From assembly GCA_028687475.1 (NCBI GenBank), contig JAQUAB010000001.1:124001-188000 (forward strand): a stretch of DNA of 64,000 nucleotides. Reading direction: 5' to 3'. Shown piece by piece: positions 1 through 64,000 of the stretch. A model generated the notes under the pieces. The model was not told the DNA's origin and searched no databases. It saw only the letters and a list, made by a program, of their open reading frames with translations. The number at the start of each line of letters is the position of its first letter. Position 1 is the stretch's first letter. The position numbers and the translations under genes are program-made. The stretch is from Candidatus Gracilibacteria bacterium. GTDB lineage: Bacteria > Patescibacteriota > Gracilibacteria > BD1-5 > UBA2023.

Positions 1-136
1 TAGTCATCAATAGTCATTTCTCGCTTAAATTGGATCCAAAGAGAAAGAGATGATGATAAAACCGTAGTGAATCTTAATTAACAAGGAGTAGTGATCTTTA
101 CAATTTCCGTATTTCATAATAAATCATATAAATTAG

Positions 137-164
137 TTGACTTTCTATTGTAAATTAATATAAC
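137..164 (+). promoter_or_regulatory. Putative promoter, TTGACT / TATAAC
   Basis: TTGACT at 137-142 and TATAAC at 159-164 are 16 bases apart. The same TTGACTTT start recurs at other promoters in this window (23568, 28886, 54272 and, on the minus strand, 13724 and 53544). The upstream 1-136 holds no gene I can support. Confidence 0.45.
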
Positions 165-288
165 TCGTAAATCAGACTCTCCAATTGCTGTACAAAAACA
201 TTCTCAATAGAGAGGTATCCGAAAATTCAATAAGCACAAGAGAATATACGATATACATTCCCTGAAAGCATTTCTTATCTATGAAATT

Positions 289-786
289 ATGGAAATTGCA
301 AATATATGAGACCTATGAGTACAGAAAGATGCTCTCAAAACCCATGATCTCGTCCAACAAAATCAGTGAACGATAGAGGAAGAGGGTTATGCAAGTACAG
401 GAATCGGCTGCAATGTGAAATCGGTTGCAGCAATGCATTATGTATTCACCCGAGCACCGTGATGCGAAACTTGCCCCCATGAATACCATGCCCTCGAACA
501 CCTCACACACTTACTTATGCTGTGATATGATGTCTGCAAGACAGATGAGTCATTTTTCGGTGCTGGTGATATATTCTTCCTCATGTATATACGATGAAGA
601 ACACATAGTCCTCAGCTCATACATGATATGGAGATGGCCTATGATGAACAGGCAAGGACAGAAAAAGATGAATCACGGAAAATACTCCTAGTCACCCTGA
701 AGATGAAGGTCCGTGAATATGTGCCACTCCTACGGGAATTCTATGGGCAGATACGTACATTGAATGATAGATACAAAAATTCATAA
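289..786 (+). CDS. Uncharacterised protein with Cys/His cluster
   Basis: The frame is open from 211 to the TAA at 784-786 only if TGA is read as Gly (about six in-frame TGA). ATG 289 is the first normal start codon and gives 165 residues, but the upstream residues 211-288 also read like protein, so the 5' end may be damaged or use an odd start. The middle carries Cys and His residues in the pattern CETCPHEYHALEHLTHLLML, suggestive of metal binding, followed by a charged helical tail. No family was recognised. A perfect hairpin terminator follows directly, which supports the end of the gene. Confidence 0.6.
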
Positions 787-811
787 TCCTCTTCTTACTA
801 AGAGGATTTTT
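785..811 (+). terminator. Rho-independent terminator
   Basis: Perfect 9-bp stem (785-793 with 800-808), 6-base loop and a T-rich tail, directly after the stop at 786. Confidence 0.8.
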
Positions 812-863
812 CTTCCATTTTCTCCATATTTCCATATACTCTGTCCATACTCAATTTCGATTT

Positions 864-1028
864 ATGCCAATCAAACCGCCACATCTCCAAGACGAAGAAG
901 AACTCGCAGAAGAGCAGACACTCAATAGAAGCTTCTCTTCTATCTGAGCACAATGACCGAGCAAATATGGAAAATGAGGATCCAAACTCTACAAAGCAAA
1001 ATGACGCGCTCGCGGAAGAAGACAATAA
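864..1028 (+). CDS. Small acidic-basic protein with RGR tail
   Basis: 54 residues from ATG 864 to TAA 1026-1028, with four in-frame TGA. The N-terminal half is acidic (run of D/E at residues 10-18), then comes a SKYGKGGSK motif, then a basic KAKGRARGRRQ tail. The next gene has the same plan (acidic start, S-R-F-G-K-G, RGR tail), so the two look like diverged tandem copies. The basic, Gly/Arg-rich tail would suit RNA, DNA or ribosome binding, but that is inference. A TATACT box lies about 24 bases upstream. Confidence 0.55.
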
Positions 1029-1043
1029 AAACTCGTATTTCAC

Positions 1044-1071
1044 TTGAAAATTCCCTTTCCTTTTCTATAAT
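1044..1071 (+). promoter_or_regulatory. Putative promoter, TTGAAA / TATAAT
   Basis: TTGAAA at 1044-1049 and a perfect TATAAT at 1066-1071, 16 bases apart, 23 bases before the ATG at 1095. Confidence 0.5.
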
Positions 1072-1094
1072 TCCCATATCCTAAATATTCCTAT

Positions 1095-1301
1095 ATGTCA
1101 CAAGATAATCTCGATGAAGAGCTTCCTGAAAATGAGGAAGAAAAAACAGAAGAAACCAGCAAAATTCCACCAGTAGCACAGAAAGTGTCTCGATTCGGGC
1201 CAGCTGGATTCCAGGGTGGAAGCCGATTCGGAAAATGAGCAACAAACTTCAATCCCCCGAACAAGCAACGTCCAGGTCGCGCCGCAGGACGAGGAAGATA
1301 A
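1095..1301 (+). CDS. Small acidic-basic protein with RGR tail, second copy
   Basis: 68 residues, ATG 1095 to TAA 1299-1301, one in-frame TGA in SRFGKGATNF. The N-terminus is very acidic (residues 4-20), the centre is SRFGPAGFQGGSRFGKG, and the tail is PGRAAGRGR. It resembles the preceding 54-residue protein in layout and in the S-[KR]-[FY]-G-K-G motif. Its own promoter lies at 1044-1071. Function unknown; an RGG-like nucleic-acid-binding tail is possible. Confidence 0.6.
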
Positions 1302-1322
1302 TATTTACATCATCATTTCACC

Positions 1323-3560
1323 ATGAAAAAATACACACCCATTTTTATCACGATATTTCTTGGGTTTTTTGTTGTATGAGGATATTTCCTCTTCTCTCCA
1401 AGATCACATGAAGAAGCAAAGATAATCCCATCCGTATCAGCAGATTCCTCGCTCGATCATCTCAGCAATCTTTTCGATGAACACATTGCGAACTTCGTGA
1501 CACAGAAAATACCAGCACCAAACTATACGTATGAAGAACAACTTGCTCATGAGAAAGCCGTCCAAGAATCCATAGAAAATCTGGGGACGGAATATCAAAA
1601 AGTAGAAAAATCATTCACTGGATTCTCAGGAAGCATCGAGTTCTATGATGCACCGAGAACGATGAATCCGCTCGGATTCTTCAGACATATTTGATCCGAT
1701 ACGTATGCAGATACATACACAGAAAGCACTGGAAGTTACCGAGAATTAGGAACTATTCATCTGACAGATCATAGTAGTGGTACACTCTTTTCATTGTGAA
1801 CTTCTGCTTTTTATGGACTCGAAAATAGTACTTTTTATTTCATTGCCTATAATGGCGAATATTATTTTCTCCCGAGTATTCCTTATACTCCAGGAACGAA
1901 TCGTCTCGATACTCCCACAAAAATCGGAAAAATTCTCCGACTCAAAAGCCAACTCCAGAAACCGGTTCATCTATTTGAAGAAGCAAAATTCCTCCCAATT
2001 ATCGGAAAATCCTATGAGATTCCGACAACCATCAAGTGGAAAAAAGACAGAAAAAACTACACCCTCACTTTCATTGGTCGCCAGAATATCCCATTCTCTT
2101 CAGAAAATCTCCAGAAACTCGATGATCTCTCGAAACAGGTAGGAAAACCACTCTATATCGAAAAAAGTGGAGTGAAAACTTGGGGTGATACAGAATATCA
2201 GAACATACAAAATCTTTTCTCGACCGCAAGTGGGAGCGAGGTTTTCGAGAAACTCGACGATGCGACGAAACAGAAATACTGGACCGAACAATCTCAGCAT
2301 GGACTCTTTGCTTCCGATGCCATCTTCATGGAACTTCCTGATCATACCGTAGCACTCTATACACTCTCTATTCCTTTTGCAGGACAGAAAAATCCAGAGG
2401 AATCCATCACTATAAATCTCCGGAAAAATGATGGAAAAAGGATGATTTTGAAAGATTATGGTTACCAAGATTCTCCGAGTTGTGGCACTAAAGATGGAAC
2501 GTATTTCAACATTCCTGACGGGAAATTCCGTTTCGAGGAAATGTATATTCTCGACAAAAAAAGACGCAATAATCCAGAAGTCTGGAAGGACAAAGTTCCT
2601 CTCGATATTCCTGCGTCAGAAACGATTTTCACCTATCAGGAATCCGATCTGACAAAAATCGGAATTGCTGGCGGTCGCGAAGAAATATTCTCCTTCAAAA
2701 ACCAAAATCATCCATTCCTGCGCGCGATGTACGACTATGGCTATATGGAGCAGCTCGATTGGCAATGATGCTTCGATAATGAAAATGGAGCCAATTGTAG
2801 AAAACCTCTCACATTCAAAGCATACACAAAAACACTTCCAGTATTTTTCTGGCGCGATCCATTCGGAAGATTCGTCATGTTCATCTCATATTCTACCATC
2901 ATGCCGAGCGCTTGTGCCGCGAAGCCCGTCATCTATCTCTATCCTGAGAAAACCGAAAATATCTCTGTCTCGCTCGACTGGAAGAAAAAACTTCTCACGA
3001 GTATTCCAGAATATGGAAATGGCTGGAATGTGATAGCAGAACCCGATGGAACTCTTTTTGTCATTCCGAAGGAATCCCTTTCAAAATCATCGTATAGAGA
3101 AAGTCAGTCATTATCCTCAAAGGTGCCAGAAAAAGAGATTTCTCCGCTTCACGACGAAATGACAAAAAATGAGTCATCGTACCCTTACCTTTTCTGGGAA
3201 GATGTTATCAGTTATCCGAAGCCAACGATCGGCTTTGTCGTGAAACAAGAAAATATCGCTTCCTTTCTCGATGAGAAACTCTCCTTTCTCGGGCTCAATG
3301 AGAAAGAAATCTCGGACTTCACAGAGTATTGGATTCCGAATATGAAGGACAAACCATATTATCGTATCAGCTTCCTTGGGAATAGAGAAATGCAAAGATC
3401 AGCCCCCATCACTATCACGCCAACACCAGAGAGTATCCAACGCATATTCATGGATTTCGAAGGACTCGATGCTCTGATAAGCATTCCTGAACAAGTTCTC
3501 ACACCATTCGTTCGGACAGGATTCTCTGCGATCGAGTGGGGCGGGAAGAAACAGAAATAA
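1323..3560 (+). CDS. Membrane-anchored protein with KPVIYLYPE motif
   Basis: 745 residues in one frame once TGA is Gly. It begins with one hydrophobic segment (residues about 5-25, ending in Gly-Gly), so it is probably an N-terminally anchored or secreted protein. The C-terminal third contains AAKPVIYLYPEKTENISVSL (near residue 535) and ends with FSAIEWGGKKQK. The KPVIYLYP and EWGG motifs recur, from memory, in uncharacterised surface proteins of candidate phyla bacteria. No catalytic residues were recognised. A strong terminator follows. Confidence 0.8.
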
Positions 3561-3592
3561 TACAACAGACTAGAGTTCTAGGAAAGTCCGCA

Positions 3593-3618
3593 AAAAATCC
3601 GCCATTCGGCGGATTTTT
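3593..3618 (+). terminator. Rho-independent terminator
   Basis: 10-bp perfect stem (3594-3603 with 3608-3617), 4-base loop ATTC, with A and T runs on both sides. Confidence 0.8.
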
Positions 3619-3624
3619 AACTAG

Positions 3625-3900
3625 TGCGACAATTCTGTACGACCTGGACATTGTTTCCATGATCATATTCTTGGCTTTTTTGGTCTTTTTCTTTTATTGA
3701 GTGTAGCATTTACTGCTTCTTTATTGTGAACCATGAGAGTATTCGATTCCATAGCAGACGCTTCAGCAACAGTCAGCAACCGAAGGTCTAGCTCTCAACC
3801 TCAATCATTCTCCTTGTTCCATTTCACCCCATCCTGAACCAGAACTCCCATACCTCGTACCAAGTGTTTTGTGTACATATACATGAAAGTTAGATGATAA
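3625..3900 (+). CDS. Possible small membrane protein, start unclear
   Basis: The frame is open from just after TAG 3622-3624 to TAA 3898-3900, with three or more TGA read as Gly.. It encodes a hydrophobic stretch ILGFFGLFLLLSVAFTASLL and a Ser-rich tail. No ATG or GTG precedes the hydrophobic segment; TTG 3697 is the first usual start and would cut into it. This makes the gene uncertain. The rest of the gap to the next gene (3901-4016) holds only a possible 29-residue peptide at 3920-4009. Confidence 0.3.
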
Positions 3901-4016
3901 GTACTTGCATACTAACCCAATGTATACAACTTGTCAAGAAAGTATTAAAAATCCAGATAGGTTTTCTCTTGCTATTGCGGAAAAAGTGTGTAGCATTTTC
4001 TCGAAATAATCTTGCT

Positions 4017-4727
4017 ATGCTTCCTATCCAATCCTCACTTCGCGCTATTGCTAGTTCTGAGAATGCACAAGTCTCAGCTCGATTTTTTAAGTCGTGACCA
4101 TGAGAATACGGGGAATGAGATATTTTTCTCGGAATTCCTGTTCCTAATACAAGGAAAATCGTGAACCAATATCTCGGAGAAATGGATCTCGAAAAAGTAG
4201 AAATACTCCTCCAATCTCCATACCATGAAGAGCGACTTGCAGGCGTACTCACACTCGTTGCTTGGGCAAAAAAAGAAAAATATCCGATAAAACAACTCGC
4301 AGAATTCTATATGAATCACCGAGAAAATATCAATAACTGGGATCTCGTCGATACTTCTGCCGAGCATATCGTCGGGCCATATATCGAAAAATCTCTCACT
4401 CATGAAGAATGAGTGAAGCTCATCGATGATTGTATCGCAAGTTCTCATCTCTGGACGAATCGTATCATCATCCTCGCGAGCTTCTACCAGATCAAGAAAT
4501 GAAATGAGAAACTCACATTCTCTATTGTGCCAAGATTTCTCTCACATCCGCACGACCTCATGCACAAGGCCTGCGGATGGATGCTCCGCGAGGTTGGGAA
4601 ACGTGTGAGCGAAAACAAGCTCTGTGAGTTTCTCGATGAATATGCAACTCGTATGCCACGCACAATGCTCAGATATGCGATAGAGAGACTGGATACAGAG
4701 AAGAAGACGAAGTATATGAAACGATAA
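4017..4727 (+). CDS. alkD: DNA alkylation repair glycosylase, AlkD family
   Basis: 236 residues. AlkD proteins are HEAT-repeat DNA glycosylases that remove bulky alkylated purines. Residues about 23-45 read RFFKSGPGEYGEGDIFLGIP, the family signature near the N-terminus, where both Gly of GPGEYGEG next to Pro and Glu come from TGA. HEAT-like helices follow (LAGVLTLVAWAKKEK, NNWDLVDTSAEHIVG) and the tail RMPRTMLRYAIERLD fits the family. ATG 4017 was chosen because it gives the usual N-terminus; an open frame extends to 3894 but looks non-coding. A terminator lies at 4733-4757. Confidence 0.9.
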
Positions 4728-4732
4728 AAAAA

Positions 4733-4758
4733 CCCCGGAGTTTTTACGCTCCGGTTTT
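4733..4758. terminator. Terminator between convergent genes
   Basis: CCGGAG / CTCCGG stem with flanking A and T runs, between the stop of alkD (4727) and the stop of the minus-strand gene (4763). It probably serves both directions. Confidence 0.65.
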
Positions 4759-4762
4759 CAAT

Positions 4763-6277
4763 TTACTGCACCGCTTTCTCCATCATCAATGGTGTTGGAA
4801 CTCCAACAGGAGTATCAGTTATCGGAACGAATTTCGCGAAGTCAGCGACGAGTGGAATAGTGACTGTATCCTGAAGGTAAGAGCCTTCTGGCTTGTCGAG
4901 CATTGGGAAGACATATGCTGGAACATAGTATTCATCGTATTTTCCATCTTTCCATTCTCCATAGACATGGATATATTCGATAGTTGGATCACCGAGATTG
5001 ACGGTCACTGTTTTTTGATTTTCTCCTGCTTTTGACTCATATCGCCCACCGAATGGTATCATCTTTTCTATGAGAGTCGTGTCTGTCAGATTCGAATAGA
5101 GAGAACTCGTGAGATTCTGTTTCTCGAGACCACTCATACTCACGACTTTCTTGGTACGGATATCGATACTGAGCGAGATTCCCTTGTATCCACCGTATTC
5201 TTCATAGAGCTTCTTGCCATCGAGAAGAATCGGATATGTGAGCGTATATTGATCTGGGATATATCCATCCTGATTCTCAGCCATTACACGAGCATACATG
5301 ATTCTCCATGAGTTATCGATTTTCGGCGTACCATAGAGTGCGCGATCGATACCATATTTCGCGAGGAATTCATCACCGATACGTGTGAACTCGTCATCAG
5401 ATGGAACATCTTTTTCGGTCAATTTCACTGGCTGTTCACATCCGTTCGCATCACATTTCGGTTGTGGCCATTTCTCCCAATTCTGGTAGATACTGATATT
5501 CCCGACAGAGAAATCCATATTCACAATGTAACCGAAGTCACGATTCTCAGAAAATGAAAGATTCGTGACACTCGAATTCTCGAAGGCACGGAGATTGATC
5601 CCATCGAGTGCAAGTCCCGCGAGAAATGATGAAGTCTCACTCGAAGTGAATGGAACCATATTTTTCCGATAAACGACGAGACTTCCAGAAACAGTCGGAA
5701 GTGCTCCAGTGTAGCTATACTGATAGTATGGAAAATCTTGTACCGGCATGATTGCATCAGTTGCCATCATTTTGGATGATGACACTCAACCCATTCCAGC
5801 CATTCGAGCAGAAATCGCTTCAGGATTGGGAGGCTGTGTAGCAGTAGGCGAAAGTACAATCGTATTTCCGAATCCGTTTTCTCCTGTTTTTGTGATAGTC
5901 GGAGCGAAGGAGAGCTTCTGTGGAGAAGTGGTCACAGTGAGAACCGTTCCATCAGATGGCTTACTCGGTATCGTCTGGAATGTGAGCCCACCGAGCAAAA
6001 CATATCCAGCAAAAGTCGCGAAAACCGTTGTGGAAAGTCCAGCAAAAATCCATCACCAATTCCATCATGTAGTGGGTTGGTGGGATTGTTGGTTAGTGGG
6101 TTGGAGTTCGAGTAAGAGTTTCGCACGAAGTTCGTTTTTGAACTCTTCATTGATCACGATATTCGGACGATTTTTCTGCATATTTTCGATAATGTGCACA
6201 ATCTGATCCTCTTTTTCACGGAGAGAAGGTTCGAGGAGATAGAGTTCTTCGAGAAGGGTTTGGATATTTGGTTGCAT
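4763..6277 (-). CDS. Membrane protein, probable anti-sigma factor partner
   Basis: 504 residues from ATG 6277 to TAA 4763. Residues 1-65 are charged and cytoplasmic-looking, a Q/P/T/N-rich stretch follows, then one membrane segment (GWNWGWIFAGLSTTVFATFA region, about residues 70-95), then a long extracytoplasmic domain rich in Tyr, Ser and Thr. This layout, plus its position directly downstream of an ECF sigma gene, is typical of anti-sigma factors. No zinc-binding ZAS motif was seen in the N-terminus, so the call rests on topology and context. Repeats fill the 115-base gap to the sigma gene. Confidence 0.65.
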
Positions 6278-6304
6278 AGAATAAAAGTTAAAAGTCTGAT
6301 ACCA

Positions 6305-6470
6305 TTTTTGTCATTCTCGCTTGCGAGAATCTCTTTCTCATTGTTTCTGTCATTGCGACAAGGGAAGCAATCCAGTCACTCAAAGGAATTTTTTATGTGT
6401 TTTCATGGATCGCTTCATGCCTCGCGATGACAAAAAGGGATTCTCCTACGGAGAATGACAAAAGAATGGG
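6305..6470. repeat. Nested palindromic dispersed repeat
   Basis: Two nested inverted repeats: outer arms TGTCATTCTC...GAGAATGACA and inner arms TGTCATTGCGA...GAAGCAATCCA with its inverse copy TGGATCGCTTCATGCCTCGC. The right half lies inside the 3' end of the sigma gene and supplies its last residues and stop codon. The same sequences recur at about ten other places in the window. Confidence 0.8.
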
Positions 6471-7019
6471 CAATAAAACTGAGAAGATAAAAAGGTATGA
6501 GACATTGGCACTGATTTTCGCGAGACTCCGCGAGACGATCTGCTTGCAATTCGCGACACTCTCACCCGTGATAGCCGCTATCTCTTCGTATGAGAGCTCA
6601 TCCCAGACGCGCATCGAGAGAATAAGTTGATCGCGTTCCGAGAGTGTGTTCATAAAGTTCAGCACTTCTTCAAGTTTGGATTGATTATCGATATCGGCAG
6701 CATGATTTTTCTCATAACCTGGCTCATGCATCATATCTTCGAGAGAATCTGTCGGTTTTTCTCGGCGAACCGTATCGATGAGTGTTGTATACGCGATTCG
6801 GAGAATCCATGAGAAAAATTCTCACTCGGACGTCGCACGAAGTGTAGAAATATTTCTCAGCACTTTCATATAGATATCCGAGATGATATCCTCTGTGAGA
6901 ACCGTATCGAGCGTACGATGATAGACGAATCGATAGACGGTATCGTACGAAGCATCATAAATATCCGAGAATGCAGATTGATTCCCTGCACGGAATTGGG
7001 CGAGAGACTGGAGGATCAT
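6393..7019 (-). CDS. ECF-type RNA polymerase sigma factor
   Basis: 208 residues, ATG 7019, one in-frame TGA after RATSE. Region 2 reads DTVYRFVYHRTLDTVLTEDI and SWILRIAYTTLIDTVRRE; region 4 reads LSERDQLILSMRVWDELSYE followed by the helix-turn-helix EEIAAITGESVANCKQIVSR. These are the two domains of sigma-70 family group 4 proteins. The last 30 or so residues are hydrophobic and end in FVIARHEAIHENT, which is encoded by a dispersed repeat, so the original C-terminus was probably shorter. The membrane protein downstream is its likely antagonist. Confidence 0.85.
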
Positions 7020-7087
7020 AGGAGAAAATTACCGGTAAAAGAAGACTTCCTAAAAACTAAGACTATTGTATGGGAAATCCGTGACAA

Positions 7088-7117
7088 AAAAATAGGAAAT
7101 CACTTCCTATTTTTATT
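7088..7117 (-). terminator. Terminator of the XRE operon
   Basis: AAATAGGAA / TTCCTATTT stem with a 5-base loop and T runs on both sides, just past the stop at 7125. Confidence 0.7.
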
Positions 7118-7124
7118 TCTTGTT

Positions 7125-7334
7125 TTATGGCATGAGTTCCTCTGGCTCCCAAGAGAATATCATATCTATCTCTTCACCCAGAGCGAGAGAGATCATCTTC
7201 GCGAGACGAAGGGAGGGGTTGTACTTGCCTTTCTCGAGGAGTGCTATCGTCACCCGTGTGACACCAACCGCTTGTGCGAGTTCCTCTTGTGTGAGATTTT
7301 TTCGAGCACGGAGTTCTTTGATTTTGGTTTGCAT
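7125..7334 (-). CDS. XRE-family transcriptional regulator
   Basis: 69 residues, a single helix-turn-helix domain: MQTKIKELRARKNLTQEELA then QAVGVTRVTIALLEKGKYNP. These short YozG/PlcR-like regulators usually control the membrane protein gene they are paired with. Here the gene starts 2 bases after the stop of the membrane protein at 7337-7765, so the two are co-transcribed. The C-terminal IDMIFSWEPEELMP ends the protein. Confidence 0.9.
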   Translation of the reverse strand: MQTKIKELRARKNLTQEELAQAVGVTRVTIALLEKGKYNPSLRLAKMISLALGEEIDMIFSWEPEELMP

Positions 7335-7336
7335 AA

Positions 7337-7765
7337 TTATTCACGTTCGAGGATATAATTCGTCACTGACTTCACCACCGCACCGCCGAGAAGTGCTGCC
7401 ATCACGAACCAATTCACTTCTGCGATATTCTGAGTCATAGTAGCATGGATGACATCATAGAGAACTCCGAGCGTGAGTACGAGTACCATGAACCATGCAG
7501 CATTACGCTCGGAAATTGCTTCCACCTGTACCTCCCTCTCATCTTTCTTCACAGAAAACATGAGCGGCAGAACATCGATAAGAAGCAGTACTACCCAAAC
7601 AATCGTCACAACTGATCTCGTACGATCATCATTCGGAAGGATTGATTGAGTTCATACGAGGATCCCTACAGCACATGCTATATAGACCCAGCCTTGCCAT
7701 GTCTTCGGACTCACCCCCCATCCGGTATATTTCCGGCGCCCGAACCATTCTTTCCGTGCAATCAT
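7337..7765 (-). CDS. Small membrane protein paired with XRE regulator
   Basis: 142 residues, ATG 7765, one in-frame TGA. Four hydrophobic segments are visible (WVYIACAVGILV, VVTIVWVVLLLIDVLPL, WFMVLVLTLGVLYD, WFVMAALLGGAVV) with a charged loop SVKKDEREVQVEAISERNAA between the second and third. The loop and the linked XRE gene fit the DUF2178-type family that is often found next to such regulators. The exact role is unknown. Confidence 0.75.
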
Positions 7766-7839
7766 AATAGATAAATTTATGAATAAACATAGGAATTGTA
7801 TGAAATATTTAACATAATGCAATATATTTTTTACAATTT

Positions 7840-8514
7840 GTGGAAAATCATTTGCGAGAAATAGAAAAACTCATACGATTTTCAGAATTTATAGAATACA
7901 TGTTCCACTATACTCTCATCCGCTCCAAGCGCCGAACTCTCTCAATTCAGATAAGCAAACATGGTGAACTCATTGCTCGTGCACCCATGAGAATGCCTGT
8001 GAGTTTCATCGAGAATTTTATCGAACGAAAAAAAGATTGGATAAAAGAACTCCAAGAAAAGATTCAAAATGCTCCATCGAAAATCCAAAAAGAGGAACAT
8101 TCAGAAATAGAAATTATTGCGATGAAAAAGAAACTTCTCGAATATATCGTGCCAAAAGTGGAAGAAATCTGGAAGTCACACAATCTCCCAAAATATGCCA
8201 GTATCAAGATCACAAAATCCGAACATCGTTGGTGAAGCTGTAGTGGAAAGAATGGGCTTTGTTTTAGTTATCGACTAGCGGGGTATCTAGACTCTCCCCC
8301 TGAAAAGGGGGAGTTGGAGGGGGTTATACAAAATAAGAATTCTTCTCATGTAACCCTCCCTAACCCTCCCTTCTCAGGGAGGGAATTCATTGATGCTATC
8401 ATCACTCATGAACTTGCGCATTTGCGCGAAAAAAATCACCAGAAACCTTTTTGGAATCTGGTGTATACTATGATGCCGGAATATGAGAAAATTATGAAAG
8501 CTGTTAAGATTTAA
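7840..8514 (+). CDS. YgjP-like zinc metalloprotease (DUF45)
   Basis: 224 residues with one in-frame TGA in the conserved RWGSCS motif (Arg-Trp-Gly-Ser-Cys). The zinc site ITHELAHLREKNHQKPFW supplies HExxH and the third His. Between FSYRLAG and EFIDAIITHELAH the family normally has a few residues; here about 35 extra residues are encoded by a palindromic repeat (8284-8385), in frame. GTG 7840 was taken as start, but ATG 7900 (MFHYTLIRSKRRTLSIQI) is the more typical N-terminus. Whether the insert is tolerated is unknown. The 3' end overlaps the convergent small gene by 11 bases. Confidence 0.8.
8284..8385. repeat. Palindromic repeat inserted in frame in ygjP-like gene
   Basis: G/C-rich arms CTCCCCCTGAAAAGGGGGAG and CCTCCCTTCTCAGGGAGG flank a short A/T core with GGGTTA / TAACCC arms. 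It is similar in style to the element in tgt at 37467-37548. The reading frame runs through without a stop. Confidence 0.75.
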
Positions 8515-8659
8515 AATCCAATTCCATTACTGTTGCGAAAAGATTTTTAGGAGTAAGAGTAATTCCCAATTCCTGCTGTACCCTTCATTGAAGAGTATTT
8601 ACAAGGGCCTGTTTGGTTCACTCAGATAAAACCACTTTAGAATCAGGATGTTCGCACAT
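8504..8659 (-). CDS. Small uncharacterised protein, 51 residues
   Basis: ATG 8659 to TAA 8504, with two in-frame TGA. The sequence MCEHPDSKVVLSEGTKQALV then a helical GRVQQELGITLTPKNLF is well-formed protein, and the frame is closed under the standard code. It starts 20 bases after the stop of the Kazal-domain gene, so the two may share a transcript. No family recognised. Confidence 0.55.
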
Positions 8660-8679
8660 AATGCTATAAGATTATTAGA

Positions 8680-9465
8680 TTAATTCGCACTCATTTGGAT
8701 AATATCCATCATTTTTTGTATTTTCGGATTCAGGGAATTCCCACCATCAATAACAAGTACTCATCCATTCGCAAGAGTCACTTGACGAGCACCAGCAATA
8801 GCCTCAGAAGAGAGTTTTTTATAATAATACACACGTACATCTGCCGTATCAAAAGAATCAACACCAGTACTGGTGATACTAATTGCGAGAGTATGTGCCG
8901 CTCCATCTCGAGCTCCATACCCCTGATAATATGCATATTTCGGAAGTGCGATCTCATAACCAACTGAAGTATTCGTATAAAACTGATACGAACCACTATC
9001 AAAAAGTGGTTTTTGGGTCGATCCCGTATCAACCGAAACAACGGGGAGAATCTGAGAAGTTTTTTCTATAGTTCATGAAACCGACCCTGTCTGTGAATCA
9101 GAATCTGACCCCGAAGACATATTCTCTGATGGAATGCTCTGGAGCTCGCATTCTCCATCATGCGCGATAGTGACCTTTGCTCCGCGAGCCATACAAGCAT
9201 TCCCATATGTTTTCGAGTCCGTTCCGCACACTGGAGCATATTCCATCGTACAAATACTCGGACTATCTTCTGAGCCAGAATCAGAAGGTTCTGGACGAAC
9301 AATATCGATTTTCTCCTCATTTTTTGGTGTGAAGAAACTCGATGGAAACTGGAAAAAATATTCCAAAGAAAGAAATGCAAGAATCGTGACAAGAATGGTC
9401 GCGAGAATCGTTGTATACGAAGATTCTGTATCTTCTTTCTGAACAGGAAGCACCTTCTTTTTCAT
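8680..9465 (-). CDS. Kazal-domain membrane-anchored protein
   Basis: 261 residues from ATG 9465. A membrane segment lies at about residues 18-38 ([20 protein letters not shown]). Residues about 70-105 form a Kazal-type motif: [20 protein letters not shown] followed by a final Cys in HDGEC. Kazal domains inhibit serine proteases; in bacteria they occur on secreted or surface proteins. The C-terminal half ([20 protein letters not shown], then a beta-rich domain) is typical of lipoprotein-like surface domains in these bacteria and is otherwise unknown. Three or so in-frame TGA. An alternative upstream start at 9600 is unlikely. Confidence 0.8.
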
Positions 9466-9579
9466 AAGAAATAAGATAATGGATAATATGTTGTATTCTC
9501 GTCGAAAGGAGAAAAAATGCAAATTTCTTTTGGCAAAAGAAAATAAAAAAATATAATCGAGCACCCTATTCACAACTGA

Positions 9580-10416
9580 ATGATAAAACTCGAGAGTCAC
9601 ATCCTGAAAGAACTCGTAATACCCAAGAATATCGCTGAACGATCGATGAATATCGCAGTCCTCAAGAAAAATAATTTATTTTCCAGAATCGAACCGACAG
9701 AAGATGAGAATATTCTCTTCCAGAAAAATGATGCAATGCCACGATATCTCGAGCAATTTCTCATCGTGGATTTCGATCGGAAACGATCAATGATTACAGA
9801 GATTCTTTTTGATATTCACAAATATCATCCCGAGATTTTTCCTATTCGTCTCTATCTCGATGTTGCGAGAGATGTTTTTTCAGTTATTACCAAATACCGT
9901 TGGTCATGAGAAGACGCAGGAATCGTGGTGCGGCTCATCGCAGTACGAATGCGAGTATATCGAAAGATTGATGAAGATTTTTTGCTTTCGACATTTCAGA
10001 AACACGATGCGACACTTTTTTTCTCGACCGACGAAATACTCCATATTATCCGAACTTGTCAGAATGATTATGATATTCCTATTCATAGAAAGTGTGCCAT
10101 CCATCACACGATGAGTAGTGGAGTAGAAGATGTTCGTTATCTCCAGAAGGTGTTCCGCAAAAATTTCAACTACTTTTCTCAGCTTTTTTGAGAGCAATTA
10201 TTGCAGGGTTTTCTCGATGAAGATGTGAACAGTATAGTGCACTATGAAGAGATGACATACGCATATATCCATATATTCCAGAAAATTCTCCTCAATAAAA
10301 TCGATACACTCAATATCACTTCCGATAAAAAAATCGCTTATAAAACGAGTGTAAACCAAGAACCAAACCTTCGTGTTATTCTTTTTTGGTCCGATCTTCT
10401 TCTCAAGCGACAATAA
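9580..10416 (+). CDS. Uncharacterised protein, 278 residues
   Basis: One frame from ATG 9580 to TAA 10414-10416 with at least two in-frame TGA (RWSGEDAGIV, SQLFGEQLL). It is soluble-looking, mostly helical, with no signal or membrane segment and no recognised motif; the first 20 residues are [20 protein letters not shown]. It ends 4 bases before the stop of the convergent uracil-DNA glycosylase gene. Host-like codon use. Confidence 0.75.
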
Positions 10417-10419
10417 TTT

Positions 10420-11079
10420 TTACCAATCTATTTCTTTTTTTCCAGTATCTTTCAGGAATGCATTGGTTTTCGAAAATGGCTTCGAACCAAAAAATCCGTT
10501 GTGAGCCGAAAATGGTGATGGATGTGGCGAAGTGATGATATGATGTTTTTTCGCATCGACAAGAGATTTCTTCGAGATGGCGAAATTCCCCCAGAGAATG
10601 AATACGAGTCATTCTCTTTTTTCTGATAGGAGACGAATCACAGAATCTGTGAATTGTTCCCAACCTTTCCCGCCATGTGATGCTGGACTCGCCTCGCGAA
10701 CCGTGAGAACCGCATTCAGAAGCAGAACTCCCTGTTCTGCCCAATCTGTGAGATCAGTATTGGTGCGATTTTTTCCCAAATCGTCTTGAAGTTCCTTGAA
10801 TATATTTCTGAGACTCGGCTGGGGCTTGCTGCCAGACGGGACAGAAAAAGAAAGTCCCATCGCAGCCCCTGCAGTGTGATATGGATCCTGCCCGAGAATC
10901 ACGACCTTCACATCATCAAACGGTGTAAGATCGAACGCTCGGAAAATATTCTTCCCTTCTGGAAAACAACGAGTCGTAGAATATTCTTCTTTCACAAAAC
11001 TCGTGAGACTTTCCCAATACGGTTTCTCGAATTCAGCAGCAAGAACTGCTTGCCAGGATGGATGAATACGGACAGGCAT
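10420..11079 (-). CDS. ung: Uracil-DNA glycosylase, family 1
   Basis: 219 residues. It removes uracil from DNA in base excision repair. The water-activating motif [19 protein letters not shown] is at residues about 61-79, FxxGNFA is present as [13 protein letters not shown], and the DNA-insertion loop [20 protein letters not shown] is near the C-terminus. One in-frame TGA (SEKREGLVFI). ATG 11079 gives [20 protein letters not shown], the usual N-terminus and length; an upstream start at 11166 would add 29 unlikely residues. Confidence 0.95.
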
Positions 11080-11237
11080 TGGATTACAGTGGTGATTGGA
11101 TATTTTATCTTTACTTCTTTTCTCGCGAGCTGGAGGAGATATTCTTGATATTTCTCCATAATACATATAATTTATGAGTCATATTTCTTTCTTCACTTGG
11201 TTCGTATTTTATGACCATATAGCATAAAATCAAATAA

Positions 11238-11711
11238 AAGTTCGCATAGAACGTAGTTGTACGAAATTGATTTTTAATCTACAAATATGAATTTAATTGA
11301 ATTAGAAAAAGCATTAAAAAAATCTTGGTCAAAGGAGACTTCATATTGTCCTGCTGAATGGAGTGAATCAAATTCATCTTTTGGCCAATGTGCAATAACA
11401 GCGTTAGTTGTGAACGATTATTTTGGAGGTGAAATTGTTTGGACTGAAGCATCATTACCAAATGGTCAAAAAGTTTCTCACTTTTTCAACTTGATTAATG
11501 GTAAAGAAGTGGATTTGACACGTTCTCAATTTCCAAAAGATACTGTGATTCCAAATGGCATCGAAAAGAAAAAAGGCTTTGCCACCACTCGTGATTATTT
11601 ATTGTCCTATGAAAATAAGAAAGGTAGATATGAGCAACTGAAAGAAAAAGTAAGAAACGCTTTATTAGATTAAAAATCAACATCGCCTAACAGCTTCGAT
11701 GAAGTTCGCAT
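11238..11711. repeat. 10-bp direct repeat flanking the yunG gene
   Basis: AAGTTCGCAT occurs at 11238-11247 and again at 11702-11711, on either side of the yunG-like gene. The enclosed segment is more A/T-rich than its surroundings. GCCTAAC at 11685-11691 matches one half of an integron attC core, but no partner half was found. Confidence 0.4.
11287..11673 (+). CDS. yunG: YunG-like protein, probably acquired
   Basis: 128 residues resembling the YunG family, a small protein of unknown function: FGQCAITALVVNDYFGGEIV near residue 31 and HFFNLINGKEVDLTRSQFPK near residue 69. Its codon use differs from its neighbours: all nine Gly are GGN with no TGA, and Leu is mainly TTA/TTG instead of CTC. It would therefore read the same in the standard code. 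With the flanking direct repeat this suggests recent transfer from a standard-code donor. Confidence 0.75.
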   Translation: MNLIELEKALKKSWSKETSYCPAEWSESNSSFGQCAITALVVNDYFGGEIVWTEASLPNGQKVSHFFNLINGKEVDLTRSQFPKDTVIPNGIEKKKGFATTRDYLLSYENKKGRYEQLKEKVRNALLD

Positions 11712-11772
11712 CAAAGCACTTCGCTCTCGCATATTTTACTCTTTCCTCGCAAAACATCTCATAGAAGCAAAC

Positions 11773-12111
11773 ATGATGAACATTTCTTCCTTTCTCCACC
11801 AAACTCTCACCATCAAGATAGACAGACCACTAGGAAGCAACCATCCAAAGTGGAACTTCACTTATCCGGTGAATTATGGATTTGTGCCTGATACAATTTC
11901 TGGTGATGGAGAAGAAATCGATGCCTATGTACTCGGAATCTCTGAACCTATGGAAATATTCACTGGAATATGCATAGCTATAATTCATCGAACCGATGAC
12001 GATGATGACAAGCTGATAATTGTGCCAGAATGAATAGACTTCACGGATGAAGAGATCCGAACACTCACAGAATTTCAAGAACAGTTTTTCGAGTCAGAAA
12101 TCTGGAGATAA
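11773..12111 (+). CDS. ppa: Inorganic pyrophosphatase, short form
   Basis: 112 residues. It hydrolyses pyrophosphate and so drives biosynthetic reactions. Active-site signatures are visible: KIDRPLGS, FTYPVNYGFVPDTISGDGEE and IDAYVLGISEP, with the acidic residues that bind metal. The C-terminus FTDEEIRTLTEFQEQFFESE matches the short clostridial-type family of about 115 residues. One in-frame TGA. Two adjacent ATG codons (11773, 11776) could start it; the upstream frame stays open to 11674, so an unrecognised longer form cannot be excluded. Confidence 0.85.
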
Positions 12112-12115
12112 AAAG

Positions 12116-12138
12116 AAATTCCGCTTTCCGCGGAATTT
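12116..12138. terminator. Terminator between convergent genes
   Basis: Perfect 9-bp stem AAATTCCGC (12116-12124) with GCGGAATTT (12130-12138), A and T runs outside; serves ppa and the gene at 12145. Confidence 0.75.
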
Positions 12139-12144
12139 TCATTT

Positions 12145-13662
12145 CTAATAATTCGGTTGATTCTGGATATACTCAGTCACATACGCATCAGAGCCATCCT
12201 CGGCAACAAGGAGACGATACATGCGATACGTGTTGTCTGAGAGACGAGCATACTGGAAGTCATATCCAGTACGTGGAGCGAAGCTGATTTGAGAATTGGA
12301 GCCAGGAAGCGTCACATACGAAGAACTATATCCGTATGATGAGAATGAAGATTCTACAGAATTCACATATCCACTATTCACCGTGTAACCATTGATAGCA
12401 GTATTCGTATAGACACTATTCACATATTGGGAACGATTCGTGCTTTTCTGATACGTGGCTCGGCTATTGATGCCAAGATTCGAAATCACGGTGGAAGGAT
12501 TCGATCCTGCTGATGGAGTATAGATATATTGTTTGTAACGCTTGGAATATCCATTCACCGTGCGATATGTGTGTGTGAAGTATGAACCATTATCTGTGAA
12601 AGAATTAGTGTCGATTCCACTGATATTCTGAGAATATCCGTTGTACTGAGAATATCCATTATTCTGGTAATACCCATTGTAACCACTTCCAGACTCAACA
12701 TATTCTACCACGAATGCCTGGCTATTGTCTCGAGCGACATAGAGTCTATAGAACCGATATGTTCTCGTAGATCCATTCCATACTGCCTGGCGAGAAAAGT
12801 CATCAGGAGAAGGTGAACGATAAGTATCTGAGAAACTCGCATAAGAAGAAAGTGTGGATTGTGCGGTTTTCGTAGCACTTTCAGCGCTTGATCGAATATT
12901 TCTCACACGGTTGTAGTCATACACTACACCGAAATACGTGCTCACTGTGCGCCCCTGAAGTGTAGAAAATTGACGCGAAAGTGACGGAGAAACAAACTGG
13001 CTCGAAGCTGGCTGTGAATTCGAATAACCACTCGACTGAGGAACAAATGTATACACATCATACGTCTTGTAGGAATTGTTCGTATTCTCACGAACGATAT
13101 CTGTACGGATTTCTGTAGAGTTGTAATTATTACTAGTGAGCACTACATTTAACGCGCGAACCGTCTCATTGCTAACGGTTGAAGTATAGGAGTTGTATGG
13201 GTAGTATGGATAATATGTCGAATTGTTGTAGTTATAATTGTAGTTGTATCCATTATAGTATGGATAATTGTAATTATTATAATAATTGGATTTCGGTGGA
13301 ACATACACATTGAAATTATCGTACACATCACATGTACCACATGCACCTTCAGAGACACCAGCAATCGCACTATCGAGTTCATCGATTACGGCTTCGATAT
13401 TCTGGAGTGCACTTCCCGTATAGAGATGCGATTTTTGTTTCTTCACATACGTAGAGCGGAGATCTATGAGCATCTGAGTCATATCGGACGTCGAATATCC
13501 ACCACGCTGCAATCGCTCGATATAATTATCGACAAAGGTACTTGCCTGTTGTTGATAACGAGTAGAATATGCTACTACTGAGGAAGAAAATCCTGAGAAA
13601 GCTACAAGAGCAATACTAGCGAGAATTATAGTTTTTGCTCCAATTCGAGAGAATTTTTCCAT
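12145..13662 (-). CDS. Secreted Asn/Tyr/Ser-rich protein
   Basis: 505 residues from ATG 13662. The N-terminus KFSRIGAKTIILASIALVAF is a signal peptide ending near SVVAYS. A helical domain (residues about 35-95) is followed by a Tyr/Asn low-complexity linker (YNYPYYNGYNYNYNYNNSTY, about residues 130-160) and two related beta-type repeats that each end in a phrase like YRFYRLYVARDNSQAFVVEY and YRMYRLLVAEDGSDAYVTEY. The repeat pair suggests a duplicated surface domain. Two Cys (CGTC) sit before the linker. No in-frame TGA. Function unknown; a surface or adhesion role is a guess. Confidence 0.8.
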   Translation of the reverse strand: MEKFSRIGAKTIILASIALVAFSGFSSSVVAYSTRYQQQASTFVDNYIERLQRGGYSTSDMTQMLIDLRSTYVKKQKSHLYTGSALQNIEAVIDELDSAIAGVSEGACGTCDVYDNFNVYVPPKSNYYNNYNYPYYNGYNYNYNYNNSTYYPYYPYNSYTSTVSNETVRALNVVLTSNNYNSTEIRTDIVRENTNNSYKTYDVYTFVPQSSGYSNSQPASSQFVSPSLSRQFSTLQGRTVSTYFGVVYDYNRVRNIRSSAESATKTAQSTLSSYASFSDTYRSPSPDDFSRQAVWNGSTRTYRFYRLYVARDNSQAFVVEYVESGSGYNGYYQNNGYSQYNGYSQNISGIDTNSFTDNGSYFTHTYRTVNGYSKRYKQYIYTPSAGSNPSTVISNLGINSRATYQKSTNRSQYVNSVYTNTAINGYTVNSGYVNSVESSFSSYGYSSSYVTLPGSNSQISFAPRTGYDFQYARLSDNTYRMYRLLVAEDGSDAYVTEYIQNQPNY

Positions 13663-13693
13663 ATACAATAAAAAAGAAATATACTAGACATTT

Positions 13694-13724
13694 CTTATAA
13701 TACTTGTTTAATGAAAAAGTCAAG
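13694..13724 (-). promoter_or_regulatory. Putative promoter of the secreted protein gene
   Basis: On the minus strand TTGACT (complement of 13719-13724) and TATAAG (complement of 13694-13699), about 19 bases apart, 30 bases before the ATG at 13662. Confidence 0.5.
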
Positions 13725-13736
13725 AGAAAAAGCAAA

Positions 13737-13768
13737 AATTCCCCTCCTGACCGAGGGGAATTTTTTTA
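13737..13768 (-). terminator. Terminator after rpoC
   Basis: AATTCCCCTC / GAGGGGAATT stem with a run of T, 20 bases past the rpoC stop. Confidence 0.8.
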
Positions 13769-13788
13769 AAGCTTTAATTTTCTGGGAC

Positions 13789-16700
13789 TTAGACAAGACT
13801 TGTACTTGCTGTTGTGATTTCGAATGAGTCATTCGAATCATCATAATCACCTGTTCCATCTGATTCATGAGAGAAGAATTCTCCTACATCACGATTGTTC
13901 TCGAAGTAGTTGAGAGTAGGAATCAGACGACCGATGATAACGTTTTCCTTCAATCCTTCGAGATTGTCGATCTTGCGAGAAGTTGACGCATCGACGAGTA
14001 CACGAACTGTTTCTTGGAACGATGCTGCAGAGAGCCATGACTCTGTGAAGAGAGAAATCTTCGTGAGACCGAGAAGCATCTGAAGACCGATTGCTTCCTT
14101 CATTCCATTTTTCGCGAGTTCGCGATTCTCCTTGCGGAAGCGGATAATATCCACGATATCCCCAGGGAAGAATGTAGAATCACCAGCATTGGTAATCTTC
14201 ACCTTCGAGAACATCTGACGAACGATGAGTTCGATATGTTTCGCATTCACCGTCTGTCCTTGTGAAGAGTAGATCTCCTTGATATCAGAAACGATATAGA
14301 GTTCTGTCGAGAGTGGACCAGCAATATCCATGAGAGATTGGAGGTTCACATGACCTTCAGTGATTTTTGATCCGATTTTCGCAACATCACCGACCTTCAC
14401 GAGGATATTTCTTCCTGTTGGGATGATAAATGTACGAACTTCTGGAATGAGATCTTCGATCACAACCATATCATCTGTCACCTTGACTACACGACCAGCA
14501 TGTGATACTTGGATTTTCTGACGTGTTTCTTTCGATTTTGCGATAATCTGCTTCTCTTCTACTGTATCACCCTTCTTGACTGTGAGAGTCATAGTGGAAT
14601 CTGTGATATAGTATTCACGAGATTGTTTATCGAGTGCTTCGAAAGTAAGAGTCACTTCTGAACCTTCACTTTCGATATCGAGAACCTTTCCATCGAATGG
14701 AGCGATTTCTGCGAGATATTTTGGATTGCGTGCTTCGAAGAGTTCTTCCACGCGAGAGAGACCCGCAGTGATATCACCTCCTTCTTTCGCGACTCAACCT
14801 GTATGGAACGTACGCATCGTGAGCTGTGTCCCTGGTTCACCGATCGACTGAGCGGCGATAATACCAACTGGAGTACCAATCTTGACGATGTCTGAAGTGG
14901 CAAGGTCAAGTCCATAACAACGCTGACATACACCTTCTTCACATTCACATGTGAGTACAGAACGAACAGAAACCTGAGTAGCCGATGACTCAAGGATCAT
15001 CTTGAGAACTTCTTTCGTAATCAATGTTCCAGCTGGAGCAACGAGTTTTCCAGAAGCATCGAGCGTATCACTTGATGTATATCGTCCGTAGATTTTATTT
15101 TCGAATGTATCACCGAAGAGTGATTTTGTCTCACTACGATCGAATGTCTCGAACTGAAGTGTTCCACAATCATGCTCACGAACAAGAATATTCTGAGCTG
15201 CATCAACGAGACGACGTGTGAGGTATCCTGACTGAGCGGTCTTGAGGGCCGTATCTGCCTTACCCTTACGTCCAGAATGCGTGTTGATGAAGTACTCAAG
15301 AACAGAAAGTCCTTCCTTGTAGTTTCCCTTGACTGGAAGCTCGATAATCTCACCGGTTGGAGATGCCACGAGACCCTTCATACCACAGAGCTGAGTCACA
15401 TTTCCCCATGAACCGCGGGCTCCAGAATCGACGAAATTATAGATTGGATTCGAAGGATCGAAATTCTTTTTCATTTCTTTTTCTACACGAGACTTGATTG
15501 CTCCCCAAACCTGAAGTGACTGGAGATAACGTTCTTCTTCTGTGACAAAACCATGCCAGAATGCTTTCTGAATATCTTTGATTTTCTCTTCACCTTCTTC
15601 GATAAATTCATATTTCTCAGCCGGAATATGCATATCGAACACGGAAACAGTGAGACCAGAAAGGGTCGCATACTTGTATCCGAGATTTTTGATAGCATCA
15701 GCAAGGAACGCTGTACGTTCTCCACCAAGAAGATCAAAGGATCTTGATAGAAGTTTTTTCGCAGGACCTTTTCCGATAGTCTCATTCACATATCCGAGTT
15801 CCGCTGGAAGAATCTCATTGAAGAGAAAACGTCCATAAGTCGTATCAACGATTTTGCCATCGATACGAATCTTCACTGGAGTATGAAGTGTGATAATCTT
15901 GTTCTCATAAGCAATCATCGCATCTTCACCGCTTGCATAGGCGTATTTCGATTCACCTGGTTCAATCTTCGTGAGATAGTAACATCCGAGGATCATATCC
16001 TGCGAAGGTGCAACGATTGGTTCACCATTCGATGGATTGAGCATATTCTTGCTCGTTACCATGAGGTTTGCAGCTTCATTCTGAGCTTCGATCGTGAGTG
16101 GGAGATGAACTGCCATCTGGTCTCCGTCGAAGTCGGCATTGAACGCTGTACAACAGAGTGGATGAAGACGAATTGCCTTACCATCGATAAGTACTGGACG
16201 GAATGCTTGGATACCGAGACGGTGAAGTGTCGGAGCACGGTTCAAGAGAACATGCTTTCCATCGATCACCTCATCGAGTGTATCCCAGACTTCTTTTGTC
16301 TTTTCTTCGATAATTTTCTCTGCATGCTTCACATTGTAGGCAATCTCACGTTCGATGAGTTTTCCAATAACAAATGGCTTGAAGAGCGTCAATGCCATAA
16401 TCTTCGGAAGACCACATTCGTTCATCTGAAGACTTGGACCGACGACGATAACGGAACGACCAGAGTAGTCAACACGTTTACCGAGGAGATTCTGACGGAA
16501 ACGTCCTTGTTTTCCCTTGAGGATATCAGCAAGGGACTTGAGCTTCTTCTTCGTTGCTGTTGTGTATCCAGGACGATTCGAACGAACATCACCATTGAGG
16601 AGCATATCAACTGCTTCTTGGAGCATACGTTTCTCATTCTTGAGGATCACTTCTGGAGCACCGAGTTCAGAAAGCTTTCGAAGACGATTGTTACGATTGA

Positions 16701-17796
16701 TAACACGACGATAGAGGTCGTTCAAATCTGACGATGCAAAACGTCCACCATCGAGCTGAATCATCGGACGAAGATCTGGAGGAAGAATCTGAAGTGCTGA
16801 GAGAATGAAGTTCTCAGGACGCTGACCAGACTTGAAGAGTGACGATGCAAGCTTCAATTTCTGGAGAATCTTCTTCTGCTTTGATTTCGGAGCTGTCTTG
16901 AGTTCTGCTTGATTTTCTGCGATGAATTCCTTGAGATCGATACGTTCGAGAAGCATCTTGAGATACTCGGCACCAGTACCACCCTTGAATACATGAGGGA
17001 ACTTGTCGTAGATGACACGATAATCGAGTTCTCCGATAACTTCCGCTACTTTGAGAATCTTGAGCAAATCACGAAGTTTCGCATATTCAGTATCGAGTTC
17101 ATCGATACGACGAGTATGAAGTGCTTCGAGTTCATGGAATTCTTTCTTCGAAATTTTCTTTTCTTCGAGTTGAAGTGTGAGTTCACCAATAGTCTGTTGA
17201 ACTTCTTTCTGAAGTGTTACTTTCTGGTTCTTGTAGGCGTTTTCGAGTTCCTTGATTGCCTCTTCGCGCTTGTCTTCATAGACTTCAGTGATGATATAGG
17301 AAGCGAAATACACTACCTGTTCGAGCCGCTTCACAGAAATATCGAGAAGAAGACCAATACGAGATGGAACTGATTTCAAATACCAAATATGCGCCACAGG
17401 AGCAGCAAGCTCGATATGACCCGTTCGCTGACGGCGAACCTGAGAAGTCGTGACTTCTACACCACATCGCTCACAGATAACTCCCTTATAGCGAATACGC
17501 TTGTACTTTCCACATGCACACTCATAGTTCTTGCGTGGACCAAAAATCTGTTCACAGAAAAGTCCTCCACGTTCAGGTCGTTGTGTACGGTAGTTGATTG
17601 TCTCAGAGATGAGAACCTCACCATAAGAAAGCGCACGGACATCTTCCTTCGAAGCAAGTCCTACAGAAATCGCACGGAGATTGTCGAGGTTTTTCCCGAC
17701 AGTGATATCTCGGCGTCCTGCATGCTTTCCGATCTGAGAGTAGTCAGTGATTTTATCATTGAGAAAATTCTCAAGATCTTTTGTCATTGGAAACAT
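13789..17796 (-). CDS. rpoC: RNA polymerase beta' subunit
   Basis: 1335 residues, the catalytic large subunit of RNA polymerase. The N-terminal zinc site reads CACGKYKRIRYKGVICERCG, the active-site Mg motif NADFDGDQMAVHLPL is present, and the C-terminal zinc cysteines are in CECEEGVCQRCYG. One TGA lies in TMRTFHTGGVA, where family members have Gly-Gly; reading it as a stop would cut the protein by a quarter. It follows rpoB on the same strand after an unusual 312-base gap filled by a repeat. Start ATG 17796 (MFPMTKDLENFL). Confidence 0.97.
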
Positions 17797-18108
17797 AAAT
17801 TGTAGATTTTAGGAGTTAGAATTTAGTTTTTGGATTCTGTCACTTTTTGTTTTTGTCATTCCGACGAAGGAGGAATCTCTTTCTCTTTTGCTTATGAGAA
17901 ATACTAATATAAATCTCTTAAGATTATTTTGAAAGGGTTTTCTCCGCTCCGCTACGAAATGACAAAGGAACATGACAGAAAGCTGTTGCCCACTTTTCCT
18001 TCGTACCACGTAATATGAAGAGTTCGTAGGAGAAATATTTTCTCTTTCTCTCGGACAATGCCATACGAAGGTGAGTGGCGAGATGTAAATTCTGTATACC
18101 GGGAACTT
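17797..18108 (-). other. rpoB-rpoC spacer with dispersed repeat
   Basis: 312 bases separate rpoB from rpoC, which are normally close together. Bases 17846-17970 form a dispersed repeat with TGTCATTCCGACGAAGGAGG and ...CGAAATGACA arms. A 46-residue minus-strand frame (ATG 18064) runs into the repeat but has no support as a gene. No convincing terminator or promoter was seen. Confidence 0.7.
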
Positions 18109-21100
18109 TTATTCTTTATCTTCTTCTGGAAGAGAAGTTGTCACTGGAGCTTCTTCCTTCACTTCGGAAGCTTCTGGAATATCTACTTCGACATCGAATG
18201 CTCCTTCGAGTTTTTCGAGTTCTTCATAGCGATTCTTCATCTCTGTCTCAAGTGCGAGCACTTCCTCTTCTGAGAGAAGGTCGATATTGAGATTGAGTGC
18301 TTGAAGTTCACGCAGGAGAACATTGAATGATTCTGGAACATTTGGACGTCGGATTTTCTTTCCTTTGACCACTGCCTCGTAGAGTTGTGTACGACCGTTG
18401 ATATCATCTGACTTCACCGTGAGCATTTCCTGGAGGATATTGGCTGCCCCATAACCTTCGAGCGCCCACACTTCCATTTCTCCGAGACGCTGACCACCGT
18501 TCTGAGCCTTACCTCCGAGTGGCTGTTGTGTCACCATAGAGTATGGACCAACGGAACGTGCATGGATCTTGTCTTCGACAAGGTGATGGAGCTTCAACAT
18601 GTATTTCACTCCGACCATTGTTTTTTCCTTGAATGGTTCACCAGTTTTTCCATTGTAGAGTTGAACCTTTCCGTCTGATGGGATTCCTGCTTGCTCCATG
18701 AGAGATGCAATCTGATCAGTGGTTACACCATTCAGGATAGGAGTTGCTACCTTGATGCCGAGCTTGCGAGCCGCACCACCGAGGTGTGTCTCGAGAATCT
18801 GACCGATGTTCATACGAGAAATGACACCGAGTGGATTCAGGATGATATCTACTGGAGTTCCGTCTTCCATGAATGGCATATCTTCACGAGGAACGATACG
18901 AGAGACGATACCCTTATTACCGTGGCGTCCAGCCATCTTGTCACCTACTTCGATTTTTCGAGTTTGTGCCACGTAGACCTTCACCTGCTTGAATACACCA
19001 GTTGGAAGATTATCTCCGTCTTCACGACGAAGGATATGCACTCCGATAACTTTACCACCAGAACCTGATGGAAGAATGAGTGATGAATCCTTCACATCTT
19101 TCGACTTATCACCGAAGATAGCACGAAGGAGACGCTCTTCAGGAGAAAGTTCTACTTCACCCTTTGGAGTCACTTTACCGACGAGGATGTCTCAGGCACG
19201 GACATAAGCACCAATACGAACGATACCATCTGCATCGAGATCCTTGAGCTTCACAGTAGAAACATTCGGGATATCATTCGTTGTCTGTTCAGGCCCGAGT
19301 TTTGTCTCGCGGACATCCATGATGTATTCGTTGATATGGATAGATGTATAGAAATCATCTTCCATAAGATGCTCAGAAATGATAATCGCATCTTCATAGT
19401 TGTATCCTTCCCATGGCATATATGCCACTGTGAGATTTCGTCCGACTGCGAGTTCACCATTGTCGATAGCTTGTCCGTCTGCGAGGATTTTTCCCTTTTC
19501 GAAATGTTCTCCTGTCGATACGCGAGCCCACTGATGAATCAGCATATCATGGTTCGAACGTTCGAATGTGAGGAGTGGATGAGTCACTTTCTTTCCGTTG
19601 GCATAGAGAACAGAAATATGCTTCGCATCGACACCGATAACCTCACCCGCATCTTCTGCTTTGATCACATATCCAGAACCTTCACCGATAATTCGTTCCA
19701 TACCCGTTCCAACCACTGGAGCCTCAGCACGAACGAGAGGAACTGCTTGACGCATCATGTTCGTTCCCATTTCGGCACGAGTCGCATCATCATGTTCGAG
19801 AAATGGAATCAATGTCGTTGTCTCACTCATGAGCTGCTTCGGAGAGATGTCGATGTGAGTCACTTCGCGGACATAGGCAACCGTTGCTTCTGATGAACGA
19901 CGTGCAGAAAGTCGAGTCTCTATGAAGTTTCCATATTCATCGGTTGGAGTATTTGCTTCTGCGATGATAAGATCACGTTCCTCATATGCATCGAAGTATT
20001 CATAATCATCCGAGAGAAATCCTCGAACTTCGATTTCTTCTGTTTTTACTTTCTTTTGAATTTCTTTTGCGAGCTCTTCTGTGATATACGTCTTTTCTGG
20101 AACAATTACTTTGCCTTTCTCATCGACGATATCCGTGAGAGCGATACGATTCACAGCGCTTGTTCCATCATTTTTCACATAGTGAAGAACATTTCGGAAC
20201 GGAGTGGTGATGAATCCATACTTGTCTACACGAGCATACGATGCAAAATGGAGAACGAGACCAATATTCGGTCCTTCTGGAGTAGCAATTGGACAGATGC
20301 GACCGTACTGAGTAGGATGCACATCACGAACTTCGAATGAAGCACGTTCACGTGTGAGACCTCCGACTCCGAGCGCTGTTACACGACGCTTATGAGAAAG
20401 CTCGGAGAGAGGATTCGACTGATCCATGAACTGAGAAAGTTGATTCGTACCGAAGAATTCTCGCATCACCGCCACCATAGGACGTGAGTTGATAAATGTT
20501 CCTGGAACCGCTTCTTCGAGATCAGCGATGATCGTCATACGATCCTTCGCGATTTTCTCCATACGAGCGAGACCGACCTTCACCTTGTCGTATACGAGTT
20601 CACCCACAGAGCGAACGCGACGATTCTCGAGGTGATCGATATCATCGATGAAGAATCCTTCACGATGTTCACAGAGAGAAAGAAGATAACGAATACCTAT
20701 GAGAAAATCAGCTCCCGTGAGGAACTTATCTGCCTCAGTAGCATCGACTGCTTTCTTGTGTTCAGGAAAATGCTTGGAGAACTTACGATTGATCTTGATA
20801 CGTGCAACATCTCCGAGTTCGAACTTTTTCGCATCGAAGAATGTAGACTGGAAGAGTTGTTCTACACGTTCGTCAGTACCGAGATCTCCTGGACGGAGGA
20901 GCTTGTAGATAGCATAGAGTGCTTCCATGCGATTTTTTGTCTTGTCCTTTTCGATCGTTGGTGCAATGTGTTTTGTGATCCATTCATCTTCACCCTTGAA
21001 AGCGTTCAAAATATCTGCATCAGATTCGTATCCGAATGCACGGAGAATCACGGTCATTGGGATTTTTCGTTTTTTGTCGATTTTTACATTGATCACTCAT

Positions 21101-21678
21101 TTCTTCTCGATCTCGACTTCGAACCAGCTTCCACGGTGTGGAATAATCTTCATACCAAAGAGATTCGACGAACGAACATCTGGAGTGAAGAACATACCAG
21201 TAGAGCGGATAATCTGATTGACGATGACACGCTCGATACCATTCACGATAAATGTTCCCATTTCCGTCATGAGTGGAATACCACCGAGGTATACATCTTG
21301 TTCCTTGATTTCTCCTGATTGCTTGTTGAGCATCTCGAAGCGAACCTTGAGCGGTGCTTCATAGTTGAGATTCTTGCGCTTACAATCTGAGACAGAATAT
21401 TTCGGTTCTTCGAGTGCATAGCTCTTGTAGTAGATAGAAATCTTCTCTCAAGAAAAGTCATCAATAGGAAAAGCTTCATCAAAAGCCTGTCCGAGACGAC
21501 GAGTGAGAAAATCACGGTAACTGTCGAGTTGTACTTCGATGAGTCCTGGAAGTTCGAGGATCGTACGATCATCGGTAAAAAAGTATCTTCCCTGGTCATG
21601 ATAAATCGCCCCGAGAGAACTAGCCTCTGGAGCTCATGTGACAGGTGAAGAAACTTGAGTTTCTTTTTTCTTCGCCAT
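18109..21678 (-). CDS. rpoB: RNA polymerase beta subunit
   Basis: 1189 residues from ATG 21678. Four TGA codons read as Gly at sensible places, for example [19 protein letters not shown] and [15 protein letters not shown]. The rifampicin-binding region is wild-type looking: [20 protein letters not shown] then [10 protein letters not shown]. The C-terminal [20 protein letters not shown] matches the family. An acidic tail ([18 protein letters not shown]) ends the protein. The 292 bases upstream (21679-21970) hold no gene I can support; transcription probably starts there. Confidence 0.97.
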
Positions 21679-21970
21679 GAAATGTAGGTGTTAGGGAATT
21701 AGAGAAGAGAGAAATATTCTCTCGAATCTTTCGCAATTTCTCTTCCTCGTTCTGCCATGACAAGGTCAGAACCCCTTGAGGAGAGATTGACGAAAATATG
21801 GTGTCTCACGTGTACAAACACGAAAAACTGCCCTCACAGTGGATAACTCATTCGGAAATCTGTGAGTGCGATGGGCTGATTATATGAAAAAGCGGAAAAA
21901 AGCAAGAAAAAAGAAAAGATTGCAAAACAGACAAGAATTGGTAGTCTCGTTTCAGATTTTATATGAACTT

Positions 21971-22516
21971 ATGGCAAATATCTGTGTCTTCTGTGGTGCA
22001 CGTGATGGAAGTAATCCTCTCTATCGAGAACTCGCGATCAAAATCGGAAATAGTATCGCATCTCGTGGACACAATCTCATCTATGGATGAGGGAATCGTG
22101 GACTCATGTGAGCGGTAGCTGCTGGTGTGCGAGAAAATGGTGGAAAAGTTATTGGCGTTATGCCACGATTTCTCGAACGAAAAGAACGTGATGGAACTAT
22201 TCTCTATGAAAGTGATGAACTCATCTATATCGAAACAATGGATGAGAGAAAGACGATTCTCTATGGACGTGCTGATATTATCATTACTCTTCCTGGTGGA
22301 TGTGGTACAATGGATGAATTTTTCGAAGTTCTCACACTCAGACAACTCTCTCAACATGAGAAACCTATCGGAATCCTGAATGTCGAAGGATATTATAATC
22401 CCCTTATCAGTTATCTCCACCATATGGTCGAAGAAGGATTTGTATCAGTCTCTGATATGGATCTTATTATTGTACGTGATGAAGTGGAAGATTTATTGGA
22501 TAGCCTCGGAGTATAA
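21971..22516 (+). CDS. LOG family nucleotide phosphoribohydrolase
   Basis: 181 residues. LOG enzymes cleave the N-glycosidic bond of nucleoside monophosphates. The signature PGGCGTMDEFFEVLT is at residues about 109-123 (PGGxGTxxE), with the N-terminal ICVFCGARDGSNP and YGGGNRGLMGAVA. Three TGA give Gly in the nucleotide-binding loop. ATG 21971 (MANICVFCG) is the family start; an upstream frame from 21866 is Lys-rich and unlikely. It may be the first gene of a pair with the membrane protein 16 bases downstream. Confidence 0.9.
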
Positions 22517-22532
22517 TCTCTAATATTTCTTT

Positions 22533-23078
22533 ATGTCTGAAACTCCTTTTTCTTGGTTTTATCCCGTTTTTCTCATTCCCCTTTTTCTCTATTCTCTCCA
22601 ATTCTTCACACTCGATGTGAATCAGGAGGTGATGAATGCCTTCATGCACGGACCAGATCTCATATTCCACGAGGCAGGTCATGTGATTTTTATACCTTTT
22701 GGAGAATTCATGACGATACTTGGTGGAAGTCTTTTTCAATGCCTCCTTCCCTTCTCTCTCATTTTTGTTTTTCTGAAGCAAGAAACTCCGAGTCCTCTTG
22801 GAGCACTTTTTTGTCTCTGGTGGACGGGGCAAAATATGACGGATGTTGCGTTCTATATCTCTGATGCCAGTGCTCGTTCTCTGCCGCTTATCGGAGGCAT
22901 GAGCGAAGAAGCACATGACTGGGGCAATCTCCTCACGATGATGAATATGCTCGAATACGATCATACTTTCGCTATCATCGTTCACTATATCGGGATGATT
23001 CTGATGATTCTCACATTTATTATAGCTGTTCGATTGATGGTGAAAAATCACTTCAAGACACAACCTCAAGCACAATAA
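22533..23078 (+). CDS. Integral membrane protein with HEAGH motif
   Basis: 181 residues with about five hydrophobic segments (FYPVFLIPLFLYSLQFF, FGEFMTILGGSLFQCLLPFS, and a C-terminal HYIGMILMILTFIIAVRLMV). HGPDLIFHEAGHVIFIPFG carries an HExxH-type site (H-E-A-G-H) and a later EEAHDWGNLLTMM adds conserved His and acidic residues. It resembles membrane-embedded metallopeptidases of the M50 kind by motif, but the assignment is inference. No in-frame TGA. Confidence 0.75.
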   Translation: MSETPFSWFYPVFLIPLFLYSLQFFTLDVNQEVMNAFMHGPDLIFHEAGHVIFIPFGEFMTILGGSLFQCLLPFSLIFVFLKQETPSPLGALFCLWWTGQNMTDVAFYISDASARSLPLIGGMSEEAHDWGNLLTMMNMLEYDHTFAIIVHYIGMILMILTFIIAVRLMVKNHFKTQPQAQ

Positions 23079-23094
23079 AAAATGAGTTAAGAAA

Positions 23095-23457
23095 TTAGGT
23101 AGGGGTTATAACATCTTGAAATTCACCGCTATCAATATCTATTTTTCCGAATGCCCCTAATGGAGAATATTCATCCCAACCATAAAATCGTACTAAATTC
23201 GCCATACCTTCAAACTCAGGTCTCTGGAAAAGATTTTCCCGAAATTTTTGAAAAGAATAATCACTTCACTCTTGTGCTCGATATTCATTTCTTGCTTGTG
23301 TCAGTAAAACAACTATCCTTTTTCATAATGCATCGATGTATTCTGAAAGAGGTATTACGATTCATTCTTGAGAAATCATTGTCCTATTCCCAGATAATCT
23401 TTCTTCTTGCAGAAGACGCATAAGTCAATCTCTTTGATTGCAAAATGTTAGAGTCAT
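23095..23457 (-). CDS. Uncharacterised protein, 120 residues
   Basis: ATG 23457 to TAA 23095, with four in-frame TGA, so it is invisible in the standard code. The protein is soluble-looking: a helical N-terminal half (SEYIDALGKRIVVLLTQARN) and a C-terminal FYGWDEYSPLGAFGKIDIDS. It is convergent with the membrane protein at 22533-23078. No family recognised. The next 174 bases (23458-23631) hold only the efflux promoter. Confidence 0.65.
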
Positions 23458-23567
23458 ATTCAATAAGTTATAATATTTTTTGAAAGAAACTTACTGACAT
23501 AAGCATATAAAAAGACTTTTGGAAATCAAGTTTATCTAGCAAGAAACGGATTTTCTACAAATTTCTT

Positions 23568-23622
23568 TTGACTTTATATTACATTTTTATAATATCTCAT
23601 AAATATTACATTTTTATAATAT
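23568..23622 (+). promoter_or_regulatory. Efflux promoter with duplicated ArsR-type operator
   Basis: TTGACT at 23568-23573 is followed by two identical 20-mers, ATATTACATTTTTATAATAT, at 23576-23595 and 23603-23622. Each is an interrupted palindrome (ATATTA...TAATAT) overlapping the expected -10 region. The same 20-mer with one change stands before the ArsR gene at 28894-28913. Confidence 0.65.
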
Positions 23623-23631
23623 ATCTAGTTC

Positions 23632-26600
23632 ATGATTGCACGATTCACGGAATTCTTCTTGAAAAATGAGAAAATCACTTTTATTCTCATTCTCATCATT
23701 TCCATTTTCGGATTTCTCTCCTATATTCTCCTGCCGAAGCAATACAATCCCTCTATCGTTGCGCCCGCGTTTCTCATCGAGATTCCAACTGCTGGATACA
23801 ATGCGAAAGAAGGCTATGAATACGTCGTGAAATCGGTCGAAAACAAAGTCCATGAGCTCGTCGGCATCGATAAGGTCTATGGATATGCGACAGATAGCTA
23901 TGTCAGTATCATGATATCATTCCAAGTGGGTATCGATCAGGAGGCTGCGAAAACACGACTCTACGACAAAATGTACTCGAACTACGATTTGAAGCCATAT
24001 GGTATAGAAAATGTCCAGATCCGTTCGATCGATCCAGAAGACCTCCCGCAAGTCTCGTATGCGATCGTCTATTCTGGAAGCGATCTGGATGAGAAAGCAC
24101 GTGGTCAGTACCTCCAGAATATCGCGAAAACACTGCGAGAAAATATTAAGAAAATTGAAGGTACAACAACAATCGATATTATCGGTGGATATTCGAACGA
24201 TATTTCTATCCGACTCATACCAGAAAAAGTCGAATCATTCGGGCTCGATATTCTCTCTGTCGTCGGGAAACTCCAAAATAGCTTCGGAAAAGGTATGGTC
24301 GGCAATCTCACGAACAATGAGAAGAATTATAGTGTTGTATTGAATCAGAACACGAACGATCTGAAGTCTATCAAGAATCTCATCATCTCGAATACAAACG
24401 GCAAGAAAATCCTTCTCCAGGATATTGCCAGTATAGAAACTGGACCTATCGATATCAAAAGTGCATACCGAATGAGTGATATCAATGGTCCTCATGATGC
24501 AGTATTTCTCGGTGTTGCGAAACTCAAGGGAACCAATGCAGTGAATGTCGTCGAGAAAATCCATGAAGTTGTCGCAGAAACACAGAAAACACTTCCGAAA
24601 AATGTCGATATCATCACTATCCAAGATGAAGGAGAGACGGCTGCACATGCGACAAACGAGCTCATGCTCCACCTTTTTGTATCGATTGCGATTGTCCTCG
24701 TGATTCTCATCATCTTCCTCGGAGTTCGCGATGCAATCAATGCTGCCTTCTGCATCCCGATGGTGCTCGGAATTGTCTTCATCGTCGCACTGATTCTCGG
24801 GCTCGATATCAACCGTATCACCCTTTTTGCCCTGATTCTCTCGCTCGGTATTCTCGTCGATGACTCAATCGTGATGGTTGAGAACAATGCCCGTCATCTC
24901 GCAATGATTCCAAAAACAGGAAAATCGAAGTTCGAAGCGATTCTCGATTCTGTGAAGGAAGTGGGTGTCAGTATCGTCCTCTCGACGATTACTCGTGTAA
25001 TTTCTTTTGTCGCGATGTTCGCGGTGACGGGAATGATGGGTGACTACATGAAGCCAATTCCAATTTTTGCATCGATTGCTCTCACAGCTTCCCTTGTCGT
25101 TGCATTTAGTATCAATCCATTTCTCGCGAGCTTCCTCTACCGCCCTGGAAAATGAGGACATCACGAACACAAAGAAGGTGGATTCCTGAAGTGGTACGGA
25201 GAAAAACTCCAACTCTTCATCAATCGCGATGAAAAAAGCATAAGAAAACGCAGCCTCCTCAAGCTCGGATTCTGGATATCACTCGTCATTATCCTCGTTG
25301 CGCCGATCATGATGGACGTATTCAAGGCTCGTATGCTCCCCAAAGCAGACAAGAACCAAGTCTATCTCTGGATCGATGCACCGCGCAATGCGACCGTCGA
25401 TACCGTCGAGAATATCACACACGACGTCGAGACATTTCTCCTCGGCTACAAAAAAGAAGAAACTGCTGTTTCTGGTGAAGCGAAATATACGCGAATCCTT
25501 CCTGAAAATCTCCGTATTATCGAGGACATCAATGCAACCGTTGGTGACAGATTCCTTCCGGATTTCGCGAATCTCTTCCGCGGTGGGAATAACCGTATCG
25601 GAGAAAACCAAATAAGTATTCGCATCAATCTCAGCCCATCAGCCGATCGAGATATCACTTCCGAGGATTTCGTGATAGAGCTCCGTCCGATTCTCGAGAA
25701 TGCCATCATGAAGAAATACTCCGATATCACGATGCGGCTCCTCGAAGATCCGCCAGGACCTCCGACACAAGCGACGTTCCATATCAAGCTTCAAGCGGAG
25801 GAATGAGTCGAGACAACATCGCTCGTGAATTTTGCGAATGCGATTCGTGGTGTCGTCGAGAATATCCGAGAAAAAGAAAAACTCGTCGATGTGAGTACGT
25901 CGATTTCTACGACCAGTCCTGGATTCGAAATCGTCCTCGACCATGACCGCATCCTCGAGACAGGACTCACCGAAGCACAAGTGAGAGCAACAATCCAGAG
26001 TTATTTCGGAGAAATTCCTCTCTCTATCTCTCGTTACACTGATGGACAATATGGTGCTGCGAAAATCTCTGTCAGTGTCAGCCGTGATGCAAAAAATGAC
26101 CCGAGTGACCTCAAAAAACTCTCATTCATGAATCCCTCTGGTGAACGTATTTATCTCGATGATATCGCAACTATCCAGACTGGATTCAAGAGTTCTGATA
26201 TCTACACGGATGACCGCACAGAGACGATTCATCTCTATGCGGAGATGGGAGCGAATTCGGTTGTCTACCCGATTCTCCATCTCTATAGTATCCTCGGTGA
26301 TGAGGAATTCGCGAAAACGGGATACAAGAAAATCAGTGCCACACCATATGCTATCACTTTCGAAAATATAAAAGACGGAAAGAAATATATCCTCCGTTGG
26401 GGTGGTGAATGGGAACTCACGATGGACACATTCCGTGATCTCGGACTCGCGATGATATTCTCTCTTTTTGTCATCTACTTCATCATCGTGACACAATTCG
26501 GAAGTTTCATCGTCGGAGGTATCGTGATGACGACGTTTCTCCTCTCATTCTTCGGGATATTCCCAGGATTCTCGATACTCTACCTCACTTCAGGAATCTA

Positions 26601-27000
26601 CTTCACTGCAACTGCCATGATCGGCGCTATCGCGCTCGGCGGTATCGTGGTGGGGAATGCCCTCATCCTCATCGACTATATCAATCAGCTCATCCACGAA
26701 GGAAAATGACTCGAATATGCGGTTATCGAAGGTTCAAAAAAACGCTTTGTTCCTGTCATGCTCACATCGATTGCCGCAGTTGCTGGTTCATTTATCATCA
26801 CGAGCGACCCAGTCTGGAGCGGTCTCGCATGGTCTATCATCTGGTGACTCTCAGCTTCCGCAGTTCTCACACTCTACTTCATCCCGATTTTCTACTACAC
26901 GTATCTCAGGAAATATTCGAATCACTACGTCGAACAGATTCATCATACTGACCACATCGTCTTTGGTTGAATTCTCGCCGAAGAAGAAAATAGAAAATAG
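23632..27000 (+). CDS. RND-family efflux transporter
   Basis: 1122 residues in one frame with about six TGA. It has the RND plan: a first membrane helix (ITFILILIISIFGFLSYILL), a large periplasmic-type loop, a block of helices with LGILVDDSIVMVENNARHLA (the helix-4 region), a second loop and a second helix block ending in LTLYFIPIFYYTYL. RND pumps export drugs, metals or lipids using the proton gradient. It lies first in a row with a lipoprotein adaptor, ArsR, rhodanese and glutaredoxin genes, which hints at a thiol or metal stress substrate. No outer-membrane TolC partner is seen here. Confidence 0.92.
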
Positions 27001-27004
27001 CAAA

Positions 27005-27122
27005 AATGTTTTGTCATTTCGAACAAAGTGAGAAATCTCTTTTTCTTGCAATTATGAATAAAAAATAATCAAATTCTCATAAATATGCGTTTGAAAGGGA
27101 TGTCTACGACATGACAAAAGGA
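27005..27122. repeat. Dispersed palindromic repeat
   Basis: TTTTGTCATTTCGAACAAAG ... CGACATGACAAAAGG arms around an A/T-rich centre, between the RND gene and its adaptor gene. Confidence 0.7.
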
Positions 27123-27160
27123 ACACTAATTACTATCCAACTAACCAACCAACTATCAAT

Positions 27161-28870
27161 ATGAAATCCCTCTATCTCCTCCCTCTCATTCCCCTTCTCC
27201 TCGTCAGTTGTGACAAGGAGGAAGTGGTGCTTCAGAAACATTTCTCTACCTATTCGACCCAATCGGGAAATATCACCGTAAAGGATGATATTATTGGAAC
27301 GGTCGAATGAGGAAAAACCAGTGCGCTTGCATTTCGTTCGGCTGGTATTGTCTCAGATATCTACGTCCTGCCTGGTGATACAGTGAAGAAGTGACAAATC
27401 ATCGCACGACTCGGGAATCAAGAATCTTCTATCCAAACAGATGCTCTGAGTAAGATTGGATCTGAACTCGAAAGTCTCGGTCTCACGACGAATGCAATTC
27501 GCATCGGAACAGAAGGTATCGGAAAAACGACAGAGAAACTCTATGACGAACGAATCAAACAGATGGATACGAGCATCCAAACCCTGGAAACCAATCTCGC
27601 GAAAGCACGACAAAATCTCAATAATCAAAACGTGAGTCTCGAATCGAGCTTTGTGACATTTGCGAATGATTTCGATCGTATCAGTACTTCGATGCTCTAC
27701 GAAGGTGACAAGATCCTCGGAATCACCACCAATTTCGAATATGCGAATGATAATTGGGAATCGTATCTCGGTGCGCGCATCGGCGATTCTCAGAAAACTG
27801 CGAAAGATAAATGGGGAATACTCTATGAACTCCGAGGAAAAATCCGACAATACACTGATACAGGAAGTACTATAACTGATGTGAGTGAGGCTATCCGGAA
27901 TCTCACCTATGCATACAATGGAGCTCGTCTCTATGCCACAGCGATGAATACTATGCTTCAGAATAGTGTCGTCGGAGCTGATCTTTCTCAGGAGAGACTC
28001 GACGGATGGAATACAATCTGGACGAATCTCAGTGCGAATGAGCAGGCTTCAGAAGCAACTTTTGTCACCTGGAAAAATGGAAATCTCACGATCACAAATA
28101 CAGGAAATGGCTCTGGAAGTGTCGCAGACAAAGATATCATAGCACTCGAACTCGAACTCCAGAACATGAAACAATCGAAGGCAACACTTCTCGCCGAGAA
28201 AGAGGCAAAACTCCAAGAAATAGAGACTAACGTCAATACAGTGAAATGAAAGAAATGAGAAGTATCACTCCAAATTGCACAAAATCAGATGAGCTACTCT
28301 CTCGCTCGTGAATCTGGTGAATATAGCATCATCCGTGCTCCATTCGATGGCGTCATTCTCGAGAAATTCGGGGAAGAAGGCATGGTCATCGGCGCTGGAA
28401 CACCACTCGTCAAAATGACCAGTTCAGATATAAAAATCGTGAAGACCTATATCGATAATTCACTCTATAATTATAAAATTGACGGAATCATCACTGCTAA
28501 TACCCTGGATAACGAGACTCTGACAGGAAAAATCACACTTCTCCAAGAGCAGAAAGATCCACTCCACAACAAAAACTATACAGAAATAGTTCTCTCAGGA
28601 ACGGGTGTTGTCGGAACAAAAATCACGCTCCATCTCGAACGCAAAAAATCCTCGCTCCAAAATGGAACCCTCATTCCACTCTCAAGCATCCTCACACGAT
28701 ATGGACCACCTGGAGTCTATGTACTCGAAGATGGCAAAGCGCGATTCCAACTCGTAGAAATCCTCGGTTCTGATATGAGCTATGCGGAAGTCCTCTGAGT
28801 TCCAGAATGAGCAACCATCATCACCGATGGAAAAGAAAACCTCTATGATGGAGAAAGCATCTCGAAATAG
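27161..28870 (+). CDS. Lipoprotein membrane-fusion adaptor (HlyD/AcrA type)
   Basis: 569 residues. The signal peptide LYLLPLIPLLLVSC ends in a lipobox Cys. A split biotinyl-lipoyl domain is visible: SAGIVSDIYVLPGDTVKKGQ near residue 65 and IIRAPFDGVILEKFGEEGMV near residue 385, separated by a long coiled-coil hairpin. This is the adaptor that links an inner-membrane pump to the outside, and it lies just downstream of the RND gene. Several in-frame TGA. The C-terminal domain ILTRYGPPGVYVLEDGKARF is typical. Confidence 0.9.
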
Positions 28871-28885
28871 GTCATCTCAATTCTT

Positions 28886-28913
28886 TTGACTTTATATTAC
28901 ATTTTCATAATAT
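28886..28913 (+). promoter_or_regulatory. ArsR gene promoter with operator
   Basis: TTGACT at 28886-28891 and TAATAT at 28908-28913. Bases 28894-28913 differ at one position from the 20-mer that is duplicated before the RND gene. Confidence 0.6.
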
Positions 28914-28932
28914 ACTGAAAATTATTCACCAC

Positions 28933-29220
28933 ATGGAAAATATCGAACAACGCGCAACCGAAGTCGCTCATCTCCTGAAGCTCCTCGCTCATCCGAAACG
29001 TTTTCTCCTTCTCTGCAAGCTCCGAGAATGACCGAAGACTGTCGGTGATCTTGAGAAATATTGTACCATCGGACAATCCCAACTTTCTCAATTCCTCGGG
29101 AAAATGAAGGATGAATGAATCCTCACATCAGAAAAGAGTGGACAATTCGTCTCCTATTCCATCGCGGATCCTCGCGTTCTCGAACTCGTGAATCAGATGC
29201 AGAAAATTTTTTGTAAATAA
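28933..29220 (+). CDS. ArsR-family repressor
   Basis: 95 residues, a winged helix-turn-helix: LLKLLAHPKRFLLLCKLREG then YCTIGQSQLSQFLGKMKDEG. It resembles the BigR/SqrR branch, whose members sense persulfide or oxidants through Cys; Cys residues here are in LLLCK, EKYC and near the end (IFCK), but I cannot align them to the known pair with certainty. The upstream operator is shared with the RND pump, and rhodanese and glutaredoxin genes follow. Two in-frame TGA. Confidence 0.85.
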
Positions 29221-29223
29221 AAA

Positions 29224-29294
29224 ACTTTGTCATTCTCGCCTTGCGAGAATCCCTCCAAGCATATAAAGAGATTCTCCTATGGAGAATGACAAAA
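29224..29294. repeat. Dispersed palindromic repeat
   Basis: TTTGTCATTCTCGCCTTGCG ... GATTCTCCTATGGAGAATGA forms an inverted pair between the ArsR and rhodanese genes. Confidence 0.75.
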
Positions 29295-29337
29295 TATCAT
29301 AATTTCTTCTATTCTATTTCTCATATCCTATTGTCAT

Positions 29338-29682
29338 ATGAATTCCATAACTCCTCGAGAACTCGCTTCCCTACTCGAACAATCGCCAGAAAAAATCGAT
29401 CTCATCGATGTTCGTGGAACGAGTGAATATGCTGAAATTCATATTCCTGAATCTCGAAATATTCCCATGCACCTTATCCCAATGCGGATGAATGAAATCG
29501 ACACTTCGAAAAAAATCATTCTCGTCTGTCTCAGTGGTGGACGCTCGGGTCATATGTGTGGATTTCTCGAGAATGCGAACATCCCAGCAACGAATCTTCT
29601 CGGTGGAATCGGTACATTCGCCCAAGAATTCCCGAACAAGGTTGTTCACGGCGAAAAGAAAAAACTTTTTGGATTGTTCTAA
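29338..29682 (+). CDS. Single-domain rhodanese
   Basis: 114 residues. Rhodaneses carry sulfane sulfur on an active-site Cys, here in ILVCLSGGRSGHMCGFL at residues about 61-77 (C-L-S-G-G-R-S loop). The N-terminal KIDLIDVRGTSEYAEIHIPE is the usual IDVR signature. With the ArsR gene before it and a glutaredoxin after it, it is likely part of a sulfur or thiol response. No in-frame TGA. Confidence 0.92.
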   Translation: MNSITPRELASLLEQSPEKIDLIDVRGTSEYAEIHIPESRNIPMHLIPMRMNEIDTSKKIILVCLSGGRSGHMCGFLENANIPATNLLGGIGTFAQEFPNKVVHGEKKKLFGLF

Positions 29683-29697
29683 AAATTCCATTTCTAT

Positions 29698-29811
29698 TTC
29701 TGTCATTCCGCAATGAAATGAAGGAATCTCTTTCAAAATCGCCTAAAGAGATATTGATTATTTCTTCTCATAAATACAAGAAAAAGATATCTCTCCGAGA
29801 TGACAAAAATA
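29698..29811. repeat. Dispersed palindromic repeat
   Basis: TCTGTCATTCCGCAATGAAA ... TCTCTCCGAGATGACA arms in the gap between rhodanese and glutaredoxin genes. Confidence 0.7.
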
Positions 29812-29850
29812 ACCCTATTTTATCTCTTATAACCTAATACCTCATTCTCT

Positions 29851-30099
29851 ATGCTCACCATCTACACCAAGGACTACTGTCCATACTGCGTCAAGGCAAA
29901 AACCCTCCTCTCATCACTCGGAGCAACGTACGAAGAAATCGACGTCACAAATGATCAGTATACTCTCATGAAAATCATGGAAAAATCTCATATGAGAACC
30001 GTTCCCCAGATTTTTCTCGATGATGAATGTCTCGGTGGATATTCTGATATCGCAGCACTTCATGAACAATGAGAACTCACGAAAAAGCTTGGACTCTAG
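29851..30099 (+). CDS. grx: Glutaredoxin
   Basis: 82 residues, one TGA near the end. Dithiol active site CPYC at residues 11-14 (YTKDYCPYCVKAKTLLSSLG), the cis-Pro motif RTVPQIFLDDECLGGYSDIA that binds glutathione-like thiols, and standard length. It reduces disulfides or mixed disulfides in the cytoplasm. It is the last recognisable gene of the efflux/thiol block. Confidence 0.95.
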
Positions 30100-30167
30100 A
30101 AAATTTGCTTTTTTCTTTTTTTCACTATAATCCACGCCATAAAGAGAAGTCGTGCAGAACCCTCTTG

Positions 30168-30200
30168 TTTCCGTCATTGCGAGGTACGAAGCAATCCATG
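30168..30200. repeat. Dispersed repeat fragment
   Basis: TCCGTCATTGCGAGGTACGAAGCAATCCA, the same unit that is seen in the sigma factor and TrhP-like genes. The rest of 30100-30300 holds two short G/C-rich hairpins (30251-30270 and 30270-30287) and no gene. Confidence 0.7.
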
Positions 30201-30301
30201 CTCCGTTTTCCAATGTCTGAAGTTAGAAGTTCTGGCACGATTTTTTTATAGCTCCTTTTGTAAAGGAGCTCCCGCGAAGCGGGTGAGGATTTTGTCCATA
30301 A

Positions 30302-30332
30302 AAAAACCTTCCAGAATTAATGGAAGGTTTTT
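30302..30332. terminator. Bidirectional terminator
   Basis: 12-bp stem AAAAACCTTCCA (30302-30313) with TGGAAGGTTTTT (30321-30332). It overlaps the last codons and stop of the small minus-strand gene. Confidence 0.8.
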
Positions 30333-30526
30333 GGTTTTCGATTACTCATAGCTTTCTTTACAGCCAAAGCAACGGGCGAAAGATATTTCTGATTAATCTC
30401 AAGGTATCTCTCGTAAGTTTTTCTATCGCAGTAATTTCATCCAGGTAACAAGTAAGCTCATCCCAATAAAATGTTTGGATTACTAGGATCAACATACATT
30501 CCGTCTTCGTTGGTTTTTATTCACAT
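30317..30526 (-). CDS. Small uncharacterised protein, 69 residues
   Basis: ATG 30526 to TAA 30317 with four TGA read as Gly, the first being codon 2. The centre reads YVDPSNPNILLGAYLLPGGN and the rest is basic and helical. It is coherent protein and sits exactly on a terminator, which supports it. No family recognised. Confidence 0.6.
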
Positions 30527-30589
30527 AAAAAATATTTTTACAAAATAAAACATAATTATTTTATCACTTAATTAGTATCTGTCAAATGA

Positions 30590-30682
30590 ATCACGCGAAA
30601 GAAATCCTGGATTCTTCGCGAAGCTCAGAATGACGGGAACATGAGCAGATTCTTCCTTCGTCAGAATGACAGAAATCAGAAA
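30590..30682. repeat. Dispersed repeat cluster
   Basis: CCTGGATTCTTCGCGAAGCTCAGAATGACGG and CTTCGTCAGAATGACAGAAA units, same family as the other repeats here. Confidence 0.6.
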
Positions 30683-30696
30683 ATTCCTTTTGTATT

Positions 30697-30763
30697 CTTA
30701 ATTTTTAATTTTTCATTTTTAATTTTTCATTTTTAATTTTTAATTTTTAATTTTTAATTCTTT
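30697..30763. repeat. Simple tandem repeat of ATTTTTAA/ATTTTTCA
   Basis: About eight or nine tandem copies of a 7-8 base unit (TTTTTAA, some with C), ending 7 bases before the trhP-like start codon at 30770. Confidence 0.8.
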
Positions 30764-30769
30764 TTCAGT

Positions 30770-32446
30770 ATGAAAAAGTTAGAACTCCTCTTCCCTGCTG
30801 GAAACCTCGAAAAACTCAAATACGCTATCGCCTATGGTGCCGATGCAGTATATGCCGGAGTACCAATGTTCTCTCTCCGTGCTCGCGAGAACCAATTCAC
30901 TTGGGAATCACTTGCAGAAGGTGTTGAGTACTGTCACTCTCGCGGGAAGAAGATCTACTTCACCGCGAATATCTACGCGCACAATATGAAGATCAAGCCT
31001 TTTATGGCGAACTTCCAAAAGATGATGGATATGAAGCCAGATGCCTTTATCATGTCTGATCCTGGACTCATCCACCTCGTGAGGAAAGAGTTCCCACAGG
31101 CAGAAATCCATCTCTCCGTGCAGGCAAATAACACCAACTGGGCGCAGGCACAGTTCTGGAAAGAGATGGGAATCACCCGTATTATCCTTTCTCGCGAACT
31201 CTCACTCCGCGAAGTGAAGGAGATTCACGAAATGGTACCAGATATCGAGCTTGAGTTTTTCGTCCATGGTGCTATCTGTATGGCATATTCTGGACGTTGT
31301 CTCCTCTCGAATTATTTTAGCCACCGCGATCCGAATCAGGGAACTTGTTCCCACTCTTGTCGTTGGGAATACAAAGTGTTCAAAAAAGATGCATCACCAG
31401 AAGAACTCTACGACTCAACTGGACGACCGGAAGATTATGAGGAACTCACGGGAGAGTTCTACCTCGAGGAACGCGAGCGCAAGTGAGAACTCATGCCCAT
31501 CGACGAAGATGAATATGGAACCTATATCATGAACTCACGCGACATCTGTCTCCTCTCCTATATGCAAGAGCTCGCCGATGCAGGAGTCGTGTCATTCAAG
31601 GTAGAATGACGAAGTAAAACCGTGAACTATCTCGCGGGTGTAGGTCGTGCCTATCGCCCAGCGCTCAATGCGGTCGAACGAGGAGAAACTTATGATATTG
31701 CTGGACTTTCGGATGAGGTTTTCGCTATCTCGAATCGTGGATATACTCCAGGATTCCTCGTGGGCAATCCAGGTGAGAAGGCTATCTATTTCGAGAAAAA
31801 TAAGGAACTCCATGAAGAGGAGATGGCGGGAATCGTGAAAATGAACAGTGAACAATGAACAATGAATAGTTCAGAAACTGATTCTGTCATTGCGAGGAAC
31901 GAAGCAATCCAGGTTTCTGAGAATGCTTCTGTCATTCCTGCGCAGGTCTTCGACCGAAGGGAGTGATACCCTTGCGGTACAGGAATCCAGTCCGTTCCTG
32001 AGAATCTCAAAACACTTCTCGAATCAGGGAAGATTGCTCGCATCATCGTGAAAAATCGTATCGATGTTGGGGATAAGCTCCGTATGATTTCCCCAACACA
32101 ATCTGTCGAATTCACCCTCGAAAAAATCTACTCACTCACAGGTGAAGAAATCTCATCAGCACATGGAGGAAGCTTTGATGTCTATATCACAGTTCCTGAA
32201 AGACCAACAGAATACGCACTCATCCGTACCCAAGAAGACCTCGGAAGTCCAGAAAAATCTGCAAAAATCCACAAAGAAATCCGAATCGGGAACAAGAAAA
32301 ATCCCATTGCAAAAGTGGAAATCTCCGTGAGCAAATCTGGGTATAGTTGGATCGAGAAGAAAAAACATCACCTCTCACAATCTGCACAATTCTTCGGAGT
32401 AAGAATAAAATCAAAGCTCTCAAGAATCTTTGGGAAAAAGAAATAA
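30770..32446 (+). CDS. trhP: U32 family tRNA hydroxylation protein, TrhP-like
   Basis: 558 residues. TrhP (YegQ) helps make 5-hydroxyuridine at position 34 of tRNA. The start MKKLELLFPAGNLEKLKYAI and the Fe-S/zinc Cys set ICMAYSGRCLLSNYFSHRDP followed by GTCSHSCRWEY match U32 enzymes of this branch. Five or so TGA. Between residues about 360 and 405 a dispersed repeat is inserted in frame (VIARNEAIQVSENASVIPAQ), after which the normal C-terminal domain resumes. The start is preceded by an A/T tandem repeat that may affect translation. Confidence 0.88.
31884..31998. repeat. Dispersed repeat inserted in frame in trhP
   Basis: CTGTCATTGCGAGGAACGAAGCAATCCAG followed by CTGTCATTCCTGCGCAGG... and CAGGAATCCAG. 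The frame passes through with one TGA. Present also between genes at 30168 and elsewhere. Confidence 0.8.
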
Positions 32447-32458
32447 TATACCCCCCGA

Positions 32459-32815
32459 TTATGGGAGGTTTCTTATATCACCTGGTTCATCACTATATCA
32501 TGGACATATTTGATGAGCCTTTCGAGCAAAAAGCGCCAAAGTATCAGCAGGATCTCATCCAACTATAAAATGTTCCTCATCTGGTCTTCGCGGACATCTC
32601 TTGGGACGAAAATTCGGATTGGTGCAGTTGCCACATGTAGCTCATTCTGGAACATTAGATACGGTAGGAATCCCAAGGGCAAAAAAGACTCCATGATTAA
32701 CAGTTACAACCTTTATTCCTGATAATCCTGATGGCATAGTAGTCACAAGAGCAAAATCCCCACCTTGGAGTTCCAATTCAAAAGAATCACCCATTTCATG
32801 AACACCTCTTCCCAT
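32459..32815 (-). CDS. Uncharacterised Cys-containing protein, 118 residues
   Basis: ATG 32815 to TAA 32459, three in-frame TGA. It opens with MGRGVHEMGDSFELELQGGD and a beta-type segment, then has a probable metal site ATCGNCTNPNFRPKRCPRRP (C-x2-C plus a third Cys) and a further Cys in AHQICPGYSDEPG. Convergent with trhP (12 bases between stops). It faces the copper operon across a 102-base divergent spacer. No family recognised. Confidence 0.65.
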
Positions 32816-32917
32816 AATTTTATATATTAGTTATAGCTTATAAATAGTCGAAATATCTATAAAGTCAACTAAATATTTTTTGAATACACATATTTTCCTA
32901 TACTATCAACGATAGTT
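32816..32917. promoter_or_regulatory. Divergent promoter region of copper block
   Basis: On the minus strand a TTGACTTT-type -35 (complement near 32863-32870) is followed by TATAAG-like boxes; on the plus strand TATACT lies about 20 bases before the ATG at 32918. No operator was identified. Confidence 0.35.
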
Positions 32918-33301
32918 ATGCACCACATTCTCTCTCGACTTCTCATCATCGCACTTGGATTTCTCCCCTTCATGCCAATTATGCATGCAGAGGAATCTCA
33001 TATTGCTCCAGATGCTCATAATATGGAAGAATCCGATTGTTGTCATGATTGTACAGAAGAGAATACAAAAAATACAAAAACACATGACATGGGAATATGC
33101 CTGAAAGCGGTTCATGATATTTTGTGATATTCGAGTGCGAATTTTTCTCATGCTCCAGAGATTGTTGTAGCGATTTTTCCATATTGGACTCTCGAAAATC
33201 ACCGAGAAGAAAATGCATATGAGACTCAATATGTACATTCCCAGGATCCACCATGGCAATTCGTAGAGAACTATATTGGCATCGTGAAGCTCACCGTATA
33301 G
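32918..33301 (+). CDS. Secreted His/Cys-rich protein, likely copper-binding
   Basis: 127 residues. Signal peptide LSRLLIIALGFLPFMPIMHA, then a His/Cys/acidic segment ESHIAPDAHNMEESDCCHDC suited to binding copper or another soft metal, and a C-terminal region with YWTLENHREENAYETQYVHS. One in-frame TGA. It lies 40 bases before a multicopper oxidase gene. Function by context only. Confidence 0.7.
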
Positions 33302-33341
33302 AAAAACAGAAGAATATTTTTATTTTCTGACTATTTTTTCT

Positions 33342-35015
33342 ATGCCAAAATTTTTTCTTTTTATTTTTTGTTCGATTTTTCTCGTAAACTGTGGAGCAAA
33401 TAACACTATCACTCCGCCACTTACCAATACAGGAACAGCGGAATCCCCTCAGGAAACTATGATGCGCGAGCATTGCAAGATGATGCCCGAAATGAATGGA
33501 TGTGAGAAATATCTCACCGAAACAACAACCAATACCAGTGAATCTCTGAATACACAAATTCTCACGGATGACGCCACCACTACTGATGCGAAGCCAACAG
33601 AAGTCGTGAATCTGAAAAATGGTGATACCTATAATCTCACGATACAGAAAGTCCGAAAGGTGGTGAATGGAAAATCTATCATTCTCCTTTCCTATAATGG
33701 AAGTATTCCTGGACCAACATTTCGTGTGCCACGCTGAGCAGAGGTTATCTTTCGTGTGAAGAACACAGTTGCCTGACTCGAGACAACGATTCATCCACAT
33801 GGACTCCGCCTCGATAACCAGTATGATGGTGTACCAAAAAGCCTATGAGGGTTTCAGGATCCTATTGCGATTGGTAACACTTATGAACAAAAGATAAAAT
33901 TCCCTGATACTGGAATTTTCTGGTTCCATCCGCATACACGTGACGACTTCGAACAAGAAGCGGGAGAATATGGAACTTTTCTTGTCTATGACCCAGCCGA
34001 AAAACCAACATATGATACTGAATCTGTCATAGTACTCGATGATATTCTCTTGAATTCTGATGGCACGCTTGCGAATTTCGCGAGCAGAGGTGTCGATTAT
34101 ACGCTCATGGGTCGCTATGGAAATACGATGCTCATAAATGGTGAAACGAATTTTTCTCTCACCATGAAGCAGAATGAAGTGAAACGACTCTATCTCGTGA
34201 ATACCGCCAATGCTCGACCTTTTGACTTCACTATTCCAGGTGTGAAGATGAAACTCGTCGGCGGAGATAATGGATACTATGAGCAGGAAACATGGGTGGA
34301 TCATATCATCATTTCCCCTGCGGAACGATATATCATCGATATTATGCCGACAAAATCAGGAAGTTATCCAATCTCAAGTATCGGTGGTGGAAAAAATATT
34401 TCCCTTGGAACACTTTCTGTCACGGAAAATTCTCAGATTTCATGATACAAAAAAGATTTCGAAACTCTCAATTCCCATGATATTCTCGGCGGGCTTGGAA
34501 GTATCGAATCCTATTTTACCAAAGCACCAGACAAGAGTCTCACTATTGGTATGACCATGAAATGAATGGAAAACATGGGAAATATGCACATGGGAAATGG
34601 AATGATTGATGATGACTCGATAGAATGGGAAGATACTATGAACATGATGAATATCAATTCCAGTGATAAAAACCTCACATGGGAACTCACGGATGATACG
34701 ACTGGAAAAAAGAATATGGATATCGATTGGACTTTCCAGAAGTGAAGTCTCGTAAAAATCCATATCTACAATGATCCAAACTCGATGCATCCGATGCAAC
34801 ATCCATTCCATATGCATGGACAGAGATTCCTCGTACTCAACCAAAACGGAACACAGAATGATAATCTCGTCTGGAAAGATACGGTTCTGATTCCAAAAGG
34901 AGAATCAGTAGATATCCTCGTAGATATGTCCAATCCTGGAGTATGGATGGCACACTGTCACATCGTCGAACATCTCTTCGCAGGGATGATGTTCGGATAC
35001 ACAGTAGAACAATAG
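33342..35015 (+). CDS. Multicopper oxidase, lipoprotein
   Basis: 557 residues. The signal FLFIFCSIFLVNC ends in a lipobox Cys. Four copper-site motifs are present: TIHPHGLRLDNQYDG near residue 150, FWFHPHTRDD near 197, HPMQHPFHMHGQRFLVL near 482 and WMAHCHIVEHLFAGMM near 540 (type 1 and type 3 sites). A Met-rich stretch MKGMENMGNMHMGNGMIDDD lies before the C-terminal domain, as in CueO/CopA-type cuprous oxidases. It probably oxidises Cu(I) outside the cell. Several TGA. Confidence 0.93.
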
Positions 35016-35053
35016 ACTAAAAACTTTCTTATTTATTCTCTTTCTTTTCTCTT

Positions 35054-35590
35054 ATGCAAATGACTCACTACATGGAACTCCTCGCGAGCAACCAACCTTG
35101 GAATCTCATCCTTTTTATGGCAATTCCCGTTATTCTCGCTGAAACGGTTGCCATCACAGAACTTGTTATTCTTTTCACTGGAAAACGTACTGGAAACATC
35201 GCAACACTCAGCAAATTCGCAGGCATCACAGGAGGAATCTACTTTATCGGAGTGTTTTTCTACCTCCTCTTCACTGCTGTTATCCCTCTCACGACCACGG
35301 GAACATGGCGTGGTATCGCTGATGTGGTTGCGGTTGGATTCTATCTCCTCGGTATCATTCCTCTTGTCGGAATCGCACTCGTGGATATGTGAATTATCGG
35401 GTGACCTACAGGAGAGAGAAAATCTCTCAAGCTTCATGCGACATTTGTCGGAATATTTCTCGTCTTTGCGCATATTGCCATGATATTCGGGATGCTTGAC
35501 CCGAGTATTCTCGGATGGCAACAACCAATGCAGAATTCCCCCATGAACATGAATGATACTATGCCAGGAATGGATCATAGAAATATGTAA
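35054..35590 (+). CDS. Membrane protein with Met-rich tail
   Basis: 178 residues with about five hydrophobic segments (LILFMAIPVILAETVAITEL, GIYFIGVFFYLLFTAVIPL, GIFLVFAHIAMIFGML). The C-terminal tail PMQNSPMNMNDTMPGMDHRN is rich in Met with one His, fitting copper contact. Three in-frame TGA. It is the third gene of the copper block. Similar proteins (DUF6803-like, from memory) are seen near copper oxidases. Confidence 0.75.
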
Positions 35591-35595
35591 ATCTT

Positions 35596-35624
35596 TTGAC
35601 AATCCCCTGTTTCATCTATATATT
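35596..35624 (+). promoter_or_regulatory. Strong promoter, TTGACA-N17-TATATT
   Basis: TTGACA at 35596-35601 and TATATT at 35619-35624 with the ideal 17-base spacer. The expected start site (about 35631) falls on the ATG of the first leader peptide, so the transcript would be leaderless. Confidence 0.7.
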
Positions 35625-35630
35625 CAATCT

Positions 35631-35687
35631 ATGAACCAAACCTATACTTCACTTCTCGCACTTCTTCTCCTTCCATTTCGGGGGTAG
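35631..35687 (+). CDS. Leu-rich leader peptide 1 (candidate)
   Basis: 18 codons, MNQTYTSLLALLLLPFRG, with six Leu in seven positions. The end of the reading frame (35680-35692, CGGGGGTAGTTTT) is a near copy of the 3' arm of the terminator that follows, so the two can compete for the same partner strand. This is the plan of an amino-acid attenuator. Not proven to be translated. Confidence 0.5.
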   Translation: MNQTYTSLLALLLLPFRG

Positions 35688-35711
35688 TTTTGAGTGCTCA
35701 AAGCAAGTACA

Positions 35712-35747
35712 AAAACTCCTCCGATTTCCGGGGGAGTTTTATTTTTC
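35712..35747 (+). terminator. Terminator 1 of the leader region
   Basis: 12-bp stem AAAACTCCTCCG (35712-35723) with CGGGGGAGTTTT (35729-35740), one G-T pair, 5-base loop, T-rich tail. Confidence 0.75.
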
Positions 35748-35754
35748 TTTTTCT

Positions 35755-35841
35755 ATGATTCACAATACATACGCATCTCTTCACCTCCTTCTCCTTCTCA
35801 GATTTCTCGAGAGGTTATTGTTGTATGAACTATGCCGATAA
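35755..35841 (+). CDS. Leu-rich leader peptide 2 (candidate)
   Basis: 28 codons: MIHNTYASLHLLLLLRFLER then LLLYELCR. Ten of 28 are Leu. GAGAGGTT inside it (35809-35816) is identical to the 3' arm of the next terminator (35870-35877), allowing a competing hairpin with AACCTCTC (35852-35859). The first residues resemble leader 1 (N-x-T-Y-x-S-L), so the modules look duplicated. Confidence 0.5.
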   Translation: MIHNTYASLHLLLLLRFLERLLLYELCR

Positions 35842-35851
35842 AATACGAACC

Positions 35852-35884
35852 AACCTCTCAAAAACAAATGAGAGGTTTTATTTT
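35852..35884 (+). terminator. Terminator 2 of the leader region
   Basis: 8-bp stem AACCTCTC (35852-35859) with GAGAGGTT (35870-35877) followed by a long T-rich tail; the next ATG is at 35899. Confidence 0.75.
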
Positions 35885-35898
35885 TTTATTTTTCTTCT

Positions 35899-36282
35899 AT
35901 GAATACTCCACATACTTCACAACACCCATACATTCATGCTATTTTTGGAAATATACATTTACGATATATCGTCGATAAACAAAGAAATGTTATCGTCATA
36001 GAATCTTTTTCTGGGAATCCAGAAATGTCATGAGCATTCTGGGATGATATCCGAAAAGAAATTGCTCAATATCTTCGATGAGGGTACACAGTCGACTGTA
36101 CATCTATCCAAAATCCAGAATCTTTCTGGTCGCAAAAATTCATCGAAAAAATGAAAGCTTTCACAGAAGGACACAATGGATGAAAAGCTATCAAAAGATG
36201 TGATCTACAGACTGGACTTCCAGTAGAATACACTACTCGCAGCAAGATACTTGACCCAAATGCAGGAATCCTCGGAATGTAA
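35899..36282 (+). CDS. Uncharacterised protein downstream of double leader
   Basis: 127 residues from ATG 35899, directly after terminator 2, to TAA 36282, with three TGA. N-terminus MNTPHTSQHPYIHAIFGNIH; then an alpha/beta segment RYIVDKQRNVIVIESFSGNP and a C-terminal TRSKILDPNAGILGM. It is the only gene that the upstream attenuator-like region could control. No family recognised. A terminator shared with the convergent DUF465 gene follows. Confidence 0.7.
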
Positions 36283-36284
36283 AA

Positions 36285-36311
36285 AAACCTCAGGAATTTC
36301 CTGAGGTTTTC
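36285..36311. terminator. Bidirectional terminator
   Basis: AAAACCTCAGG / CCTGAGGTTTT stem with a 5-base loop between convergent stops at 36282 and 36315. Confidence 0.8.
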
Positions 36312-36314
36312 TAT

Positions 36315-36554
36315 TTACCCGAGCATCGCAATAAGTTCATCCTTGATTTTGATCTTTTCCTTTTTCAGTGTTATGAGTTCATCGTCACTCATCATGTAGC
36401 CAGGAATTTCACTTTCTGCGCGTCAGATTTCCTTATCAAGACCTTCGTATTCACGAAGAAGTTTCGCGAAGTGATTGTTCGTACTTTTGAGTTCATGGAT
36501 CTTTTCTTGAAGTTCTGGATGATCCTGGAGGAATGGATGATGATCGAATTGCAT
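36315..36554 (-). CDS. DUF465 (YdcH-like) protein
   Basis: 79 residues, ATG 36554, one in-frame TGA. It is a two-helix hairpin: HPFLQDHPELQEKIHELKST and NHFAKLLREYEGLDKEIGRA, then DDELITLKKEKIKIKDELIA. The HPFL-x-P-EL start and KDEL-A-ML end match DUF465. Role unknown. It is downstream of tgt by position (68 bases) and may share its transcript. Confidence 0.85.
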
Positions 36555-36622
36555 AGGGGAAATAAGTTAGAGAAATAACGGAAAGTATTCTAGCAGATTC
36601 AGAGAATGAAATCAAATGGATT

Positions 36623-40912
<4,290 letters not shown>

Positions 40913-40914
<2 letters not shown>

Positions 40915-40943
40915 TCTCTCCTTCCCCAGAGAGATTTCTTTTT
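40913..40943 (+). terminator. Rho-independent terminator
   Basis: AATCTCTC (40913-40920) with GAGAGATT (40929-40936), 8-base loop, T-rich tail. Confidence 0.7.
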
Positions 40944-41014
40944 TGCAAAAATCCATGATTTTCATATTCTTTCATACATAATCTTGCATCTTTAATTTTT
41001 AATCTTGAATTAAC

Positions 41015-41998
41015 GTGAACCCTGCTCTCACTCATATTCGCGAAACGATTCTCTCGCTCGAAAGTTCTATCCATGAGACTATTATCTGACAAGATATGCT
41101 CGTCAGGAACGTTCTCATTTCTCTTTTTGCTGGCGGACATATCCTCCTCGAATGAGTTCCTGGACTCGGGAAAACCCTCACGATGAAGACGCTTGCTGAG
41201 ACTCTGGATTTTGCATTCAAGCGTATTTCTTTCACGCCTGATCTCCTTCCGATGGACCTCATCGGAACAGAAGTATACGATGCAAAACACGGAACTTTCT
41301 CGAAGAGAAAATGACCCATCTTCACTCATATTCTCCTCGCAGACGAGATCAATCGTACACCTCCGAAAGTCCAATCTGCTCTTCTCGAAGCTATGGAAGA
41401 ACATCAAGTGACGATTGGTGACGAGACGATGAAGCTCGATGAACCATTTTTCGTCATCGCGACACAGAATCCACTCGAACATGAGTGAACCTATCCCCTT
41501 CCAGAAGCCGAGCTCGATCGATTCATGATGAAGATTATCATCACGTATCCAGATATCGAGAGCGAGAAGCAGATTCTCGCGACCATGACAAAATCGAAAG
41601 AAGTGACAAAAAAACCACAGATTGAGATTGGAGATTTTTGTGAGATGCGCGACTATATCCGAGAACATGTGCTTGTCTCAGATGTTCTCATCGAATACGT
41701 ATCGAATATCCTCGATGCAACACGAAAACATAGCCATCCAGCCACCAACCTACCAACCTACCAACCCACTAAAGTACTATCATATGGGGCTTCTACTCGC
41801 GCCGGTATAGCACTCATCCGAACGGCTCAAGTTCTCGCACTCCTCGAAGGTCGCGATTATATCCTGCCTGAAGATGTCAAAACTCTGGCACACGATATTC
41901 TCCGCCATCGTATCGGACTCTCATATGAATCTCAGAAGCAAAATAAAAGCACTGATGATATTATCAGTGCTATACTCGATGAAGTGAAGGTACCTTAG
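41015..41998 (+). CDS. MoxR-family AAA+ ATPase
   Basis: 327 residues from GTG 41015. Walker A EGVPGLGKT (first Gly is TGA), Walker [21 protein letters not shown], and sensor [20 protein letters not shown] are all present. MoxR ATPases act as chaperones that assemble or activate other complexes, often with a VWA protein. Between the lid helices, [20 protein letters not shown] contains an in-frame C/A-rich tandem repeat (near 41735-41770) absent from the usual family sequence. The stop overlaps the convergent coiled-coil gene by 4 bases. Confidence 0.92.
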
Positions 41999-42615
41999 GC
42001 GAGAGTTCTCAGTATCTCATCCGCTTCTCTCCGAGCCGCAAGACGCTCTTGGTTTCACGCTTCCTGAGCAAGATGCTGTTGTTTGTTTGCTTTCTTCTGT
42101 TGTTCTTCCTGATTTTTCCTTGCATCCTGAAGAAAATCCTGAAATTTCTCAAAGGCATCCTGAGTTTGTTCTTGTGACTGCTGTATTTGTTCTTGTGACT
42201 GCTGAAAATCCTGTGTTGTCTTCTGTGACTTTCCATCACCTGCGGCGATAATTCCCGCGATTTTCTCTCGGATTTTCCCGAATTCTTCGATTGCCTCCTT
42301 TTGATTTTTTCCATTCATATTCTGGAGAAGCTCTGTTTTTATGTCTTCGAGTTTTTGTTTCTCATCAACATTGAGTTTACTCACTTGAACTCCAGAAGCT
42401 TCCACCATTTTATCGAGACGCTTAGATGCAGCATCTTGGATATCTGACGTTTCATATTTTTCTCCACCATTTTTTGGCTTTCCGAGTTCGCTCGAGAGAT
42501 CATCGAAAGCACGTTTTCCAGAATCAGAGAAATCGTCAAAACCCTCAATTCTTTTTTGTTTTTGTTCAAGAGTATCAATTTGCTCTCACTGAGTTTCTGG
42601 ATTTCTTACTGCCAT
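41995..42615 (-). CDS. Gln-rich coiled-coil protein
   Basis: 206 residues, ATG 42615, two in-frame TGA. It is soluble and helical, with a Gln-rich coiled coil [20 protein letters not shown] (about residues 125-150) and a charged tail [16 protein letters not shown]. No catalytic motif. Convergent with moxR. Confidence 0.75.
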
Positions 42616-42741
42616 ACTATCAATAATTAAACATTAAACATCAATAATTACCAAGATTCTACCACATTCTTCCCTTTCCTGTCAAAAATATTGCATTTTC
42701 TCGATATTACATACAATCCGAATATATATTCATTTTTTCTT

Positions 42742-43695
42742 ATGACTGATATCCTAGCAACTCTTTCTTCCGATTTTGCTCATCTTGCTACTTCTGCAGG
42801 ACTCTTTGCACTCCTCAATATCATCCTCATCGACCTCGTCATGAGTGGAGACAATGCTATCCTTATCGGAATGGCAACCAAGAAACTCAGTTGATCAGAA
42901 CGCAAAAAAGCGATTTTTTGGGGGGTGGCTGGCGCAACGATTCTCAGAATCATTTTTTCGCTCGGTGCAGTCTGGCTCATGCAGATTCCAGGACTCGAAT
43001 TCCTCGGTGCAGTACTACTTCTCTATGTTGTATGGAAGTTCTATCGCGAGATTCGTGCTCATGAACATCACGAAGAATGATCAAAAGAAGCAAATACTCT
43101 CAGTACTGCGATCAAGACTATCATCATCGCCGATGTCGCTATGTCACTCGATAACGTTCTGGCAGTCGCAGGAGCAAGCCATGGAAATATCGTCAATCTC
43201 GGAATTGGTCTCATTATCTCGATTATTCTCATGGTTGTTGCCTCTGGATGGATTGCCAAAATGCTCGAGAAATACCCTTCGATTCAGTGGCTTGGACTTT
43301 TTATCATCCTCTTCACAGCCCTCGAGATGCTCGAGAAATGATTCTCGAAAGTGGCAGAACCCGTTATTTTCTGAGTCCCAGAGTCGAGTATATTTACTCT
43401 TCTCCTTATTTTTGTTGTTGGTGGGTTCGCATTTCTCCAGACGAAATATCTCCGTCCAGATCACTCTGCCTTTGCTGATTGGGCAAAAAGAAATGGGAAA
43501 CCACTCATGGTAACGATTTTTATTCTCCTAATTCTCGTGACCAATTTCGGTGGGCGAATCACGGAATTCATGAATTCTCATCACGGTTACAAATATGGAT
43601 TCATCATGATATGTATTCTGGGTATTCTGGAAATACTGCGAATAGAAAATGAACCTGAGAAACATGGACTTCTCAGAAGATTATTTGAAAAATAG
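42742..43695 (+). CDS. terC: TerC-family integral membrane protein
   Basis: 317 residues with about eight membrane segments. The two conserved acidic motifs are LIDLVMSGDNAILIGMATKK near residue 37 and IADVAMSLDNVLAVAGASHG near residue 135, as in TerC/YjbE/Alx proteins, several of which export manganese or other divalent metals. Five TGA. A C-terminal helix block ends in ILEILRIENE. ATG 42742 chosen over an upstream in-frame ATG at 42691. Confidence 0.9.
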
Positions 43696-43750
43696 TTTAC
43701 ATTTATATAGTTTTATCTATAATCACAATCTCACTTGATTGTGATTTTTT
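43696..43750 (+). promoter_or_regulatory. Terminator overlapping a promoter
   Basis: TTTACA (43696-43701) and TATAAT (43718-43723), 16 bases apart, overlap a 10-bp terminator stem (43721-43730 with 43737-43746) and its T tract; the next ATG is at 43751. The stem can end the terC transcript while the promoter starts the next one. Confidence 0.5.
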
Positions 43751-44149
43751 ATGGATACTATTTGCCCATCTTCTTCTGAAGCAGAAGTCATTCCTGAGGA
43801 TATAAGAAATTTCTTAACCGTTCTGAGTTGTTCCTCAGATACACCAAGTATTCGAGTTCGTACGATAGTGCAAGAAAGAGTAGTCTACTCAATACCGAAC
43901 CCAGATTGAGGAATCCCCATATGTGTAGGTGTCGAGGAACTTGCTAATTTCCTTTTTCCAAATATACAACATATATCACCATCTCATAGAGATGCTCTTG
44001 TACAAAAGACTCTCGAAACATGTAGCTACATCCTTGCATGAGTCAAGGAAGCAGCTATAGACGAAAATAATACTGATATGCGTTCCTGATGTGCCCGACT
44101 CAGAGCCGCATGTTCGAGAATCATACACGACCTCACCCCAATCCCTTAG
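43751..44149 (+). CDS. Uncharacterised protein, 132 residues
   Basis: ATG 43751 to TAG 44147-44149, three in-frame TGA. Cys-containing helical protein: IRNFLTVLSCSSDTPSIRVR, then IPNPDGGIPICVGVEELANF and CSYILAGVKEAAIDENNTDM. Seven Cys in all, none in a clear zinc pattern. It is followed 16 bases later by another unknown gene, so they may be an operon. No family recognised. Confidence 0.65.
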
Positions 44150-44165
44150 TATTTACGAATAATCT

Positions 44166-44921
44166 ATGAATTCCCTTACCGAAACACCGCCACGCACATA
44201 CGAATCGGAAATTGTTCCACTCAGAGAAAAGATTGATGCAATTGATGCGGAGATAATAGCTATACTGCTTTCCATACAAAAACTTATCAAAAATAGAGAG
44301 CTCTGAAATGCATATATACACACTACTTTTCTTTGTGAAGAACCTGTTTCTAAATATCAGGGAGTTTTTATGACTGCCTTTCAGAACCTCCGAACTGCAT
44401 ATGAGACATGACTTATATACGATAGAACCGAACTCAAAGAAAAAAGTATTACAAAATATTTGGAAAAGATAGTACCTCTTCTTGATCAGCGATTCGAAGT
44501 TGTACGCGAAGTAGAAGTAGGGGCACTCAAGTGAGAATTCCACCAACCACCCATGGACGAGGAAAGCCGGAATCACGTTCTAGCAGATAGAAAGGAAAAA
44601 TGGACTCAGGCATGATGAGAAGATGCTGAAATAATAATTCCTGCTATTTGGAATCCAATTCATAAAATAGCTCTCAAAATTGAGCAGGAAGAGCTCAAAG
44701 GAGCAGAACTAAAGCATTGGATGGATGAAAATGGTTTGCTTTCAGAACCATATTATGAAGCATGAGTACTTGAAACGCAAGGAAACCCGAAACCCGCATG
44801 ATATGAAGTAGTCGATACAATGCAGAGAACCCTAGAAGGCTATCGTGAAATATTCCAGCCATCCACACAACCACAAACACCAATTGTCGACAATAATATT
44901 CCAAAAGAATTCTTTCATTAG
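44166..44921 (+). CDS. Uncharacterised protein with chorismate-mutase-like helix
   Basis: 251 residues, ATG 44166 to TAG 44921, at least six TGA. Residues 16-40 (VPLREKIDAIDAEIIAILLS) look like the first helix of AroQ chorismate mutases, but the rest of that fold was not recognised and no aromatic pathway genes are near. The middle is charged (KEFHQPP-type and HKIALKIEQEELKGAELKHW) and the tail is Pro/Gln-rich. Function unknown. Confidence 0.65.
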
Positions 44922-44934
44922 TATATTATTTGAT

Positions 44935-44968
44935 AATAAAAACCGCCTCTCACGAAGTGGTTTTTATT
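44935..44968. terminator. Weak terminator between convergent genes
   Basis: AAAAACC...GGTTTTT stem with an imperfect centre, between stops at 44921 and 44973. Confidence 0.5.
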
Positions 44969-44972
44969 TCTT

Positions 44973-46136
44973 TTATCTCATCGCTTCTGCAACAACATCC
45001 GCCACTCACTTGTCGAGCGGATTCGGGAGAACCATATCCTCTGTCGGATGTTCGATATAGTTCGCGAGTGCGAGTGCTGCTGCCATCTTCATTTCTTCGG
45101 TGATGGACTTCTTTCCATATTTCAGCACTCACTTGAATATCCCTGGAAATGCGAGAACATTGTTGATCTGATTCGGATAATCCGAACGACCCGTTCCGAT
45201 GATACGAGCTCCAGCCTTTTTCGCTTCTTCTGGCATAATCTCTGGAGTAGGATTGGCGAGTGCGAAGATGATGGGATCAACTGCCATGGTACGAACCATT
45301 TCTGCAGTGAGTGCACCCGCAACAGAAACTCCGACGAATACATCACGACCAAGAACTGCTTCAGCGAGACCACCACGAATACAAGATTTACTTTCTGGAT
45401 GCCAGATACACTCCGTATTAGTGATATTCGAAATCATTTCTTTCACCGGATTCATCCCATCTTTTCGACCCTGATAGATAGCACCTGTTGTATCGACCAT
45501 GACGATATCCTTCACGCCATACGCAAGAAGAAGCTTCGTGATCGCTACTCCGGCCGCACCGACACCATTCACAACAACGCGAATTTCTTCCTTCTTTTTT
45601 CCTGTGATTTTGAGGGAATTAATCAGTGCCGCAAGCGTCACTATCGCAGTTCCGTGTTGATCATCATGCATGACAGGAATATCGAGTTCTGCCTTGAGGC
45701 GTTCCTCGATCTCGAAACATCGTGGTGCAGAAATATCTTCGAGATTGATGCCACCGAACGTATCAGCAATATTCTTGACTGTCCGAATCAATTCCTCCAC
45801 ATCCTGTGTTCCAACAATAATCGGGAAAGCATCGACTCATGCGAATTCCTTGAAGAGGACACACTTCCCTTCCATGACGGGCATCGACGCCTTGTGTCCG
45901 AGATTCCCGATTCCGAGAATCGCAGAACCATCAGAAATCACCGCGACTGTACGAGATTTGAGCGTGTAATCATACATTTTCGATGGATCCTTGTGAATCT
46001 CACGACATGGCTCCGCCACTCCAGGGGAATATGCCCAAGAGAGATCATCGCGAGTCTCGAGCGGAACGATAGACTCCATTCGGAGTTTTCCTTGATATTT
46101 CTTATGAAGTTCGAGCGAACGTTGGTAGTGGTCCAT
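44973..46136 (-). CDS. Malic enzyme
   Basis: 387 residues. It decarboxylates malate to pyruvate with NAD(P). Motifs: YSPGVAEPCREIHKDP, VISDGSAILGIGNLGHKASM, the metal site VMHDDQHGTAIVTLAALINS and the nucleotide fold VVVNGVGAAGVAITKLLLAY. Two or three TGA near the C-terminus (FKGVLKYGKKS). Short bacterial form without the PTA domain. In an organism with few pathways it may provide pyruvate and NAD(P)H. Start ATG 46136. Confidence 0.95.
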
Positions 46137-46186
46137 AAATGAGAGTTTTTAGTATGTAGTATGTAGTTTTTAGAAAGGATTCTTGT

Positions 46187-46453
46187 TTATTGTCTCTTTT
46201 TTCATTCTGCTTCTTCCTTATGCGAATTTCGAATATTGTGTCCACGCGGATTTCCGTATAAAATCACAAACTGTTTGACGACCATCGGGAGGAGTTTTTG
46301 TGATTTAGGAAATCAAGTGGGAAACACATACCGAAATGAAGCATGGAAGACTCCGAAAGACTTTTGGTACTTTTGGTCTTGCAAAAGTACATTCTGTGTC
46401 CGATTATAAAAATATTCGCTGAGAAAGCAAAATAAAATGAGAACAATTCTCAT
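46187..46453 (-). CDS. Small protein coupled to NadD-QueH
   Basis: 88 residues, ATG 46453 to TAA 46187, two in-frame TGA (FPTGFPKSQ and EAEGKKRQ). The ATG lies 5 bases past the NadD-QueH stop, so translation may be coupled. The protein is basic: SFGVFHASFRYVFPTGFPKS and LPMVVKQFVILYGNPRGHNI. The opposite strand is also open for part of this stretch, so the call is not secure. No family recognised. Confidence 0.45.
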
Positions 46454-46457
46454 AAAT

Positions 46458-47687
46458 TTATCCGGAAAATCATCAATCACGTATCGAGTACACACATCCG
46501 CAATAATTTTGTCGATAAATTCCATGTTTGCGCGTGTATTCTACCGATTTTTCGAATCCACCTCGCTTGCGAAATGGAATATCGAGAAATTCGAGGTGAA
46601 ATCTTTCTGCGTATTTTTTTCCGATTTTGAAGAGTTTTTCGAGATCTTTTTTCGGACTTGTATTCAGTGAACTCGTATAGTATGGAATTTTAAGTTTTGC
46701 AGCCAGCTTCGCTGCTACATACATGCGCATATCATAACAATTCGTACACTTCTCCCCTTTCTCAGGCGTATGTTCGAGTCCACGAATCCGATGGAAAAAA
46801 TGCTTCACATCGTACGCTCACTTGATGTACGGAATATTCTCAATCTCACAAATCTTCACGAACGCCTCATACCGCTTATCGTATTCTTCTTTTGGCTGGA
46901 TATTCGGATCATACCAGAAACATATCACATCATATTCATCACGAAGCTGGAGGATTGGCATGGTAACATCCGGTCCGCAGCAGACATGTACAAGAATCTT
47001 CGGTTTTTGCACCAATTTCGGACGATAGAGTCGATTCTCGAGAATGTACTGAGAAATCCGCGTCGAAAGTCCTGGAATGACAAATTTCGGATTCTCATCG
47101 AAAAGATGTTTCAGTGTTGTGTATTCTGGGATGATTTTTCTGATTTCTGTCGAAGAAATATCAGGAATATGAGAATCGGTAAAGAACTCGTAATTTTCAA
47201 TTCACAACTGTTTCATTTTGTCATTCTCTGAAAGAGAATCTCTTTTTACAATGAACAGATCTTCGCTTCGCAAGGATGACAAAGAGTTGGAACTACGAGG
47301 TACAAACAGTTTCCGAATCACTTTTGCAGCATATTGTTCCTCATCCCAACTTGGCATAGAAGCAATTGTATCTGTTCCAAATACATGAATAATATTATCT
47401 CCATATTTCTCTCGCACATACATATCCACATCATACGTGATCATCTCATCTGTGAATGTATCGAGAAAATAATAATCAGCAATCACCCGAGAGTCACTGA
47501 TTTCTTCGATAAAAATATCACACATTTTCTTGCGATATTCATCACTCACATTGTAGCTCTTATCATTTCTTTTCCCTGAAGGTATGATGATGATTTTCTC
47601 AGGATTCTTGTAGTGAAGCAGTGCTCGAATAATTGCAGAATGTCCAGAATGTGGCGGATCGAATGCGGCACCAAAAATATAAATCAT
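46458..47687 (-). CDS. nadD-queH: NadD-QueH fusion protein
   Basis: 409 residues in one frame. Residues 1-215 are nicotinate-nucleotide adenylyltransferase: FGAAFDPPHSGHSAIIRALL and the closing DISSTEIRKIIPEYTTLKHL. Residues about 225-405 are QueH epoxyqueuosine reductase: ILVHVCCGPDVTMPILQL, CFWYDPNIQPKEEYDKRYEA, EKCTNCYDMRMYVAAKLAAK and QNYCGCVYSIRD, with the Cys that bind its metal cofactors. A dispersed repeat adds about 25 residues in NadD (SSLRSEDLFIVKRDSLSEND). It starts 1 base after the nrtR stop. I know of no such fusion. Confidence 0.85.
47212..47287. repeat. Dispersed repeat inserted in frame in nadD
   Basis: TTTTGTCATTCTCTGAAAGAGAATCTC ... CTTCGCTTCGCAAGGATGACAAAG, same TGTCATTCTC/GATGACA arms as the intergenic copies. 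The frame stays open. Confidence 0.75.
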
Positions 47688-47688
47688 A

Positions 47689-48384
47689 CTATAGAATACC
47701 AACTATCTTAAGATCTGTATCAGAGAAAGTATACAGTTTAGCTGGACGCTTGGAATTCTCTGTATCATATTCATCAAGCTCAACAATCATATTCAGTGAG
47801 AGTATTTTTTTTCGAAAATTACGCTTATCAAAAGACTTCCTAAAAATAATTTCATATAATTCTTGAATTTCCCGCAAGGTAAATTTCTCTGGCAATATAC
47901 TCTTTACTACATTTGTATATTCCATCTTCCACTTCAGTCGTTGATATGCATACTGAATAATATCTGCATGATCATATGCAACAGTATCACGAGAAACTTG
48001 ATCATATGGCATAAGTGAAACTTTGGTGAGATCAATCATGGAAAGAAATTGTCTTGCTCCAGCAAGTGTATAGTATGAACACGATACCACGTCTCCTCGA
48101 TCGTCACGACCAGGGGCTGAAAACGTATAAAGCTGTTCTTTATAGACTCACTCAATATTCGTATCTCGCTTCAGAATACGATCTGCTGCCCCCTCAAGAG
48201 TCTCACCTCTTCCGATAATACCACCAGGAAGAGTAAGTTTACCATGTGCCCATTCATTCCGACCAGGAACAAGTACAACACAGAGTTGATCCTTGTAGAC
48301 AGTAAATAAGACAATATCTACTGCAAGCACAGGAATGGAGAGATTAAAAATATCATCAGTATACGTTGGATGAAGTGTGGACAT
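47689..48384 (-). CDS. nrtR: NrtR, NAD-regulon transcriptional repressor
   Basis: 231 residues, ATG 48384, one TGA. The N-terminal half is a Nudix-like sensor domain (VLFTVYKDQLCVVLVPGRNE, LTLPGGIIGRGETLEGAADR) whose Nudix box is degenerate, as is normal for NrtR, which binds ADP-ribose. The C-terminal winged helix reads YTNVVKSILPEKFTLREIQE, YEIIFRKSFDKRNFRKKILS and RPAKLYTFSD, the NrtR signature. A perfect 20-bp palindrome directly upstream suggests autoregulation. All NAD genes of the window lie around it. Confidence 0.93.
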
Positions 48385-48385
48385 A

Positions 48386-48405
48386 AAGTGTATAATTATA
48401 CACTT
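48386..48405. promoter_or_regulatory. NrtR operator 1, perfect palindrome
   Basis: AAGTGTATAATTATACACTT is a perfect 20-bp inverted repeat, 1 base before the nrtR start codon. It defines the operator half-site AAGTGTA. Confidence 0.8.
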
Positions 48406-48471
48406 ATTATATATATAAACTATAAATTGCAATCAATTTTACTTTTTTCAAAACTCAACCATCCCCCTTTA

Positions 48472-49029
48472 TCAAAACACAAGATACATCATTGCAAGCA
48501 TTTTTGGTTCGAGGATATTTCCTCTTGCCAATTCAGAGAAGATAAATGATCTGAAATTCTGCATAGGTACAAGAATTCGTTCGATATACTCATCCTGATC
48601 TAGGGTAAGAATATCGGAAACTCTCTCACAGTTTCGCGCTACAAATCCATGTACTGTTTCATTCGTCATACCAGAGGATGAAGAGAATTCAGCAACACGA
48701 GAGATATTATCACACACATATCCTGTCTCCTCTCTCAGTTCAGCATGTACTGCATCTTCGAGGGTTGCATGCTTTCCTCTCTCAGCACATCCAGCTGGTA
48801 ATTCGAGTTGCACTCTATCAAGTGGAGCACGATACTGACGAATCATAATAATTTCTCCAGATACCGTAATCGGAAGTACTGATACGATTCAAAATACCTT
48901 GTTTGCATTTCTTTCCACTACCTCATATGGAGTTTTTTTGCCATCTGGATGAGTGAGCTCGAGTTGTTGCAATGAGAGAAACTTCCCTGCTTTGATAGTA
49001 TATTTTCTTGTAATTTCTGGTGTTTTCAT
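48472..49029 (-). CDS. Nudix hydrolase, probable ADP-ribose pyrophosphatase
   Basis: 185 residues, ATG 49029, one TGA (NKVFGIVSVLP). Like ADP-ribose pyrophosphatases it has IMIRQYRAPLDRVQLELPAG before the Nudix helix THATLEDAVHAELREETGYV-like segment (KHATLEDAVHAELREETGYV). It would break ADP-ribose into AMP and ribose 5-phosphate and so could remove the NrtR ligand. An operator copy lies just before its start. Confidence 0.85.
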
Positions 49030-49035
49030 ATATTT

Positions 49036-49054
49036 AATTGTAAATAGTACACTT
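49036..49054. promoter_or_regulatory. NrtR operator 2
   Basis: AATTGTAAATAGTACACTT, matching AAGTGTA-N5-TACACTT with one change, 6 bases before the Nudix start codon. Confidence 0.65.
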
Positions 49055-49055
49055 A

Positions 49056-49658
49056 TTAAAATGCGTGAAAAAGTCGATTTTGGAGAATGAAATCACAAAC
49101 ATTTGAATGAATCATCTGTTGTATACTATCGAGTGTCTTTGATTCTCCTCGTAAAATACGAGCTACTTCTTCTCGAACGCGAGTACTCGAATGACCAAGT
49201 GAGTGATACTCTAATTCACTATAATTCGAAACAATTCATTCTGGAATAGCATATCCAGGACGAGCAATGAATACCTTTGGCAATCGATCGGCAACATATC
49301 CTGTTGGATCCCATCATCGCATCCGTGGTGCTACATCAGATCCAAATACCTGGGGAATCTCTCTACCGTATTTCTCTTCAAGATACTTTGCTTGATTCAA
49401 GGTAGTTGTGGGCATATCCCCATAAAGGAATGTAGTATCAATAATTGCACGCTTTCCAAATTCTTCCGTAGCAAGGCGAATCATCGATTCCCTCTCTTTA
49501 TCCGTAACATCACTATAATCCTTATCATCTCGCTTTCCAGTAGGAATAATAATTACCTTTTCTGCCGTACTCTCAAGGAGCTTTCCGATGATTCCAGTAT
49601 GATCCTTATGAGGAGGATTGAATGCTCCACCGTACATTACCATTTCATGTGTCTTCAT
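49056..49658 (-). CDS. nadD: Nicotinate-nucleotide adenylyltransferase paralogue
   Basis: 200 residues, ATG 49658, three TGA. MVMYGGAFNPPHKDHTGIIG is the nucleotidyltransferase HxGH-type site (here H-K-D-H) and SLGHSSTRVREEVARILRGE is the ISSTxxR-type motif. It is a paralogue of the NadD half of the fusion (both have IIIP-[ST]-GKR-x-DK). The second His of HxGH is kept but Gly is Asp (KDH), so substrate or activity may differ. Operators precede it. Confidence 0.8.
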
Positions 49659-49670
49659 ATACTTTTTATT

Positions 49671-49692
49671 AAGTGTTATATATACACTTATA
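49671..49692 (-). promoter_or_regulatory. NrtR operator 3 over -10 box
   Basis: AAGTGTTATATATACACTT at 49671-49689; the minus-strand -10 TATAAG (complement of 49687-49692) overlaps it, and the -35 TTGACT is the complement of 49711-49716. Binding would block the promoter. Confidence 0.75.
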
Positions 49693-49722
49693 TATTCATA
49701 TTTTCTTTGAAGTCAAATTTAT

Positions 49723-49741
49723 TTATGTATACTTTACACTT
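49723..49741. promoter_or_regulatory. NrtR operator 4, degenerate
   Basis: TTATGTATACTTTACACTT: right half perfect, left half diverged, upstream of the nadD promoter. It also contains the position where the PHP gene would have stopped before its tandem duplication. Confidence 0.5.
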
Positions 49742-49789
49742 ATTGTACAAATCTTATGAAACGAACGAAGTCTTGTGATAATCGGTGCA

Positions 49790-49845
49790 ATTGTTTCTGC
49801 ATCGAGATGCTTATTTAATTGTTTCTGCATCGAGATGCTTATTTA
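49790..49845. repeat. 28-bp tandem duplication in PHP gene
   Basis: Two perfect copies of a 28-base unit beginning ATTGTTTCTGCATCGAGATG (49790-49817 and 49818-49845). 28 is not a multiple of three, so the copy shifts the frame and creates the present stop at 49811-49813. Confidence 0.95.
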
Positions 49846-50768
49846 TCTGACCAAAAATACCATGTTTTTTATCTGCTTCTTTGAGTCCATGATTGTCACT
49901 TCAGAATGTTACCATACCCCCTGTTCTTCGGACAGTATCCACAATTGCATCCTTCCATTCTGGACTCGCGAGTGCATTTACCTCATAATTATGGATTCCT
50001 GCATCTGAGATAATCGGGACAATTCGTTCTCGAAAAGCCTCTATCCTCTCAAAGTTATTTGTTGCACCATAATCCCTTATCAACTTTTTAGTGCATGAGA
50101 AATTCGGATGAGCAATCGAGAGAATAGCCCCTTCACTCTCTGCAATTCATGCAATTACATCGAGTTCCGGCTCATATCGAGGAATTCTATGATATCAAAT
50201 TTCTGCATAATCACCATTTTCACGCAAACACTCTCGCATAAAATCAAGTTCCGAAGTAACAGTGCCACTTGTAAGATCAGAAACCAATTCTAGTGTCTTT
50301 TTTTGTCTCCAGAGGTACTGGGCAATATGCCAATTCGTGGCACTCTCTGGAGACATCTTCGAGGCTACTATCCAGGCAAAAAAATCCGTTTCATTGATGG
50401 GAAATCATCGAGCCTGCAACTTCTCTATCTGCCCACGAATCTTGTATTGTCTTTTCGTAACAATATCATTCACAATCGAACGAATCTGTTCAGAAAGAAC
50501 TGGAGCATAGCATGTTACATGGAGAGAAAGATTCAGTGCATCACTGTGGGCTGAAATTGCTGTTGCCCAAATTGCTATGAATTCATAGAGCACGAGCTCC
50601 TTCAACAAAGCCTGGTGAAAATCTATCATGATTCGTTGTTGCCCAAACACCTTTTTTCTGAGGATCAAGTTCAAGTATCCCTACAATTCTCTCCTCATTC
50701 GTCAGTATACCATCCGAATCGGTTGTATGAAAGTGGAGATCAGAGTAGAATTTTTCCATAGATATCAT
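49811..50768 (-). pseudogene. PHP-domain phosphoesterase, frameshifted
   Basis: The N-terminus MEKFYSDLHFHTTDSDGILT holds the metal ligands of PHP phosphoesterases. After GFVEGARALGI the frame is lost; skipping one base (near 50585) restores IAIWATAISAHSDALNLSLH and the rest, including LSIAHPNFSCTKKLIRDYGA, IHNYEVNAL and VTFGSDNHGLKEADKKHGIF. A 28-bp duplication then truncates the C-terminus by about 18 residues. So it has two lesions. It follows nadK by 15 bases in the NAD block. A sequencing error could explain the first lesion, not the second. Confidence 0.7.
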
Positions 50769-50782
50769 AAAATCAAAAATTA

Positions 50783-51598
50783 TTATTCGAGTGTCATTCC
50801 TTGTTCTTCGTAGATTTTTGCATCCCAACGCTCGCGATATGATTGTTCGATAAAAAGTCGTACTCACCTGGATGCACGCTCTATCACGAGTTCAAATGGA
50901 CGAGATTCCATAGAGACAATTCTGCGATTATCCACAAGGATATCGATAGGGGCCTCTCGGGTAGTATCATTTTTGATACGAACTCGCCCCTTATCTGGGA
51001 TTACCGTCGAGTGAAAATCACGAGGAAATGTATTCCCGAGTGGAGTAAGTACATTCAAGTTAGCATTGTGTGGAAGGATTACTCCACCATAACTTCGACT
51101 CCATCCAGTAGAACCCGCGGGTGTCGATATCATAAGCCCATCTCCCGAATATCGTTCGATAATCTTGCCTCGTTGAGCAAATGAAAGATGTACTGAGCTC
51201 GCATCACCTGCGCGTGTTACATAGACCTCATTAAAAGCATGTCCATGAACATGTTCCTCCCCTATATGTACATCAGCATGAAGAATCGGATATTCCCGTG
51301 CTGAGAAAAAGAGCTCACCCTGATCAAAAATACTCTGATCATGGAGAAGGAATCATTTTGTACCAAAATTTATCCCAAGAATAGAACATTCATCTCGATG
51401 AGCTTCTTTTGCTACGTGTACAAAAAGACCATCTCAACCAAGCACAATATAAGCACGTTCTTCTATCGATTCTTGGAGTTTTCGAATATTCGGAGACGCG
51501 AGAAACTCCTGTATCTTTGCGATATTTCGAGAACGAGAATCATAGAAAAAAGACAGGTGGCCTCGTTCATCTTTGAGTGTAAATTCATGTTGATTCAT
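50783..51598 (-). CDS. nadK: NAD kinase
   Basis: 271 residues, ATG 51598. It phosphorylates NAD to NADP. The GGDG motif is VLGGDGLFVHVAKE with its second Gly from TGA; NEVYVTRAGDASSVHLSF and SGDGLMISTPAGSTGWSRSY bind the nucleotide. Four in-frame TGA. It begins 6 bases after nadE ends. The C-terminus (IEQSYRERWDAKIYEEQGMT) is normal. Confidence 0.95.
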
Positions 51599-51603
51599 AT
51601 ACG

Positions 51604-53425
51604 TTATGATAAAATTTTATTTTTGATTGTAGCATAATTTCGAGAAAAATGCACTCCATTTTGTGATTCTTCAAGGTCATACCCAAAAGCCCTGCGACTC
51701 ACGGTCAAAATCGGTGGAGCCTGAATGCGCTTGAAGTAAGATATCTTGTAATTCTTCCAGATACGTTCGAGATCTGTGATGAACGATTCATTGGTAGGAA
51801 AATATCCATCTGGACCCACTATCTTTCGAGGAGCACCGATAAGTGTATCAAGTTCTCATTTTAGAAGCGCTTCAAGAATATCAGCAGGATCTCGTCGCAT
51901 CTCGATAAGTTGGAAAAGGAGTTTATCGTGATATTCAAAGATGAATGGATCTCCCTTTCCTTCATCTACCGCTTGATCATGAGAAAGTTCTGCGGAAGGT
52001 GGAATATCACAGATTCGACTCAATGTCGGAAGCTGATACTTCCCTGCGAGATATCTCGCAAGTTCGAATACCTGTGTCTTGTAGAGATCGGCTATTGGCG
52101 CAATCGAACCACTCACATCTCCATAGAGGGTTGCATATCATTGTGCCACTTCGGTCTTGTTTCCGTTGTTCGTAAATACAGCACCGAGTGAGGCAGCTAC
52201 TCCTGCGAGTACACGAGAACCACGATCACGAGCCTGTATATTTTCAGCCACAAGCCCCGCAGTCGATACTCCAAATACTCCTTCAATCTGTGCTCGAGTA
52301 TAGTCCACACTTTCTTGAATCGGGATAATCCTATAATCCACACCGAGTTCCCTGGCAAGATCTGATGCGAGTCATTTTGTGGTTGCTGAATTGTATTCAC
52401 TCGGCATATTCACCGTTGTTACATTTTCTGGACCAAGAGCGAGTACAGCAATTGTAGCAACCACGGCAGAGTCTATTCCACCTGAGAAGCCCGATGACAA
52501 CTTTCTTCTGTCCGATACGGTTCATAAAATCCTGAAATCCCGTCATAAGAGCCATTGCTATCTTCTCGATTTCTGTTTCCCCATTCGTAATTGTTTCATC
52601 CACCTGGTATACTCCAGCACGAAATCATGGTGCCTGAAATATCTTTTTTCCATCATGATACACGGGACTTGCTCCATCGAAGACAAATATATTTTTGCCG
52701 TTATTTTGTACTCAGGCATTATTTGCATAATAGAGATCAATTCATTCACTCTGACGTGCAAGGAGTCTATCACGCTTCGATTGTTTTCCGATACCATACG
52801 GCGAAGCAGAGACATTTACAATCATATCAGCTCCATTTTCTTTGAGGAGTTTTACAGGTTTCACAACATAATCATCATCCCACATATCCTCACAGATAAT
52901 CACTCCGATTCGACGCCTCACACCATCTATCACCATCTCAAATGGTTGATAATATTCCTTCATATCACTGAGACCCTTCCCTTCCTCGAATGCTAGATCC
53001 CGAAGTGAAGTAAAATGTCGCTTGTCACGGAATTCACGATAGTTTGGCATGAGTGTCTTAATAATAGAACCATCACCAAGCCCCCCAGGAACAAGAATCC
53101 CATTCTGTGCAACAAATGCTGCATTGTACTTACGGAGACGACCATCTTCATTCACTCTATTCGCATCGGTTTTTACATTTCCCCAGATGGTACCAAGGGC
53201 AAGACGACGAGTCTCATCGATAATCTCTGCATTCATATCTTCACATTCTCGGACGAATGTGTCATTCTCCCACTCATCCCCGAGCATATATCCTGGAAGT
53301 GCAAGTTCAGGAAATATCACGAGCTCACTTCCCTGTTCTTTCGCGAGCGACATATCTTGCTTCATCTGTCTGAGATTCTTTTCTGGTTGTCCTGCTTGGA
53401 CATTCATCTGTGATATGCTAATCAT
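51604..53425 (-). CDS. nadE: Glutamine-dependent NAD synthetase with frameshift
   Basis: About 606 residues if one base is skipped. The N-terminal nitrilase-type glutaminase has [18 protein letters not shown] and Cys in [14 protein letters not shown] near residue 176. The C-terminal ATP-dependent synthetase has [20 protein letters not shown] and [20 protein letters not shown]. At 52484-52489 the PP-loop [11 protein letters not shown] is split: upstream frame ends VVIGL, downstream frame starts SGGIDS, one extra base between. Either a sequence error, a mutation or programmed frameshifting. Start ATG 53425. Confidence 0.88.
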
Positions 53426-53438
53426 ATGCAATATTGTT

Positions 53439-53457
53439 AATTGTAAATATTACACTT
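53439..53457. promoter_or_regulatory. NrtR operator 5
   Basis: AATTGTAAATATTACACTT, one change from the consensus, 13 bases before the nadE start. Confidence 0.65.
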
Positions 53458-53500
53458 AATATAGAGGAAAAATAGAAGCAAACGAATCTGGCTATTTATT

Positions 53501-53544
53501 AAGTGTTATATATACACTTATATCCTTTTCGATTTAAAAGTCAA
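53501..53544 (-). promoter_or_regulatory. nadE promoter with NrtR operator 6
   Basis: AAGTGTTATATATACACTT (53501-53519) is identical to operator 3. The minus-strand -10 TATAAG (complement of 53517-53522) overlaps it and TTGACT is the complement of 53539-53544, 16 bases away. Confidence 0.75.
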
Positions 53545-53561
53545 AAGAAAAAGTTGAGAAT

Positions 53562-54176
53562 TTAGACTATATATGTGCCTTTAGGGAAGGTTTTTTTCAC
53601 AATTCAAACTACATGATTCTCGTTATCTTCATCAAGAACAAAATCTTTATGTTCATTATTAAAGGAGCGCAAAACAACTTTTCCTCAATCACTAATCACC
53701 TTCTTAATCTTGGGAATACCGTCATTAACTATAAGAACTTTATCCTCTGGGTTATATCATTCTTGTACTTTAATCAGTACAAAATCTCCATTATCAATAA
53801 ATGGTTGCATTGAATCACCTTTAGCTCTTGTAATAAAATACTCATCCTGTAACATCGGATTAATAACATCTTTATCTACTGGAAGTTTCTTTTTTGGATA
53901 TTCATCTAATATGGCTTCTCCAGCATTTCCACATTGAGCAAAGCCAAAAAATGGAAGATAAATCTTATTATCATTCTCAGATATCTTTGCTACTTGGAAT
54001 CATCAAAAAGGATTTCTTTTGATAAATCATCATTTTTCTAATTGACTCAATTTATCTTGCACCTTTTGTGGATGATCCAATCAGACCTCATTACCAATAT
54101 CCATAAGAGTAAAGGATTCGTCGGTATTACTACTGAGAAATGCTAGAATATTTTTATGAAAAGAATTGAGAATCAT
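53562..54176 (-). CDS. S24/LexA-like repressor
   Basis: 204 residues, ATG 54176, eight or so TGA. The N-terminal 75 residues are a winged-helix-like DNA-binding domain. The peptidase part has a likely self-cleavage site FFGFAQCGNAGE (Cys-Gly), catalytic Ser in RAKGDSMQPFIDNGDFVLIK and a Lys in IPKIKKVISDGGK. Such proteins repress phage or SOS genes until RecA triggers cleavage. It lies between nadE and two foreign-looking plus-strand genes, breaking the NAD block. Confidence 0.82.
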
Positions 54177-54271
54177 GGTGATTTTTTGTGAATTATATGA
54201 AAATCCCCCTTATTTACAAGTTTATTTTCTTGAAAATAACAAAATAGGAAAATCTCTGAAAAATGTTTTGA

Positions 54272-54300
54272 CTTTACTTAAAAACCCAATATCTTGTATC
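54272..54300 (+). promoter_or_regulatory. Putative promoter for the yjzC/HNH genes
   Basis: TTTTGACTTTAC near 54269-54280 gives a TTGACT -35; a weak AT-rich -10 follows near 54291-54297. The 54294-54432 leader holds a CCATTTTT/AAAAATGG hairpin and no clear gene. Confidence 0.35.
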
Positions 54301-54432
54301 TAAGAGCCATTTTTAACCACAAAAAAATGGCTCGTGATGGAGCTATTAGTTTCAGATATTGTTTAACGCAAGAACATGTTATCGAAAGTAATAAAGAAAT
54401 CAAGTTTATTTCGTGGCTAACCCAAAAGTCCT

Positions 54433-54615
54433 ATGAGCAAGATTCATCTTACTCCAGGTACAGAAACACCCCGTTCTGGTCAATACTGACTAGTATGACC
54501 TCGAGGTGGTACCGCGGGAAATGGAGAAATTACAGCCGTAAGGTGAAAGCCTCTCCCTCCTACTCCAAAACCTGGAATGACTTATGTATTAGTAGACCCC
54601 ACTAAACATAAGTAG
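54433..54615 (+). CDS. YjzC-like small protein
   Basis: 60 residues, ATG 54433, three TGA. The sequence reads TPGTETPRSGQYGLVGPRGG, then ITAVRGKPLPPTPKPGMTYV and ends in VDPTKHK, closely like the YjzC family (function unknown; a small basic protein). A longer frame covers the same bases in another phase but is not protein-like. A terminator follows at 54619-54643. Confidence 0.8.
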
Positions 54616-54618
54616 TTT

Positions 54619-54643
54619 AAATATCCCACATGAGTGGGATATT
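54619..54643 (+). terminator. Rho-independent terminator
   Basis: 11-bp stem AAATATCCCAC with GTGGGATATTT and an ATGA loop, after the YjzC-like gene. Confidence 0.8.
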
Positions 54644-54693
54644 TAAACTTTACTCTGGTTGGCGCAATTTTTACTTCGTTACTATATATTTCT

Positions 54694-54993
54694 ATGTTTA
54701 CCAATTTTACTAAAACTTTTTCTGAATCTGAGAAGCTCGCTGTATGGAATAAGTGATGAGTAGATTCTCAGTATGATTCTAATATGTGGCGTTTTGATAA
54801 GTGCTGAGCTTGGATGAAGTTCTCTGACTACGGTAATAGAAACTCAAAATATGGCTGGGAAATTGACCATATAGTCCCTACTTCCAAAAACTGAAGTGAT
54901 GATATATCAAACCTACAGCCTCTACGTTGGGAAAATAATGCCGCAAAAAGTGACGGACAACTTGTCTGTGCTGTCTGAACATGAAAATTCTAA
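54694..54993 (+). CDS. HNH-type endonuclease
   Basis: 99 residues, ATG 54694, seven or so TGA. The motif YGWEIDHIVPTSKNGSDDIS followed by NLQPLRWENNAAKSDGQLVC has the D-H, N and N-N-x-x-K features of HNH nucleases. These cut DNA and often come from phages or mobile elements. The N-terminus TKTFSESEKLAVWNKGGVDS is characteristic of a group of small HNH proteins. It sits with the S24 repressor and YjzC-like gene. Confidence 0.8.
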
Positions 54994-55002
54994 TATAGAG
55001 GA

Positions 55003-55037
55003 AATCATAAAAATAATTAACAACCATTTCTGATTGT
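55003..55037 (-). terminator. Weak terminator after the CoaDE-HD gene
   Basis: AACAACCA...TGATTGTTG hairpin in an A/T-rich context between convergent stops at 54993 and 55041. Confidence 0.4.
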
Positions 55038-55040
55038 TGA

Positions 55041-56849
55041 TTATGAGAGTCCGGCGATTTCGCGACGTATATTTGCTATAAGATTGGTGGTGAGCCTATC
55101 AGCAGCCCACTCCGTCTTATATATCTTACCATCTTGTGCAAGAACTGGCTCGAGGAATTTCTCACGACGAGCCGTCTCGAATGCAAGACCAGACATCACT
55201 GGAGCAAACTCCGAACGAACATCTCAACCATAGATACGATATCGTTCCCATGACGAACCGAGGATAGCCATATCTACATCATGCATCACTCTCGATATGA
55301 GTCTCTCGGGAACATGGACACGCCCATGACGAGTTTCCTTGATGAGGTCTTCGATATCTTCGAGATGATTCATATTCACCCCATACTTCTCCAGATACCG
55401 AATCCAGATTCGAGCACTATTGGACTCATTGGTTCTGTATCGTTTTGGATCAACTGCATATTCGAGATCATGTCCGAGGAGTGCTCATCATATTTTCATA
55501 ATTTCTTCGTCCGAGAGATCGAGATCGATCGCCATCTGAAAAAGTATTGTGAGGGATTCTACGATATGTTCCCAGGTATGATAGTACCTGTGTGACTCGT
55601 TGTATTTGGATTGTAAGAAATTCAGATGCTCACGCATATTTCCCTGTATTCCGAGCTTCGAGAGTATCCACGTTGCTCGGAGTTCTCCATATCGGTCAAT
55701 CTGATTGAGGAGTTGGAAGAATGTTTTTCTTGTATCATAAGCATCCGTTCCATCTACAAGCTCGAGAGATCCATGTGATTCCTCATCAATCTGAGATTGT
55801 ACCATCGATGAAACTTGTTCTCGTGATGGTTGGGACTGAATCATCGAAGCGATATATTCACGACCCACACTATCTCACTTTCGCTCATATCGTCGCATCA
55901 GTCGATCGATGCGTACGGATTCATTCGTATCGACGAAGAGAATATTGTTGTGAGCAAGACGAGAAAAAGAAAATCACTCCTTAATAATCCCATCGATGAG
56001 GATGATTCCCTGGAATCACTCAATCATATCACGATAGCGGAACTCGATAGCTTCTATCATGATGGCATCCAATTTTTGGAGTTGTTCAGTCTGAATATGT
56101 CCTGAAGCATCCTTGAGTTTCTCGCGGAGAATCATCTTATCAACCCAGTTGCCATCTGGAGAGATATCACTCCCAAAGGTGGCACGAAGTTTCTGTCTGA
56201 CTCACTGGTAATATGGTTCATTGAGCGTTGTATAGATATCGAGTCAGACTTGGTCAAGTTCGATATATTTCACACCTATTCCCACATTTCGAGCTTGTTC
56301 CTCGAGAGAACGGGAAATCGTCGACTTCCCTGCTCACATACCTCCAGCGATATAGACTGGATATTGCGAGAGGAGCCTCGATGTGAGTGCTTCTTGTACA
56401 TCAAGCGATACAACACTGCTTGGATTATGATTCGCCTTCATGAGCATCTTTGCAGCGGACGACGAAGCATATTTGAGTTCTTCATCTGCCCCAAAGAGAA
56501 CTGTTTTAATTTCAGGATACTCTAGAGTGTTGAAGTGTTCAAGCTGTGCCTCTGCCAATTCATCGAGAGCATCTCTCTGTCCTCGTACCATTTTATAGAT
56601 TCCATTCCGTTTCATCCATCTTGCGGTCGAACCAGGAATACGAACAACTGAGAGTGGATCAATCCCCTCTTTTCCTACTGCTGTCTGAAGGAGACGAACT
56701 CGTTCCTGGAGGGTAAATGCTGGAGATTTGCCAGGATTCACTGCAACACCTACCCGCACATCGAATTGTTCATTCGCACGAGCAATGATATCTTCATGTC
56801 CACGAGTCACGGGATCGAATGATCCCGGATAGAGTGCCGTCTGCTTCAT
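55041..56849 (-). CDS. coaD-coaE: CoaD-CoaE-HD triple fusion
   Basis: 602 residues in one frame. Residues 1-165 match phosphopantetheine adenylyltransferase: MKQTALYPGSFDPVTRGHED, VRGQRDALDELAEAQLEHFN, SSSAAKMLMKANHNPSSVVS. From about 168 a P-loop kinase of the dephospho-CoA kinase type: PVYIAGGMGAGKSTISRSLE. From about 400 a COG4339-like HD phosphohydrolase: SKYNESHRYYHTWEHIVESL, GALLGHDLEYAVDPKRYRTN, VMHDVDMAILGSSWERYRIY. About nine TGA. It ends the pncA-pncB-prs row, linking CoA synthesis to NAD. Confidence 0.8.
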
Positions 56850-56906
56850 AGAAATACAAGTTATGATTAATAATCAATATATATTATTTATATATTTGTC
56901 AATATC

Positions 56907-57815
56907 CTATTTCCTTCTGAGAATCTTCTCTATGAGTGGTGCGATCGATATTACTCGCATATTCACAAGTGCCTTCGCTCGATCGATATTTGCAGGAATA
57001 GTATCGGTTACCACGATTTCATCGAGCTCGCTCGCGAGACGGATATGTGAATCACTAGGAAAGACTCCATGAGGAGCAAATGCTCGAACCGAAGTAGCCC
57101 CCATAGCCCGAAGCATATGTGCCGTCTCGATAAGAGTCGCCCCTGTCTGAATGAGATCATCGATAATAATCACCTTTTTTCATTTTGGATCTCACTCTTT
57201 GAGTGTCACAATACGCTTCTCACCATCTCGAATCTTTCCACAGATAATACGAGGAACATCGGGAAATATATCCTTGAATCGCTTCGCAGCGCCATCATCC
57301 GGAAAAGCAATAACTTCTCACTTCTTAAGCTTCAAAAGTCCAGTTGTTGTATGAAGCTCTGCATTGATACGATCAGGATTGAAGAGTGATTGTTCTACGA
57401 GGGCATGAATATCGAAGATATGGACCGAATTCTTTGCATCACGTCCAGAAGGAAGCGAAGAGATGAGATGAGCAAAGGCATGCGCTGTCTCTGTCTCTCC
57501 TTTTCGCTCAACCCGTTCAGAAGTTCCCATCGGAAAATATGGGAGAATAATACGAACCTTGTCTGCGGTATTTTTTACGAGATTGAAAAGAGTATTATAG
57601 TGTTCAAAGAGCTCATCCGCCTGAGAAAAATCTCCAATATACGTCACATCACGATGTTCAATATCCTTTTTCACATTCGGAAATCGGAGATTTGGAGTGT
57701 TATCAGGAAATCGGAGAAATTCAGCACTTCCCTTCTCAAATCGCTTTGGATTATTTGTGACAACCGTATCAACTAAGGAATCAAAACGAGGATGTCCAAG
57801 AATTGTTTGTTTCAT
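56907..57815 (-). CDS. prs: Ribose-phosphate pyrophosphokinase
   Basis: 302 residues, ATG 57815. It makes PRPP, the cosubstrate of PncB. The PRPP-binding loop is KKVIIIDDLIQTGATLIETA, with HIFDIHALVEQSLFNPDRIN and FPDDGAAKRFKDIF as further family motifs. The protein is a divergent form, with IILPYFPMGTSERVERKGET in place of the usual ATP-binding flag region. Three TGA. It starts 14 bases after pncB. Confidence 0.88.
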
Positions 57816-57828
57816 ATTCAATTTTTTG

Positions 57829-59184
57829 TTATACCACAACCTTCTGACTCTCCATACCTTCAACACCAAATGTCCTCTTAAATAAATCTACCCTATCAGG
57901 GGAACCCATCGCTTTATTTGGATTATCTGAGAGCTTTACACAGGATGTCCATGTTCCATCTTTTCTCTGAACTGCATCGGGCTTGATCACCACCGAGAAT
58001 GAACCAAATGGACCAAAATTCTCTTTTTCGCGAGGAAATAATCACTTGGTATTATTAGTGAGACCAGTTCCCCATCCGTACGTGAGCTTCCCCACCATTC
58101 AAGAACATTTTTCTGTAATATCTCGTATAGATGTTGCATCGAGTCCATCGCTCGGGATTCCCATCTTCTTGGATGGATCTTGTCCATTTGCAAGGAGAAA
58201 ATTCACATATTCAGGAATTGCAATAATCGGATCCTTGGAATCAAATCGAGTTCCTACGTGTCCTTCGATGATATCCTTTGGAGCATTTTTGTAGTAAAAA
58301 CTGGTTCCAAATGTATCTGGAAGAAGGATAGCAAGCTCCGGAAAATGAGCCATCCACTGTCTATCAACACTATACATTGTATCGATAATATCCTCTGGAG
58401 TATCCTGAAGTGCCGTCGGAATCATACGAAGTTCATGTGCATTCGTGCCACGAGGATTATTGTGTCCAAACTCACGAGCCAACATGACATTTGAAGTTCC
58501 AACACACTGATTTGGAAGCTCGTTCTGAAGTATCTCAAGTACTTGACGATGAATATCTGTACTCGCTGCCCTGCGGGTTCCAAATTCTGAAAATGTAATA
58601 CGTGGATCAGCTTTCACAGTATCAATATCAGCATAGAGACGTCCCATAAGGCTATTCATAATACGATTCCATTCCACACTGGTAATCTTTGCTTTCTTTG
58701 TATACGAAGAAAGATAGAGACTATTCACAATCTTGAGTGCCAATATCTCCCACATCATAGATGTTGGCCAACTTCCCTCGAAAGAAAGGTTATATCCACC
58801 TATTCCATCCGACTCAAGGAGATAATCAGGCAAACGGAATGTTTCGAGGAATTTAAGTGTCTCTTCACGAAGAAGTGGGCGTCCACCTACTGATGTCATT
58901 CCACGAAGGTAAGAAATATCTGCAGGACTTACTCATGCAATCGAACGAGTAGCATCGAGTTGTGCACGGAATTCTGCTTCAGGGATAACATTTGCAAGTT
59001 GTATATCCTGGTTTCGCACTTTCATCTTCCAGCGCACATTCAAGTTCGCATATTCTGGATGAGCTAATATAAAATCAAGCATAAGAAACTTGTAGACATC
59101 GTTATTGAGGAGGCTCTGCACTTCTGCCTCATCTCGGGCAGGTGCAAAGGAATTTTGAAGTGTATATGGAAGTGAAGTGCGCAT
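57829..59184 (-). CDS. pncB: Nicotinate phosphoribosyltransferase
   Basis: 451 residues, ATG 59184. It joins nicotinate and PRPP to NaMN. YKFLMLDFILAHPEYANLNV starts the catalytic domain, FSEFGTRRAASTDIHRQVLE holds the phosphoribosyl-binding residues and EGHVGTRFDSKDPIIAIPEY matches the xRxDSGD region, with Arg encoded by CGA (58246-58248). Three TGA. It begins 36 bases after pncA. Confidence 0.92.
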
Positions 59185-59199
59185 AGGATGAAAATTATG

Positions 59200-59218
59200 A
59201 AGTGTAATATTTACGTTT
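59200..59218. promoter_or_regulatory. NrtR operator 7, imperfect
   Basis: AAGTGTAATATTTACGTTT: left half perfect, right half with two changes, between the pncA stop and the pncB start. Confidence 0.5.
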
Positions 59219-59220
59219 AT

Positions 59221-59817
59221 TTAAGAGGAAATTTTTACTCACATATCTGCGAGTTCACGGAGCTTATCTTCTCCCGTTGGAAGATTTGGTACGTTGACCG
59301 CTGCAATTCATGAACGAAGAACTGTAACATCAAATCCAAGATTTTTCGCATCTCGTGCCGTTGCAAATACACAGAAGTCAGTGGCAAGTCAGACTATTTT
59401 TAGTACCTGAACATTCGATGCTCGGAGAATCTGTTCCAGTGAACGAGATGAAGAAAGGACTTCAAATCATTCTTTTTCATCACCCGAGAGTGCATCTACT
59501 CATTCAAAACCAGAATATCCATCATTACTATTTCGAAATCACTTGTATATCTCTGTATCAATCATACTAGAATCAATTCCATCTATATATGCTGCTCATG
59601 GAGTATTTGCAACACAGTGTACTGGCCAATTATCAAAGTGAAGTGTTTTCTCAGGGTGCCAATCGCGAGTTGCTATAATGAGTCATGATGCATTTTTTAT
59701 AAGATTCATCTGTTCCTGGATGGAACTTGCTAAACCGCGTGCCCCATTCACTGCAAGGGATCCCCCTTCTGCAAAGTCGTTCTGGTAATCTACGACTATA
59801 AGTGCTGTATTGCTCAT
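59221..59817 (-). CDS. pncA: Nicotinamidase
   Basis: 198 residues, ATG 59817. It converts nicotinamide to nicotinate. The Asp of ALIVVDYQNDFAEGGSLAVN, the metal site ATRDWHPEKTLHFDNWPVHC and the nucleophilic Cys in VGLATDFCVFATARDAKNLG are all visible. Seven or more TGA. First gene of the pncA-pncB-prs-coaDE row; two operators lie upstream. Confidence 0.94.
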
Positions 59818-59839
59818 AGAAATAAAAGTAAGGATATAA

Positions 59840-59858
59840 AGGTGTAATTATTAAACTT
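59840..59858. promoter_or_regulatory. NrtR operator 8, imperfect
   Basis: AGGTGTAATTATTAAACTT, three changes from AAGTGTA-N5-TACACTT, 22 bases before pncA. Confidence 0.5.
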
Positions 59859-59904
59859 ATTAAGTGAGAAAATATTTAAGCCATCCATTGGCCTTTCTTT
59901 TATT

Positions 59905-59954
59905 AAGTGTTATATTTACACTTGTAAATATATGAAAAAATGATTACTTGTCAA
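59905..59954 (-). promoter_or_regulatory. pncA promoter with NrtR operator 9
   Basis: AAGTGTTATATTTACACTT (59905-59923) has perfect outer halves. Minus-strand TTGACA is the complement of 59949-59954 with an ATATTT -10 (complement of 59926-59931) 17 bases away, so the operator sits at the start site. Confidence 0.7.
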
Positions 59955-59996
59955 AAAGAAATTGTAATTTTATTATTTCTTATATTTTCTTTCATA

Positions 59997-60018
59997 AAAA
60001 AATCCCGGAAAATCCGAG
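59997..60018 (-). terminator. Terminator after atpC
   Basis: TCTCGGATTTTCCGGGA-type stem and T run on the minus strand directly past the atpC stop. Confidence 0.65.
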
Positions 60019-60019
60019 A

Positions 60020-60475
60020 TTATTTACGACCACCTTGAGAGATATGATACTTGTGACTGAGCTGATGCATGGCAGAATACTTGAGAAGCTCATACTCGAG
60101 TTCGATGAGCCTATGTGGATCAACAGTAGCGCCATTTTCTTTTCGATATTCTTTGACAAGATTTTCTGCTTCTTTCTTCTGGGATTCAATATACTCAAGA
60201 TCCGTGAGATTATCAGCATCCACAACAACATCCGCAACGATAGTACATACTTCAGGAGTGATATTGAGAACACCTCCACCAGTTGCATATTCTGCTGTGT
60301 GTGGCTTATTTCCAATGAAATACTCGACAAACATAACTCCTGGACGAATAGCCGAGAGAATCGGTTCATGTCCAGGAAGAACAGTGATCTCACCCGCCTC
60401 AGTCATGAGACGAATCTGAGAAAACTTCTCAGCTGAAAGAATATTTCCAGATGCTGAAGTAATAATAAGATTCAT
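60020..60475 (-). CDS. atpC: ATP synthase epsilon subunit
   Basis: 151 residues, ATG 60475, no in-frame TGA. Beta-sandwich part FSQIRLMTEAGEITVLPGHE and GGGVLNITPEVCTIVADVVV, then the helical hairpin KEAENLVKEYRKENGATVDP. It links rotation to catalysis and can inhibit ATP hydrolysis. 31 bases after atpD. Slightly longer than usual at the C-terminus. Confidence 0.93.
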   Translation of the reverse strand: MNLIITSASGNILSAEKFSQIRLMTEAGEITVLPGHEPILSAIRPGVMFVEYFIGNKPHTAEYATGGGVLNITPEVCTIVADVVVDADNLTDLEYIESQKKEAENLVKEYRKENGATVDPHRLIELEYELLKYSAMHQLSHKYHISQGGRK

Positions 60476-60506
60476 AATTTATAATTTTTCGAGAGATACA
60501 ATAAGA

Positions 60507-61907
<1,401 letters not shown>

Positions 61908-62134
61908 AAGAAAATTGTGAATAATAAATTATGAATTATGAATTTCGAAACTTATTCAATAGGTCATAAAACCTGAAGAAGATGGCAATATCGAAACGTA
62001 AGAAATACCCATTTCCCGATTAACGCGCGAATTATATAGAAAGAAGGAAGAAATGCAAAGCAAAATATAGAGTTTTTTCTATGAAAACATTCTCCATAAA
62101 TATTCTCATTCCCCCTATCCTCCAATTATCTCAT

Positions 62135-62533
62135 TCATGAATCCATCGCCACATTCGAAAGTCGATCTGCTTCCTTATTTTGTTCACGAGGAATATGCGT
62201 AAAAGAAATGTGTCCACCCCACTTCCCTATTCTCTCCTGAATATCCAGAAATATTTCTTTTAATTGTGCATTTTTGATTTTATAATTGCCCGAAAGTTGT
62301 TCGATCACGAGTTTGGAATCAGCATACAATTCGATCTCCGTTGCTCCAAGCTCAATAGCGCGACTGATACCGAGGAGAACCGCAGTATATTCAGCAATAT
62401 TATTCGTCGCAATACCCAAGGACTTATATCGACGTTCTATCACTTGTCCATCCGCTGACGACAAAAAAACTCCACACCCCGAAGGACCTGGATTTCCACG
62501 AGATCATCCATCTGTATAGACAATATATTTCAT
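62135..62533 (-). CDS. rnhA: Ribonuclease HI-like protein
   Basis: 132 residues, ATG 62533. Catalytic acids are in YTDGGSRGNPGPSG (Gly-2 from TGA), NNIAEYTAVLLGISRAIELG and LYADSKLVIEQLSGNYKIKN, and the late HIPREQNKEADRLSN fits. This short type lacks the basic handle. It removes RNA from RNA-DNA hybrids. It starts 2 bases after the sixA-like gene. Confidence 0.92.
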
Positions 62534-62535
62534 AA

Positions 62536-63084
62536 CTATGCAAGATCTTCCAATTGAAGAAATTGTGGTGTAAGATAGTAAATAAATTTGAGAGTTCCGG
62601 GTTTGACATCTTTCCAGTCAGAACACTCAGGAAGCGAAAGTATGATAACTGATCATTTTTTCATCGACGGAACTGATTCACCAGAGAGAAATGCCGCAAA
62701 ATCACTGAGATCGTCATTGTGTCCAACAATAACAAGAACATCACAATCTTTTTTTGTCTTCTTGACAATATTCATGTGAATATTCATCGCATTTCTCGTA
62801 GGAAGGATATTTTCATTATACAAATCGTCTACATATTCCACTGTATCAAGTGAGAATTTTTTGGCCAAATCAATAGCAGTACTCTTTGTACGAGCGGACG
62901 GACTCGCAACGATACGATTCGGCCTCACTCCAATAAGTCGCAAATAATTGGCAACCATTTTATTGGAGTTTTCGCCGATAGAACTCAAAGGCCTATCGAA
63001 ATCTTCACCTTGCCATTCGTTTCGCTCGATTGCCTTTGCATGCCGTACGAGGATGATTTGTTTTTTCTTCAGATTACAAAACAT
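62536..63084 (-). CDS. SixA-like histidine phosphatase
   Basis: 182 residues from ATG 63084 (63093 is also possible). RHG motif IILVRHAKAIERNEWQGEDF near residue 10, SPSARTKSTAIDLAKK and second His in VIVGHNDDLSDFAAFLSGES. SixA proteins remove phosphate from His-containing proteins, but the substrate here is unknown. One TGA. It lies between atpG and rnhA. Confidence 0.88.
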
Positions 63085-63176
63085 ACCCGACATTATACAA
63101 GAAATCCCCAAGAGTAAAGCTTGGAGATTTCTTTTTGCCTTGCATTTATCATTTATCATTTACAATTTATCATTTT

Positions 63177-64000
63177 CTAATTATCCTTCATACTTTCCAC
63201 TCCGCTCACAATCTCAGAAACTTCTTTTGTGATAGCAGATTGACGAGTTTTATTATAGACAAGTGTAAGTCCAGCAGCTTTCTTATTTGCACTATCTTTT
63301 GCATTTTTCATAGCCACCATTCGAGCTGCATGTTCAGAAGCCTTCGCTTCCAATAATGTCTCATGGAAAATCGCATCGAAAATCATCGGGATAGTGAATG
63401 AGACAATCGTCTCAACATCTGGTTCAATCGTAAAGTCACCTTCATAGGAATCATTCTGATATTTCCCGCCAGCAACCCGTTCCAAGAAAGTGAATATCTC
63501 ATCTTTTTGGACTGGAAATATTGGCTTCACCACGGGAAGCTGCGTAATAGCAGAAACGTAGTGATTATAAATCACAGAAATCTTTGAATATTTTCCCGTT
63601 TTCCATTCCTCGATAACCGTACGAACCATCCTTCGAGATTCCGCTGGAGTGAGTGGATCATCTATTTCATCAGAAAAATCGGCGAGAAGATTTTGCCCTG
63701 TACGGAGAATAAAGTCACGAGCTCGTTTTCCTATGGTAATATAGTCATATTCACGTGTATATGGAAGATCACCATCATCTCGGATATACTCTGTTGCCTT
63801 TTTGAAAATATTTACATTGTATCCTCCACAGAGTCCTTTTTGAGAGGCTACAAGAATGAGAAGTTCTTTTTTGGCATCTTTTGGAACATGTGAATATACA
63901 CCAAGAATGTCATCATTTTTTGCGGTTTTTCCCAGTATAGAGAGAGTCGCAAGAGCAAATGGACGAAGTGAAAGAACACCATCTTGTGCCTTTTTCATCT
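63177..64000 (-). CDS. atpG: ATP synthase gamma subunit, 5' end outside window
   Basis: 274 or so residues visible; the start is beyond base 64000 (about 25 residues missing). MKKAQDGVLSLRPFALATLS, SQKGLCGGYNVNIFKK and the C-terminal helix EHAARMVAMKNAKDSANKKA with LTLVYNKTRQSAITKEVSEI are the gamma signatures. No TGA needed in this part. It is upstream of the sixA-like and rnhA genes on the same strand. Confidence 0.95.
   Translation of the reverse strand, partial: MKKAQDGVLSLRPFALATLSILGKTAKNDDILGVYSHVPKDAKKELLILVASQKGLCGGYNVNIFKKATEYIRDDGDLPYTREYDYITIGKRARDFILRTGQNLLADFSDEIDDPLTPAESRRMVRTVIEEWKTGKYSKISVIYNHYVSAITQLPVVKPIFPVQKDEIFTFLERVAGGKYQNDSYEGDFTIEPDVETIVSFTIPMIFDAIFHETLLEAKASEHAARMVAMKNAKDSANKKAAGLTLVYNKTRQSAITKEVSEIVSGVESMKDN

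Follow-up and report, generated by a model that had tools for sequence, protein, structure and literature searches.

The leuABCD, ilvGMEDA and thrABC operons of Escherichia coli and Salmonella are controlled by leader-peptide attenuators. In these operons, a leader ORF with a run of regulatory codons is combined with a 1:2 protector, a 2:3 antiterminator and a 3:4 terminator helix, and region 2 lies at the 3' end of the leader. All of these elements can be recognized in a locus of Candidatus Gracilibacteria, found in a stretch of 64,000 nucleotides that we call the window; in addition, these bacteria have what look like thrL-type Thr/Ile leaders in front of aspartate kinase. However, the Gracilibacteria leader ORF is probably leaderless and very compact (22 codons), the Leu/branched-chain targets are orphan genes rather than biosynthetic operons, the genetic code is code 25 with TGA = Gly inside the leader, and two units stand in series. 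The general mechanism of leader-peptide attenuation is outlined in PMC1183508.

Partial parallels are also found outside these operons. The ilvBNC operon of Corynebacterium glutamicum (PMC11857589) has a leader rich in branched-chain amino acids, a three-hairpin control and a start codon one nucleotide from the transcription start, but it is a single unit of different sequence in Actinobacteria, with a biosynthetic target. The attenuator peptide of Staphylococcus aureus ilv-leu (PMC5794164) is likewise a Leu-rich leader followed by a terminator, whereas it controls branched-chain synthesis in Firmicutes and is not described there as tandem. Two leader ORFs with attenuators in series before one transcription unit are known from Salmonella mgtCBR (PMC3641672), where the two sense ATP and proline, whereas in the window both have a Leu run. 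The Cys-rich, leaderless upstream ORFs described from mycobacteria (PMC4633059) share the short ORF rich in one amino acid, the many leaderless transcripts and the candidate attenuation; they differ in the amino acid, cysteine, and are proposed there as candidates only. Based on the comparison below, we propose that the window very probably contains two consecutive transcription attenuators operated by ribosomes. They would lie on a transcript that is probably leaderless and control the orphan gene at 35899.

Leader frames and the orphan gene of the window

The genome containing the window is that of an uncultured bacterium and, with 1.06 Mb on five contigs, very small; it uses code 25 (TGA = glycine), under which long reading frames appear. 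The features of the locus are listed in Table 1, in the order leader 1, terminator, leader 2, terminator, gene. An earlier note, made from the DNA letters alone, had described a strong promoter before two short Leu-rich frames, and this description stands: the promoter agrees with the consensus at 11 of 12 positions, and both frames are open under code 11 as well as code 25. Counting both strands, the genome has just 14 runs of four CTY codons, three of them inside leaders 1 and 2. Terminator-like sites in the region number 8, against 1.2 expected from shuffles, and a short ORF with a cluster of codons of one group lies directly upstream of an intrinsic terminator. Searches with the Rfam leader families and the T-box gave no window match above the gathering score; the best match below it, at 35630-35744, covers the full length of Phe_leader (E 0.007, 28.5 bits against a cut-off of 55).

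Table 1. Features of the candidate tandem attenuator and the gene behind it (window positions)
Feature	Position	Strand	Remark
Sigma-70-type promoter, TTGACA-17-TATATT	35596..35624	+	TTGACA 35596-35601, TATATT 35619-35624
Leader peptide 1, MNQTYTSLLALLLLPFRG (then stop)	35631..35687	+	Homologues in G002, G013, G015, G019, G023, G026
Candidate regulatory codons 8-14 of leader 1 (L L A L L L L)	35652..35672	+	Also 5' part of the 1:2 protector hairpin
Region 2 of attenuator 1	35678..35691	+	Copy of terminator 3' arm; predicted antiterminator with region 3
Intrinsic terminator 1 with U-tract	35712..35740	+	Region 3, 35712-35723; region 4, 35729-35740
Leader peptide 2, MIHNTYASLHLLLLLRFLERLLLYELCR (then stop)	35755..35841	+	Leu run at codons 11-15 (35785-35799)
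Region 2 of attenuator 2, GAGAGGTT	35809..35816	+	Exact 8-mer copy of terminator 2 3' arm
Intrinsic terminator 2 with U-tract	35852..35877	+	Region 3, 35852-35860; region 4, 35869-35877; 21 nt before gene
Putatively controlled gene, orphan protein P0001	35899..36282	+	127 aa under code 25, three TGA = Gly codons
End-of-unit terminator	36284..36310	+	13-bp inverted repeat

The -10 box lies 6 nt before the ATG of leader 1, so that the leader 1 transcript is probably leaderless, as the earlier note had expected. Initiation without a Shine-Dalgarno sequence is plausible here, because the trusted genes around the window also show no obvious one. A copy of the terminator 3' arm had been placed inside both leaders; this is exact for leader 2, but the copy in leader 1 runs past the TAG stop. 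In attenuator 1, region 2 can pair with the 5' arm of the terminator (35712-35724), leaving one bulge, and the antiterminator segment has a folding energy of -20.4 kcal/mol (z = -5.0). In leader 2, region 2 lies about 22 nt before the stop codon, leaving it exposed when a ribosome stands at the stop, and in the folding model region 3 of the free RNA mostly stays sequestered. Leader 2 would be a second Leu attenuator, less canonical than leader 1.

The 35899 gene was overlooked under code 11, because the genome reads TGA as glycine. Its product P0001 has a positive coding-frame score in its own frame only. The possibility that this gene has only its own promoter finds no support, as no strong promoter was seen and none above the scan threshold lies between the 35596 promoter and the gene. 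No relative of P0001 at E <= 0.001 was found in the genomes searched, and viral contigs contained neither a relative nor the leader pattern. The structure of P0001 modelled alone reached a pLDDT of 58. The stretch 23632-35590 is a possible metal-resistance neighbourhood: Pfam identifies a multicopper oxidase and, directly upstream of the attenuators, a DUF6803 membrane protein, and a large efflux-pump-like frame, a membrane-fusion-like frame and an ArsR-like frame can be recognized by eye.

Homologous leaders and their alternative helices

Homologues of leader 1 turned up when the 27 genomes of the family were searched at the DNA level. A sequence-only model was applied next. Besides the window (78.5 bits), this model matched G019 (93.3), G013 (92.8), G023 (90.5), G026 (86.4), G002 (76.5) and G015 (44.9), with the next match at 23.4 bits. 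These six homologues, all from Candidatus Gracilibacteria of the same family, have E values of 1e-21 to 8e-27 for five and 6e-12 for G015; few independent lineages stand behind the comparison. Weaker matches of the model were rejected, since those inspected resembled signal peptides or chance. A degenerate pattern run over public genome contigs returned the same six relatives and three matches in other bacteria, which we read as chance. Under code 25 the leaders of the six relatives read MKTISSSLLVLVVLPNLEGLGA, MNVHFSSLLVLILLPISGGFGV, MKVIFSSLLVLIILPTLGGFGV, MKAIFTSLLVLVLLPLSGGIGA, MKVIRSSLLVLVLLPSSGGFGA and MNRLSSLILVLVVLPVSGGIGA; thus the leader frames are not confined to the window. Leader 1 of the window is a shortened version: it has a stop at the position of a glycine codon in most homologues. 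All seven members share a TTGACA promoter with the -10 box 6-7 nt before the ATG, a spacing that would suit a leaderless start like that of C. glutamicum ilvB.

Folding of the full leader RNA revealed the protector hairpin, in which the Leu/Val/Ile codons pair with the GGAGG..TTTGAG segment, together with the terminator in all seven. Three mutually exclusive helices, protector (1:2), antiterminator (2:3) and terminator (3:4), can be formed by each member, and the exclusive 2:3 and 3:4 pair is kept in 7/7 leader 1 homologues. Both alternative states singled out for folding by the earlier note are thereby recovered. The antiterminator is more stable than its shuffles in all seven (z -1.9 to -5.0). 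Furthermore, own antiterminator arms pair better than swapped ones (mean -17.4 versus -14.3 kcal/mol; 26 of 5040 permutations as good), indicating that pairing is kept despite changes in the hairpins. Helices 2 and 3 of the protector are paired in 95% and 90% of cells, respectively, and its outer helix shows no conservation; covariation in the protector does not exceed that of its shuffled control.

Each of the seven short leaders carries a seven-codon Leu/Val/Ile run, with Leu invariant at codons 9, 11 and 14. Pairwise differences at codons 8-14 comprise 39 synonymous changes, 34 within L/I/V and 6 outside. Because the run in the family is Leu/Val/Ile, the signal may be the branched-chain amino acids and not Leu alone. 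In all six relatives (G002, G013, G015, G019, G023 and G026) the penultimate leader codon is TGA, glycine in code 25. A role of this codon as a code-25 sensor was considered and set aside, since G62-A63-G64 is paired in a protector helix and TTTTGAG is still present in the window downstream of the early stop. The TGA near the leader end is probably a by-product of RNA pairing.

The genes behind the unit were also compared. In all five relatives with downstream sequence, the unit precedes the same orphan family (gene A, about 95-113 aa), which begins 23-25 nt past the terminator in the two relatives measured and occurs only in these five genomes, each time behind a leader 1 type unit. The leader of G026 lies near a contig end, and its target is outside this count. 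A convergent methyltransferase-like frame (prmC-like by eye) follows gene A in four of the five genomes. The layout looked for in relatives is thus present as six homologous leaders, but the visible downstream genes differ from the 35899 gene of the window. This constancy of gene A argues against a reading in which the peptides, short and hydrophobic as they are, act as functional products, such as a type I toxin or a membrane peptide, with the downstream gene incidental. Such a reading does not predict the alternative helices or their fit with codon position, and no antisense RNA promoter is evident except one 10/12 minus-strand match; we give it very little weight.

Similar to the window, G019 has two attenuators, in the order leader 1, gene A, second attenuator with a Leu5 run, gene B. 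This second attenuator (G019b; G019:C59, L021:2124) encodes the leader MYQIAFNSSLLLLLGTCFREDFGV, ending at a stop codon, has a very stable antiterminator and precedes a 102-aa orphan gene. Its leader has the Leu5 run alone in common with window leader 2. Gene B is without convincing relatives in the genomes searched. A kinship of P0001 to gene A or gene B was rejected, with no BLAST relation found. Comparisons of the three proteins with Pfam, NCBIfam, PHROGs and PDB sequences, covering a part of the protein-library combinations, gave nothing significant. The gene A model reached a pLDDT of 75.5 with a mostly beta structure; neither it nor the P0001 model had a PDB fold match at E <= 0.001. We speculate that the window layout arose via loss of a gene between two attenuators.

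Ribosome positions and the Thr/Ile leaders

A ribosome was placed at each codon and the terminator probability, P(term), of the downstream RNA was computed for nine attenuators: seven of the leader 1 type, window leader 2 and G019b. The lowest P(term) falls at a Leu, Val or Ile codon in 9/9, and in the folding model the terminator is lost only with the A-site on or beside such codons. In window leader 1, P(term) drops to 0.11-0.13 with the A-site at codons 7-9; in G019a, which has the clearest switch, values are <= 0.01 for codons 7-13 and reach 0.99 at codon 15 and beyond. In RNA whose 3' arm has yet to be synthesized, the 5' arm ceases to be sequestered within a few codons past the run in all nine. 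A ribosome that blocks region 1 and frees region 2 thus opens the terminator computationally; at equilibrium, only a weak loss is seen for G026 (minimum 0.72), and a partial one for G023 and G015. When the terminator was kept and everything upstream was shuffled (150 shuffles per attenuator), none was as deep for six attenuators, including both window leaders, and 2, 5 and 30 were for G002, G023 and G026, resulting in a combined p of about 2e-9. The proposal that stalling would free the copy and open the terminator is therefore supported in silico, its three-state logic being kept in the six homologous leaders. Conserved anatomy, alternative helices and the fit of the codon run with terminator-opening ribosome positions are what sequence and computation support.

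Pseudo-start controls also show a dip, in 3/155, 3/50 and 8/91 cases against 5/140 for ATG, so the dip alone is not diagnostic. This rate of a few per cent, and the abundance of terminators in the window genome, would suit a different reading: ordinary terminators of the upstream DUF6803 gene and a short non-coding transcript, with frames and copies arising from pyrimidine-rich chance. However, a near-consensus promoter separates that gene from the hairpins, the whole unit is kept across genera with different downstream genes, and 0/150 shuffles matched either window leader, which makes this reading highly improbable.

The same attenuator logic was scanned for in about 1.02 Mb and later about 1.8 Mb in all, including about 450 kb of the window genome. 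The smaller scan yielded the known units and, as its one new find, a tandem pair in G013 that consists of MNHFSTIITIKIISPLG followed by MYSITIIITKKILLYEQ... (G013:C1:281302-281660; L102:1302-1660), before a 459-aa protein that matches aspartate kinase TIGR00657 with E 7e-33, below the model cut-off. In G004, the single leader MTHRNTIITKKIFSPLG stands in front of a 61% identical aspartate kinase homologue (L129, minus strand), and in G002, a frame of 61 aa next to a lysS-like one lies behind MIQGTTIITIKTISPLG (L146, minus strand, position 7528 of the reverse complement). These leaders follow the pattern M...TIITIK.ISPLG (then stop). In the three homologous leaders, which show three-state behaviour like that of the Leu units, the modelled terminator disappears only around codons 6-9 (T-I-I-T); for the second member of the G013 pair, the equilibrium model gives no dip. 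The enterobacterial thr leader likewise places Thr/Ile codons ahead of aspartate kinase, and the leaders of G013, G004 and G002 look, by analogy, like Gracilibacteria attenuators of the thrL type. The lineage thus seems to possess the attenuation mechanism with a sensible target, once in tandem.

The sister family also bears on whether the leader could be a nascent arrest peptide of the Erm or ABC-F type, in which stalling dependent on a ribosome-targeting drug would lead to antitermination. Several drug-sensing leaders have a hydrophobic N-terminus. So has leader 1, whose family is conserved as a peptide (SSLLVLVLLPxSGGFGA, then stop) and whose targets are orphans. Yet L, V and I replace one another freely at codons 12 and 13, window leader 2 and G019b are second leaders of unrelated sequence with a common Leu run at the control position only, and the Thr/Ile codons of the sister family stand before aspartate kinase. 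Region 2 pairing explains much of the conserved C-terminal peptide, and no target resembles a resistance gene. We consider drug sensing unlikely and favour attenuation by amino-acid supply.

Proposed attenuation cycle and its meaning

We propose the following cycle for the amino-acid attenuators, in which leader translation, leaderless initiation, the response to leucine and any function of the target are our inferences. When charged tRNA-Leu is plentiful, the ribosome would run through the leader and cover region 2, allowing the 3:4 terminator to form. When it is scarce, the ribosome would stall in the Leu run, region 2 would pair with region 3 and RNA polymerase would read on; judging from the relatives, tRNA-Val or tRNA-Ile may count as a signal too. 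After readthrough of attenuator 1, the polymerase would meet the second Leu attenuator before the gene. If translation is absent, attenuator 1 is predicted to fold into 1:2 and 3:4 and to terminate at equilibrium.

No match to PF00920 (IlvD) was found in 27/27 genomes of the family, compared with matches in 14/14 control genomes. Therefore, the Leu switches probably do not regulate branched-chain synthesis in these bacteria, as judged from the one enzyme examined. From this single enzyme, it is more likely that they sense starvation for imported amino acids. The Leu/branched-chain targets P0001, gene A and gene B are all orphans, and the sister Thr/Ile leaders precede aspartate kinase; some attenuators may drive fast-evolving orphan genes acting in host interaction or starvation response.

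The mechanism itself is classical; the lineage, the leaderless tandem layout and the orphan targets are new as far as the literature was searched; the library searched contained no account of attenuation by leader peptides in the Candidate Phyla Radiation. The element is compact, and its Leu codons can be tested in E. coli reporters. Gene finders pass over short frames in code-25 genomes, and such frames may be regulatory. If the proposal is true, a classical amino-acid sensor has been retained or reacquired by these tiny genomes, and orphan genes under its control would be candidates for a response to the amino-acid supply of the host.
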